A DNA stretch of 64,000 bases, taken from Nautilus pompilius. Lineage: Eukaryota; Mollusca; Cephalopoda; Nautilida; Nautilidae. The notes beneath the pieces are model-generated. The model searched no databases, had not been told where the DNA came from, and was given only the letters and a program-made list of their open reading frames with translations. The stretch is from positions 1,674,001 to 1,738,000 of the forward strand of contig JACATO010000648.1 in NCBI GenBank assembly GCA_018389105.1, written 5' to 3'. Within the stretch, counting starts at the first letter, position 1, and each line of letters begins with the position of its first letter. Below, one piece after another: positions 1 to 64,000 of this stretch. A program made the position numbers and the translations under genes.

Positions 1-539
1 GGAAATACTGAAATTTAAATTGTTTTACATACTTATTTGTTTAAAATTAATTTACAGAGTAAAGAAATAAAAGCATCTAATACCATTATTATTATTATAT
101 TAATATGTACATATGAAGATGAGCACATCTTAAAACAATGAAATACCCCATTTTATCTATAAGGCTTTTAAGTTGATAGTATAAAGGTCTAGTGAGAGCA
201 TAGATGGGATCATTTTGTACAGACAATTACTGCATATGAGTAACATTTTTCTTTTATCAGATGATAATGTAATTGCGTATTCAGACATTGATCAAAGTGA
301 GAGACAGAATAGTATCAAATAACCGTATATAGACATACGTAACATCATCTCGGAATTTATTTCACATGTTACTGTTGCTCAAAACTAACCTGGAAAGGCA
401 CTGACAGTTACTCACAACACATTCAGTGATCTGTTAGACAGGTCTGTAGCTAACCCACAACACAAACTGGGTACCATTGACTTAGTAAAAACACTGTTTA
501 CAAAGTCAGAATTTCATCAGATTATGGACAAGTCTTTGT

Positions 540-1110
540 AGTATTCAAGATTTTTTTCTCTTATCTGACAAGTTCAGATTATAATAGCTTACCTCTAGTG
601 ATTATACCTATATGAGGAAAAGATCTAGATATTCATTTAGCCCAACTGTAGTTAAACATGGTGGCCACAGAGTGATGGTCTGAGCAGCAATTTAGTGCAC
701 TAATATAGCCAACCTAGCATTTATTGAGCGAGGCTTTAATTTAATGGCATATACCTTTGTCCTTACCACTGTTTCATCAAAGTAATATTGAATTAGGGGA
801 TCATCGTTTTTGAAAATGATACAAATCGCCACACCCGAATAATTCCTTAGAAAAGATAAAAGGACATGCGGTTTCTTTCCCAGTAATTTGAAAGTCCCGA
901 TATAATCATCAAATAGCTAATCACGTTGACTGATAACTGATCAACATGCCCAGAGCTTGGTAACACACATAGCAGATATCTTGAAGGCAGCACTAACTTT
1001 TCTATGGCAAATGTGGATTAGGCAGTGAGCAAGAACCTTAGTATTCCATGCCCTATGTGTTGCACATGGTGACCCCAGCAAATATTGATTTTACTGCATT
1101 TCTTTACTCT
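540..1110 (+). mobile_element. Tc1-like transposon fossil, transposase C-terminal part
   Basis: Plus-strand translation around 645-690 gives PTVVKHGGHRVMV followed by AAI, matching the Tc1 transposase block around the second catalytic Asp (usually KHGGGSVMVW). It is followed by a stretch resembling NLAFIERGFNLMAYTFVLT and, near 1085-1105, AHGDPSKY, the usual Tc1 C-terminus (ARGGxTKY). Stops and frame changes are scattered through it. Terminal inverted repeats were not found. It is an old, dead DNA transposon copy of which only roughly the last 200 codons can be followed. Confidence 0.6.
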
Positions 1111-1439
1111 GTACCACCATTAACCTTGCAATAATACATGTTGTTTTGGTTATTTTTAATTGCAGAACATTACATGCATATAGTGAACGAAAATAATATT
1201 CAACCATCTCAGAGTAACCAGAATTTCGACAAAGTTGGTAGCTAAAAATGTGTCTGCAGAGTCTAAGTATGTCACCTTGTTTTTATATAAATGATAAATA
1301 TGACAGAAAAAGAAGTATCGTTGATTCCTGTATGCCAATTATGTATTAAGCATGGAAATTTCTGCCAAATGAATATTTAACCAAATGCTTAATCTGTTAA
1401 AATATCGCTATTTATGTGTCAGTATAAGTACAATTTCAC

Positions 1440-1860
1440 TGTATTAATATTTAATGGCAGCTTTGAAAAATTATAGCGGGAAGGAAACTAAACCTCAACA
1501 ATGCTCAGCAAAGGTTCTTTGACAATGATAGTTTTTAATCAACTCATCGACTTAGGTTTTCTCTGGTCCACTCTTTGCTCCATGTCTTCCCAGAACTATG
1601 TAATTGGGTTTAGATCTAGAAACTGTGCAAGCCATTTCGACATCTTCACACAGTTTGATGTGCACTAGAGATTCGGTCTTGCTGAAAAATATAATTATGA
1701 ACAAATACTTTTCTTATCCTGGTTATCTTTATTCTTTCTTCAGTATATCATTGTTTGACCAGTTTATTCTGAAAGTCATAACCCCAAACAAAACCGTTTG
1801 ATTACCACCGTTAAAAGTGGACACCACATTTCCAAACTTTTCTCTAGACATCTTGTAGTC
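1440..1860 (-). mobile_element. Tc1-like transposon fossil, inverted relative to the previous one
   Basis: Read on the minus strand, the segment contains in order GFVWGYDF (usual VMVWGCF), NYIFQQDRISSAHQTV (usual FIFQQDNDPKHTA, the third-catalytic-residue region), a decayed counterpart of the WPxQSPDLNP motif around 1605-1640, and then VDELIKNY (usual LDELWxAI). The order and spacing fit a Tc1 transposase C-terminal half, broken by several stops and frame changes. It faces the fossil at 540-1110 tail to tail, about 330 bp apart. The two are too different to be one inverted copy. Confidence 0.6.
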
Positions 1861-1869
1861 CTAACTTAT

Positions 1870-4800
1870 ATCATCCTACAAACTGAAAAGGATCCTTTAT
1901 CTCAAAATACTCTGAATGATTTTTTTTTTTAATATGCCCCTTTGAAAACTAATTGTTTTGTTTTTCTCGTTAGTGATAAATGACTTCTTTCTGGCTACTC
2001 TTCCTTGTAATCCACTATCCTGGCTATTTTTTAAATTTCTTTTTAAACATTCTGAAATTAATAGCAGTTCAATCTTAAACCTCTGTCGTAGGTATTCTTT
2101 TACATTTTCCTTTATCATTCTCCTTTTATTTTGTTTGTTCCCTTTGTTTTTCTTTGATAACCACTTGTAAGCTTATTATGGCTCTAAACTTCACAATGAC
2201 GTGGTGGATTAGGGGAAAGCTACTAATCACTTTAGCAAATCAGCTCTGTACTCTTCGGTTTTCATGTTGGAGAATATATAAACTAAAATGAAATTACTTG
2301 CTTCAGAGCTCTTATACAACAGAGCTTATTTCATTTATTTATCTAATAAAAGCACATCTGGTGTATATCTGAATATTAATTTAACGGCAATTTTCATGTT
2401 GCAGTAAACAGTGCATGATTGGCATACAAAAAATGGAGATATGTTACATGCTGCACTTGTTTTCTTGTTGTGTACTTGTTATACATGAAAATTCCAAGTG
2501 GTATAAACTTTGGAAAAACATTAAATGTATTTCAACAATCAGCTCTGTCAACAGACCCATGGATAGCCGAAAACCTGCACGTATAATATAGGTATGGGGG
2601 TGCGTGTACAATATTTTCTGTAAAGCACTCTTTGATATTATAGCTGAGCTGAGACACCAAAAATTCAGAAATATTTATAAACAAGATCAATCTCTCGGTG
2701 ACGAAGAACGATACAAGCTGAATCAAAATTTATAATTACAAAAAAAAAAAGAAGATATACTTCAATATCTCATAGGTGAGATTTCTGATGCTGACTTGAC
2801 AAACCTGTTATACACTCAAGTAACTTTTTGATTTATAAACAAAAATGAACAAAATAAAAAATAAATTATTTTGAACCCTCTGTGGTCACCATAGCAACAA
2901 CTGGCACCTGAAACCCAGTTAATTCTACCCAATAGTATACAACAGTTTCTTGTTATCTTTGCATAGCATCTTGGCAATTAAATTTTTCACAAAATACCAC
3001 ACCACCATCCATCGCTGGTCTCAAATGCTCTGCCCTGCAAGGTCTACACACCTAGCAGCTTCTTTGATGTTTTAACTGCAAAATCACTCAGGGAGATGCA
3101 TATCAGCATATATACTGTAAGAATTGAGTGAAAATCATGTACTGAAAAGGAAAAACTTGCTGTCACTAGAAAAAAGTCAAAATTCTAAGTGAATTTTCTT
3201 TCTCTTATTTGTAAGCTGGTCACATGTTCGACACTAGTGTGTGCATCAACAGCATGTAAACACTATCACATTTTCCATGCAATGACTTCACAACATTTTT
3301 TTGGATAAATTAACTTTGAAAATTGATTTTAAAAAGGAAGATCATCTTCACTAATGTTAGTATCATCTCATTTATTTATTCCATGTAATATAATCTATTA
3401 TAAGCTTGCCTTGGGGCTAACCAAGAACACGTGTAGTAAGTAATACATTTATTTAGACAGATTCTGAGCTATACTGACTTAACAGCGAGTTAAACAATTT
3501 CCTTTCTTCTGCCCGAAAAAATAACAGGTAAAAAAAGAGAGTTTGTTCATTCACCGACAATGTAGTCTAAAAATTAAAAACTACACTGCTTTAGCGTTAG
3601 AAAAAACACTTTCTTAAATTTTCCGTCACCTAACCTAATGGAGATTTAAGAAAGAAACTCAAATGCCCAATTAAGAAACACCTGAGAATGAAAAATCAGA
3701 ATCAATGTATTTACTGTGGCAAGAAAAGAAATGGACATTGGCTACAAATCGCCATCGCTCTAAATGCTGTCATAAATGACAGTTCTTGCTGTACTACTGC
3801 ATGAATCTCACTTGCTTGCATAAGTTTATCAATTTATTAAAGAATCACATGAAAATTCTATCCCATTCAATGCAGAGAAAGGAAGTTTGTTCATGCAGAT
3901 AAAAGTTTTGAAATTCTTTTCTTCTTTCTGTATTGTCCCTTCAGGGTTCAAAGTCACCTTGACAAACTGTTCGTTCTGAATTGGATTCTTATAAACTGTT
4001 TTCATTTCCATGGTGACAAGTATGAATTTGTGCACAAAAGCAGTTTTCTAGATCCTTCAACCCCCATCTCAAAGAATTAAAGAGAAATATATATATTACA
4101 GATCTGCACATTATAGAACACTTTATTGATTTTTCTAATCAATTTGCTACAATGCTGACTGACAGGCATTGTGATCTTTTTTAAAAATGCTTTGTCCTAG
4201 AAAATTGTATTTTATAAATATTACAGAAAATATTACTGGAGTGGATCAAATGTGCTTTGCTTTCCCAGTAGACTTCTTGAATTTACAGCTACTGCAGCAA
4301 GTGAAACAATTCAAAGAATTTTTTGTTTTTGTCCTTAGATACAAGTCAGTCAAAAAGAACATTCTAAATATTTGCTTTCCTTATTGACAAAATAAATAAA
4401 TACCATTAATCTGAAAGATTTTATGATACAGTAATCAACTTTATTATGGTTTGTTATAATAGAGAAAGAAAAAATAAGATTGACTTTGGTTTCTACAGTT
4501 ACTGTAAAAGACGAGCAAATTCAGGCATATGTCACCATTTGAAAGTCTGAGCAGCTAAGAGGAGTCACAGAGAATCAATAAACAAGCTTACTAACATACA
4601 AGCCCTTTCTGATCATTTGCATATGCAATCTGTAGGTGCTGTTGAAGTCCCAACAATACAGTGATTCTTGTGAACAGCAGCTGACACATATACCCCCCAG
4701 GAGGCATACAAAGAATTACTTATTATTATCAAGATCAAGGATGTAGAGAGACAGAATTAATCTCTATATGAAATATGTCCAACAACATGAAGTAAATTTC

Positions 4801-5100
4801 ATTCCAATGTTCAGCAATGATTATTGAATAACATCAAACCGTTTGAGACAGGGAAAATATAGAAATATGGGTTTGCTGTATTTATGCCCTATAGTGAAAG
4901 CTGTGCACACAGGAAATGATAAAAATATGCTGATTGCAAGAATGCAGGAAAGGAAAAGGCTGAATATACTGGAAACTAATTTATTTCATCTAAACTTAAT
5001 TTAAACAAACAAAAAAAAAACAATTTAGATACGCAGTTCTTTTTTTTTTAACCTTTTTTAAAAGCAACATAATTAGCTAGAGTTGTCTCCCTTAAAGACT
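1870..5100. other. AT-rich sequence without assigned gene
   Basis: No gene is recognised. The open frames here are short (65-75 codons) and of random composition. Poly-A and poly-T tracts are present. Nothing further could be supported. Confidence 0.4.
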
Positions 5101-5115
5101 ACTCAATGTGCAGAG

Positions 5116-5128
5116 TGATGATGATGAT
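5116..5128. repeat. Left target-site duplication of SINE
   Basis: TGATGATGATGAT here equals 5464-5476 and brackets the SINE exactly. The duplicated word is itself low-complexity, which weakens the argument slightly. Confidence 0.6.
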
Positions 5129-5463
5129 TGTTGTTGTTGTTGTTGTTGTTGAGCGAGTTGGACTTCCGAACAAGGCTCTGCCAATGGCATTGTATCCCGT
5201 AAAGACAAGTGGCCTGTTCTCTGTCGAGTCCTCTTCGTTACTGAGAGATGTTTATCGAGCCGACAAGTGGCCAGGTCCATCCGACACCGTGGGCCCCAAG
5301 GACCCGGGAGGTCTCTCTCACGTCAGGCACCAAGGAATTGCCATACAGCTGTTTCATGCTATGGCGATCAGCGACAAGTCTCCTCCGACCCCAACCTGGG
5401 ATCGAACCCGGTACAGGAGCAATGGTCCCCTTACGGAGCTAACCCGCTACCACCTGGCCGGTC
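5129..5463 (-). mobile_element. tRNA-derived SINE, complete copy with (AAC)n tail
   Basis: Read on the minus strand the 335 bp unit starts with a tRNA-like head. Its A-box-like sequence is TAGCGGGTTAGCTC (about 5441-5456), and its B box GGTTCGATCC (about 5400-5409) is a perfect RNA polymerase III internal promoter B box. A unique body of about 230 bp follows, more GC-rich than the surroundings, and the unit ends in a (CAA)n tail at 5129-5150. It is flanked by identical 13 bp direct repeats, as expected for LINE-mediated insertion. The intact boxes and matching duplication suggest a relatively young insertion. The three plus-strand reading frames that run through it are incidental. Confidence 0.8.
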
Positions 5464-5476
5464 TGATGATGATGAT
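5464..5476. repeat. Right target-site duplication of SINE
   Basis: Exact copy of the 13 bp word at 5116-5128, directly next to the tRNA-like head of the SINE. Confidence 0.6.
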
Positions 5477-5489
5477 GGCAATGATAGGA

Positions 5490-8400
5490 GAGAGAGAGAG
5501 AGAGCGTGTGTGATGATGTTGTTGTATAAGCTAAAATGGATTTGTTTTTATAAGCTATAGGAAATAAATGTAAAAATACTCTACTTTTGTCTTTTGTCAG
5601 CTGCATAGCAGCCATAGCATCAACAAAACAAAACAGAAGCAAAGTTTTAGTGTTTGTTGTGTACAGTTCTATTGAGCATTATGAAAAAAAATTGTCTGGA
5701 AAAAGTTTTCCATTTGTCTGGATCATGAGCATAGGATTTATTGTACTGTAAATTGAGGAATACTTTGGCGAAGTAATATTTTTGCTAGTATGAACTGAGG
5801 AATACCTGTGATTCAGTTCAATTATGAGACAATTAGCTGCCACCAAGAACTGAGGAATTCCGATGATTTAGTTGCCACTAGGATGTCAGCATAATGTGAT
5901 GCATGTTGCTACTATAAATTGAGAGATATCTATAGTTTTAGTTGCCACTAGGAAAATGTGACTTAATCAAGGTGGGACTAGATGATAGCTTGAAATAACA
6001 TCAGTACCCTTTTCTTTACCTGCTCTTCTCAGGTGTGTTTACTACATCTTTTGCTGTACTAAAGAGAAAAAAAAAACCAGCTAAAGTAAACACTGCCGGA
6101 AATGGTAGCAACTTTTCACCTCACAACAGATTACTAACAGATAGAACGACTGCACAGACAGTGTTTTTACCTTAACTAGTCCTGATATCTCTGATGAAAC
6201 TTGCAGTATCTCAGGAGAAAGCCCTAAATTTGTGTGTATATATATTTATATATAGTTTACTAGTAAATTTATAAGTTAGAAAGGCAACGTCAATAAAAGG
6301 TACACACACATATATATTTATATCCCTTATAACAATCGAAAACGATGGAAAGAAAGTCAATTTAAAATACATGGTAACCAAGGATAATCATGTCCATTAT
6401 ATGAATAATTATTGCCCAATAAAAATGTTTAATTATGGAGCCTCCATAAAGAAAACAGGCAATCAAACACTGCTTAATAATTCATTAGTCTACTATTTTG
6501 AAAAAAAAAAAATGTCTATTAATAGTCAGAATAAAGAAGAAAAATTATAGAAAAGTTTCTGAGAATAAACTTTTCCGGTTATATGATCAAAGTTGGTTTG
6601 CTGTATTTCAGCATGTCTCTAATGATAAGTGTGTTGTTTTGATTGTCATTTCCCAGAAGTGTGACCCTACACAGTAATAATGGTCTTTATTATCCCAGTT
6701 GGGGTAGGCCGTTGAGCACAACAGCTGGAATCAGCACCAGGCTGAGATATTTACTGCAGTAAGCAGGACTGACAAAAAAGAGAGTTCCAAAATTTAGCTG
6801 CGGGTCATGTCCTCTTGACATGTCCGGCGAAAGAAAATACCGGTGATTTATAATAAATTTCCAACGTCCAACAATTGCAACTATCCAAGATTAATTTCCA
6901 GATAGCCATTGATGAATTAGCTCTAATGAAGTTACTGATGACCGTGTGTCCCTAAAAAAACAACAGTCAACGTATATTTCATGACAGCCATTGTAAAGTA
7001 AAGAAAGAAAACTTTTTTACCTTACACTGCTGGTGGAGAAGATAACAGAACTTTGGTACTTCACCACAAAAAAATGTCAGCTACTCAGATCAGTCAGTCA
7101 ACTACTACATCAACAAATGTCAGGGTTAGGGATCTGAATTAAATAAACAAACCCCCCCCCCACAAAACTAAGAGTTTAGAAAAAAAAATGACAAACGAAC
7201 CAACCAACCCAGTTGCATGGTACAGCAATACCAAAAAGTTGTACATCATCATCTTCTTCCTCTTTTCTTTGCGTTTCAAATGAAATTTGACTTTTTTGTT
7301 TAGTTTAGTCGCAAACAAACATGCCTATTTTCTTACATAAAATTTATCATTTTAATTTACTGGAGGAGAGCACCAAGCTTTTCTTGTTTGTTTGTTTTCT
7401 TATCATCTTAGCCACTAAATCAAGTCTTCTAGAACATCAATAAACTCAGTTATAGAAATAACGACAACAACAAAACAGAAAAGAAAAGAACAAACAAAAT
7501 GTTATTTTTGGGAGGAAAGAATGTAATTAAAAAGACAAACATTAATACACCTTAAAAGAAATAATTATGGATACATTTTTTTAAAAAAAAATAACAAGGT
7601 AACAACATGTTTAAGGAGCCACATTCAAGTTTCCGAAACCATGATCGCAACTGTCAGCCTGCATATCCATCATCTCCTGAGAAATCCTAACTGACATGCT
7701 CACAGAACTCTTCGGTTCCAAAAATGATGTGTATGTATATATGTATTTGGCATGTTTGTCTAAGTATCATACAACATCATAAGTAAATAGAACACCTAGT
7801 ATATTATTCTACTGAGATTTAGCAAAAGCACCATCTTTAAAAAAAAAAAAATTCACAGTTACCTGCACTTGAATAAGTATGACATGCCTTCGAAAGCAAA
7901 TTTTATTTTTCAGGATTGTTGAAAACTTAGTTATTTGGCATATTTCATTTAAAAGTTTTTTTTCTTTCTTTAAAAAAAAATTTCACCAAAATGGATGTGC
8001 ATCAAAAGTACTATGAATTAATGTTAGTAATGCAGACGTGCAATATATCTAAGTGGTGGCCATCTTTCCATAATAATCTGAACTTCATGATTTGAGGTCC
8101 CCATGGAGAAGAGACTTTCATAAAAACACAGACGTACAAAACCACACCCACAAAATATTACATATAATCTTCAGTACACTATTTCTATCACCATTTTAGA
8201 GATAGTGGAAAGATCTTGTTAAAAAGGTACTGAATTTTCATCTCAAAAGCTGTCATTTTTAAAAAATATTTTGGTTTATTTATTTTATTTTCTTGGTGTC
8301 AGCTTTAGTAGTGTTTAGTATAGATTAAAGAGAAAGCTGAGGGAGGAGACAACTTAAAATATAATAATAGAAATACTGCATGACATTACTCAGGCTTAAT

Positions 8401-10735
8401 CTCCAAAAAAATTGGATGTCCTACATCAAGAAAATTTTAAAAAAATCTTCATATGTGATCTGTCCTAACATTTAAAAGGTAACATGTGCAAACTGCATCA
8501 GTGATAAAGGTAAGTTTAAGTCTGAGCTTTGTGTTATATGACCTGCGCAAATGAGATGGCTACAGTGATATACCAAAAATTACCACTGACCAATGAGAAA
8601 CCCTTGCCTATAATAGTGCAAAAACCTTAGCCCGAACACACCATGAAACTTATATACTTACAGAGGCTTAATTAACCCTTCTCATCATCTACCAAGCATC
8701 ACTAGGTCAAATCTAAACCATGTTAACTCTATGCTCCAATATATCATCAACAGATATATTTAAAAGAACCTGACTACAACATTTTATCCATTGATAGCTT
8801 AAACTGCCCTTAAGGGAACTACTATATTCTTTAAACAGAAAAACAAAAAAAAAGTTATGGAAAAAGACCTAAGCTTTCAGTCGCTTTGTATTCAGTAATA
8901 GAACAAGTAGACAAATTCGACATTAAGTGATTTTGCTTCAGATTCAAAGAATTAGTTAAATATAGTTTTTACAAGACAGAAATCCATCACACCTTATAAA
9001 TTGTGCCCTTCCCCTTGCCAAGAAAAAAAGAAATGATAATGTCCTCAAGAATAATTAATTGTAGAAAACCTAAAATTCTGCTGTGTCCGACATGTTCAAA
9101 TTTAAAACCCTTAGTTGTTTCAAAGTCATGTCACATCAAATAACAAATATTTTTTTGTTGTTGTTTAGTATATTCAAGATCTTTAAGGACCTGAACACAT
9201 TTAGGCAAATCTATCCTTAATTTTTAAAAAAAAATAATTTCATCCATCTATGCCTGTGCAGCCTTTTCGATGATGTGGGCAAATAAAGACTTGTATTGAA
9301 CAGACTAAACTTTCTCCAATTTTACAGTTGATGCTTCAGTCACAATGTCAAAATCGTTCTGCTGACGGAAACATCTTATAAACCAATGAAAATAAGGAAT
9401 GGCAAAATATTAACTGGAACATCATACACACACACAAACACACAAAAAAAAAATGTGAAATTTCTGTACAACACCAGTGTTCATCATCAACAACAAGACA
9501 AGAAATGGGGGTATAAATCAATGAGGAAATTTCTCTGAATGTGAGAGATTTAACTATCCTGAGGCAAATTGGAATCTTGAAAAGGGAAATAGATCCAGTG
9601 CTAATAAATTTGTTAACCATTTATATCAATTTTTTTTTTTAAATTACAAATAATCTCCAGTTTACAAATGGCACTTCAATGTTAGATGAACAAATTAAGA
9701 ACATTTCACTCATTAGCTAATAGTTGACAGGAATTCACTCCACAATGATCATTCAACAAATGTAAAAAAAAATATGCTGCAGTAAATAAATGGAGTGGGA
9801 ATGGAAGAAAATATTTCCCCACAAACATATATGGTAATAGTTTTAATTGGATTTATTTTTTTAAAGCAATTTTTTTTCTTCTTCTTCTTCTTCTACGTAG
9901 GAAACTGAATTCATAAATAAGATAAAATGGCAAGAATGAAACATGTTCAGTCTTGGGTGCTTATAATCAGGGTATTTAATGTGAATTTCTGCATTTTTCC
10001 TTTAACTGTCAGAAAGTGGACAACTAATGCGTTTTTTCAAGTCCTTTTCCTTATCTAATTGTGAAAGCAACTTTATGCTGTTTGGCAAACTAAAAGCAGC
10101 ACAATATAAAGTATATAATCAATTATACACTGTACATGATGCCCAAAAAAACCCCTTTTTTTAAAAAAAAATATGATGAGACTGTTACAGTAACAACCAA
10201 TAATAAAAACAGAAAAAAATTAGTAATCATTACCATTTTATGTTATAATATATATATTTATAATACGGATGTATAATTTGCTATTGGAGACATTAGCAGT
10301 CACAACGCAACACACTAGCTAGCTACCTTCAAGAAACAACAACATAAGGGGATCTTTAAATGGAAGATTTCCAGATCCTCTATAAATAACTCTACATTCA
10401 AGTGGCAACCAACATAACAGCAATGACACTTTGATATATAGAATTAAAAAAGAAAAGAAAAAAGTGTGTGTGGTTAATTAATTTTCTGACCAGTATCTGT
10501 TTGTTTTAACTATCTTGTATACTGTTTACCAATGAAACAATAATGTTTTTATTTAATGATTTACTCTCTTGCTCATATCTGTTTGGAAAGGTGGATATTT
10601 ATTAAAAATTCCGTTTTAGCAAGTTTTACTAAGTAAGTGTACTTTAACAAACATTCTGAGTGCAAATACTGATCTTCAGCATTATCCAATATCAGTATTG
10701 CTCATTTATTACATACAACTCAATAAAATGGTCTG
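5490..10735. other. AT-rich sequence without assigned gene
   Basis: No coding region, RNA gene or mobile element was recognised. The stretch contains many A and T homopolymers, a poly-C run near 7153, and CTT repeats near 9880. Open frames are 60-90 codons and look random. Confidence 0.4.
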
Positions 10736-10740
10736 CCATC

Positions 10741-10767
10741 TTCTCTCTCTCTCTCTCTCTCTCTCTC
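10741..10767. repeat. (CT)n microsatellite
   Basis: Uninterrupted CT dinucleotides over about 26 bp. Confidence 0.95.
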
Positions 10768-10999
10768 AAGCATAACTTCACTACAGGCCTTTAAATTCTT
10801 TGAATAACAGCAACAATTTGTCACCAGGCAGCCAGGACCACAAAGCCTACAACAATTCACATGCAAGCCTAACTCTGATATATATTGCTCCTTCAATGCC
10901 AGCCTAAACAAAACCTGGTTTAGTATTTCTTACTGCAAATTGATGGTGTTTATTGATCCCTGCAATTAGAGCAGGCCCTGTGGAGCAATTACTACATTT

Positions 11000-11240
11000 T
11001 GATTCCAATAGCCATCTAGCCAGTTTGTCTCTTGGTCAGGTCCTGCAAGCGGTTTGTTTGAGGCACAGTAATTAGGAGCATACTGGCACAAGGTAACAAT
11101 GCACTATGACTCCAGGCTACCATGTTGAGTTTCCATTCTCACAATCAGAAGTAATAATCCAGCACAACAAACTTACCCATCATTAAAGACTACCACTATG
11201 AAATACACCAATCTGTGCAGATGAAGTGAGGACACAGACA
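11000..11240. other. Higher-complexity block, candidate conserved non-coding element
   Basis: About 240 bp almost free of homopolymers, in contrast with both flanks. A donor-like GTAAGT on the minus strand is present near 11172, but no convincing exon is attached. The function is unknown and the call rests only on composition. Confidence 0.2.
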
Positions 11241-11299
11241 GATGGATTCAATAACTAAACTCACTCTGATTATTTTCCCACCTCAAGAAAAATAATGAA

Positions 11300-11301
<2 letters not shown>

Positions 11302-11362
<61 letters not shown>
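11302..11362. repeat. Compound (AT)n(GT)n microsatellite
   Basis: About 28 bp of alternating AT followed by about 30 bp of GT. This is a Z-DNA-prone and highly mutable tract. Confidence 0.95.
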
Positions 11363-11364
<2 letters not shown>

Positions 11365-11559
11365 TTAGAAATGTATAAAACTTCTGAAATCAGTACAAAT
11401 GTTGAACAATTTTAAGGCCTTGGGATAAAATTTTACTGCCAAAAAGGAAATTTCAGGAACTGGAAAAAAAAACCAACAAACAAAAATCAAAGTAGCTGAT
11501 GAAGTACGTGGTATGTTCCCATGAAGAGAAGGTGCTAATGATATGCTAATATATCAGCC

Positions 11560-11740
11560 CTGGTGTTGCTGTATTGCCTGTCCCCCCCTTTTTTTGTGCC
11601 CTTTAAACAGACACGCCGCCGGAAGGCGCTCTGGCGTAGCATTGCTTATCAAAGTGAAATTCCCAAGACTCTTTCCAATGCCTTGATTTCAAACATAGCG
11701 AGTCCAGCTTAACAAAAATCTGAAGGTATCATGCATGAAA
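11560..11740. other. Higher-complexity block, candidate regulatory sequence
   Basis: Unusually GC-rich for the window (GACACGCCGCCGGAAGGCGC near 11611) and free of simple repeats for 150 bp. It contains TATCAAAG (about 11648-11655), the reverse of a TCF/LEF-type CTTTGATA site. No reading frame of note. Enhancer function is speculative. Confidence 0.25.
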
Positions 11741-11869
11741 TAAAATCAGGACACCTCTTTAAACCGTGTAGCATAACAAAATGTATGATGGTTTCATTTG
11801 GTTGTAAGTTGCCGATGGTTTTTAAGTAAATATCAGGGCACACGAAACAAAAGTAGAGTGAGTGCCGTC

Positions 11870-13590
11870 AGAAAAACCTTCAAAGTCTAGCATACAAATT
11901 AAATCTGTTAATTTTAAGTACCTAAACTCAATACGTACAAAAGTGCATGGTCTTTTGTTTGGTTTTTTTTTATTTTACTTATACCACCAAACTTGAGTGA
12001 CTAACTACTTCTACTCTGTTTTTACTGTCAGTTAAAATGGTATGTCAAAAATTTTAAACTATTTACATTAATGGGTCTTTCTTTTTTTTTCAATTTAGAA
12101 TTAAAAGTATGAGTTATTTCCCTTTTTTGCAGCGACATTAGAAGTACACACATTTTAACAAAGCTAATGCTTAGTAAAATTAATAAAAAGAAAAGAGGAA
12201 AATATAGAATATTTTACGATACTTTCCCGATTAAGGAAAAAAAAATACAAAATTGCAATTTAAATGTTCCAAAACTTAATATGGAGTTTTTTTATTTTTT
12301 GCAGTCACAACAACAACAACAACAGAACTCCTGCAGACAGTAGAATCATAGAGGAACACAATATACAGGATCCTTAGTTAATGCGAGGAAGTACAACGGT
12401 TAAAGAATTCCCCCTTCCTTTGGGTATGGACATATCTGTTGATACAGTTTGTTTTTTTTTAAAAGTCCCATGATATTATTATCAATAATCTACTACTGGC
12501 AATTTATTTGATTTGTTGGTTATATTTTTTGCTAAAGAAAGATTTACTACCACTGCAGACAGTTTGGATGGCTGCTATCTTCAATAAAAACAAAGAATAC
12601 CAATCGTGCAAACAGGCAGCCAATAACTTAAATCAGGAAGAGAGGAACTGTTAGAATACAGCAAACAAATAACTTCAAAGCACATTATTACAAGTGTATG
12701 AAAATGAATTCCAAAGTGGCAGCATCGAGAAAACTGGCAGGTTGGAAGGAGAGAGGAGAGGGGAAACTTTGGTGGTTTGAGATGAACCAAAGAAAATGGT
12801 CTGTATGGGGAAACCTTCACAAAGAGCAGTGCAACCTAGAAAATCTTTGCATCACTGAAACCTTAATTTGCTTACATAAGGTGAAAAGAAATCAGAAGTT
12901 AGTATCCAATGATGCAAATAGCTAACCAAACTTACAGAAGCAATATTTAAAGCAACAAGAATTCTCCCCTGGAATCTAAATGTTGACTGATTTGCAGAAA
13001 TAGTTAAATGAACAAAGTTTATTTTTTTCTATTATTTTTTGTATGCATATTAAATAAATTGAATAACAACAACCTTGGTTATTTATTTATTTATTTATTT
13101 ATTTTTAATTTTAATTTTCAAAGATTTTAAACTGCTTTTTTTAAAAAAAAAAATCTGATTGGTTAATTTTCAAAGATGGACTCTGTAACCTGCCAATATA
13201 AGATGCCAACTTATCAGACTGGTCATGATAAACAAACTATATGGCTTGTTTGTATCAGACAAGAGAGATAATGAAACAATATTGCAACCCTAACAAGTTG
13301 CATCACTGGGAAAATAAACCAACAACAGCAAAGAAGAAGATGGTGATAATGAAAGTTCTCTTTTGCTTGCCATTGTACTCCCACTAAAGAAAACATCATC
13401 ACTACCTAAACTGCATGCTCTAATACAAGTAAAAACCAGTTTAATTATATAAGCACTGATAATATCAAGGAAATGCAAAATGAAAAGAAAGATTTTTTCC
13501 TCCTTTATCAGAACATATAACAATGATTCCCTCAAAGTGCAAGTATCATAATGTTGCAATGTTATTCAGAGTTAATCTTGATCACATTAA
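11870..13590. other. AT-rich sequence without assigned gene
   Basis: Contains a (CAA)n run near 12305 and a (TTTA)n tetranucleotide repeat at about 13080-13106. No gene recognised. Overlapping short frames at 12581-12925 on both strands have no recognisable features. Confidence 0.4.
13080..13106. repeat. (ATTT)n microsatellite
   Basis: Six to seven ATTT units in a row. Confidence 0.9.
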
Positions 13591-13594
13591 CACC

Positions 13595-13880
13595 AGAAGT
13601 GGGCAGCAGAATGGTAGTCTATTGATTAGCTTAATGAACTGTGAAAGTTAAGAATCTGAGCATGCTTCTATGGGAAGCAGTTAGGCTCTGAAAACTTCCT
13701 GCCGTGGTTTCTCCATAGTCTTCTTTTTCAGCCAACTACACAAGATTTCTCCAACATCTAAAAATGAAAAGCACTGACAACCCTGCTACAACTGAAAGTG
13801 CCCAGCTCCACACAGCACAGCCACTGCAACACTTTCCAACAGACTTCTTCACCGAGATCGCTTACCTAGTAGACGTCAAT
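13595..13880 (+). mobile_element. Old tRNA-derived SINE copy, ATG-tail family
   Basis: The head-like segment (13600-13690) contains GGTAGTCTATTGATTAGC, a decayed A-box region. It is followed by the family body CTCCAACATCTAAAAATGAA at about 13751-13770 and then by a CAGCTCCACACAGCACAGCC segment also seen, in diverged form, in the copy at 15505-15775. No flanking duplication was found. The copy is strongly diverged. Confidence 0.45.
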
Positions 13881-13889
13881 ATGCACTAA

Positions 13890-14410
13890 CAATAACTCAA
13901 CTGCATGCTTCTGCTCTTTTGAAACAAAAGGTTGTTTACCACCAAACCCCAAACAAGGCTTATAGGATGAACACGACATTAAAAGTGAGCAAGGTCGTCT
14001 TTTGCTGCCATTTTGTGTTTCCAAATTAACATTCTAACACCAACAGATTCTCTCAAAATTTGTTCACTTTTCCATTTATTAAGGGACAAGAAAGGGTATT
14101 TGTCAAAAAGATTGTTTCTAATAAAGAAATCCTATAAGATGTACACTACAAACTATCATGGACCTGTGATTCAGAAAAAAGTAGTAGTTCTTATTTAAAT
14201 TTATAGATCTATCAGTAGGGTGGAATTCTTTTATAGAAATGGGAGCTGTGTAGCTATAAATCTAAATATTAAAAAAGAAAAATTGTATGCAAGAATAGGC
14301 AGATTTACTCCAATTCCAGAAATTATCTTAAAAGCAAAGACAAGAAAAACTGATATAATATTTCCACCTTAATAAGACAGCCTGTTAATTGACAAATGCA
14401 TTTATTAGCA
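13890..14410. other. AT-rich sequence without assigned gene
   Basis: No gene, repeat family or RNA recognised. The reading frame at 14013-14198 shows no features. Confidence 0.35.
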
Positions 14411-14439
14411 AGACTGTTTTCTTTTCTTTCTCTCCCCCT

Positions 14440-14770
14440 CTCTTGGTTTTAGTTTGGATATTTCTATTTTAATTAACAATGGAATTTCCAGGCAATGAGC
14501 CACCATTAGGTGGAGGGTCTCAGACTCATTATGGCATTAGTTATCAAGCATTAGGAGGCCACGATAATTATCACAATCCCTGCTGATTCATTTAATTGGA
14601 AGAGAGAAAATGCATTGTTAGCTTCATAATGTAGCAAGGGATCACAAAGAGAAGAAAAAGTGTGATGAATATCGCTCATTGAGAGTAATTCTCCAAAATG
14701 GATGAGAACGCCATAAACAGTTAACTTAAAGGCGACAATGTTTCTAACTTAAATTAAATGCTACTCTCTA
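14440..14770 (+). promoter_or_regulatory. Candidate conserved non-coding element or enhancer
   Basis: A 300 bp block of high complexity and low homopolymer content. Visible motifs include a homeodomain-like TTAATTAA core directly joined to a SOX-type AACAATGG (14475-14482), several ATTA cores, and CGCCATAAAC near 14710, resembling a posterior Hox/Cdx site. The layout resembles developmental enhancers, but conservation cannot be judged from one sequence. It overlaps the small open frame at 14479-14586. Confidence 0.3.
14479..14586 (+). CDS. Possible 35-codon micropeptide or first coding exon
   Basis: A strong acceptor-like signal (a long pyrimidine tract at 14413-14450 ending in AG at 14451-14452) lies just upstream. 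The ATG at 14479 has a favourable context (A at -3, G at +4) and an in-frame stop shortly upstream. The frame runs for 35 codons to TGA: it begins MEFPGNEPPLGGG and ends HDNYHNPC, rich in Gly, His, Tyr and Asn. No known family is recognised. It lies inside the candidate enhancer block, so the ATG may simply be part of the SOX-type site AACAATGG. Coding status is doubtful. Confidence 0.15.
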   Translation: MEFPGNEPPLGGGSQTHYGISYQALGGHDNYHNPC

Positions 14771-14779
14771 AATTGAAGC

Positions 14780-15500
14780 AAAGAAAAGAATATCAAATAA
14801 AAAAATACTTAATTGCCAATTAAATTCAAATGCAAAAGAAAAAAAAAAGTTAACAATTACTGGATTTTTTGACACCTGTAATCTATGAATTTTTTCTTTA
14901 ATATATATATATACTTTCTTACTATTTTGTTCATTTTCTATGCATTAAATATGCATGGTAATTTAAAAGTGCTTCCTAAAATCTGGTCATACATAATTTG
15001 AAAAATTTAGTAAAAGTTTTTCAGTTGCTGGTATAGTGAAAGTTTGGGAAACAGAATTTGAGAGACAGAAAGGATAAGTACACACACACAGCCATATGAC
15101 ATTATCTGATTTTTTTTTTCCTTTCTTTGTTACCTCACATTTTAATTATGCTGCTGTTTATTTAATTTTATTATATTCAGAATTATTCTTTTCAAATCTG
15201 TCAAATCTGATTTTTGCACATTTTGTTAGTTAAGGATCAAGCCCATTTTTGTCCATTACGAGCCAACGGCCTTTTAATGTTTGAACAATGTAGCCATTAT
15301 GGGGGAATATACAGCAAAGCACACAGTGATATGGCACACTGCTTTAAAATTTTAGGTTATAGTATTCATTAGACGCACAGCTTTATAATAAAGACTACAT
15401 TTCTTATGCCATGCTTAATTTAGGAAAATCAAGCAAAAAAGAAAGGAAGTTCCATAGCACAAAGTTTCTTATTTCATAATGAATGTCTTTTTTTTGCAAA
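14780..15500. other. AT-rich sequence without assigned gene
   Basis: Homopolymer runs, a short (TA)n near 14901 and no recognisable coding or repeat content. Confidence 0.35.
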
Positions 15501-15504
15501 TTTA

Positions 15505-15775
15505 TAACCCAGGTTTGATTCCTGGTCATGATCAGCTTCAACCGCCACACCTCCCTGGCTTTTTTTTACCAGCCAATCATGCAAGTTTCCTGTCACATCT
15601 GAAAATGAAAAGTTCTAGTAGGTGTTTCCGTGCCAAAGTCAGAACTGCCAGGCCCCTCATGGACAGCTCTCCAGCAGATAACCACAGCACTACACTCCCT
15701 AACCAGAATTGTCTCCCTTGTAGAAGGGTTACCACTGCTGATGGAACCAATAGGTATGACAAAAATGCTTCTACA
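15505..15775 (+). mobile_element. tRNA-derived SINE copy, ATG-tail family
   Basis: The B-box-like GGTTTGATTCC at about 15512-15522 is followed by CTGGTCATGATCAGC and the family body: CACATCTGAAAATGAAAAGT near 15593, then TTCTAGTA. A CAGCTCTCCAGCAGATAACC segment near 15662 aligns with the copy at 13.6 kb. The 5-prime part of the head is not recognisable. An open frame of 128 codons running through the copy is incidental: it has no features and spans RNA-derived sequence. Confidence 0.55.
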
Positions 15776-15789
15776 GGTTTAGCAAAGAG

Positions 15790-17880
15790 GAAGCTAATAA
15801 ATGCTGGTTGTATTTATATAGAGTTAATACCAGTTCCTTCTGTGTCAGGAACATCTAACTACTAATGCTCAATGTGTGAAATTTAATGTAAAATACTTTA
15901 TGGTGACCTATTAGTGGATGGAGACGGGGGGAGGCCTCCCTCTAAAATACTTTCAAAGACCCTTGTTTTAAAGAGCAATATCTCAGAATGTTTGAATGCT
16001 GTATTGTTGTCAATGAAAACAAGCGTAAATCACGTGCAGACAAATATATAAATACAGAACTGCAAACGAGAAGTAAAATCTTTAAAATATTTTGGAACTT
16101 TTTTTTTTTCACCTGTATTTTAAAATTTCTTTGAATTTTTAATCTTTCTTGAATTTTTCATTGTTCTCATTAGTTCTTATGTTTTTTTTACTTCTTTTTA
16201 AAATTTTTTTTCTTTTACATTTTGATATTTTAGGCTTTAAAATTTTTTTTTTTACCTGTAAATAAATGTGCACATGCATACAGATATATACATGGACACG
16301 CCCCTATGCCATTCATTCTATTTGTCGGTTCTCTGCTAGGTGTGGTTTCACCATTTGCCCACCTCCATAACTCCAGCAGTTACAACTGAAGAGTAGATTT
16401 TTTTAACCAAGCTTGACTGAGCTAATCATCAATGGGAAGGGGAAAAAAAAATAAATTTCCAATATTCTAAAAGAAAAAAAAATGGCACTGCTGCTTGGTT
16501 ACGATTTATTCTTACAAGACCACACTTCCTGCTTTCCAAATTGTATGTACAAAGTTAACGGGCAAGACATGGGGGGGGGGTTAGAGGTTAAAACAAATTA
16601 TTTAATACTAACACAAATAAGCACACTACACCAAACAAAGATGACTCTTTGATTGATCAGATAAATATCTTTGGCCTTCTCACAACTACTCTGCATATTT
16701 GGGGAATTTTATTAATTATTTTATCGAAATAATCAGATAATAGGATAATCAGGCTGCCATAACTGTGGTGCCCTGCATAAATTTTATCCCACCCAAGTTC
16801 AACAGGCAACAACGCTGCTTTCCAAGACACTACATTACTTTTCCTGCTTCCAATGTGACCTCAGCAAAATGTTTATAACCATTGAAAGTAAAGTCCTTTC
16901 CAGTATGCCGCATGACAGAAAAAATATAGCATTTTCTGGAAAATTAATGAGAGCGTCTTCATTGGTGCTGGTCTATTGTCACCAAAGCAGGCTCAAGTGA
17001 ACGCCCCTGTTTTATTAACTTAGCAAAAACACACTAGGCTACAACTCAAACTTTTCATTTGTTTTATCATAGCACCTCTGGTTTTTCACCAGTTATTCAG
17101 ATCACATATGGTTTTGCTCAATGGAACCATCCAGCTATATTTCCAAATCTTAATATTTTACATTTTGTTTTAATCCAGCAGATCTAGGATATCATTCCAA
17201 AGCCGAAATAGACACTGGGTTTATCTCTGTTTCCATTTAGCTGTGCTGTAATTTCTGGTAATGTAACTTGTTCCATGTTTTCTTCCCTATTGTACTATTG
17301 GTCATCTCTCCTCAATGTTACCCCTTTCCTACCGTTTGTTTGTTTTGTCACAATTTGTCTCAAAATGCATCCTTCATCAGTCCCTTTCCGATGGATAGCC
17401 TTTTGGATACACCAATTTGTTTAGCAATTTCTCTCTTGGTCAGTGATGTTGATTACATATAGCAGTTCATGTTGAAAGTAAAACTCTTCTGTTTATCCTA
17501 CGTATGAGCAGTACCACTTCATAAAGTCCTGGAAGATTAATGCCATTTTTATACCATCATCGATTACTTGGGATGATCAACTGTTTGATCAGCGCATGCA
17601 CCTATCAGGTTATTATTACACAATTTGGTTGTTCGTAAGATTTTAAATGAAACAGCAGCACAAAGGTTCAGTCAGAGGAATTATTTTGATAAATCCAAGA
17701 TACAACTTTAAAAAAAACCTTTAAAATGCTTTGGTTGTTTTTTTTAAAACTGTTCACATACTGCTTACATGTGTTTTGCATAACTATTATAACTACAAAG
17801 AGCAAATGATAGAGAAGTATGATTTTTGTTTTCCCCATAAATATGCCTTTTGTTGAAAAATTTTGAGCACGCATGCACAT
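15790..17880. other. AT-rich sequence without assigned gene
   Basis: Long T-rich tracts at 16080-16260, a G run near 16570, no recognised gene. Short frames near 17268-17462 show no features. Confidence 0.35.
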
Positions 17881-17942
17881 GCACTCACTCACACACACAC
17901 ACAGAGAGAGAGAGAGAAAGAGAGAGAGAGTGTGCGTGTGTG
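17881..17942. repeat. Compound (CA)n(GA)n(GT)n microsatellite
   Basis: CACTCACTCACACAC, then GA repeats with one interruption, then GTGTGCGTGTGT. Confidence 0.9.
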
Positions 17943-18220
17943 TTAGGCAATTGCTTTTTCACTCAGCAAAAACATGATATTATGTTTAACTGAAAAATAC
18001 TTTGTTGGATTATCCCCACATTTCATAACTTTATGGTGGACAGTCAGGATTAAGATAATTAATAGTCAGTAAAAATTATTAATACTGTTTCTTTTTCAAG
18101 CTAGCAATGCTAAGATCTTCCCTTGTTATTGTCACTTTTTCCAATAAAACGAATGTCATAATTCAGCCAAAGCTGGAATTTTAATTTATTAATAATACAA
18201 CAAAATCAGACATTTATGAT

Positions 18221-18253
18221 ATGTGTGTGTGTGTGTGTGTGTGTATTATATAT

Positions 18254-18306
<53 letters not shown>

Positions 18307-18316
18307 TACAGAGAGA
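18221..18316. repeat. Compound (GT)n(AT)n(AG)n microsatellite
   Basis: About 24 bp GT, a short AT bridge and about 60 bp AG. The frames translated across it on both strands are repeat artefacts. Confidence 0.95.
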
Positions 18317-18555
18317 ATGGCATCCCATTCTTAACCCATAAATATTTTCTTCTGAACTTTGAAGATTTAAAATTTTGTCAGATATTAGATAACAAAGAAA
18401 TAACACAAATGATATATGGATATTGCTATATATTTTTAATTAATTTCATTTACAATACATTATCACTGTCTACGAAAACCATTTACAAATAGTCTTCATA
18501 GACAGGTTTTAGTGCATGAACTCAAACAAAAATTAGTTAGAGCAGAAATTTTCTG

Positions 18556-18743
18556 TTAAAAAATTGCTATTGGCATGTAAAAATCTTTGACCGGAAGGCA
18601 TGTAAGATCAAGATTGGGTGGTAACCCTTGGCAAAGCATTTCTGTTTTAGAGTCAGAAACAGCTGAATAACAATAACCGTTCCAAATATTCCAGGACTGA
18701 TCACATGGAGGACAACCAGAAGAATTAAGCAAACCAGTTGGGC
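18556..18743 (-). CDS. Possible exon with C-type-lectin-like start
   Basis: On the minus strand an acceptor-like ATTTTCTTGCCTTAG ends at 18744, and the frame then stays open for 61 codons to a TAA. The key segment is CDQSWNIWNGYCY. Cys-x10-Cys around a W-x-x-W-N-G-Y-C-Y core is typical of the N-terminal hairpin of long-form C-type-lectin-like domains (C-type lectins often read CPxGWxxWNGYCY). The next Cys follows after 12 residues, a few fewer than usual, then QGLPPNLDL, comparable with the SLGAHLxxI stretch after the alpha-1 helix. The rest of a CTLD (WIGL, WND) is absent, so this would be one exon or a decayed fragment. Entry phase 1 matches the exit phase of the candidate at 21266-21339. 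Family assignment is tentative. Confidence 0.3.
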
Positions 18744-18809
18744 CTAAGGCAAGAAAATCCTGTCTAGACATTAGACAAGAGCACCCCCTGGGCAAAATTG
18801 CTATAGGCT

Positions 18810-19010
18810 ATGCTGCTACCAAGCCTGTCTGCTCGGAATGAGGTCTGACAGTTACATAGGGTCATGATCCTCATGAATTGCAGAGCAGAATTAATGCACA
18901 CAGCTCTGTTCATGTCCTGAACGCATTGACAGAAATCCATTGATCTCCTCCTGGCACACTAAAATAGCAGGGACAATGACTAAAAATAAGTCATTCAAAC
19001 CATATGAAAT
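18810..19010. promoter_or_regulatory. Candidate conserved non-coding element with MEF2-like site
   Basis: About 200 bp of high complexity. CTAAAAATAA at 18980-18989 fits the MEF2 consensus YTAWWWWTAR, and a MEIS-type TGACAG lies near 18929. No coding potential. Judged only on motif and composition. Confidence 0.25.
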
Positions 19011-19019
19011 CAAACTACT

Positions 19020-20265
19020 TATAAAAACCCAAATGTATCCACAGCAAAATAAAGAAGAAAACAGAAAGCTGGATGGATCCTATATTTTTGACAAATAATA
19101 TCAGATTAGTTTTTCTAGTAATTATGCCTAGCAGTTGCTTTTCTGCATTTTACACCATTATTGCCATGTTGTTGTTTTCTTTTCAATTATTTTAAGTAAC
19201 AGGGTACCGATGTACCACCTAGAATCAAATCTCCTAAGATATGCATGTGCGTATAAACAATGCACAAGATTTTGATTTTAGTGGATTTCAAATATCGAGC
19301 ATTTTTATGCAGTTGCCTCAGCAAGGATGTTTTTTTTACTCAGAAGCAAATTTAATCTGACAAATTATTGAATTAAGCAAGCAGCCAAATTAATATAGAA
19401 AGCGGCCAACCAGAAAATATTTTGAGCAGCCAGATAATTTAGAATTGCTGGAATCTTACAGTCAGCACTGTCTGGATAGAAGATTATAAAGTGTTATAAG
19501 ATTGGTGGGGAAAAATGTCAACAAACACTATAGTAAGCAAAACGCGAGATTTTATAGTTAATAACTGGAGCGCAGACGCCAAGAGAACCTGGCTTTTTTG
19601 TTTTACTCTTGAAATAAAAACAAAAAGCACTTCCAATTCAAAGCATCCCATTTTAATCATGATGCACCGACAAATATCTCAGACCATTAAGGGAACCTTC
19701 CAGTTATAAGACATATCATGGATGTTTAGTTACCAGGTAGACTATCAAAACTGTTAGGAAAGTAATTAGTAAAATATCCTTATAGCAAAGCTTTATTTTG
19801 AAATAAAAGTATAAGAAACCATACATGTAGCACTATGCACAACTATGACAAACAAAATGATTTTTTAGTAGTCTTCCCTTGACAAGAAAGACTTAAAAAC
19901 CATGACAGGCTTTAACATTCTGAAATCTACTTGAAGTTGGTATTGTTACAAAAAAACAAAAAGAAATTCCTAAAGTTATGCTTATTGACTGACTTCAGCA
20001 TTCTCTAAATAAGATCACAGAAGTCATATAATAAATGAAAGAAATTTTAACATTTATTCAACATGAATCCCTTGACTACAATTAAATAATTGACCGAAAC
20101 ATCAAATCATCTTGCTAGTATACTGCAGACACATTTTTAAAACAAGATAAATTAATTAAAATGTCATGAATTCAACTCTGTACACAAAGAAAACACTTGC
20201 TCTCTTGTTTCTTTAAAAAAAGAATAGTAGTTTGCTTATTCTACACTAGCTGAAAGTTCTTTCCT
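19020..20265. other. AT-rich sequence without assigned gene
   Basis: No recognised gene or repeat family. The frame at 19515-19709 shows no features. Confidence 0.35.
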
Positions 20266-20269
20266 ATAA

Positions 20270-20690
20270 GCAGTGATTCATAACTAAAACTTCTCTGGGT
20301 CATCAGCTGATGTCATCCTTGGGTTTTAATTAAAGACAAAACGGATACAGAATTCTTTGTGAAGACCATGATGGCGGAAGTACTATATTAGCCGACTCGT
20401 GTGAAAATGCCGGAAACCACTAACACAATAAAGGGCATCTACTGCAAAGCTGTTTAATTTTCATTCTTTGGCAACTGAAAAGGGCCAACCAAATGAATTT
20501 TTAAAGGATGTTACTAATCAGTAAAAAAAAAAAAAAAAAAAGAGAAAGAGAGAGAGAAAAAGGTAGCTTTCGCTTTCAAAGAACAGTTAATTCAGCTTTA
20601 ACTGCCATCGAAACTAAGTGAAAGCAACCGTCTTAGTGAACAGACGTCAAAGCCATTTAGTTGGGGGCGGGGGGGGGGGAATGTTTTTTT
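20270..20690. promoter_or_regulatory. Candidate regulatory blocks flanking a poly-A/GA tract
   Basis: 20270-20470 and 20560-20680 are complex sequence separated by poly-A and GA repeats. The first contains CATGATGGCGGAAGTA (YY1-like plus ETS-like GGAAGT). The second contains GCTTTCGCTTTC at 20566-20577, whose complement matches the IRF element GAAANNGAAA. A G-rich run (one C in about 17 bp) ends the block near 20680. Regulatory function is inferred from motifs only. Confidence 0.2.
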
Positions 20691-20931
20691 AAGGGCTATT
20701 AAAATAGTGGGTGGGTTGGTCTGGAAGAAGGCGAGAGATGGTGAAGAAAAAAGAACTCAATGTAATTTTATTCGACATTAACTAAATTACACAATTACAC
20801 TTCTGCCTGTTCTTTTCCCCCTTTTTGCCTCGTATTTTTTCTTGAGCATGATTGTGTTAGTAAGCGTCCGTGGAACGGTAATGCTTTGTTATCAGAATGA
20901 AAGGAAATTTACAACTGAAAACTAACCTCTC

Positions 20932-20956
20932 ACACACACACACACACACACGCACA
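20932..20956. repeat. (CA)n microsatellite
   Basis: About 20 bp of CA repeats followed by CGCA. Confidence 0.9.
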
Positions 20957-21265
20957 AAAGGGGAGAATGACATTTACTGAAGAAAGTCTTCTGTATGGTC
21001 TGCCTCACTCAAATAATAAAGAAAACAAACAAACAAAATGATTTAATTCAGATGAAATACTCACGAAACCAAGCAATTATGCCGTATATTGTTTGTCTGC
21101 AAATCAACAACAAAAACAGACAAATAATATACAAATTTCTAATTAAAAAAAAAAAAGGCTGTCTCCATAACCCCTCGTCACGGATACAGCAACGTGTAAA
21201 TCGGTTCATGTTTATCAGCAGTTTGTTCGTTAAGACAGAGACCAACTAATCTGAAGTCCACTTAC

Positions 21266-21339
21266 CTCCATCTCCGAGAGAGAGGAACTTGCTTTTGGGC
21301 TGCCGGGTTTCTCGACTTATCCTAATATAATTTGTTGTC
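21266..21339 (-). CDS. Possible coding exon, minus strand
   Basis: The right-hand (downstream on the minus strand) border is a perfect donor: GATGGAG then GTAAGTGG at 21265-21258. An acceptor-like TTGTATTTCAAGTAG ends at 21340. The frame between is open with one base before and one base after whole codons (exit phase 1), reading TTNYIRISRETRQPKSKFLS then LGDG. Basic and polar, not recognised. The sequence also contains ATGGAG immediately before the donor in another frame with good context, so it could instead be a 5-prime exon whose coding part is only two codons. One strong splice site is not proof of an exon. Confidence 0.3.
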
Positions 21340-21789
21340 CTACTTGAAATACAAGGGGCATCTTATAGGTCTAAAGCAGCATGCATCACCTCTAAGGTTC
21401 AGACAGTCAGTCCTCTTCCCAACTCATAATAGTCGTCGTCAATACTAGCTCATGGTTCTCTTACCAAGCATTTACTTATATTAATGATAAAAAAAAATAC
21501 ATATTCTCCCAGAATGGTATCTCTTTTATTTATTTATTTTTTTTTTAATAAAATTCGTTTTAAAAATGTGCTACATGTTACTTGTTGATCAGTGATCATT
21601 AATTTACAAAAAAAAACAAACAAAACATCTAAAATTTGTCTAGGCACGTATATTATTCTTCATGTGATGGTGTCATGATTGTACAAATTATTCTATCCAT
21701 TTTAACTCATTGTTACATTGTCCGCACTATAAAATCCAGCAGCAAACTAACATTTATTCAATGTTATGAAGTAGGCAGGTTTCACAATA

Positions 21790-22490
21790 ATATTTAAAAA
21801 AAATATGCCCAGTCTAGTCAATGCTGGATGGAGGACCAGTGTAAATCAATCCTATGATAATTAAACTCCAACCAGATTCATTGTGGAAACCCAAGTTATC
21901 AGGTCTGCTGGCCACTGGAGCATGGACCTGTATTGCCAACCCCTGAAAACCAGATAAAGTGGGTCATACACATAGAACAATGACGTTATTACTTCCACCG
22001 GTATGGACAAAATTTATTGCTTAAAATATTGTCAATTAATTATGTCATGCAAATAGTCAACAAATCAGGATCTAACAATATTTAAATTTGTACAGAACAA
22101 TTTTTCTTTATATTCATTGTAAATGATTCTTTTCTTTCCTTTCTTTTCCTTTTTGTTCTGCTTTAAGTAATATATTTTATGTCCTCACCAGGTTTCCATA
22201 ATCCAACAATGCCATGAAGATAAAACAGGAGCAGGGAAGAGTGCACAATTTGGTCATTAATCATCCAGAGATCATCTCTCTTCTCCAATGTTTTCTAAAG
22301 AGGAAGTTCAAGGCACCAGAAACACCTCTGATTGTATCGATAAATTACTTCTAGTTTAGCAACCATTACTGGACCATCAGTAATGGCTGCCCTAAACTCC
22401 TCACTAATTACCGATTTACTACACAAAAGTGACATTCTGTTGTGATATAGCATCCAAGATGTCCTAGGCATTTTGTCATAGTGCATCTAA
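21790..22490 (-). mobile_element. Tc1-like transposon fossil
   Basis: Minus-strand reading shows the Tc1 order. ISEEFRAAITDGPVMVAKLE (about 22340-22410) matches the second helix-turn-helix region (SAxxLAxELxxxTGxPVSxxTVR). It is followed by CFWCLELPL (usual RRPxxxPLL), then in another frame HGIVGLWKPGED near 22185-22220 (usual DGRVRVWRRPGE). Near 21900-21935 there is a decayed LQWPARSPDLNP. Several stops and frame changes break it. TIRs not recognised. Confidence 0.5.
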
Positions 22491-22889
22491 TGGTTTATCA
22501 GCGATCGCCATGAATTTGGTTGTATATAATGTGAGTTAACACCATCAACTGCAGAATATAGCTCTGGTTGTTTAGAAAATCATGTACTTGATCATTTCAG
22601 AAAACAAAAGAAAAACAAGTCTTAAAATTACGAAATTATAATGGTTCCATTTTTTTCAATGACCTACAGCATACATTTAAACACTTTTTTTAAAGATAAT
22701 CACAACTTCAAGATTGTCAGTATGAATTTTGTTAGCCGCATACAGAATCTTCACAGCAAACAGGTTTGTAATATTACACAAAGCTAAAATAGTTAATCAA
22801 ATTTCCCAAGTTAATTCAGAAATCCATATGATAAATATATGCTTCTGTATACACTAAAATTCAAAATTACGAGTCCACAATATGAAAAT

Positions 22890-23753
22890 ATTGTTATCTT
22901 TAAGACTTTACTGTTAATGAGAATGCAAGATTTAGGGGGGAAAAAAAAGAAATGTACACATTAATTATAATATTCTCATCACTTCAAGCTCTTTGCATAA
23001 TTACAAAACCAGCAAGTTATTTCCATGATGATGGTATGGGGTGTTGAACAAAAACTTATAGGATAACAATGAACTATACTTCACATCAGTGGGGGCGAGG
23101 TGGTTGGACAAAAGTGAGTTTTAAATATCTGGTTCTAAGCAGTGATAAGGAAAAAAAGTTGCAGAAAAGTAGAAAAGAACTGTATTTGCCCTAAAATTAA
23201 GCACAGCATTGGAAATGTGAAAATATGGGGTAGTTTTGCCAGTTATTTGGCTGGTGATGATAAAATTGGATTTACAAGAGAGAGAGATAGCACAATATTC
23301 TGCTACACGGTGCAGTTCCACCAGGGCCACTTTTGACTGATGATAGGTTCACACACAAAAGTTCAATACTTTACTAAAAAAAAAAGGGGGGGGTCAAAAG
23401 GAACCCATCAGATCTCCAGATAAAAATCCCCATTATATTTGTATGCTGTATACTAGATAAAAGAATCTATAAAAAAAAGCTCCAAATAATGTTGGTCAGC
23501 AAGAGAAAATGGGGCTTACCTACAAAGCAATATTTTGAAGCATTAAGGAACAGAGCACCCTACACATGTACAGCAGTTATTCACATTAAAAAGGACTGTT
23601 TGATTAGAACAAAAACAACAACACAAAGGTTTATATGTTCTGATTCATGGTTCATGATGTTTTTTTCATTTTTTTGTGGAATAATGCATTTTATTAATAA
23701 TAAAGAAATGAAAAGGCCAATAATGTATGGGTACACAATTTTGAATGCCAGTG
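22890..23753 (+). mobile_element. Tc1-like transposon fossil with recognisable 3-prime terminus
   Basis: The plus strand encodes KHSIGNVKIWGSFASYLAGD (about 23200-23260), the usual KHGGGSVMVWGCFS block. RSPDKNPHYI at about 23410-23440 stands for QSPDLNPIE. The 3-prime end reads TTTTGAATGCCAGTGTA and its complement TACACTGGCATTCAAAA resembles Tc1-type terminal repeats (TACAGTGxxTTxxAAAA), with the TA target at 23754-23755. The matching 5-prime repeat was not found, so the left border is approximate. It lies directly beside the oppositely oriented fossil at 21790-22490. Confidence 0.6.
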
Positions 23754-23789
23754 TAGTAAATACATAAACTACAAATAAATAAAAGAAAT

Positions 23790-25750
23790 ATTCTAGAGAT
23801 GAAAATGAAAAAAAAAAATCAATGCTGATTAAAACTTCATCAACAGGTACTATCTAGCACCATGATAATGTTAAATCTTTGATGAATGTTAAAATTTTAA
23901 GAAACATTGGCAGGAATCAGCAAGGAAATGAAGGAATACTAACAGAAGACCCATTAACAACAGCTGCTGCTCTATGGCCAAAAGTTAAATGCCTCATGAA
24001 GTAAAAACAAACTTTCTGAAGCAAGAAGAAGAAATGAGGTATCAGAGTAAAGATATCTAAATATGCAGTAAATAGTTTTGGGCAACATAAATCTACTAAT
24101 GCCTGTTTTAGAAGTTTTTTTTCCCCTTTTACAGGAGCTGACACAAATAAAACAAAATTTAAACAATAAATGTTTATGCTTTTGAAGCCATTCTTTTCAT
24201 ATCCTATGATACATTTCCTTGGTACACATAAAAATCAGTTTTGTGCTACATGTTCTAGGCAGTAATTCTGATTTTTAGGCCATCAAATTTCTACAATAAA
24301 ATCCTCTTGAATTTTCCAATTAATCAATCAGTTCTGGGCAACGTGATTTGGATGTGCGTTTGCAAGCCTGAAAAAGCACATGCCCATTATGTATACAAGT
24401 ATGAGAATACCAGCATGCATGGTTCCCATTTAAAATTATTTTTTGACTGATATATTATTACATGAATATTTCTTAAAATAAAGCAACAAAAATCATTAGT
24501 AAATGTTGTGATTAATTTGGAAAGTTTGGTATTGGTGGAAAATCAAACTAGGAAGATTAAAAAGCTACATGGTCTGTTAATTATATGCCTCTTGGTCCAC
24601 AATGGTTGTTCAAGAAACCTGATGTGGAAGTTAAATATTCTTTGGAAATTCATTTAATCTCTTATCAGTTTAGAATGATGACAAGTGGAGGCAGTCAAGG
24701 AATAGGTAATGAGGAGAAGCAAGATGGTGAATGACAAAGAAAATTTCTGATGATGAACATGTTATTTGAAAACAAAGCAAAAAAAATGATACTATCATCT
24801 ACCATTTATGGTATTTTCCTATCACTATGAATACAATTAGTATTATATTTCCATCAATTTCACTATGCAAGTGTCATAGATACATTGCCAAGACTATACC
24901 TACAAATCTTCTGGTTCTCTCCCCAAAAATGTTGCTCATGCATTCAAAAATTCCCAGCTGATAGAATGTTCAAAAGTTTTGCAAATTCTTTTTATAATAG
25001 TTTTCATGTATTCCATTTCTCTTAAGTTACAGTGAAATGGAGTAAAACCATAATCATCACAATTATTAATGTCAACTATATTGAAAAATTAGAAATGCAA
25101 ACAGAGAAAATATAATATATTTGGAGATTTCTTACTATTATATGAAATATGTTTCCATGGAAGAAAAGACATGCAAAAAAATGGATGAAAAAAATGAAGT
25201 TTTCCATAATTAGTCAATAATTTCCATACAAAATGTTATAATACAAAATTTCAAAGGCTGAAGATTGAACTAAATTTCTGCAGCATTCTTCTCAAATGAG
25301 GCTAACTAAGATAAAAAGCTTTCATCTCAATTCATCCTTTCTTCCTGTAGGCAAATTTTTATTTACGTTTTTCCATTCCTTTAGATACAAGGGCATAGTG
25401 CCTTTAATTTTGTCTGTTAGTCCTGATCAGACCAAGCAAATGAAAAATAGCATTTGGTAAAGAATCTCATTTTAGAAATATTATTTTATTTGGATGTTTA
25501 AATCTCATATCCACTACTTTTCAATAAATATTACATACTCAGGCTATTGAATCCATTTTCTCTCTCACCTTGATGAGGTTACTAAATCCATATTTCCCTT
25601 TTTGGTAAGGAAATTTTATCTAAGTAACCAGTAGTCATTCTTATATGTGTTTTAAATCTCTTAACTACCAAACATACCATTGTTTAAACGTGAATTAATC
25701 TAAAGTTTACAGATTCTAAATAGAAAAAGGATTACAAATTATTTTCTGTA
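23790..25750. other. AT-rich sequence without assigned gene
   Basis: No recognisable coding, RNA or mobile content. Two short minus-strand frames at 23917-24166 overlap in different registers and look random. Confidence 0.35.
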
Positions 25751-25753
25751 ATA

Positions 25754-26252
25754 CAGTCAAAACTCTTTTAACAGGCATTGAATTATCCAGAAAGTCCAAT
25801 TAACTGGCAGCTGATAGCACTCATCAATTTTCCATTGTTTTCAGCAACTACTGGTAGGTGGCACCAGTGTGTTTTAGCGATTTACAAAATGAATGCAGTT
25901 TTGCATCTGAACTTTCTCCAGCTTTTAACAGTGATTATCAGCCCTTGTCTAAGACATCCTGAAATTATGGATAGCGATATGTTACAAACAAGAAGTGGAC
26001 AGAAGAGGAAGTGTGTTTTGTTGACGATAACTCAGGAATTAGACATTATTCGGCAACTGGACAAAGGCGAGAAACATAGGCAAATAATGAGGGACTTCAA
26101 CATTGGCTCAACGACAATCTACGATATCAAGCCTCAGAAGTCAAAGTTATGCATAATCCCTTTCATCTTTGGTAAATGGTCATATAAATGGCAGATTTGA
26201 TTAATCAGCAAAATTAATTCCCTGAGGGTGTCGGATAAAAGAGCTTATACCA
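25754..26252 (+). mobile_element. Short pogo/Tigger-like element retaining the DNA-binding domain
   Basis: From 25967 the plus strand reads MDSDMLQTRSGQKRKCVLL, then TITQELDIIRQLDKGEKHRQ and IMRDFNIGSTTIYDI. This is the Psq/CENP-B-type helix-turn-helix of pogo-superfamily transposases (usual KRKxxxLTIxxKLxIIxxLEKGE...YNIGxSTIYDI). The DDE catalytic domain is missing. The ends are weakly inverted: CAGTCAAAACTCTTTTAAC at 25754 against the complement of the right end TGGTATAAGCTCTTTTATCC, each flanked by TA (25752-25753, 26253-26254). At 499 bp it looks like an internally deleted, MITE-like derivative. The open frame runs 140 codons in total, with only the C-terminal half recognisable. Confidence 0.6.
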
Positions 26253-26259
26253 TATAACA

Positions 26260-26795
26260 TTTGGAGATTATACAGAACCAGATGAAAAACATACTTATGG
26301 TATACATGCTCATTTATGTCTAACTTATTTGTATTCTAAATCAAATAAGTATAGATTATTCAAGTAAACATTAAAGAATATTGAGTCTAGGACTATTCAT
26401 CACAAAGACAATTCACTGTGAGCCTTTTAACCATGGGTCAGTTAGCCACAAGGGCTACTATGCACAATACATATAGTGTGCCAGTGTCTAGCGACACTTC
26501 TGGAATCACTTAAGATATAGTGGAAATATATTTGAATTTAAATAAATAAAAGGAATTTCAAAGTGACAGAATTTATTTTATTTTTTAAATTAATTAAACT
26601 ACAAAAATTTAAGTTAATTCAATAATTTAATATAGTAAATTTAAGTTACAAATGCTACTCCATACTGTAATTGTTTGCTAATCCTTGAAGATATGGTATA
26701 ATGTCCCTGTTATTTTAATCTTTAGTAATTTTTAATGTATGCTCATCTGCTTCATTTTTTTTTTTCAATTTTTGTGATGGGTTGTGATCTGTCAA
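26260..26795. other. AT-rich sequence without assigned gene
   Basis: A/T-rich with no recognised feature. Confidence 0.35.
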
Positions 26796-26799
26796 TAAT

Positions 26800-27630
26800 T
26801 GTTCATATATATATATATTTGGCCCATGTACATTTTTTTGGAGACCATCTATAACTTTCCATATTGTTGGGTGCATCATTCCAAATTTGGCCTATATCCT
26901 TCGAAGCACAGCCTTTATGTGGTTGTTGATCCTGTCTTCTTTGTTGAAGATCCTGTTGTACAATCACCACCTTTCTGGGGGGAAACATTGCCAAATATCT
27001 TCCATTTCCTTGGCGAGCTGGATAGCCTACATAATAATCTTCAAACCAAGCAGGCAGAGGCTGCAGTTTATATACCAACCTGTCTATGGCCTCGTCCAAG
27101 TCTGCAATAGGTACAAATGTGAGTGCAGTGATCATTTTTGCACTCAATGAAAAATCAACATTGTTATTATACCTATGGGACAGCTGAAATTCACATAAAT
27201 GTATTTTTTCATATTTTGATTAAGATGAAGAAAGGCATCTGTTGAGATGCACATCAGGAGAGGTTTTTTTTTTTTATTACAGTGAATGCTGTATTTTCAA
27301 AATTGCACAGGGGGAAACTTCAGGTTCAGCTTGAACACCATCAAATCTTTCTGCAAGTATGACAAATAGCTATGAAAATAAGAGTGGAGCAGGTTGGAAT
27401 TTCTATCAACATACCAGGTTTTTAATTCATCTGATGTAAGTAGAATTTGTTGGCCACCAAGACCTAGTATCCTACCCTGTGTGGAATGACCACAGACAGT
27501 GATGAAAATGTTTTCAACTACACCACACCGAGGTTCAAAGGTCTTGTAGTTTTCCAGTATAATAAGAGTTTTAGTATTATCTGAAAAGGGAGAGAATGCA
27601 TCGACTTCATTTCTTTGCCACATCACTTTA
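26800..27630 (-). mobile_element. MULE-type (Mutator-like) transposase fossil
   Basis: Two minus-strand frames carry parts of one protein in order. The first (27626-27297) contains ILLTSDELKTWYVDRNSNLL, matching the MULE pattern NLxLLxxxxTWYVDGTF that includes the first catalytic Asp. The second (27147-26803) begins MITALTFVPIADLDEAIDRL and LPAWFEDYYVGYPAR, matching the later MULE segment LPALAFVPxxDV...xYFExTYIGRxGR, typical of transposases associated with FLYWCH zinc fingers. Between them MPFFILIKI may be the remnant of the CFFHxxQxxWRKI segment. Frame changes and stops separate the pieces. No terminal repeats were identified. Confidence 0.55.
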
Positions 27631-27649
27631 TTTGTTGCTGCGACCTGCG

Positions 27650-29800
27650 TAGTTTGTGACAGAAGAAAAAAGCAGTCGAATGGTTACTGTGCATATATCA
27701 GCGATGACAAGAAACAAGGTTGAGCATCATGGATTTTGTGTTCTCTTCAGTCTTGTACACAAAAAATGCACAAGGATGTCCAAATGGCAATGATGTAAAC
27801 AATGTACATTCCATCCTCACTTTATGCAATAAGGCAGATGTGATAAAGACAAAAGTAGGAAACATTATTGAGAATCAGATATGTCAGTGGAAAAAAAAAC
27901 AATCTGAATTTCAATCAATCTAAATTTTCTGCCAATAATAGATGTTACCACCAAAAAATCTTAGTGTCCCCTATCGTAAAAGATACTCTATAAACTGGCT
28001 AATTCTATTGCTTCCTTATTTTCTATCACACGTAATTTACTCCCCATTGTCCATTCATTGTCTTTTGCTCTAAGTTCACATGCCAGCACATCCTGGTCAA
28101 ACAATCTGGCTCATGATGAAATGTCTTATTGGCAAACCAACTGCAGCAAATTGGCCATGGCAAATAGTTCCATTCCAAAGAATATGATTTTATGAATCTA
28201 AATCTGGATAATTCATTTACTTTTCATAATCAGTTTCATAATATATAACCAAATACCCAAGCTATCCAAGATTATAAAGCCATTGGTGATGTCATGGCCT
28301 TACTCACGATTTGATTCTTTCACTGAAAAAAAGGTTTCCTAAATTTTCACTATGATAATAATACTTTGAATATTATGTGTTTAAAAATCAAGTTTTAAAA
28401 TATCATAAAAATTATTTATATATATATATTTCTTCTGTTTAAATCAAACTATTTAATGGCTACCATTAAGATCTGTTTAATTAAACACAGCTTAAGTCCC
28501 ACATTGTGTTATTTATTTCATTTTTTAGATGGTTTTTCTTCCCCATTTTCTAGATTCATATCCTCTGAGGAGCCATGGACTACACATTCTGCACAATTTT
28601 CACATTATCTTCAAAGGTTAACCACTTGTCAATCATCATAGGAGCAGGAATCATTTTCATGCAGCTATGTTCTTGGTTTGGTAAAGAGGTGATGAGCACT
28701 GACTTCAAAAAGTAACTCTGAGTTAGTCATTGTTGGGAAAATGTCACGGTGTATCAGCATGGTGTTGACATCAAAGAGCAGCAGCCAGATGCAGCTGTCA
28801 GTGTTTAAGGTGTAGTAAACTTCGATTATCATGCATAAATGCAGTCATTTAAATGCCATACAGTCAACCCTTCTGGCACATTTTGAAAATCATGGCAAAA
28901 TAACACTAAAAGATACTTCCTCTAAGCAAAAACAAAAAAAAAAAAAATGGAATTACTGAGGCTGTTAAAAATGCGCGCACACTCAAAAAAAAAAAAGCAA
29001 AATTGCAACAAAGTCTGAAATATCAGGAAGCTCTTTACCTACCATTCTGAGGAGGAGGAAGAAAGAAAAAAAGGATAATTTTGCTAAAGGCTTACCAGAA
29101 CAACCAGATTGAACCAAACCACAAATGGTTGCAAACAGCAATATATTCTGATATTGAAGATGCCCTCCTGGCATAAGTTTCAAAAGCCCAAGTCTAAATC
29201 TGAAACGAGTCACAGAATTGTATCTAAGGCCATCATTGGTAGCATAGTATCTGTCACACTGACCATGTTAAAGGAGTGCATGAAATTGCACTTCTACTGT
29301 CCTATACTGTATATACAAAAAACAAAAATAAAAAATTACTTTATGAAAAAAAAAGAAGCCCTAATTGCTCTAGAGGTTGAGTTTGTATGGGAAAGAACAA
29401 TATGGTAAGGGTGGACCATATTTCACAGGTCACTAATAATGTGTTGGATTAATAAGGAAAGTTAAAAAAGTGTATACAGTAATTGTGGTTTTTGGCAGAA
29501 AGGACTAATTTTCAGGGATAGGAAAATAACAAAAGAAAGGAAAGACAAGCAAAAATTAAAAAAAAAAAAACAATTAGAGAGAAACAAAGCAACTTAATAC
29601 TATAAATAACTACAAGAAAATACAATGAGAAATCCAGCACTTTCAATTTTCACCAATAAATGTCCTTTGAGACACATCAGTGTTCACAAGGCAGGTGGTA
29701 AATTGCTACTGTCATGTAATACAGGAGACAATAGAAAACAAAGATGAAAATTGAGATGCAATCATTTCCTGCTTTATTTTTTTCTTCTTCTCCATGACTT
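27650..29800. other. Unassigned sequence, moderately complex in places
   Basis: Short frames at 27720-27923, 28456-28641 and 29109-29408 show no recognisable domain. The block 28680-28900 is more complex than average but gives no clear match. No RNA gene seen. Confidence 0.3.
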
Positions 29801-29809
29801 AGAACCACC

Positions 29810-30460
29810 ATTTCACCATGAGGCTATCAATGTTAAATGGTGCAGATGATGAATGAGGGGAAGATCGAGTAGTCTGTCCAACTTGTGACAAGAGACTCCA
29901 GGTACATCCTCCTGGTTGATAAAGACCGGGCACCATGTAATAAAACAAAAGACATTAAGAGATTGCATATGGAGGAAATGAAAGAGAGAGAGGGAGAGAG
30001 GGAGAGAGACACACACACAGAGAGAGAGAGAGTGTGTGTTTATGTGTGTGTGTGTGTGTATGTGTGTGGGTTGGTCTGATTGCCCCTTGTTACTGGACCA
30101 ATTATAATTGTGATTCAATATCCTATCTGTCTGTCTTCTCACAATGATAACACTATACCTAACACTGATTTTTCAGCTTCACAATGACTCATGACGTTGT
30201 CTTTCCGCTCTGAGTCACAGCCATCTTGTCCAATAGCAAATACTGATACACTGTCATCAACAAGATAAAAATTTCATTTTCTCACAGCCAGCACCCAGAC
30301 CCTGTGGCTATTTTGGTCACTGGCTCTGCACAATGAATGGTGTGCGTGTTGTTTGTCCACTTCATTATCGGGTACAGGTTGGCGACAGATACTCCTCTTG
30401 GGCCGCAGATTGCCGAACAAAAGACCTAGGTGCAAGATTTGCCACAAATCCAGCAATTAT
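29810..30460 (-). mobile_element. Tc1-like transposon fossil containing a microsatellite
   Basis: Minus-strand reading gives NLRPKRSICRQPVPDNEVDK near 30350-30400, like the RRPxRRxPLTxxHRxxR segment. It continues with NSHRVWVLAVRK and then DDSVSVFAIGQDG near 30230-30265 (usual TDESRFSLFxxDGR, containing the first catalytic Asp). A possible counterpart of YxDEVLxPHVVP follows around 29900. A compound GA/CA/GT microsatellite interrupts it at about 29982-30068. The match is degenerate but in the correct order. Confidence 0.4.
29982..30068. repeat. Compound (GA)n(CA)n(GT)n microsatellite
   Basis: GAGA with interruptions, ACACACACACAC, GA repeats again, then GTGT. Translated frames across it on both strands are artefacts. 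Confidence 0.9.
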
Positions 30461-30469
30461 AAAGGATGA

Positions 30470-31600
30470 AGCCGGTTGCCAAAACCGATCTTTACAGCAA
30501 TTATGAGGAATTAAGTATTGCCAGAAGGTATAGAGGAGCCATTCATTAATTCATAACAATTACCAACACCAGATAAGAGTTGCTTTGTAGCTGAGGATCC
30601 TCTGACTTCCTAGGCACTCAAAGCTCTCTGATCATTGATATTTTAACCTCCAGGGACGACACACAGAGAAATTAAACAGAGCCGTTAGCACCATCTTGCT
30701 TCTTTAAAATTAATTCCAGTTATATTTAAAAAAAAAAAAAAAACTCAACTTCATCATTCAATGTTATGAATTGCCAGGAGAACAAATATTTTCAATTAAT
30801 ATTTTTTTCCAGTTTATTTACAAAAAAATTAAATTTTTGATTATTCAATTGATAAAAAAAACAAAACAACAATGGTGCAAATTAAACCAGTTTAAAAAAA
30901 TAAAAGTTCTGTTTTAAACAATATATAAAGTTTCATATATAAAGTGCCGATTTTTAAAAACGATTTACCAGACTGAAATATAAGCTAAAATGTTGCATGA
31001 TTTAGCAGCAAAGAAAAACGATCAATTCATACTGTTCAAAACATTAAAAAAATGTTATACGTTATTTTCCAAATTTTAAATTTCACTCAATAAAAATGCT
31101 AATTCAAAAAAAAAAAAAAAAACAAATAGGTATTTATTTATTTATATATAACGGAAGTGTTTGTGTGTATTAACACTTGACTCCTTTTGTTCTTATCAGT
31201 ATAAATTTAATTTTAGTACAGATCTTCATTTCACTTCTACAAATTTCAAATTTCCAAGAGCAAATACACGTCAGCTTTTAACCTTATGTCCGCATTCTAG
31301 GCTACGGACCATAAGATAACTTGATGCCTGCTGGACATATCAGCTTCTAGAGAGTTCCTAGACCTCTACATCAAACGGGTCTTTTTCATTTCTCTACAAC
31401 GCTTACTCTTCAATACAACAAACCCTCTGACACTCATATTATCATGCCTTTGAATCCTTGTTTTTTGAAATGTATTTATTTATTTTCTCAAGACAATATA
31501 AACGACTCAAAAATAGCAGAGAAGAAGAAAACTTAAGTTTTTAGCCGTGACCAAAGATGGTACATGCAGCAGTTAGCTGCTAGTGACTGGGTCAAAATTT
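30470..31600. other. AT-rich sequence without assigned gene
   Basis: Many A-homopolymers. No recognised gene or repeat family. Confidence 0.35.
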
Positions 31601-31889
31601 CAGCTAGATATAAGGTTAGGGGACCAGTAAAGATTCACCAGCAGTGATTGAAATAAAAAAAAGGAAAAGATGCGCAGTCCTTGATCATCGATAAAGAAAA
31701 ATTTTCTACATAAAGTTGATAAAAAACTGGTTCATTGAAAGATTCAGAGGCAGGTGGATTGATGCTTAACTTCTCAGACTCCAGAAAATGCCGCCATGCC
31801 TGATGTGGTAGAAGAGCTAGAGGCCAAGATATGCGAAAGATCAACCCCAATGTAACCCCCCCCAAGCTAAGACAGAACCCAGGATTCAA

Positions 31890-32960
31890 CATCAATACCA
31901 TAAGCTCAGTTCTGATTACTCTACTAAAAGAAAAAAAAAAAAAATTATGTACAGTATTGGAAGCAATTATGGAAACAGAGGAAAAACTGGCCGGTGCCAT
32001 TGACAAGAGACGCAGTTGCAGAAGAAAGCCAAAACTCTCCAAAGGGTGATGTCAGGTGTTCCAAAAGTACATTCTATATTTGACAGATGATGATGAACCA
32101 GTAGAAACCTTGCAAATGAACTACTGGAAAGTAAGGGGGGGGGTGTTAACATTTTTTTGAATAACAGTAAAAGACATTAGTGAAAAGTGATTTCAATAGA
32201 TGGGAAATTACCTAAAAATCATTGACTAAAGAGAGGCAGCCAAATAAAAAGCTGAAATGAGCAGAAACGAAACACTGGGATGACCAAACCTGGAGGAAGG
32301 TGTTCTTGACAGATAAGTCTAGATTTAAACTGACTGAAGATAGTCGACAGCAGTAGGGTGGGTCAATGCAAGAAGCATGGGGCAGCATATCAACAAAAGG
32401 GTGTCAGAAATTTGCATAAAATCAAAGATACACTGGCTGCCTACAGGTACAGGCAGGTTCTTATCAATCATGCCGTTTCCCCAGGAAGACATCTCAATGA
32501 ACAGAGATTCATCTTCCAAGATGACAGTGACCCCAAGCATACAGTCAATATGGTGAAAAACTATCTGTAACGTAAAGAGCTGATATAACACACACTGAGA
32601 TGCCTTTGGCTACAAAAAAGTCCTGATATGAACATCATTAAGGCTATAAGGGGTTATATGACTACTGAAAAAGACAAATGACAACCAAACACCTTGGATG
32701 AATTGTAGAGAATGATACAGGGTACTTAGAACAACATTTGACATCATACACTGATGAGCTATAAGGGAGCATGAAAAGGTGACATACTTTATATGAAGCA
32801 AAGGGCTCACAAACTAAACCAAATAATAAACTATACAATGTATTCATTTTGTTTTTGTATATTTTCTGTAATAATGCCTTGTGTATCTATTATTTGTCTC
32901 AGCTGCTGGTTATTTGTGCATATCTTGTGTGTGTTTCTATAACTATTTGCAATATTGCAT
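31890..32960 (+). mobile_element. Tc1-like transposon, copy A
   Basis: The plus strand carries, across several frames, EKLAGAIDKRRSCRRKPKLS (linker after the first HTH), the GGSMQEAWGSI block (usual GGSVMVWGCI), and RNLHKIKDTLAAYRYRQVLI. FIFQDDSDPKHTVNMVKNYL follows at about 32508-32567, the classic segment with a catalytic Asp. It ends with a decayed PDMNIIKAI and LDEL. Copy B at 59380-61810 aligns with it along most of its length, including the 3-prime tail TTGTATATTTTCTGTAATAA and TTTGTGCATATC. The protein is broken in many places. The terminal inverted repeats are not clear and the 5-prime border is approximate. Confidence 0.75.
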
Positions 32961-32969
32961 GTTTTAACA

Positions 32970-33250
32970 AACCGTCAGATTCCAAGTGTTTTTATCTTTC
33001 AAACTAGTTACAATTATATCATTCTAAAGGAAACTTCCAAAACAAAGAACAAAAAATAAACAAATATTTACAGGTAACAACAACAAAACTGTTCCTTACA
33101 ACACAAATATCAGCTAACACTGAACAGCAAGTTAACTATGAGATGACTGACAACCAACCACCACTCCCACGGTAGTAAGCAACCCTGAGAGATGCTGCTA
33201 ACCCTGACAACAACCCAAGTAGGTACTGTCGAAAGATTAAAGAACAAGTC
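32970..33250. other. AT-rich sequence without assigned gene
   Basis: Short unassigned stretch between Tc1 copy A and the possible exon at 33257. Confidence 0.3.
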
Positions 33251-33256
33251 ACTTAC

Positions 33257-33326
33257 CCCCAACTTCTGTTTCATATAAGTCACAGCATGAATAGTAATGG
33301 GAAAATGAATTTGTCCATTCAGTTGC
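33257..33326 (-). CDS. Possible 70 nt coding exon, minus strand
   Basis: Both borders are close to ideal splice sites on the minus strand: acceptor CTTCTTTTCTATTTCAG ending at 33327, donor GGGG then GTAAGTGA from 33256. Two frames are open. The first, ATEWTNSFSHYYSCCDLYET then EVG, enters at phase 0 and leaves at phase 1. The second, QLNGQIHFPITIHAVTYMKQ then KLG, enters at phase 2 and leaves at phase 0. The phase 0 entry matches the exit of the possible exon at 44454-44560. No family is recognised in either frame. This is the best-bordered exon candidate in the window, but paired splice-like signals are expected by chance in 64 kb. Confidence 0.35.
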
Positions 33327-33599
33327 CTGAAATAGAAAAGAAGATACGTAGAGAAGTTACCAAAAAAACAGAGAGATAGAGAGATGGCTTTTTGTCTATA
33401 TGCATAAATATATTGTTTTGATTACAGCAAGCCACCAGACAGGATGATTAGGCAGTTACACAATAAAAAAAAAAAAAAAATAAAGTAAATAAATAAATGC
33501 TAAAAGAAAAAAAAAGTTATTTAGATGAATTTATTTAATTAACACTTATTAGTTCATTTTGTATGCCATATCATTATTTTATAAAAGTATAAAGAGGAG

Positions 33600-33765
33600 G
33601 TAGCACAGAAGTTCAGGGGTTAGGCTACTGGACTTCTAAGGTCGATGATCCGAGTTCTTATAATCCTTCATCCTAAACAATAAAAAATGGAAAAAAATAA
33701 CAAAGGATTGGCACCCTCATAACCGGGAAAACATGAGACATAACAGTAGTAGTAATAATCATCAT
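33600..33765 (+). mobile_element. tRNA-derived SINE remnant
   Basis: AGTTCAGGGGTTAGGCTACT and GGACTTCTAAGGTCGATGAT then CCGAGTTC form a tRNA-like head with A-box-like and B-box-like parts (33609-33659). A body of about 80 bp follows and a repetitive tail of AGT and ATC units ends near 33770. The body does not clearly match the other SINE copies, so subfamily is unassigned. Confidence 0.5.
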
Positions 33766-33779
33766 CATCTTTATTTCAG

Positions 33780-36130
33780 AGGGTGACACGCTTGCTGGAA
33801 TATCAGTTTTTTCTTCATGACTCTGTATTACAGATGAAGCAGCTTCAGAATTGTTAGCCACAGCCATTATTTAAGTATATATTATTCTAAAAATTTACAA
33901 ATGGCTAATTTACAACAACAACAAAAATAATTAATATAAACACCAAATGCAACTTAACATCATTTCGCAGTGCATGATTAAACCCTGCGATGGCAACAGG
34001 GAAAGATTTCCAAAACATGGGTTCATTAGCAGGCTCAGTCGCTACTAATAAGGTGGTGTTAAAAGCTCAAACTAACCCTCTACTTCACGTGGACATTTTT
34101 CTAGTAATTCAGCATGCAGTATATGCCATGATTTGAAAATGAAAGTAAGATTTGTACAGGTGTACATCAAAATCACATAAAATATAATCATTGCCAAGTG
34201 TGTAAATATTTCTTGTGGTTTAATTTGCATTATGTAAAGATGATCAAATGTCATGTGCCTACAGCATGTATAATTTTCCACTACTATGAAAAAATAATAA
34301 AATGAGTCATTAAAAGCATATGCAAAAAAATGCACATTGTTATGATTGCATTATGGCACTCAAAACTCTGAAAGCCAAAGTGAAAATCCTGTGACGATCT
34401 ACCTTTGGTTGTTGCTATGGTAAATAACATGACACTCTATACTTAATCTGGTAGATGTCACAGTGATTGTCTTAGCATGGCAAACTGTGATTATCATCAT
34501 ATCCGAGATGCCGTCAGATTATATTATCATAATAAAGTTCATGATAGTTTGAATATTTACTATGGTAAATTATAGGATGTCATAGAATTTTCTGCAATAG
34601 CCAAGGTGAATTTTGCATCACCAGTAAGCTTGTTAAATGATATCAAATGGTGTTAGTTGCAATATTTTTTAAAAGAATAATATTCCCTTGTTTTGTTTTT
34701 TGTTTTTTATTTTTCTAAGACGCCCATTTTAATTTTTTTTTTTAAAACTTAGATGCATTAGTGTGGCGGAACACTATTTGTGTGGTGTGGAAATACTGTT
34801 CCACGAATATCTTAAGTGCCACACATATTTTCTAACATTTGATAGACAAGCAATCAAATCAATTGGCATCTAAACATCAGTTGCTTGTCAAGTCAGCAAA
34901 CACCAAGGCTTAACTGCCATATTTTGAGAGTTTAATTTGTGAGAAATTACCACTTAAAAGAAATAATAAAATGAATATCCACATTAACAGTTCTTTCTAG
35001 CCTTAAAGCATCTTCATAAAGAGGCTAGAGAAATTAATTAATTTTTCTCCCAATAACAAATATTTATGAGATGCTCATTTTAAACCCAATGAAAGATGAT
35101 AGAAAATGTACTGACAAATGCTTAAAACCAAACCATTTAAATATATACAAAATTAAATATAAATAAGATTTAATGTGTTTTTATAATATTTGATAATATG
35201 CAGAAGATGAACATGTTTGCCATCTAGATTATTGTGGACACTTTGTGGAATTATCCAGACAGAACTGGGGCACCATGATACTGCCATAGCACACCATAGC
35301 TTTTTCAGTGTAACAGTTAGTGGTTTCTATGACATGTGAAGTCACAGAACAGTTAGCTTTGTCTGTGCCAGCTACCTAGTAGTGTTAACTACAAATGTAA
35401 CAGTAGGCAAAAAAGATGAGGAGGAAATAAACTCTCAACGTCTATGTCAGCAAGATGTCAATGTGTGTCAAACAAATGTGCAAAATGGTGGATTTCCTGA
35501 AGACATACAGAAATCTAACATGCCAAGCCATAGGATTTTCTTCAAAAGAAGCTGCTGGGTGGATATTTTTTAACATTACTTACACTTGATTATTTAATGT
35601 AAAGTTTCTTCTTTCACTCTCAGAGGCAGAGCACCATTGAATGCATTATTTTCCCCCACCCTCAGGCTGCACTCAGAGTTTCTGCTCTCACGAAGTCTTA
35701 ATTAATCATTCAAACTCTTACTAAGTTTTGTTCTCAAGACTTTTCTTGATGTTGCATGATGGCACTAACTCTCTCCATCATTCTGCATTAAACTTTTCAA
35801 CAGCTTTACTAATAAAATAGTATTAAATTCAATGTGCTAGAAATGTTCAAATAAAACCCGACTGAAATATCATCACCTAGAATGGTACCTAGCTGGGTTT
35901 CATTTGAACACCCCCTTAACTGAACATTCAATGTTAGTGTACCTTCTTTTAAAACTTTGCAACATTAAAAAAAAAATGTACTTGTAAGTAATACAAAAAT
36001 AATTATTACTGGTATCATTATTATTGTCTCCATACATTTCAAGAAAAATACTGATGTATTATCTAAATTAATGTAAGCAAAAACGTTTTCCTATATGTAA
36101 CGTGCACATATTGTTAATGCATACCTCATC
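33780..36130. other. AT-rich sequence without assigned gene
   Basis: No gene or element recognised. The frame at 34072-34335 (minus) and that at 35382-35573 (plus) show no features. Confidence 0.35.
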
Positions 36131-36134
36131 TCAA

Positions 36135-36225
36135 TTTTTAGAAAGTGGCAAGTAAAATAAGAGGGGATTTGAAGGTGTTAGTTAAGCTCTCTGCCACCAG
36201 GAGTGCTGTTTTCTAACTTAGTAAG
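36135..36225 (+). repeat. Dispersed repeat fragment (pair member 1)
   Basis: Contains TGCCACCAGGAGTGCTG and about 60 bp upstream that aligns with the complement of 50845-50960. Family unknown. Confidence 0.5.
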
Positions 36226-36368
36226 ATGATCTCCCTCATGGTTTTGCAAAAACGTTTGTTTTTTTTCCTTCTAAATACAACATGAATATAAAAAACTAAC
36301 ATATCCTATAAATATTCAAGATTCTGAAACTTTTTTCAGAAAAAAAAAGCAGCAAATTTGGTATCCAA

Positions 36369-36388
36369 AGAGAGAGAGAGAGAGAGAA
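36369..36388. repeat. (GA)n microsatellite
   Basis: About 18 bp of GA repeats. Confidence 0.85.
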
Positions 36389-36399
36389 AAGGTAATTAT

Positions 36400-36665
36400 T
36401 ATTATATCATCATCATCATCATCACCAATTACCATCCCTGAGTCAAGGATCAATAGTCCTGGATCACCATCTGTAAGACTAGAGAAAAAGAGAAATTACT
36501 TGCACATGGTAGGTTTCCATGCAGTGTGTAAACCCAGGAACTAACCTATTGAAAGTCATATTAGAATTCTTCATTTTTTTAAATATGGGAGTTAAACAGA
36601 GTGCCTAAGGAAAACCAAGGGAGCTGGCTGGTGAAGGACGACACCCATTTTACTGAGAATTTGTA
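36400..36665 (-). mobile_element. SINE copy, ATG-tail family, head missing
   Basis: The minus strand shows the body CTTGGTTTTCCTTAGGCACT then CCCATATTTAAAAAAATGAA, then GAATTCTAATA, matching the copy at 63.4 kb (TTGGTTTCCTCTAGGCTCTC and AAAAATGAAGAGTTCTAGTA). It ends at 36402-36422 in a (GAT)n tail. The tRNA-like head is not recognisable, suggesting 5-prime truncation or strong decay. Confidence 0.55.
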
Positions 36666-36679
36666 ATTTTTTTTGCCAG

Positions 36680-39600
36680 AGAAAAAAGATAATATTTTAA
36701 ATTCAAAACATCTCTATGGTAAATCTAATGTTAGTGCCCATTATATAATCATTTATACCAAACATTATACATACTTTTTCAATTATGTGTAAGTAAATTA
36801 TTGTATTATATTTCATTACAAATAGTATGTATAGATAAATTGTGTCTAAGTCGCTGTCGATATACTAAAGTGAATATTATAAAAGTACAGAATGTGTACT
36901 ATCCATAAATACATGCATGACAGGTTTCTTATGAGACATGGACAAAAAAACAACTTTATTTGAAACTGAAATTATCACAACTCTAAATTAATGCATAAAC
37001 TGACAATGATTATTATGAGCTGTAGCTCAGATATACTACAGTTTGTTGGATTTTTTCAGACTTAGACATAAACAAAAACAAAACAGTGGTAAGAAAATAA
37101 GTTTGTGAAATATTAATTTCTGGATGAATATGAACTAAGCACAATTTCATAAATACCAAAGTTTTTATTTATTAATTTTTTGATGCTTTGGGAATGCAGA
37201 AGTCTAAATGTTTTTCCACTTTTTATGACAGTTTCTAAATTACAACCTTTAAAAAGTCATGCCAGTTGATGAAAATGCCACAAACTGTTTGTTTTTTTTT
37301 GCAAATACACCTTTCATTGGCTAATAAAGTAATGGATGCCTTTCTCTTTTTTTTTTACATATATACACAGGCTCTCGAATACAGAGAAATACATACATAA
37401 ACACACCAATACATGCACACACACAAAAACTCAAACACACTACATGTGTATAGACACACAAACATATGAATATAGAGAAGCAAACATGCAAAAAGTTGGT
37501 TTCCAAGATAGTTGGTTATTTAAAGAAATTTAAAATCTGAATATAAGCAGGTTTACCACATTAACCAAGTCACCCACACAAAGTAAGCTGACATATATAC
37601 TTATTTCTGTTGGGTCACTAAAGAGAAAATTTTAATTTTTTATGGTTACAGCTAATGCTTCTATCAGTTCTGCCAATCTAAATAAACTTCATTTTTCATG
37701 CAACTTATCATTAAAAAAATTTTTTTAAAATATCCCTGAATATTGTTGATCAGAATGTAAACAGAAGACAAGAACAATCAGCCAAGTAAGATGTGTGTAC
37801 ATAGATTCCAAGTTTTTTAAGCCCATGGCGCAAGAGTCTAAACACCAGCCAAACGTTGTAATTCAAAATTAGTAAAATCTTTTTAAAAAAAGAAAATCAG
37901 ATGTGAAAAGTTTCACAAATTAGTAAAATATTTTTGTTTAAAAAAATATATATATATTTTAAAATGTCCAAATCAATTAAAGCTCAGTCATTTACAGTGT
38001 TTGTGATTTAAAACAACAAAAATGTCACTTTAATGGACATCATGATAGCAATGATACTGTATTTGTATCAGGTCCAAGAAAAAAAAAGAAGAGAAGACTA
38101 TGTGATGGAAAGATTGATACAGTTAATTTTATTTTACTTTAAAGCACAATTTAAAAAAAAAAAAACCAAACGACAGAAAAATTTTTATTAGCAGATACTA
38201 GTTTATATTTAAAAAAAGGAGACTGAAATGAAAGAGTAGGATGAAAATATTAAGTTAAATTGTAAAACAAGATGAGGAGAGATTAGTTTCACTGAAAAGA
38301 GGAAAAGCTAGCCCTTAGATCATGTTTTTTCCATGATCAGAACTGTTCTAGAACCAAAAGTGGAAAAAAAAAATTTTTTTCCATATTTTATCAACAAAAT
38401 CCATCTTTAAGTAGGGTTTAACGAAATGTATTCATGGACATTATACAATATCTGCTGGCACATTAGCATGTATTAAGCACAAAAACTCTTAATTATTTTT
38501 GGCATTTTGTTTGTCAATGTTTCTCTCTTTGCTGAATTTTAAACTTCTTGCAATCATTATTCTTATTACTTCTACACCATTTCTTGATCGTTGCCAATGC
38601 TTCTGGTGATTTACTGCCATTTTGACTGATTGCTTCATGATGTCATTGTTGTTAGTGTTTAGATGTTGTTTTTTTACCTTCAATGCTTCTGATATGTTGC
38701 CATTGTCATCGATGTTTTAGTTGTTGCTATAATGTTTCATATTGTCAAGGTCATTACTGCTTTATAGTTGTAAATATTCCAAGCTGCTACCGTTAATATG
38801 CAGTATTCAAAACAAATAAGCTTAACACTATCTGTCGACATTAGTCTCCTCAGCAGTAAAGTCATACAGATTCTTTGTTCTCTTTTGTAGTCAGTCTCTG
38901 AACGACTATTGGGAATTATAACTTGGACATCAAAGCAGTTCTGTTTTGGGTGCACAAATGTGAAAATCATAACAACCAGAATGAAGTTTAACAAGAACAC
39001 AATTGGTAAACTATTGTGTTATTCACTTCCCTTCACAAGACAAGAACAATTTCAAATTATGAGTTGCTTGTATTATAAAAAAATTTTGAATTCTTAAACA
39101 GATACTAACCTACCTGACTTCCACCATATTTCCACCATACTAACTCATCATACTCCCACTGTAGTAACATCGTTTTAAAATCAACAATCATGATTTTCAA
39201 TATTTTAGAAAGAAAAATTTAATATTCACTATAAGGCAGCTTTCTTCCAAAACCACAAAAATTGTACTCATTATTTATACTTAACAAAAAAATCTACATA
39301 ATTTTTTTTTAATTACAGGAAATGCTAATAAAGTTAAAATACATTTTTTCTACACTTAATGTACTGACCCCATAAGGGTAATAAATAATCAAAGCTGGTC
39401 TTTTTTTTATTTTTAGAGAAAATTTGCAACAAGAAAATATCAATCTGTAGGTCCAAAGCATATGCAATTATTGTGGTGAGTGATTTCATACCTTTGTATA
39501 TAAAACATGAAAGCTCTTTGAACTATCTCATTCTCCATATAAACTCATGGTGCTGTCATGGCTATCTCTTAAAACACTAAACTATGACTTCAACGTAAAA

Positions 39601-41860
39601 TGCAAGAACCAGTCAACTAATAAAACCCTTTACCACATGCATACATATGTATAATGTAGTTGGCACATGATGTCACAGAATGACATTTACACTTTTGTTT
39701 CCAAACAAATGCTTTTTGTGATACAGGTCATAAAAATTTTGTTGATGATAATATTGTCATCATCCCTTCAGAGCTAATAATTTCATATATAACTTAGAAG
39801 TTTCTCCAGATTTGCAATTTTGGAAAACTGCAGTAGTTTCATGACACATAACTATCACCGACAAGAATCAGATTTTTTTTTCTTATTTAAAGCAACCTGC
39901 CTGACATTTGTCTAGTTCCATGTTCATTTGATACTGGTCAGTGTGATGAGACTGATTCCCTCAATTAACCCATGTTATCCGGGCCAAGCAATGTTGGTAA
40001 ATCAGGATTTTACCATAATAAGAATACTGGCAACAAATACATACCTCAGTCAGTCTGTGAGATACCAACAGACACTTTTGTCAGTGATTCTTCTCTCTGA
40101 AAGCAGCACTGTTAACTGGTAAATCTTAAAAATGGTGCAGATTACTGTTAGCTTCATAAAATATTTTTTGCTCCTGTTTTTTAAAGGGTCCAGTGAGCAC
40201 AAAGAATGTTCATTTCATATATTTTGCCACAAAATTAGCATACTGTTTTGCTAATTCACAAAACTGATACAGCAGCGTTAATGCATCTCAGTAAAGTTTA
40301 AATAAATAAATGAAATAAATAAAGAGTTTATTAAAGTAACATGGATAATTTAAAAGTGGCCAGGAACCCCAGACTATCACATAAATAAACTATAATATAG
40401 CCCATGCTGTTAAAAAGCAGTATCAGAGACAAAATTTAAAAGCTCAAGCAGATACATAAAACAGATAGAAGTTAAATGAAGCAAACAAAAATACAGTTAT
40501 TCTCACAAGGAGCATTTTTTTATCATAAATTATTTACAAGACAATTATCTAGAGGTTAAAAACCATTTAAAACCTAAAGTTAATTCATTCTATTTATCCA
40601 ATAATTTTTCTTTCATTCTTTCTTGGTATGGGGATGAAGGGGAGAAGAAGAAACCACATCTGCTGACGTTTTAAAAAAAAAAAAATCACCATGATACCTT
40701 TAGAATGGTTTATGAATATCTCATTAAAAATAATTATTAATCAAATGGAGTGAATATAATTTTCCTATTGCATTTCCGGAAATGCTCATTCATATCGTCT
40801 AATCAAAATCTGTAATCACAAGCAGAATGAACACATTATAAAAAAAAATGTATTTTTATTTCAAGAAATAAAATTAAATTTGTTAAAACAAAAATATGCA
40901 ACATTTCCTAAAATGGCATGCACTTTCTTTTCCCCAATTTAATTGAAGCCTCATAAAGCCAACGGAAACATGGAATTGAGAAAGAGTTTCCAACATATTG
41001 ATTTCAGTAATTGCCCCGTGACAAAAAAGTTTTTCTCTTTCTAAAGTCTAACTTTGTTGTTTTCATGCCAATGAAAATCATTATCACAGAAAATGACTGC
41101 AGTCTAAACGAAAACAACTCATCCACATTATCACTAACAGAAGAAAAAAGAAGAAGTTTCCATCGTCTCAAAACTTTATGAATTGAGGTTTCATATTAAT
41201 GTCTGGAAATCAGAACTTGCTCCCAACAAATTTCATCCAACATTTCATTGATTAAAAAAAAAAAGGCAAAATTAACAGTAATTATTTTGAAATCGGAGAT
41301 AATGTTGCACAAGCTGTTTAGATAAACAGCATGAATCAAGACGGTTAATAAAGGTATTGTTAACACAAAACAAGGTGAACAGTTAATGAATGTGTCACTT
41401 GTTCGCAGAGCTCTTTGTGAAAAGATACAAAAGTATGAAGTGGAAATAGAAGCAATCAATGTAGTTTATACATTTTTAACTAGATTAAAGGGGCAGAAAA
41501 CAAACAAATAGCAATTTGATTCGTGAAATATTTTATATTTATTATATAAAATAACAAAAAGAGATCAACATTTTTCAGATGGCAAACATTTAGTAATTGC
41601 AAAAAACCGATCTGCTGATAAGCTAAAAGGTGAAAACAAAAGAACGCTACATCAAAATCACTTTGATTCTCAACCTACATATATAAGCTTTCCACTGTTA
41701 CAATAAATAAATATATAATATTTTCAAGTTTTACTTAATCACCAAAGTTTCTAATTTAAAAAAAAATAAATATTAAGCGTCCTTTCAGACTCAGTTAGAA
41801 ATATGTAATGCATTGCTTTTCTCTTGTTAGACATATTTCGTTGCCCAGCCAAAAGCATGA
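36680..41860. other. AT-rich sequence without assigned gene
   Basis: Five kilobases with no recognisable gene, RNA or element. Short CA-rich and homopolymer tracts occur (for example 37415-37440). Frames of 60-88 codons look random. Confidence 0.35.
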
Positions 41861-41871
41861 ACCCCCAAAGA

Positions 41872-42036
41872 TATTTTCCATCACTCTGCAAAATCAGTCA
41901 TTGCCAGAGCTTTAGAAGTCACCTACTAATATAATTACAGGTAAAGGTAGCAGGTATTTTCCATCACTCTGCAAAATCAGTCATTGCCAGAGCTTTAGAA
42001 GTCACCTACTAATATAATTACAGGTAAAGGTAGCAG
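41872..42036. repeat. Exact tandem duplication, 82 bp units with period 83
   Basis: 41872-41953 and 41955-42036 are identical over 82 bp, starting TATTTTCCATCACTCTGC and ending AGGTAAAGGTAGCAG. Absence of any difference means a recent event or an assembly artefact. Each unit contains CTACTAATATAATTACAG followed by GTAAAG: a branch-point-like motif, an acceptor AG and a donor GT abutting. Confidence 0.95.
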
Positions 42037-42299
42037 TTTGCACTCAGCTGTCTACTGTACACTGTGTCTGTGCTAGAGTGATGATGAAACAACAGCAGTT
42101 TCAGTCAAGAGCAAACACCTGAAGATAAAATCAGCATTTATGTCACCTGGACTAAGTTGCAGCATCAGTTTTATTTATGAACTATCAGTTTTAGATATCT
42201 CCTGCATTTATAATTTTCTATTTATGTTTTCATTCAGCTTAAGTCAGTCTGGTAATGAACTATTGGTGTAAAACAATCAAAGAACTATAAAATGATGGG

Positions 42300-42535
42300 T
42301 TACTGGTAAGCAATGTGAAGGCCCAGTGCAGCAGTCATGTTGTTGCACAGAAAAGACCCTACAAGGATCCTTCATTTTAACATGCAAGGAAAAAAAAAAA
42401 CAACCATGTAGCCAGCTGGTGGAGAAAAAGAGAAGTATGCCCAACCGAGCTGGTCTTGCTGAGAATTTAACTCAAGCCCTCAACTTTAGCAGTCCCCAGT
42501 AATCTAACCACTAGACCCCCCCCTGATAAAAAGCA
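42300..42535 (-). mobile_element. SINE copy with tRNA-like head, ATG-tail family
   Basis: Minus strand: GTCTAGTGGTTAGATTACTG (A-box region, about 42498-42517) and GGGCTTGAGTTAAATTC (decayed B box, about 42464-42480). These are followed by CTCCACCAGCTGGCTACATG and the family body TGTTAAAATGAAGGATCCTT then GTAGGG near 42360-42383. The ATG-type tail is not clear. Confidence 0.6.
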
Positions 42536-42539
42536 ATTT

Positions 42540-43330
42540 AGAAAAATATTGCGGAAAATGGATGAAAATATCAGAGCTGACCTGGGTAAATAGATCAGTT
42601 TATACCTTGCCATCCTGTGGTTATCATAAGTTTTCTCAGCTGGTAATATTCGATTGCTAGGCTTCCAAGTAGTTATATAAATAGCACGCATGAATTGGCA
42701 CAGACAGATTTCTGTCACCATCTATAAAAAATCTAAAGAGCTTGTAACAATTACTTTAACAAACTATTGGAAAAAAATACAACAGCAGTATAAATACAAA
42801 TTAATTTTATTTTTATAAAGCGCACCACTTATTCAGTCATAACTAGAAATTAGCTTTGATATCATCTGCGAGTGCTGACTCAGAGAAAACGTTATGATTT
42901 TTTCCTTTCTTTAAGTGTAGATTATTATCCTCATTAAACATAAGCAAGCAACTATCAGAAGGGGCACAACTAATGGCGGCTAACAGGGTACAGCAAATAA
43001 ATAATACTTCCATTGTTCATCATTTACAAATGATAGTAATTCTGTGTTGACAATCAGAGTTTTAATTTTAAATTTCTATGTCTAAAATCCTGTATAATCA
43101 ACTTCTGCTCTTGCTAACCAAAATGGCAGCTTAATTAACATGAAAATGACAATGATGTAAGGCACCTATAATTCCAGCAGTATGCTCTATGTTGTTGTTT
43201 TCCTAGACTGTATATCACGTCATGAGAGAGACAGAGAATTTACCTATCCCTAAGATCCCATAACTGAAATAAAATGTTTTCATACATTCTACTTAGCCTT
43301 GAGAAAAGAATAAAAACGATGGACAACAGA
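42540..43330. other. AT-rich sequence without assigned gene
   Basis: No gene or repeat family recognised. Confidence 0.3.
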
Positions 43331-43339
43331 GATCTTATC

Positions 43340-43500
43340 TTTTCTAAGATTCTCCTCATCAGGAATTGGTGGATCATTGTGGTATATTCACCTATCATAG
43401 TTTGGTGGCCTGTCTTTACTGTGTGATTTCTCTTGCTTTGTTGTGCCAGCCTGTCCACATGTGGATTTTCTGGCATTCTTGTATCTTCTCCATGTCCTAG
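43340..43500 (+). repeat. Dispersed repeat fragment (pair member 1 of 43 kb/63 kb pair)
   Basis: TTTCTCTTGCTTTGTTGTGC then CAGCCTG, and CTTGTATCTTCTCCATGTCC further on, align in order with 63135-63240 on the same strand. Family unknown; it may be part of a LINE. Confidence 0.45.
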
Positions 43501-43620
43501 TAGGTTCTTTTCCCATTGAAGCAGGCACTAGTGAACCTGCTTATCCCTGGTCATGGAAGCACCACAACCAGGATGTTACACATTCCTCACACACTTAAAA
43601 AAAAACAGAACAAGCTTACC
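43500..43620 (+). mobile_element. Probable diverged SINE copy, ATG-tail family
   Basis: CCTGGTCATGGAAGCACCAC parallels CCTGGTCATGATCAGCTTCA of the 15.5 kb copy. TTCCTCACACACTTAAAAAA with AACAGAACAAGC parallels its body TTCCTGTCACATCTGAAAAT with GAAAAGTTCTAG. Weak and short. Confidence 0.3.
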
Positions 43621-43829
43621 TTCTATCAGTCACTTTCTGTGCATAATAAAAGAATCTTTGAATAAATTAGGAACATTTTCTCTTTCCCTAATGAAGGCTA
43701 TAAACTCAAGCCACAATCTTGCAGCTAAAAATGAAGCTGAGGCCTTAAATATCTCCAAGAAAAAGAACATTTTGAATTACCCCCCCTTCAGAAAACCATG
43801 CATGAATTAGAAAAGTGTTGCGTTAACTG

Positions 43830-44390
43830 TCGGTTTTTGATTGCTTTTGCTGAGAAAAATCCAGCAGCTCCTGAGTAGTTCATTATGAGTAAAGTGCAGA
43901 CCACAGAAGCTCCATTTTGTCTTCATTACGGATCAGTGGTTTTATTACAAAGGGACTTCAAAGTTGTGATCTATACTACAAAGTAACAAGTTGGCTCATG
44001 TCAGGAAACACTATCGATCCATCGTGCTGTAACTAACTGGCAATATTTTCACTGAGGCTATTAAAATTAAGATCCAAGGAAACGACAACTTGCAGTTTTA
44101 TAGCCATAAAAACCTAACGGTTTAATGAAATGAAACGTAGCAATAAATTTTTTAAAACAAAAATAAACACAATAAAATTAAAGAAATAAAAACACTACTA
44201 CTAGTAAAAGTGGAGATAAAGTAGGAATTTTAAAAAATGTGAAAAAGACTTTATATTTCTTCTTTAGAATTTATTCATTTAATCATTATTTTTTTACACA
44301 TCTATATATTTTTGGTTTAAAATTTCTTCCATTTCGTTTCAAAAAACAAAAAACAGAAAAAAAAAACAAGAAAGCAGACAAAATTTGAAA
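43830..44390. other. AT-rich sequence without assigned gene
   Basis: No recognised feature. Confidence 0.3.
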
Positions 44391-44453
44391 TGATTACACC
44401 TGTTTGGAAAATGCATAATGACAGGAAAATCTTAAATAAACATGAAAAATTAC

Positions 44454-44560
44454 CACTGAATTATAAAAATATATATTAAGCTGTAGTATCTGTTTCCCAA
44501 TAAACAAAATGGCAAAGCCAACGAACCATGAAAAGTCTGTCAACTTTATAAGTGATGAAG
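44454..44560 (-). CDS. Possible 107 nt exon coding a membrane segment
   Basis: On the minus strand a strong pyrimidine-rich acceptor CGTCTCTTCTCTCTCAG ends at 44561, and a moderate donor AGTG then GTAATTTT follows 44454. With two bases completing a split codon, the frame reads SSLIKLTDFSWFVGFAILFI then GKQILQLNIYFYNSV: hydrophobic in the middle and compatible with one transmembrane helix. Entry phase 1 matches the exit of 45653-45713, and exit phase 0 matches the entry of 33257-33326. An alternative acceptor lies 45 bp upstream and preserves the frame. Family not recognised. Confidence 0.25.
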
Positions 44561-45087
44561 CTGAGAGAGAAGAGACGATAGCAAAAAATGATTCCTGAAA
44601 ACAACAATCCATTACCAGACTAATTTAAAATGCAATGCAGGATATTGTTTCCAACAAATCCACTATATGGCTGCCCACATGGGTGATAAAAAAACCCAAC
44701 GATTGAATGACCAATACCTACGTACTATCGCTTTTAAACAATTCACGATATTTCAACAAATGGCTTGGCAATGTCTTTTCTGTTTAAACACCCAATGACA
44801 GATTCCTTTGCCTTTCCCAAGCTGTCTACAAGACTAACAGAGCTACAGCCGAAGGGAAGGGAGAACACCAGCAATCAGATCTCAAAAAACTGCATGCAAC
44901 TGGAGATTACATGCAGTTTTGCAACAATTTGTTGTTGCTGTTGTTTTATATGCACTGACAACGAGGACTGTAGACTTGTCAATGGAATTAAAAAATATAC
45001 CAACATAAACATAATGGAAAACATTTTGTAGTACATATAATTTCCAAAAGTCATATGCTAATTAACTGATTATACATGGAATATTTC

Positions 45088-45105
45088 ATACATACCGGTA
45101 TGTAT
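45088..45105. repeat. Perfect 18 bp palindrome
   Basis: ATACATACCGGTATGTAT equals its own complement. Roughly one in four windows of this size would hold such a palindrome by chance at even base use. Confidence 0.9.
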
Positions 45106-45652
45106 ACTAAAATGTGACATTTTAATTATATTATTCACATCACTGTTACTAATAAATACTATCATAAAAATAATAATTGAAAATAATAATTATATGCTAT
45201 TGTATTTTAATGATACAAATTATATATATATTCTTACTTTCACTTTATTTTATGTGACAGTTAAAATATGGACTTTTAATTTAATCGAAGATAACAGGAG
45301 CCCCCCCCCCACATGTCCAGGTAAAAAAAAAAAACAAAAAAACAAAAGTGAGGTAGACAGAATTAAGGAAAATGGAATTTAAAGAATCTTTTTGACAGAT
45401 TAATCTGTTAGTGTTCAACTAAAATTAGTTTTTGCAAGCTTCATTTTTTTTTCAAAACTGAAATTGTCACATGACATGGAACCAAAATTTAAAAAAAAAA
45501 TGAAAAATAAAAGCTATAAAATGGATACTGTTGATGGCTGGCAGGACACGTTTAAACCACATTAGAGACTAAACGGAATTTTAATCCATTGCTAACACAA
45601 AAACTGTACTTTTTAAATTACTGTAAGCATTCCACTTGCCTGCACATCTTAC

Positions 45653-45713
45653 CTAAATCAGAACGGGTTCCTGCTTCGTTAAATAGACTAACGTAGCTCA
45701 CAGACCAAACAAG
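45653..45713 (-). CDS. Possible 61 nt coding exon, minus strand
   Basis: Minus-strand acceptor GATACCCCCTTTGCAG ends at 45714, and the donor is TTTAG then GTAAGATG from 45652. Only one frame is open, LVWSVSYVSLFNEAGTRSDL plus one base (entry phase 0, exit phase 1). The first ten residues extend the hydrophobic stretch of the neighbouring 31 nt candidate. No family recognised. Confidence 0.3.
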
Positions 45714-45902
45714 CTGCAAAGGGGGTATCAAAATCTTTAAAAAAAAGATGAGTATTATTAATATTTTGCATGCATAATCTTCCTATCTTTTTTCCTACGC
45801 CTGTTTAAATTTGAAATAAATTTTTAAAAAACAAGATAACACTTGACAGCATTTAAAAGAATATTTTCTTGCCACGAAGCTGATGCAGAGAACTTTACTC
45901 AC

Positions 45903-45933
45903 CATTAAAATTAGGCTCAATACTTGTTCTTTT
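45903..45933 (-). CDS. Possible 31 nt microexon, minus strand
   Basis: Minus-strand acceptor CATCTCCCATCCTTAAAG ends at 45934, and the donor is AATG then GTGAGTAAAG from 45902. In the frame fitting its neighbours it reads KEQVLSLILM (entry phase 2, exit phase 0), linking to 50479-50530 upstream and 45653-45713 downstream. It is only 190 bp from the next candidate. Short exons are very easily invented, so the support is mainly the agreement of phases. Confidence 0.25.
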
Positions 45934-45999
45934 CTTTAAGGATGGGAGATGCAGATTTCAAAAGATTTATACTCCTCTTACTGTGCGCAACATACAAAA

Positions 46000-46420
46000 T
46001 AAACAGTTCCGAAATATTGCTTTTCCGATTCATTATACTATCAGCAAACCTACTGTAAGTTGATGTGCAGTCACCATTAGTCAAAGATCACTAGTTTTTT
46101 TTAACCAAGATTTGACAAAATTCAATGTGATAAGACAATGAATATGGTCATGCATTATAGGATCTCTTATAAAGGAGTTACCCAAGGTTCCTTGTAAAGT
46201 TTACAGACATCTTAAATGAATCCATTTTACAAGGCAAAACCTTTTTAAGTGAACTTAAAGAGGAAAAAAAGAAAGTGATGCTACTTTATTGTGTTATAAA
46301 AGACTATCATCAGGCAATGAATACAGGGAAGGAACCATTGCTGCAGATGCTTCAAACTTATGGAGATGAAGTCAGTCATTGGCAGATGTTGAGAAGACTT
46401 GTAATGTCTATGTATTCACT
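46000..46420. other. AT-rich sequence without assigned gene
   Basis: No recognised feature. Confidence 0.3.
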
Positions 46421-46429
46421 TGCAGGCAC

Positions 46430-46700
46430 AAATTATATATGCTTAGTGGCCTGATGAATGAAGCATACTTCTCTCACTGGCATAATGGCTGGTGCAAATG
46501 GGACAACAATTAATGGACTCCATGGCAGCATTCCAGTTCAGTATGCAGTAATCCATTAACAAATAAAGGCACCCAGAAAAAAAGGCCAATGCCACTTTGC
46601 TCCACTTGCAGGCGAGCCTAATGCAGGTGGATTCATCGCATCAGAAAAAAACTTTGGAGAAACGCTTTGTGAAAGCTCCAGTAACAACAGGAAAATGTTG
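46430..46700. promoter_or_regulatory. Candidate conserved non-coding element
   Basis: Nearly 270 bp without simple repeats, balanced composition, open in parts on both strands but with no recognised protein. Motifs include ACAATTAATGG (SOX/homeodomain-like, near 46505), TCCATTAACAAATAAAGG (near 46550) and the E-box GCAGGTGG (near 46624). Enhancer-like by composition only. Confidence 0.25.
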
Positions 46701-46929
46701 GGTGGGTAGGTTTTAATTCCGCAATGTGCTGAAAGCAAGGAATCACTTCATGGAACATTCCACACACAATATGCTCTTAAATGAAAGAAGCCGTAGCCAC
46801 CAACAGCTCCAGCAAAAAAGGCTGTTTTACAAGAATATTCCTACAGAATCACCCATAAAAGCTTTTTTCCCCTTACATTATTTCATCTTAAGTGTCTGTT
46901 GCTTGCGACTGAGTTACTGGGACTGATTT

Positions 46930-47540
46930 AATTTGATTTCAGTTTGTTGTTTGTTTAAAATATTCATCCAAAATGAAACTGCGAGGTACTAAATAGTATT
47001 GCAAAAATTGATAGGTAAATAACCAGTGCATGCTTAGATGCAAAGAAATACCTGAAAACAGATTAAATTAATGAAATATATTAAAATACACCGACTATAC
47101 ATTAAAATGTGAAGCACTTTACATTTAAAACACATACACATATGCACAAAAAACATTAAATCTCCTAATTCATTTAGCCATGCTCATGATAAATGAAGTC
47201 TCCCTAATTGATCTTATGTACAGTATTTAAGTCACTGATGGCAGATTAGGACTAAAAGTAATATTGTAATTTTTATTTGTTTGTGTTTGTCTTTGCAAGC
47301 AGCATAAAGCTATTTTTCTAGAAGTTTACAGCAAAAGAAGGCCATTGAAAGAAATTAAATAAATCTAAAATAACAGCACCATTTTCATCATAAAGATCTA
47401 TCAAAGAAAACAAAAAGATAAATGCTTCAGTCACTAAGCAGACATGTTTCTTACCCTGCCTCTGACCAGTGCACTCAGTCAAACAGTGTCCTTTAGCTGA
47501 CTTTTATTTGCATATCGTTGCCATCAAACCATCATAAATA
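46930..47540. other. AT-rich sequence without assigned gene
   Basis: No recognised feature. Confidence 0.3.
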
Positions 47541-47557
47541 TAATTAGTTCATACGCT

Positions 47558-47900
47558 TCAGAGTTTTATGATTTCTTTATGAGTTTTTATGTCCTCAATC
47601 AATGGATATCCGTTTTCTGACACAATGAACACTCCAAACAATCTTTGAGCCTCCAAAACCGACTGATGCTGTTTCTCACTTTGATGTTGCCTTCTTTGTC
47701 TTTCTATGACATTTGTCATCCCCTCCTCCACCCACTCTTGTAATGTCACAGCATCATCCAGGGAAGTCCTTGCTTTCATACTTTAGTGGCTTCATACACA
47801 CTTCTGAATCTTTTTGTTGCCTTTTTCCAAGTTTTCACGCTCTCCACATCGTGAGAGCAAACAGTAATCAATACCAAGGACAAATCTACTAAATATACCC
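47558..47900 (-). pseudogene. Unidentified broken open reading frame
   Basis: On the minus strand a 73-codon frame (47779-47558) reads TSLDDAVTLQEWVEEGMTNV then IERQRRQHQSEKQHQSVLEA, polar and probably helical, ending at a stop. Immediately upstream in another register is SHDVESVKTWKKATKRFRSV then YEATKV, ending at a stop just before the first frame starts. The two have similar, protein-like composition and would follow each other with one register change, which suggests a decayed coding sequence. I do not recognise the family. It may be a retrocopy, a transposon gene or chance. Confidence 0.25.
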
Positions 47901-47909
47901 AATTAAATC

Positions 47910-48316
47910 AAAATGAGCCAATTAAAAAAAAAATTCTGAGTTACTGATAAGAAATTTGAAGTAATTTCCATATCTTCATCAAAATCAAACTGATAAAGTA
48001 ACAAAGTTGAGTTTAACCCTACACATTTCACATAAGCTATGTTCTGGTCTACACAATGGTTATGTCACAATTCATACATTCCGGTTCAAACAAGAATTAT
48101 CATCACAAAATATATTCTGATAATTATACAGTTTCCTTTTCTCACATTGGCAACACCTAGAAGGGCAATTCAATTACTTATTTAATTATTAATTTTTAAT
48201 TGAGACTTCAAGATGACAAAAAAAATGCAATATTTATATATATATCCAAGAGAAGTGTTCTTTCCTAAATGATGTTTCCTAGTCTCTATTTAAAAAAGAA
48301 AAAAAATCTAAATTAG

Positions 48317-48364
<48 letters not shown>

Positions 48365-48860
48365 ATATATATTTTCCCTTTCTTTTTTGTCTGTGGGCAT
48401 TTTTCAGAGAATCTAAATGAAAACCAGACAAAATTCATTCACAAATGAATCAAAATTAGAAATATAGGATATCGTAAAATGACAGACATACAAATTTTAA
48501 TATATATATAATACACTATATTATATTATAATCTCTGTTGCTGCTGTATTTTCCAGACACCAAATGCTACAGTGATGGCAGAAAATATTGCAACATGCTT
48601 TTAAACAAAAAAGTAAGTCTATTCACTTTGTGTATTATTGGTTTTTAACACAAATTAAGCCAATCAGGCATTGTTTAGATATTTAAAACACCTTGATATA
48701 GAAACTTCTTGAAGAGGTACAACTACAGAGTAATAAAAACAAAAGGCTGCAAAGTTCTAAATGCACATTTTGCAGTAATAATATGATTTAACGGAAGACA
48801 TGCATAAGCGACAAATTAGGAAAGTTGCAAGCATTAAATGGTGTGCAGTAATCACGGTAT
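47910..48860. other. AT-rich sequence without assigned gene
   Basis: Contains the (TTA)n repeat listed separately and no recognised gene. Confidence 0.35.
48317..48363. repeat. (TTA)n microsatellite
   Basis: About 15 uninterrupted ATT units. Confidence 0.95.
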
Positions 48861-48861
48861 C

Positions 48862-49197
48862 ATCATCATATCGTTCCTGTGCATAAGTCAACAGTTTTGG
48901 ACCACTTTCGTGATCTAAGATACACTAGGGAGAAAGGATAAGTATGTGGTAGATTTCCCCTAAACCTTTCACAGTGCCCAGGATAAAGACCTATAAGACA
49001 TCCATCCCCCTACCAGAACTACTCTTCGTTCCAGATGTGGGAGGGGATGAGAAAAACTAGAAAACCCACAGGACAGACTGGAGAAGAACAGCGGGAAAAA
49101 AAAAGGTATGTTACGGAGGGTGGTCCAAACCGAGTCAGTTTCCAGTATAAAATGAACCTGAGAAGCCCTTAGGAATCTAGTAATATAACCGCCGGAC
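48862..49197 (-). mobile_element. SINE copy with head and ATG tail
   Basis: Minus strand: TAGTCCGGCGGTTATATTAC (A-box region, about 49175-49194) and CTCAGGTTCATTTTATACTG (decayed B box). Then GTGGGTTTTCTAGTTTTTCT, CCCACATCTGGAACGAAGAG and TAGTTCTGGTAGGG, matching the shared body. It ends in ATATGATGATGATACC near 48857-48872. About 335 bp, one of the most complete members of this family here. Confidence 0.65.
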
Positions 49198-49379
49198 TAG
49201 TTGAGGTATAATTATACAGAAAACAAAAGAAAACCATCAGAATAATTTTGTGGGGGGGGGCGATGTAATGGTTTTGGCCACCACAGTGGCACTGGATTAA
49301 AACTTGTATTTATCGAGCCATTAAAAACACCAGTAAAGTTCATCTGTATAGAGTTTAAGAAAAAACTGATTTTGGAAAT

Positions 49380-49580
49380 ATGGAAATAAAAATGTGGGGG
49401 AAGAGCAGGGGCCAAATGAAACATAAACACAAGCTGAGTACTACAGCAAGATCTAATTATTTTGACGATTCCTCTCCAGGGAGAGAGGGTGGGGATGATT
49501 CTGTTTTTACGTTCAAGGATAAACATAAACATTATCCCACAAGGAGTGAAAAGATTTGTTATCAGAAAGAATCGACTCCC
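49380..49580. other. Sequence without assigned gene, long incidental minus-strand frame
   Basis: A minus-strand frame of 129 codons (49601-49212) spans this stretch but has no start context, motif or domain that I recognise. It is long for the local base composition and may be chance. Confidence 0.2.
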
Positions 49581-49689
49581 CAGTCTTGACAAACAAGGCA
49601 CAAATATTTAAACAGAAGGATCTAAGAGCTGGCATTCCCGCTCACGCCATTCTATTAAAAAAAAACATTAAATATTTACAGTTTTTTAA

Positions 49690-49890
49690 AAAAAAAAATT
49701 CTATCTGCACCATTCATCTTCATGAGATTAACGGGTTTAATGGCATTACCATAATGTACAGTACTGCAGAAATGCAAACAGCAGTAGCAGTCTTGCAAAG
49801 CTACAAATTGCAATTTGCAAAATCAAGTTTGGCTCTAGCAAATCATGCATAATTTGTGACTCGTTCGCATTCACATTAGTTAAGGTACTT
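49690..49890. promoter_or_regulatory. Candidate conserved non-coding element
   Basis: High-complexity 200 bp block between poly-A tracts. It contains the perfect 14 bp palindrome CAAATTGCAATTTG at 49804-49817 and AATCATGCATAATTTG (POU/octamer-like) near 49840. No coding potential recognised. Confidence 0.3.
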
Positions 49891-50478
49891 GTCCGGTTAT
49901 TTAAAAAAAAAAAACAAAACTTTTATCGATGTGGGAAAAAAAATGCCGAAAAATCCAGAAAATGATTTCAAAAAAAAAAAAAAAAAGCCGATAATTAATT
50001 TTTAATGCCACCAACATCAAAAAGAACGAGCTCCGGCAGGGGGCTTGAAACAGCGACACCGACAGAAATTCCAAGTGGAACTAAGGTATTTAAAGCAAAA
50101 TCATTAAATGGGACCTTTAAAACAGTGGTAACCTGAAATAACAAAATCAGGACTAATGTTTATTCAAACTCAAAACTTGCTATCTACAATCGTGGTAAAA
50201 AAAATATTAAAACAATATATATATATGGGTGGGAGAAAACAATTCTCTTTAAGAAAAGGTACCTTTAAATTCTGTTACTTGACTACTAACCCCCCATCAG
50301 AATGAAACTTTAAAATCTCTCTCTCTCTCTGGAATTTTAGCTGGAAAAAACCTAATCGTTTCTTGTTGTTGAATGATGGTCCAGCCATAGATAGAACCAC
50401 TGCAGGAAGTCCTCTCCAGAAATTTATTATGATAATAATTCCAAGAAAAAAAGGTGCGTCATAGACTGTGTTCTTTAC

Positions 50479-50530
50479 AGAAAACAGAGGGCTGTTAAGC
50501 AACCAAACATGATCATGGGAATCAAGATAC
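50479..50530 (-). CDS. Possible 52 nt exon coding a hydrophobic segment
   Basis: Minus-strand acceptor CATTCTTGATTTTACAG ends at 50531, and the donor is TTTTCT then GTAAAGAAC from 50478. In the frame with two leading bases it reads ILIPMIMFGCLTALCF (entry phase 1, exit phase 2), a typical membrane-helix sequence, and the exit phase fits the 31 nt candidate at 45903-45933. Another frame, open for 75 codons if no splice is used, reads WLLNSPLFSVKNTVYDAPFF and onward. Which, if either, is real cannot be decided here. Family not recognised. Confidence 0.25.
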
Positions 50531-50844
50531 CTGTAAAATCAAGAATGTGAAACACCAACTGAAAATTAACATCACCGTATCCAAACACAGCCCTAACCTC
50601 TCAAAATTAAACCGTGATGATGGCAACAGAGAAAAATAACTGGAATTTGGGCTACTTCTACCCACCCCTCTACCCCTCTCTCTCTCTCTCTTCTTTTAAT
50701 GTGTGGTGGAATTTTAGAACACATAATAAAAATGCACTGAATATACCCTCAGTAACACCATAAACTTCAGAAGGGGAAGAGCCAATAAAACCAGTTTAAA
50801 AACACTTAGGATTAAGTCAAAAACAGAAAGGTATTTGAGTAGGT

Positions 50845-50960
50845 TTAGACACCACCAGCACTCCTGGTGGCAAAGATGTCATTCTTAACAGAAACCAACC
50901 GTCTTCCAATCCTCATATTCTACTTCACACCAACCTTTAAAATCTAAGACAAATTCCATA
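50845..50960 (-). repeat. Dispersed repeat fragment (pair member 2)
   Basis: The complement contains TTTGCCACCAGGAGTGCTGG and aligns over about 80 bp with 36135-36225. It lies about 500 bp downstream, in the minus-strand sense, of the possible LINE remnant and may be its 3-prime part. Confidence 0.45.
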
Positions 50961-51474
50961 TCAGCAACATGGATTGCAATGGGAGCTGCACGTATGAATG
51001 CAAAAAGCAACCACTCTCACAAAAAAGCAATTTACTTACATTCATTTAATCAATAGTTTAGAAACGGAAAAAAAAGAACAAACATTATCATCATCATTAT
51101 TATTAAATATGGTAATAAACCAAAAATATTACTAATTTACAACATAGTATGCATCAGCACTGAATGCTTTAGTTTAAATATATACATATTTTTAGTTTAT
51201 TACCAGAGACATTCAAAAAAAAATAAAAAAACCTAGCAAGATGTCACCATGGAAATGCTATTTTGGCTAGATTTCATTTGAATGTCTCCAATACTAATAC
51301 TGCTAGATGCTTTAATGCAATATCATGGATGAAATGATGATCCCTGCCTGCATAAACCTAATAAATGTATAATCTACAATAAAAACCCTTTTACGCAAAT
51401 GCATTTTCACATTTATGTATATATATATATATACACATACATACAGACAAAATGTCAAGAATTCACGAGAGGCT

Positions 51475-51695
51475 TGAACTTTACTCTATCCCATTCTGCC
51501 TGATACTCGGATTTTGCTAGAGGGTGAAGAAAGTCAAGCGCAGTGCCTATCAGGGGAACAAAAGAAAAATTCTAAATCAAATGATAGCATGCAACTAATA
51601 CTAAAATATATGCGCTCAACAGTTTCCAAAATTCTATAAAACAACAACAACAAAAAAATTTTGAGAAGGATTGACCAAGCTGTGACGATTATCAA

Positions 51696-51738
<43 letters not shown>

Positions 51739-51880
51739 ATCACTGCTTTATACCGTTCAGAGATTTTAGATTCAACAGTCGGATTTTGTGTTTTAAGGAA
51801 TGTCTGAAAACCGATGCTTTCCACACATCTGCCCCATATTCCAACAGCCTACTGCCATAAAGCAGCAAGGAAGATCGGGA
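51475..51880 (-). mobile_element. Possible non-LTR retrotransposon (LINE) remnant
   Basis: Minus strand around 51750-51870 reads SSLLLYGSRLLEYGADVWKA then SVFRHSLKHKIRLLNLKSLN, resembling the thumb region after the reverse-transcriptase core of R1/Jockey/I-type LINEs (xxxLYGAxVW...RKRLxxVQR). After a (GT)n microsatellite a second piece, LDFLHPLAKSEYQAEWDR near 51487-51545, resembles the later WQxxWDxSxKGRW segment. Both matches are weak and by memory of motif shape only. Confidence 0.3.
51700..51735. repeat. (GT)n microsatellite
   Basis: About 35 bp of uninterrupted GT. Confidence 0.95.
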
Positions 51881-51889
51881 GTTTATTTC

Positions 51890-52541
51890 CTCCCCCCCCC
51901 TCTTTTAGACCATTACTCTCGTGGTGGCTCGCACTACTCAAGTAGCACAGAAATCTTGTTTCAGCACTGAAGTAGTCCACAAGAACATCAACATCAGTTC
52001 AAATTATGAAAATGGGCACCCCCTGTACATCAACAAAGCAGAACTTTGAATCTTGTTTATAAGGGGAGGGGGCAGTGGGTTCATTTTTTTAAAATTATTA
52101 TTCCTTTTTACTTTAATCTACTTTTTATTTCCAGTTTGGTTTTAAATAATCCTCCCGTCCGAACTTCCCACCTTCCAACGTTTAAAAGCAATTATTCTAC
52201 AATGCAAACTGAAGGAGAAAGAAAAAGGGCTCTTAGAGGCTAGACAGATGCTGTGTATTATTGACTTTCATAAATAATGCAAAGATATTTCAAAGGTTTT
52301 TATGAAGTTAATTTCGTAAAGATAATTGGAGATTTATTGGCACTATATCATGTGCAAAATAATACTGATGGAAGGAGTCCTGAATTACCGAAAAGAGTTT
52401 AAAAGCCCAGACACATTAAAAAAAAAAAAAAAGTGATGCCTTCATTAAATAACATTCCTCTGCTCCAGCTCCTTCCCGGTGCTTTAACCCTATGTTTCCC
52501 AGATCTTTATAGGCCAACTGGCTTTGATTACTAGCTTTCAC

Positions 52542-52584
<43 letters not shown>

Positions 52585-55500
52585 CTTTATTTCAAAATTA
52601 ATTTAAAAAAAAAAAGAAAAAGAAAAGAATATTCTAGTATCCTTATAAAAATTAAAATGTTTTTTTTTTTTTTTATATTAAGAAACCTGAAACTTTAGTC
52701 TTTGATAAGAAATCAGTAAGATTATCCCACACAAATGCCATCCCCGGCGGTGTTAAAAAGGTTAAACAACAGGAAGCTATCAAGTAACAACATGGTGGGA
52801 TTTAAGCGAAAGAGTCTTTACTGATACTGGATAAAACACACGAGACAAACATTATTGGTTGGAAAACCACAATAAGATATCAGACATTAGAAAATAATCT
52901 CCTAGAAGTAAGACTAAATAAACAAAATCACCAAGTGAACACTGGCATTTTTAGCAAGAACTGCCAAGACAACCATTTCTTTTTAAATGTTAGCATTATA
53001 CAGGATATAAACAGATGTCTATCTTATATATATTTTTTTGTTTGCTTTATTAAAAATCAGTTTATGAAAACAATTAAGATATACAATACACTAACTAAAC
53101 AATGAAAGAAGAGAGATGTTTCGAGAGTAATGGATGGAATGTATCCGTTATTACTGAGATCTTTCATCAGAAACAGCTAGCTAAAGAATAACTTTATTTT
53201 TCAGGGTATTTTGGGGTCCTCCAGCTGGCTAGATTAGATTAAAACTCTTGAATTTCACAGACATACACACAACAGCAGCACTACAGTAATCAGTGAAGAG
53301 CCCAACTGAAATATGAGCAGCAACTAGATCACACAAAAAGGAAACTTAATGCCTTGTGTTTATGTAAGGCAAGTCCCTAAATTATCTTCCTGTCAGCTAC
53401 AAAATGATGGGACTGGACACCCACCCACACACACACACACACACGCACAAAGTACAGTAGACATCTATTTCTTTTTTGAACACCAAACATTTAAAAATAA
53501 ACATATATTTATACTCGTGCTAAATAAGATTTTTTATCTATCTATTTATATTCTTAGTTACTTTCAATTTTAAGTATGAATCATCCTCTCAAATAACACC
53601 ACTAACCCTTTAATTTGTTTAAAATGTAAAAGTTATTATTAAATAGGTTAGAAAGAGTAAAAATCTGATTGTGAACTGATGATCTCTGATAAACCCTTTC
53701 CTCTGTTGCTTCCCTATGAAGAAAAAGGAATTTTCAAAAATCCCAAATTCATCATTTTCCAGAGGTTTAAGGAAACATTCTTTTTTTCCTTCCTCGAGGT
53801 AGTGTAAAGTTGAGATTGATCTCCGACTTAGGGCATCCAGCCCTCCTGGCACCCACAATTGGTGGTGCACTGGACACGTTGTCCGAGCTCAGCGCCACGT
53901 CTCTGTTCCCACAACAACAAACCAAAACTTGCAGACCGACCCTTGTTTGGACAAAAAAAAATACTTAACAGATCACAGCTCAAGAGAGATAATAAATCCA
54001 ACCTCTGTTCAGCCAAGGTTAGTTTTTATTTGTTAAAAATGTGCAGGAAGCCATTGTGGTTTACACAAGGTCCCCCCCCCCACAAGAAAATTAAAGTGTT
54101 GCTCAATACAATTTTTAATTGATTTACTTTAGCACTTTTAAGTACAATCACTGCCAATTTATTCATTTCTAATTTTATTACAAAACAAATGCTTGTTTTA
54201 ATATCAAGCTATTCTCACATTTTAGTCACTTTATAATTACGACCCTTACAACGGGTAAATGTATGCATATGCATTTTTTAAAAATTAGTATCCACACATT
54301 GATAACCTTTAATTATTTTTCAAAATCTTCCAAATGTCAAAAACGTCGAACTCAGTAGATTTAATATTCTTAATTGTTCTGCTGCATGCCTTGATTGCTA
54401 TAAACACCACAACGAAAGAAAAATACTTTAACATACGCACTTTTGTAGATGCATATTTTCTAATTTGTTTAGTAACAAAAATAATGTCTAATGCCAGAAC
54501 ACGAGACATACTTAGCTGACAAGATTTGGCATCTACTATTAGTTCTCAGCCACATTTGTTGTTTGTTTGTTTTTCCTTTACAAAAATAAATTGCGTGTCA
54601 TAAAATAAGTTGTAACTGACAAATATTGCTGATGTTTGTCATCATGGTGTAGTTAAGCCCAATAACTTTTCTACAAGAGAATTTGCCCGATATTACTGTC
54701 CACCATGCCAACTATTATTAATGAAGTAAAAATGCACAGCGCCCTACAGTTTTACATCACCAGGATGATCTGATTCAGGGATGACCATTTTACTTTAAGT
54801 TATCCTAATTCCAAAATCAGCAGAAATGATCAGTGCAGTTAATCTCTGTCACACTAAGATCAAACTTTTCACATTACCCATGTCCACATCATCTTTAGTA
54901 TTCTGTTTGCATAGCAGTAATCAGTGTATTCTAGAGAATTTTGTATCCATTCATCCGTATTACATCTGCAAATTTCATATATCTCAATTGGGAGCTCAGA
55001 ATGTCCAAATGTCATCTGTGCACAAATTATTTTAACTTTTCTGACTCCCTGATGCCAGAGACAAAAAGAATATTCTCAATGTGAAAGGATCAATAAAAAG
55101 CTTAAGTTAAAGAAAAAGAGAGAAAAATCTTCAGATGTAGCAATTCAAGAATCTCAACTGTTTGTCATTTATGACAGCTGGCAACAATGAAGTGGAGATC
55201 AGAACAGGCATATTAACTCTGATAATGAATTTCAATTTGAAGCACAAAGACCTCATCAAACATAAATAAGATTTGTCTATCCTAAAACACCAGCTCATGT
55301 TATAGTTTATCAATATCCTCATTAATCTGGTCAAGATTGAGTCGATCACTCTAGACAGACACTGCATTCTTGATGGAGATTTTTCCAAGGCAAGATATAT
55401 ATATATATCCACTGCAGATAAAAGCTGCAGGGAAATTTGATCTTTAAAGCTAAATCACTTCAACGCTACTGTATATTCCTGCTAATAATGCTACATTATC

Positions 55501-56750
55501 CCTCATACTGCATTTACAGGTGGCTTAGAAATCCAAAAGATATCTGGTGGATTTGTAGACTTCTAACTGATGAGCACAGACACTTTAACAGTAATAAGAT
55601 TGACTTCTGTAAATATAAACAGACTTGATAAACATGTAAGTGTATGCTTTTCCTACCAGTTTATAAAATGAAAAAGAGAGACTCCAAAAGACAGTAGTTC
55701 ACATTCTACAAGAAAAGAAGAAAAAAGGTATGAATTAAATGATATAACAGACAGAATGCACTAGTTGTCAATGAATGGAGCAATCAGCTTATCAATATCA
55801 GACCTGTATGAATAACATAGCATATCAAAATGAACTTGTCTCATGCAGTTAAACATGTTCAAAATTGCATAATCAAGGAAAATTCACCAATAAACAAAAA
55901 GCTAATTCATCCATTTTTTTGGTTTTATTTGCATCTATAAGAATGATTCAACATTGTTTTATATCCTTCCATTCATAGTTTACTTAGTTGCTGCTTTGAG
56001 ACAAGAGTTCAGTCCTCTGAAACTTTGGAAATTTCACCTTTACCGTTGCAGCTGCCATAAACACCAAGAAAAGAGAAACTTCATTATACATTTGACCAGG
56101 TTATTGAGTAAGAAATATATGCCTATTTGCAAAGTTTATCCCAATTATTTATTTATTTTTTTTTTAATGCCTCCAAAGTGCAAAGTGGCGATACTAAGAA
56201 GCTTCAAAACAATGGAGTACAGCCATTAAAAAAAACAACAAACAAACTGGCTAATTCGGGCTACTTTAAAATAAAAATTTTCCAGATAAAGAAACACTTG
56301 TTGATGTAAAATGCCACTGAATTCAATCTAAATGCAAATACAAAGAGCGTGGGTGGTTGGGGGGGGCTCACACTGCTAAAGTTAGGCACATCGTCTCCAG
56401 ACTGATCACAACATACGTAAAGATTTTGTCCCAACTTTCTCCTTTTTAACTACTATGCCATTTTGTTTTTTTACTTTCTCCACATAAAAATTAAAACACA
56501 TTCTCTAATCTGTATGCAAGTAATAATTTTGAAATTGCGCAGAATAAGATATCTCTCCTCCACCACAAAATTTAAAACAACAGGAAAAATGTTGTTGTTT
56601 TTTTTTTTCTTTCAGAAGATATTATCAGGCAGACAGATGGACGGACAGCAAAAACATTTACATCTCCTCATTGGTAACAAATAAGAAAACGAAGCCAACC
56701 AATTACCAGCAACTGAAGGGGGGGGGGGAAATCTCAATAACTAATTTATT
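51890..56750. other. AT-rich sequence without assigned gene
   Basis: Contains (AG)n at 52545-52580, (CA)n near 53427-53446 and many homopolymers. A moderately GC-rich patch at 53790-53940 has overlapping open frames on the minus strand (one reading QRVQCTTNCGCQEGWMP), but no family is recognised. No RNA gene seen. Confidence 0.3.
52545..52580. repeat. (AG)n microsatellite
   Basis: About 36 bp of uninterrupted AG. Confidence 0.95.
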
Positions 56751-56759
56751 CAAGTGAGA

Positions 56760-57060
56760 TGAAAAATGCAGAGAATGATCGCGATAAAGCATCGTGTGTG
56801 CAGCAACAATCAGAGCGGAGCAGACGGACATCCGTCGTCTGTCAAGAGTAGGAGAGTTGCCAAACCTTGAGGCTATCAGCCCTCAACCAGCATAAAACTG
56901 TTTGTGGTGATTATGCGCATTGATTGGCCATTGCTGACGGTTTTCCTGTGAGCTGCATGCCTAATTGTGCCTGCTTGGCAAAAGTGCCCAAAGCCGTGCC
57001 ATGTGTGTTACCCAGGTTGGGCAGACTTATCACGATAAAAATAATAATTTGGTGTTATAA
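56760..57060. promoter_or_regulatory. Candidate conserved non-coding element with hairpins
   Basis: The longest block of balanced composition in the window, free of simple repeats. It contains the near-perfect inverted repeat GACGGACATCCGTC (about 56823-56836) and a hairpin TTGAGG-CTATCAGC-CCTCAA at 56867-56886. It also has a Runx-type TGTGGT near 56904 and TTGGCAAAAGTGCCCAAA near 56976, close to the NFI palindrome TTGGCN5TGCCAA. No coding frame. Developmental enhancer is a reasonable guess, without proof. Confidence 0.35.
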
Positions 57061-57247
57061 TTTTCCACAAGACAAGAGGGAGTGTCATGGCAAAGGTTAA
57101 CACACAGCCTCTTTGAAAGAAAAAAATGAATGTGTGTAACAAATCCAGTGACAATATGAAATGAATAAATAGTGTTAAGGAAATAAGAGAGATAATTTTT
57201 TGACCAACCTAACTAATAAAATGCAATAATTAAAAAAAAAAACTAAG

Positions 57248-57249
<2 letters not shown>

Positions 57250-57286
<37 letters not shown>
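57250..57286. repeat. (TA)n microsatellite, left part of mariner target
   Basis: About 36 bp of alternating TA ending exactly where the mariner terminal repeat begins. TA repeats continue for a few bases after 58580. Confidence 0.95.
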
Positions 57287-57287
<1 letters not shown>

Positions 57288-58580
57288 GAGGTCTGTCGAA
57301 AAAGTATCCGACTTTATTTTTTCCCGTGGGAAGTAATGACATTAGGGAGGCAAAAGTGTGCATAGTGGAGCCGGATGCCTTCATGCGCATGTGGTTTTTG
57401 GCGGGCTTGCTGGATGCCTCAGTCGCTGTCAGGTAGCCATCGTGTGAGGTGCCGTACTACTTACTCCGTGATGACGGAACATGTGGAGCAATGATCTTGC
57501 ATCAAGTTTCACCAAAAGCTTGGAGATACCCAAGCGGAAACAATTCGCAAAATCCAACAGGCTTTTGGTGATAATGCCATGGGTGTTACCCAAATAAAAG
57601 AATGGCACACCATGTTCAAAGATGGCTGGACATCGGTGGAAAGTGACCAGCGTTCTGGGAGGCCGTCAACAAGCCGCAGTGCAGTTGTTATCGAGAAAGT
57701 GCGGACCTTGATAATGGAGGATCGTCGTTTGACGGTGCAGGAAATTGGTGACGAGGTTGGGATCAGTAAAGATTCTGCACATGCAATTTTAAAGGAGGAT
57801 TTGGGCTTGCGCGGAGTGGCAGCAAAATTTGTGCCTAAGCTCTATCTCAGGAACAACAAAAACAACTTTGTCTTGAGGTTGTGCAGGACCTGCTGGATAC
57901 TGCCAACAGGGATCCTGAGTTCCAGAATACCGTGATAACTGGAGATGAGACGTGGGTGTATGGGTACGACCCAGAAACCAAAGCTCAGTCATCACAGTGG
58001 AAGCACCCAATGTCGCCAAGGTGCGGAGCAAAATCAAGGTGATGCTGACTGTTTTCTTCGACTACTGAGGCGTTGTGCATCATGAATACACACCAGAAGG
58101 ACAAACAGTTACAAAGGAGTACTATCAGGAAGTCCTCCTACGTCTTTGTAATGCAGTTTGGCGCAAGAGACCGGATCTGTGGGCCTCACAAAACTGACAG
58201 CTGCATCATGACAATGCTCCGGTTCATTCGTCGCAGCTGATCCAAGGTTTCTTGGCAAAGAAAGGCATTTTGCTCATTCGCCAGGCTCCCTACTCTCCAG
58301 ACACAGCTCCTCCTGACTTCTGGTTGTTCCCAAAAATGAAGATACCACTGAAAGGCTCCCGCTTTGAGAGCTGAGAGGACATCATGCGGAATGCGACGGG
58401 GAAGCTGAGAGCCATTCCGGAAGAAGCATTCCAGACGTGCTTTGAACAGCGGAAGGATCACTGAGCTAAGTGTGTGGAGGCACAAGGGGCCTACTTTGAA
58501 GGGGATTAGCAATTGAACCCCACCAAGTATGTAATTCTTTTTTCCCAGCCTAGGGTCGGATACTTTTTCAACAGACCTCG
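57287..58580 (+). mobile_element. mariner-family transposon, nearly full length, inactive
   Basis: 1294 bp element with 26 bp terminal inverted repeats, CGAGGTCTGTCGAAAAAGTA then TCCGAC at 57287-57312 and its complement at 58555-58580 with one mismatch, inside TA repeats (TA is the target). The transposase starts MTEHVEQ at 57471. It has recognisable N-terminal HTHs (DTQAETIRKIQQAFGDNAMG; DRRLTVQEIGDEVGISKDSA) and the catalytic triad segments TGDETWVYGYDPETK, TVFFDY and LHHDNAPVH. The C-terminus reads RQAPYSPDTAPPDFWLFPKM, as in DD34D mariners. It cannot be functional. A TGA follows MTEHVEQ, a frame change lies near 57840 and a small deletion with a frame change near 58015. TGA or TAG codons also occur at the DY of TVFFDY and near 58195, 58371 and 58461. 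Confidence 0.95.
57471..58509 (+). pseudogene. mariner transposase pseudogene
   Basis: Transposase gene of the mariner at 57287-58580. The product would bind the terminal repeats through two helix-turn-helix motifs and cut and paste the element at TA sites using a DD34D triad. All three acidic residues are still encoded, but in different frames and with several nonsense codons between them. The longest surviving piece is 57579-57935 (MGVTQIKEWHTMFKDGWTSV onward). Full-length relatives have about 340-345 codons and end near AKCVEAQGAYFEGD, which is still legible at 58465-58506. The family is recognised from its widespread animal relatives. Confidence 0.9.
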
Positions 58581-58709
58581 TATATATAGACTGAAGTAAA
58601 AACAACAGAAGGCCCTTTTTTTTCTTTCAAAATTACATTTTGTTTCTCCTACACTACAATAAATATCTGAAAAGAAATGATAAAATAAAATTCTGCAAAA
58701 GCTTTTGTT

Positions 58710-58714
<5 letters not shown>

Positions 58715-58741
<27 letters not shown>
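58715..58741. repeat. (TA)n microsatellite
   Basis: About 26 bp of alternating TA. Confidence 0.9.
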
Positions 58742-59044
58742 TACATTAACATGAAAATAATATTTAGATAATACAGAAAACTATCCATGAGTTATTTATA
58801 AAAATAAAGATAACAAATAGAGTCAGAGACTGCTGCTTAAATATGTCTGACCCAACTCTAGAGAAGAGATGTGGCTAAGTAACTTAAATAACCCGTGAGG
58901 CAGGTAAGTAAGTACCAGTGTGTGTTTTCCTCTCCAACTAGGGGTGATCAAGACTGATTTGTCATAAATCCAATATGATTGACTCAGTTAATAAAGCGCC
59001 ACCTGATATATTCATTTCATTTATTAAGAGTTTGAAAGGTTCAA

Positions 59045-59070
59045 ACACACACACACACACACACACACAA
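59045..59070. repeat. (CA)n microsatellite
   Basis: About 24 bp of CA repeats. Confidence 0.9.
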
Positions 59071-59784
59071 TTGAAAATAATTATGGAAAAATAATAAAAA
59101 CTGGGTATAAAATGCAAATAACAAGTGATAGAATCACATTACAAATGTAAAAATGAAATACTTTAGAGTACAGTTATATGTTGATATAGTATGCTGTACC
59201 TGGTTGTCATGCATGAAATCAGAATGTGCCATATACCTGCAGAAGGACTATAACAGTGCAGGCACTGATATCATTGAAGCGTGATATATGTATGATGAAT
59301 ACTATGACACCTAGAAAAAAAAACCATACGGCAAGCATATAGAAATCAAAGTCTTAGCTAGTGACGGCTGCTACTCCATATACCAAATTTCACCCCAACT
59401 TCATATTTCAGGAGGAGCTATATTCAAAACTCTTAGAGAAAGATACACAAAATTGGTATTGCTGATAATAAACAGAATTGAAGAGGAAAGCTCAAACTCT
59501 CCAAAAGTAATGTCAAGAACCCCATACCTACATGATATATGACAAGACAGTAGAGACAGATCTTGCAAATGACCTAGCTGAAAGCAGGGATGTTAATGTC
59601 TCTTTAAGAAAAGTAAAATATGCATTGGCATGAAGTGATCTTGTAGCTGCCTGAAAAACTTTGCTAAGGAAAGACAACCAAATGGCATGGCTGAGATGGG
59701 CAGCAGAAATAAAACAGTAAGATGACGAAAGCGCTTTTTGAAGATGACTCCAAGTCTGAACTGTTTATTTACATTGGACAACGA

Positions 59785-61207
59785 AATGAAACTTTTTGTC
59801 TGCCATCGAGCAAAATGTGGGTGATCTTAGCTAAATTTTTTGTTATGATTTTAAATCTGAAGTTAGAAATTGGCTAGGACGTCAGGTTTTTGAGATATGC
59901 ATAAGGAGGAATTTCACCACTAACGCTACATTATGACTTATGTTATATGAACTATATAGAGCTTGAACAACAATATTTGGTATTCAAATGTTTCATGTTA
60001 AACATATTTGCCATGATCAGACAACAGATGCACCAGAAAGACTGATAAAAGCAGAATGGAAGATATGGAACACATTTAACTTACATAGTAGGTATATACC
60101 AAATGTTAAAAAATGTTTCAGACACTTGTTCTTGCGCTTATGCGAGGTATCCAGTCTCCCTTCGGAGGAACCAACAGTAATCACCCATCCTGTTTGGACT
60201 GAATTTGCCCTGATATCTACTTTGCATCACCTTTATGTCTTGGTGGAACCTTTCACCATGCTCATCACTGACAACCCATAGATTGGTTGGAAAAAAATTA
60301 AGATGTGAATGCAGAAAATGCATCTTTAGAGACATCCTGGCCCCCATTAGCTGATACGCCATTAGCATGTTTTCCACATAGTCAGCATAGTGCTCAGCTC
60401 TATATTTGCCAAGAGAGTTCTTTACAATTAAAATAAATGCTTCCCATGCTGCAGACTCCAGTGGGTTCAGCTTATTTTTTGAACCCATCATCACGCATGA
60501 GTTCATCAAATTTCAGGCCCCACAAAAATTTCTTCTTTGAGTGTAGCTTCACTTTTGTCAGCACCAAACTTCTCTCTTAGGTACTTGAAGCCATCACCAT
60601 CTTTATCCATGTCTTTGACAAATTTTTTCATAGGCCAAGTTTGATATGAAGTGGCAGAAGGTAGACATTCTGAGGGTCTACCAATGGTATATGTAGCACA
60701 TTGTACCTGCCAACTATAGGTTCCTGTCGCATAGGCCAGTCTTTTCAAGTGTAATGGTTGGCATCATCACGGCTATTCCAAAGACACGTGTTTTGTGTAC
60801 CGTAACTGCAATCTGAGGAAGAGCAAAATAACTTTGAGATCACCACAAATTTTCCATTTATGATCCGAATAACTTGTCACTTTATAAAGGAGTTCCATCG
60901 ACTCATATGTCTCTTTCAAGCCAAATGCATGAGCTATAGGAACCAAAGGTTTTTGGTTATCATGATGTAACAGCACATCTTTAAGGCTTAGTTTCATATA
61001 GTCTATGAATAACCTCCATTCATCAGTCACATGCCATAACTGAAAAATGTGATATCCTAGAGCATAGCAGTTTTCAGATTTGAAATCAGCATGTGGAATA
61101 CAAAGTGAGCGTGATAGGGTTCCGGTGGAAAAATCATTGTTGTCCAGTGTAATAATCAACAACATTTTACTCAAAGGAAGATGGGAGAGTTGTATAATAG
61201 TTAGCTG
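59785..61207 (-). mobile_element. Insert of unknown mobile class inside Tc1 copy B
   Basis: This segment interrupts the alignment of Tc1 copies A and B. The two edges carry similar words, ACATTGGACAACGA at 59771-59784 and ACAATAGCTACAA at 61208-61220. Both correspond to the same short stretch of the Tc1 sequence, so they may be a decayed target-site duplication. No terminal inverted repeats or poly-A were recognised. The insert holds the protein remnant listed separately. The class of element that moved is unknown. Confidence 0.5.
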
Positions 61208-61228
61208 ACAATAGCTACAATAAATCAT
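60138..61228 (-). pseudogene. Remnant of a widely amplified uncharacterised protein family
   Basis: Three minus-strand pieces follow each other in the order known for this family. The first has VTDEWRLFIDYMKLSLKDVL (usual DTEEWRLFIDSSKRSLKxVL) and a later KWKICGDLKV. The second has MKKFVKDMDKDGDGFKYLRE then KFGADKSEATLKEEIFVGPE. The third has LNPLESAAWEAFILIVKNSL, MLMAYQLMGARMSLKMHFLH, SDEHGERFHQDIK and RYQGKFSPNRMGDYCWFLRR. The family occurs in many copies in arthropod, cnidarian and molluscan genomes, and its function is unknown as far as I know. This copy is broken between the pieces. Confidence 0.7.
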
Positions 61229-61829
61229 AGGGTTGGATCAATACAAGAGTTGGCCTGTATATCAACCAAGAGTGTTAGAGATTTACATAAAATCGAAAGT
61301 ATACTGACTGCCTACAGGTACAGGCAGGTTTTCAAACCTCATCTATTCCCTTAAGACAACATCTCATTGGGTAGGGATTCATCTTCCAACATGACAATAA
61401 CCCCAGGCATGCAGCCAATGTGGTGAAAAACTATCTGTATCATAAAAAGGCTGATAGATCATTTACCAAGATGCCTTGGCCTGCACAAATTCTTGATATG
61501 AACATCATTGAGGCTATATGGGATTATATGGCTACTGACTAAGAAAGTCAAACAGTAACCAAACACCTTGGATGAATTGTGGAAAGTGCAACAGGATATT
61601 TGGAACAACATTCCAGTCATACATTGATAACCTGTATGGGAAAATGAAAACAAGGTGTCATGCTCTGTTAAAGCAAATGGCTCAAATACAAATACACTGT
61701 ACAACATATCTTTTTGTATATTTTCTGTAATAATACATGGTGTATTTATTATATACGTCTCTCAGTAGCAATTCCTCAAAATTTGTGCATATCCTGTGCC
61801 TTTCCATAATTAACTCTACTGGAACACAT

Positions 61830-63120
61830 TACTAAATTTCCTGAACCACTTGCATGACTTGATATCAGAAAAGATTTTGCTTGTAACAGAAATGTTAATG
61901 AGCAAAACAACAAATAGCTTTGGGAAAAAAAATAAAAAATTGATAAATACTTCTTCATGCATTTTTGTCCTCCTTGAGGAGGAGGAAGAGCAGGGTTGCA
62001 TAAGCTCTGATGGCTCCTTTCCTGTTTGAATAAGCTAAACCAGAACCAAGCCGTGCTCTCAGAAAAAGAAATACCTGTGCAGAGTGAAAACTGCAATGCT
62101 GGCAATCAAGGAACAGCTTCCTTTCTATCTATTATTCTCCTCATTTAAACTGCAATGAAAACTGGTGCACAAAATCTTTTACTTTGAAGCAAGTGGTTAA
62201 TATATATTTAGTATTATTAACTTTATTTTAAAGTTGTCTTCTTTTTTTTTTTTCTTTCCAGGAACTTATCCTACTGAAGAATGGTTAAATTAAACAAAGT
62301 GATTGGACCTAATCTGTTTCTGCTTATTTTGAGAGAAAAAAAAAACAACAACAGAATATACATTTCCAAGTTAAAGTAGTAAGGAGAAAACAAAATAAAA
62401 CTTATAAAATTCTGTTGTGAAAGTAAACTAAAATAAAAAACAGTTCTTAACTTAATTTTGAAAGTGCTGAAGTGGAACATGATAATGAAAATTTCAGTTT
62501 TTCCGATGTTAGGAGATGAAGTTGAATCAGTAATAGCAGAAACTGTTATGCCAACAATTCTGATGTTAGCAACAACGATTAGCTTCAAGGAGATGGACTC
62601 AAGGTCGCAGCCAGACTGTCCATCGGCCATGCAAAAAAAATATTTCAAATTAAGCATTTGTTTTCATAATGAGTTTTATTTGAAATATTTTTTTTTCCAA
62701 ATGATTATAAAGATTTTAACTTTTATGTTCAAAAGACAAAGAGAATTAATTAAAAAATAAGGAAAGATTAGCAAAACAATCAAAAAGAGACAAAAACAGC
62801 AATGAGGTTGCAAAATAGTTTAAAAGAAACAAAAAGAGAGAGAAGTGTATGCTGTATGTTATTCTAAGTTTACTGTCCATAGATCTGCTATGAAAAGTCA
62901 ACTCACAAACAAATAGCATTGCAATATTGAGGAAGAAATAGAATAAATAGTTCCTCATTACAATTTCACTCTTGACCACAAAGATCTTCATTGGTGAAGC
63001 TTTCTCATTGAACCATTTTGAAAATAAACAAATAAGGATTTAAAAAATATAAAGAAAAATTCTAACTAGCATAAATGTAGAAATGCAATACAACTGAAAT
63101 CATTAGAAGTGTAGCATCAT
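61830..63120. other. AT-rich sequence with unassigned open region
   Basis: At 62458-62657 both strands are open for 65-100 codons and the sequence is more complex than its flanks (minus strand MADGQSGCDLESISLKLIVV, plus strand DEVESVIAETVMPTILMLAT). Neither product is recognised. A minus-strand ATG frame at 62991 begins MKIFVVKSEIVMRNYLFYFF with a donor-like GTGAGT near 62911, which could be a signal-anchor exon or chance. Confidence 0.25.
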
Positions 63121-63123
63121 GGT

Positions 63124-63240
63124 CATCAGTCAGGTTTCTCTTGCTCGTCTGTACCAGCCTGATTGTCTGGGTTTTCTCCACCCTAATAACCAAATGGTCC
63201 ATTGTATTCTTTTATCCTTCTTGGTAAGCATGTCCTGACT
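63124..63240 (+). repeat. Dispersed repeat fragment (pair member 2 of 43 kb/63 kb pair)
   Basis: TTTCTCTTGCTCGTCTGTAC then CAGCCTG, with TTCTTTTATCCTTCTTGGTA further on, aligns in order with 43340-43500. Confidence 0.45.
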
Positions 63241-63339
63241 TCTGAGGCCTACAAACATCTCACAGCAGTGAGCTAGAAGGTGGAAGGTGTAGAGCATCAA
63301 CCTTTGTGACCAAGCAAGTTACCCGCTAGCAAAAACATA

Positions 63340-63530
63340 CCTGCAAGACCTCTTCCACATGTACTTAAAAAATACTAGAACTCTTCATTTTTAAATGTGG
63401 GAAGAAACCACCAGAGAGCCTAGAGGAAACCAACATGGACTGAGCCAGTCTCGAATGTAAGTCAAACTTGAGCCCACAACTATGGCAAATCAGTTGTCTA
63501 CCACTGGACCTCTGCCTTCCCTTCCCCCAT
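63340..63530 (-). mobile_element. SINE copy with tRNA-like head, ATG-tail family
   Basis: Minus strand: GGTCCAGTGGTAGACAACTG (A-box region, about 63492-63511) and GTGGGCTCAAGTTTGACTTA (B-box region). Then the best-preserved body here: TTGGTTTCCTCTAGGCTCTC, GGTTTCTTCCCACATTTAAA and AAATGAAGAGTTCTAGTA at about 63374-63391. Downstream it runs into the other dispersed repeat, so the 3-prime border is uncertain. Confidence 0.65.
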
Positions 63531-63539
63531 GTTATGAAT

Positions 63540-64000
63540 CTTCCTACAACAGCAGCCAAAAATCATTAAAAACAATGCCATTCTTTGAAAATGTATTTAG
63601 TGAATGATTAAAACAAAACTAAGCTCAAATGAAAGATGATTCAAGATTGATTTAAGTTTCATGTTTTAAAATTTTTATTTGGTGACACACTACAACAATT
63701 GGCATAATTTTTAAAGCTGTGCCATGACGAACCTGACAGTCATACACAACAAAGAAAACAAACTGCTTCCAAAGATTTAAATCTCATTCCATGAACTATT
63801 AGCTAAGGGTTATTAAGATTAAAAAACTAACAGCAAATTGTAGAGGAAACTTCTTAAGTATTAGAAGAATATGAATTTTTTTCTGACATTTCATGGGATA
63901 ATCCAAAACTTTCCAACTATTTTTTTTAGTAGTAATACTATATTTATGTTTAAAAACTGATACTGAGTTATGCTGTCAGCAGTGAAACAACTACTTCCTT
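63540..64000. other. AT-rich sequence without assigned gene
   Basis: No recognised feature to the end of the window. Confidence 0.35.

Follow-up and report, generated by a model that had tools for sequence, protein, structure and literature searches.

The DEHGERFHQDI protein family is widespread in animals, and a locus of Nautilus pompilius raises the question of how its copies multiply. Within the window (the whole stretch of 64,000 bp that was analysed, positions 1,674,001 to 1,738,000 of contig JACATO010000648.1), a Tc1-like element is interrupted by an insert bearing, on the minus strand, a broken member of this family. The original prediction took the insert for a new mobile element, with an uncharacterised protein whose means of spread was undescribed. 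Element boundaries of the sort it sought are present, but they point to a transposon of a known kind. Very probably, the insert belongs to the Chapaev3-type elements (CMC superfamily) as a non-autonomous member with an internal deletion, and the DEHGERFHQDI protein is the transposase of that transposon. It looks like Chapaev3 by description, that is by its ends, target site, motifs and lengths, rather than by alignment to a named Chapaev3 transposase. The features of the locus are as follows.

59772..61149, minus strand (transposase sense): short non-autonomous element, very probably of Chapaev3 type, 1378 bp, with ends as in 17 of 20 flank-aligned copies
59769..59771, no strand: left 3-bp target-site duplication TTA, differing from its partner at one base
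61150..61152, no strand: right 3-bp target-site duplication TAA, from the location of the terminal inverted repeats (TIRs) and the empty-site alignment
59772..59784, no strand: 13-bp TIR CATTGGACAACGA (family form CACTGGACAACAA), from the copy alignment
61137..61149, no strand: 13-bp TIR TTGTTGTCCAGTG, from the copy alignment
60084..61039, minus strand: broken remnant of the probable transposase in three frames (61039-60509, 60786-60463 and 60485-60084), from tblastn with the L038 and L060 proteins
60234..60266, minus strand: DEHGERFHQDI motif, whose GERF supplies the putative catalytic glutamate, its E (L061 spacing)
60303..60320, minus strand: H(4)H motif, HFLHSH (HFLxSH in L061, L062, L063 and L064)
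59413..59768, plus strand: left part of the host Tc1-like element, aligned extent (68% to L016; to the sister by MAFFT)
61153..61798, plus strand: right part of the host Tc1-like element, aligned extent in the three-copy alignment
31890..32930, plus strand: sister Tc1-like copy without the insert (extent as originally predicted; 32354-32929 aligned by blastn), without a partner of 61167-61229

Boundaries of the insert

The predicted insertion into a Tc1-like element is real: three Tc1-like copies (the interrupted one, its sister in the window and a third at L016:4307-5134) align gaplessly across the junction (59750-61166) after removal of one 3-bp flank. The broken protein was also correctly placed on the minus strand inside the insert, where tblastn finds it in pieces in three frames, without the N-terminal part. 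The edges given for the insert, 59784 and 61208 (about 1.42 kb), are wrong, however. Locating the TIR pair and its 3-bp flanks gives an element of 1378 bp at 59772-61149, flanked by TTA and TAA, and the similar words noted at the earlier edges are not the target duplication.

Searching the genome (728 Mb, 2558 contigs) with the insert as first delimited gave 942 first-look DNA candidates, a figure that is not a copy number. Forty were scored and 40 matched, the window included (46 match rows), which is not chance. Among these 40, 28 of the 39 places outside the window span the query from base 4 or earlier to base 1364-1388, and none extends to base 1425; the left edge first given was thus nearly correct, and the right one had been set too far outward. 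The sister copy, proposed as the empty site, serves that purpose in so far as it aligns across the insertion point, but it has itself lost the partner of 61167-61229, and this loss is what misplaced the right edge. Positions 61153-61166 have partners in both the sister and L016, and L016 supplies them for all of 61153-61229 except 61224-61226. Positions 61153-61208 therefore belong to the host element and not to the insert.

Tc1/mariner elements duplicate TA and carry a DDE_3 domain. The host element looks Tc1-like, with an HMM label that is weak (DDE_3, E 0.044, under the cut-off), whereas the insert is unrelated to Tc1/mariner. The blastn match between the two Tc1-like copies of the window is confined to the right side of the insertion, where 61228-61798 matches 32354-32929 at 74%; on the other side, the flank gave no match to the sister at E<=1e-4 and was aligned by MAFFT only. 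L016 aligns with both sides of the host element at 67-68%. The target triplet is not TWA in either Tc1-like sister, both of which are much diverged. Some 260 bp separate the relative at L016:4307-5134 from a further copy of the short element. Elsewhere in the window, a 146-codon open frame on the plus strand (57495-57935) resembles a mariner/Mos1 transposase at its N-terminus (HTH_48, E 2.1e-4, narrowly under the cut-off).

Ends and target sites across copies

When 20 copies fetched with their flanks were matched all against all, the limits of the matches gathered at two positions in each copy. The ends CACTGGACAACAA and TTGTTGTCCAGTG, with unrelated sequence beyond, are present in 17 of the 20 when aligned; of the remaining three, L021 is without the right end, and L018 and L019 are without the left. 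For the flanks we used 50 distinct copies, 49 short (that of the window included) and the longer L060, after removing repeat fetches of a locus. Both ends were found, with at most three mismatches per end, in 44 of them. No end pair was found in L018, L021, L022, L039, L046 and L054, which were left out, and L019, with six end mismatches, is probably mis-parsed in the flank table.

The 3-bp flanks are identical in 24 of these 44 copies, against a mean of 16.1 when the right flanks are shuffled (at least 24 in 15 of 10,000 shuffles); the copies counted are best matches and hence biased to intact ends. Flanks are unequal in 20 copies, that of the window among them. TWA stands at 34 left and 33 right ends (n = 44), an A precedes the left flank in 38 of 44 and a T follows the right one in 41, and the arrangement is mostly A-[TWA]-element-[TWA]-T; L016 has the odd flank TAG, the same on both sides. 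The comparison of the insert ends with other copies, which the original prediction had proposed, thus reveals constant ends and a target duplication of a constant 3 bp, as in a mobile element. Inverted-repeat termini CAC...GTG are found in the short copies, L061 and L064. The left end of the window copy reads CAT and the ends of L062 read CCC/GTA, which we take as decay.

Relatives that encode the protein

A 90-residue protein query gave 2677 candidates, again not a copy number, and all 150 that were scored matched. Among the relatives is L060, an element of 1747 bp in which ATTA...TTAT, and so TTA on either side, surrounds CAC...GTG inverted repeats; its frame of 289 codons encodes a broken protein. 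With this frame as query, 5497 candidates were obtained (likewise not copies) and 135 were scored; 20 of these fall within frames 500 or more codons long, uninterrupted by a stop over the matched part, and are 44-48% identical to L060. These long frames suggest that the genome holds several other, perhaps recently active, families, and they are possible sources of the enzyme; a frame can be open without the gene being intact, as in L064, one of the 20, which is decayed.

L061 is a complete element, reading ATTA, CACTGGTCAACAA, then at the far end of 2389 bp in all TTGTTGACCAGTG and TTAT. Its open frame has 594 codons, 554 from the first M, and it otherwise holds only an overlapping 120-codon frame on the minus strand. 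Since like ends, flanks of ATTA/TTAT and a frame of 554 codons occur together in this complete element, a transposase is the most likely identity of the DEHGERFHQDI protein, and copies of it should therefore be masked as transposons and not counted as genes. L064 (2261 bp) likewise has ATTA/TTAT around CACAGTACAACAA/TTGTTTGACAGTG, but the protein it encodes is broken. In L063 only one such end is present, the second not having been found, and L062 (1748 bp) has decayed ends. Identity to L061 is 49% for L063 and 45% for L064; for L062 and L060, which belong to the same family as the window copy, it is 45% and 46%. The N-terminal domain present in L061 is missing from L060 and L062. The N-termini of L061, L063 and L064 are Cys-rich and resemble zf-AD, under the cut-off in all three (best E 0.027), and may be a DNA-binding domain.

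Were the protein instead a captured host gene, carried about by an unseen enzyme, one could understand why no HMM calls it a transposase above cut-off and why a short subfamily lacking coding capacity seems to have been mobile. Such a passenger would not account for the motif order kept in L063, L064, L062 and L060, nor for the like ends of L060, L061 and L064 (one end found in L063, decayed ends in L062), and we consider this explanation highly improbable.

Motifs of the probable transposase

Counted from the first M, the motifs of L061 follow the order D254, D308, C327/C330, L375-H376, H485/H490 and E507. D254, C327, C330, L375, H376, H485 and H490 are invariant in L061, L063 and L064; D308 is not, being lost in L064, which also breaks off before GERF. 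GERF is kept in all four proteins that reach it (alignment A4), and in alignments A4 and A5 the motifs C(2)C, LH and H(4)H read CFLC, PPLHIK and HFLxSH, with the H(4)H of L038 in decayed form. This is the D-D-E arrangement of CMC transposases, with C(2)C and H(3-4)H between the second D and the last E; the acids named here are the putative catalytic ones, and E507 would be the catalytic glutamate. We had also considered H-GERF-H, within DEHGERFHQDI itself, as the H(4)H and dropped this reading: L063 has Q at the first H, and HFLxSH is conserved. Given a CMC-type motif order and a complete element with like ends that encodes the protein, the view that the protein is uncharacterised and its spread undescribed is not supported.

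PIF/Harbinger elements also make TWA duplications, and the 3-bp TWA duplication seen here would fit one that carries the DEHGERFHQDI gene as a passenger. The ends CAC...GTG speak against this, as does L061, where the one long frame has the CMC motifs and is accompanied by nothing but the short overlapping frame on the other strand. Among the element proteins there is also no Pfam match to DDE_Tnp_4, which we take to be the model of the Harbinger transposase, and a PIF/Harbinger origin seems to us barely credible.

A short non-autonomous subfamily

The 42 short copies compared are 1296-1400 bp long, with a mean pairwise K2P distance of 0.096 (0.104 between the window copy and the others). Terminal branches make up 87% of the length of their tree, which fits a burst from a single source. 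L059 and the window copy, the two in which the junction was mapped, are without some 410 bp of L060 at the same place, and the like length of the remaining short copies suggests that they have this deletion in common. At one codon, 38 of the 42 read TAG, two TAT, one TAA, and the window copy CAG. Most likely, the short elements no longer functioned as genes at the time of their multiplication, and transposase made elsewhere moved them. Since the subfamily has TAG at this codon in 38 of 42 copies, the window copy, too, was probably mobilised in trans.

Database searches

Pfam (in the copy searched), NCBIfam, PHROGs and PDB gave nothing above cut-off for the protein family; its copies can be recognised by the ends, the target site and the motifs described above. 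In PDB, one protein search returned eight chance-level matches (E 0.15 or worse) and the others none, and no chain named RAG1 or Transib was among them. No relative, named or not, was confirmed in IMG/VR or in prokaryote contigs, and the DEHGERFHQDI motif strings are absent from the paper texts searched. Matches of L060 to Fic_N (E 0.003, under the cut-off), of L059 to RNase H (E 0.05 and 0.18) and a ZSWIM RNase H-like match (E 0.088) were discarded as evidence. A bacterial promoter scan of the region, which is meaningless here, gave 6 sites against 5.2 expected.

DUF1280 (PF06918) is described as comprising putative Chapaev transposases in PMC3985635. L061 and its relatives have no match to it at E<=10, nor any Pfam match to Transposase_21 (PF02992); a PF06918 search of the nautilus genome itself found nothing, but carries little weight, as its control likewise found nothing in 14 genomes.

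The missing matches to both the Chapaev (PF06918) and the CACTA (PF02992) model would suit a CMC-type lineage that is not Chapaev3 proper but a separate branch with its target site, ends and zinc-binding motifs, the more so as named Chapaev3 proteins were compared by description only. The DEHGERFHQDI proteins would then be a CMC lineage of their own outside named Chapaev3, having no Pfam model and spread in animals unrecognised as a transposase. TWA between A and T, the CAC/GTG ends and the lengths of element and protein all match Chapaev3 as portrayed in PMC4079192, and we regard a separate branch as unlikely.

Proposed mechanism

Based on the above data, we propose that the DEHGERFHQDI family multiplies, most likely, by ordinary cut-and-paste transposition. 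Full-length transposase from other copies would bind the inverted repeats, the short element would be cut out by a DDE/RNase H-like reaction, and the excised element would insert at A-TWA-T sites; one such event would have put the window copy inside the older Tc1-like element. L061, as a complete element with an open frame in the same genome, makes this activity testable.

Comparison with known transposons

According to PMC4079192, members of the Chapaev3 group end in CAC/GTG, duplicate TWA between A and T, and encode the motifs C(2)C, LH and H(4)H. The present family shares with this published group the CAC...GTG ends and TWA between A and T, and this match very probably makes the insert a member of a described kind and not the new mobile element first supposed. 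It also shares C(2)C/LH/H(4)H, by motif name and order and not by printed letters (same source). In size it resembles Garfield_BM of the silkworm, with about 2.3 kb and about 555 aa against 2289 bp and a transposase of 556 aa, and it has deletion-derivative subfamilies too. Garfield and Merrow are described with two exons, whereas L061 reads as a single one, like most other Chapaev3 elements (PMC4079192).

More widely, CACTA/EnSpm, Transib and RAG1 (the CMC/CMCT clade) also have C(2)C and H(3-4)H between the second D and the last E, and most have CA...TG ends, as here (PMC12730594); unlike CACTA/EnSpm, the present family lacks a Transposase_21 match. The corresponding RAG1 residues are D600, D708, C727, C730, H937, H942 and E962. 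The spacings D708-C727 (19), C727-C730 (3) and H937-H942 (5) are the same in L061, H942-E962 is 20 against 17, and D600-D708 (108) and D708-E962 (254) are longer than the 54 and 199 of L061 (PMC4914335).

GarfieldN1_BM and ConanN1_AC are internal deletion derivatives that form subfamilies of many copies, as here (PMC4079192). Unlike these two, the short subfamily of the nautilus retains that part of the transposase gene which encodes the catalytic region, and the stop in it dates back to the founder.
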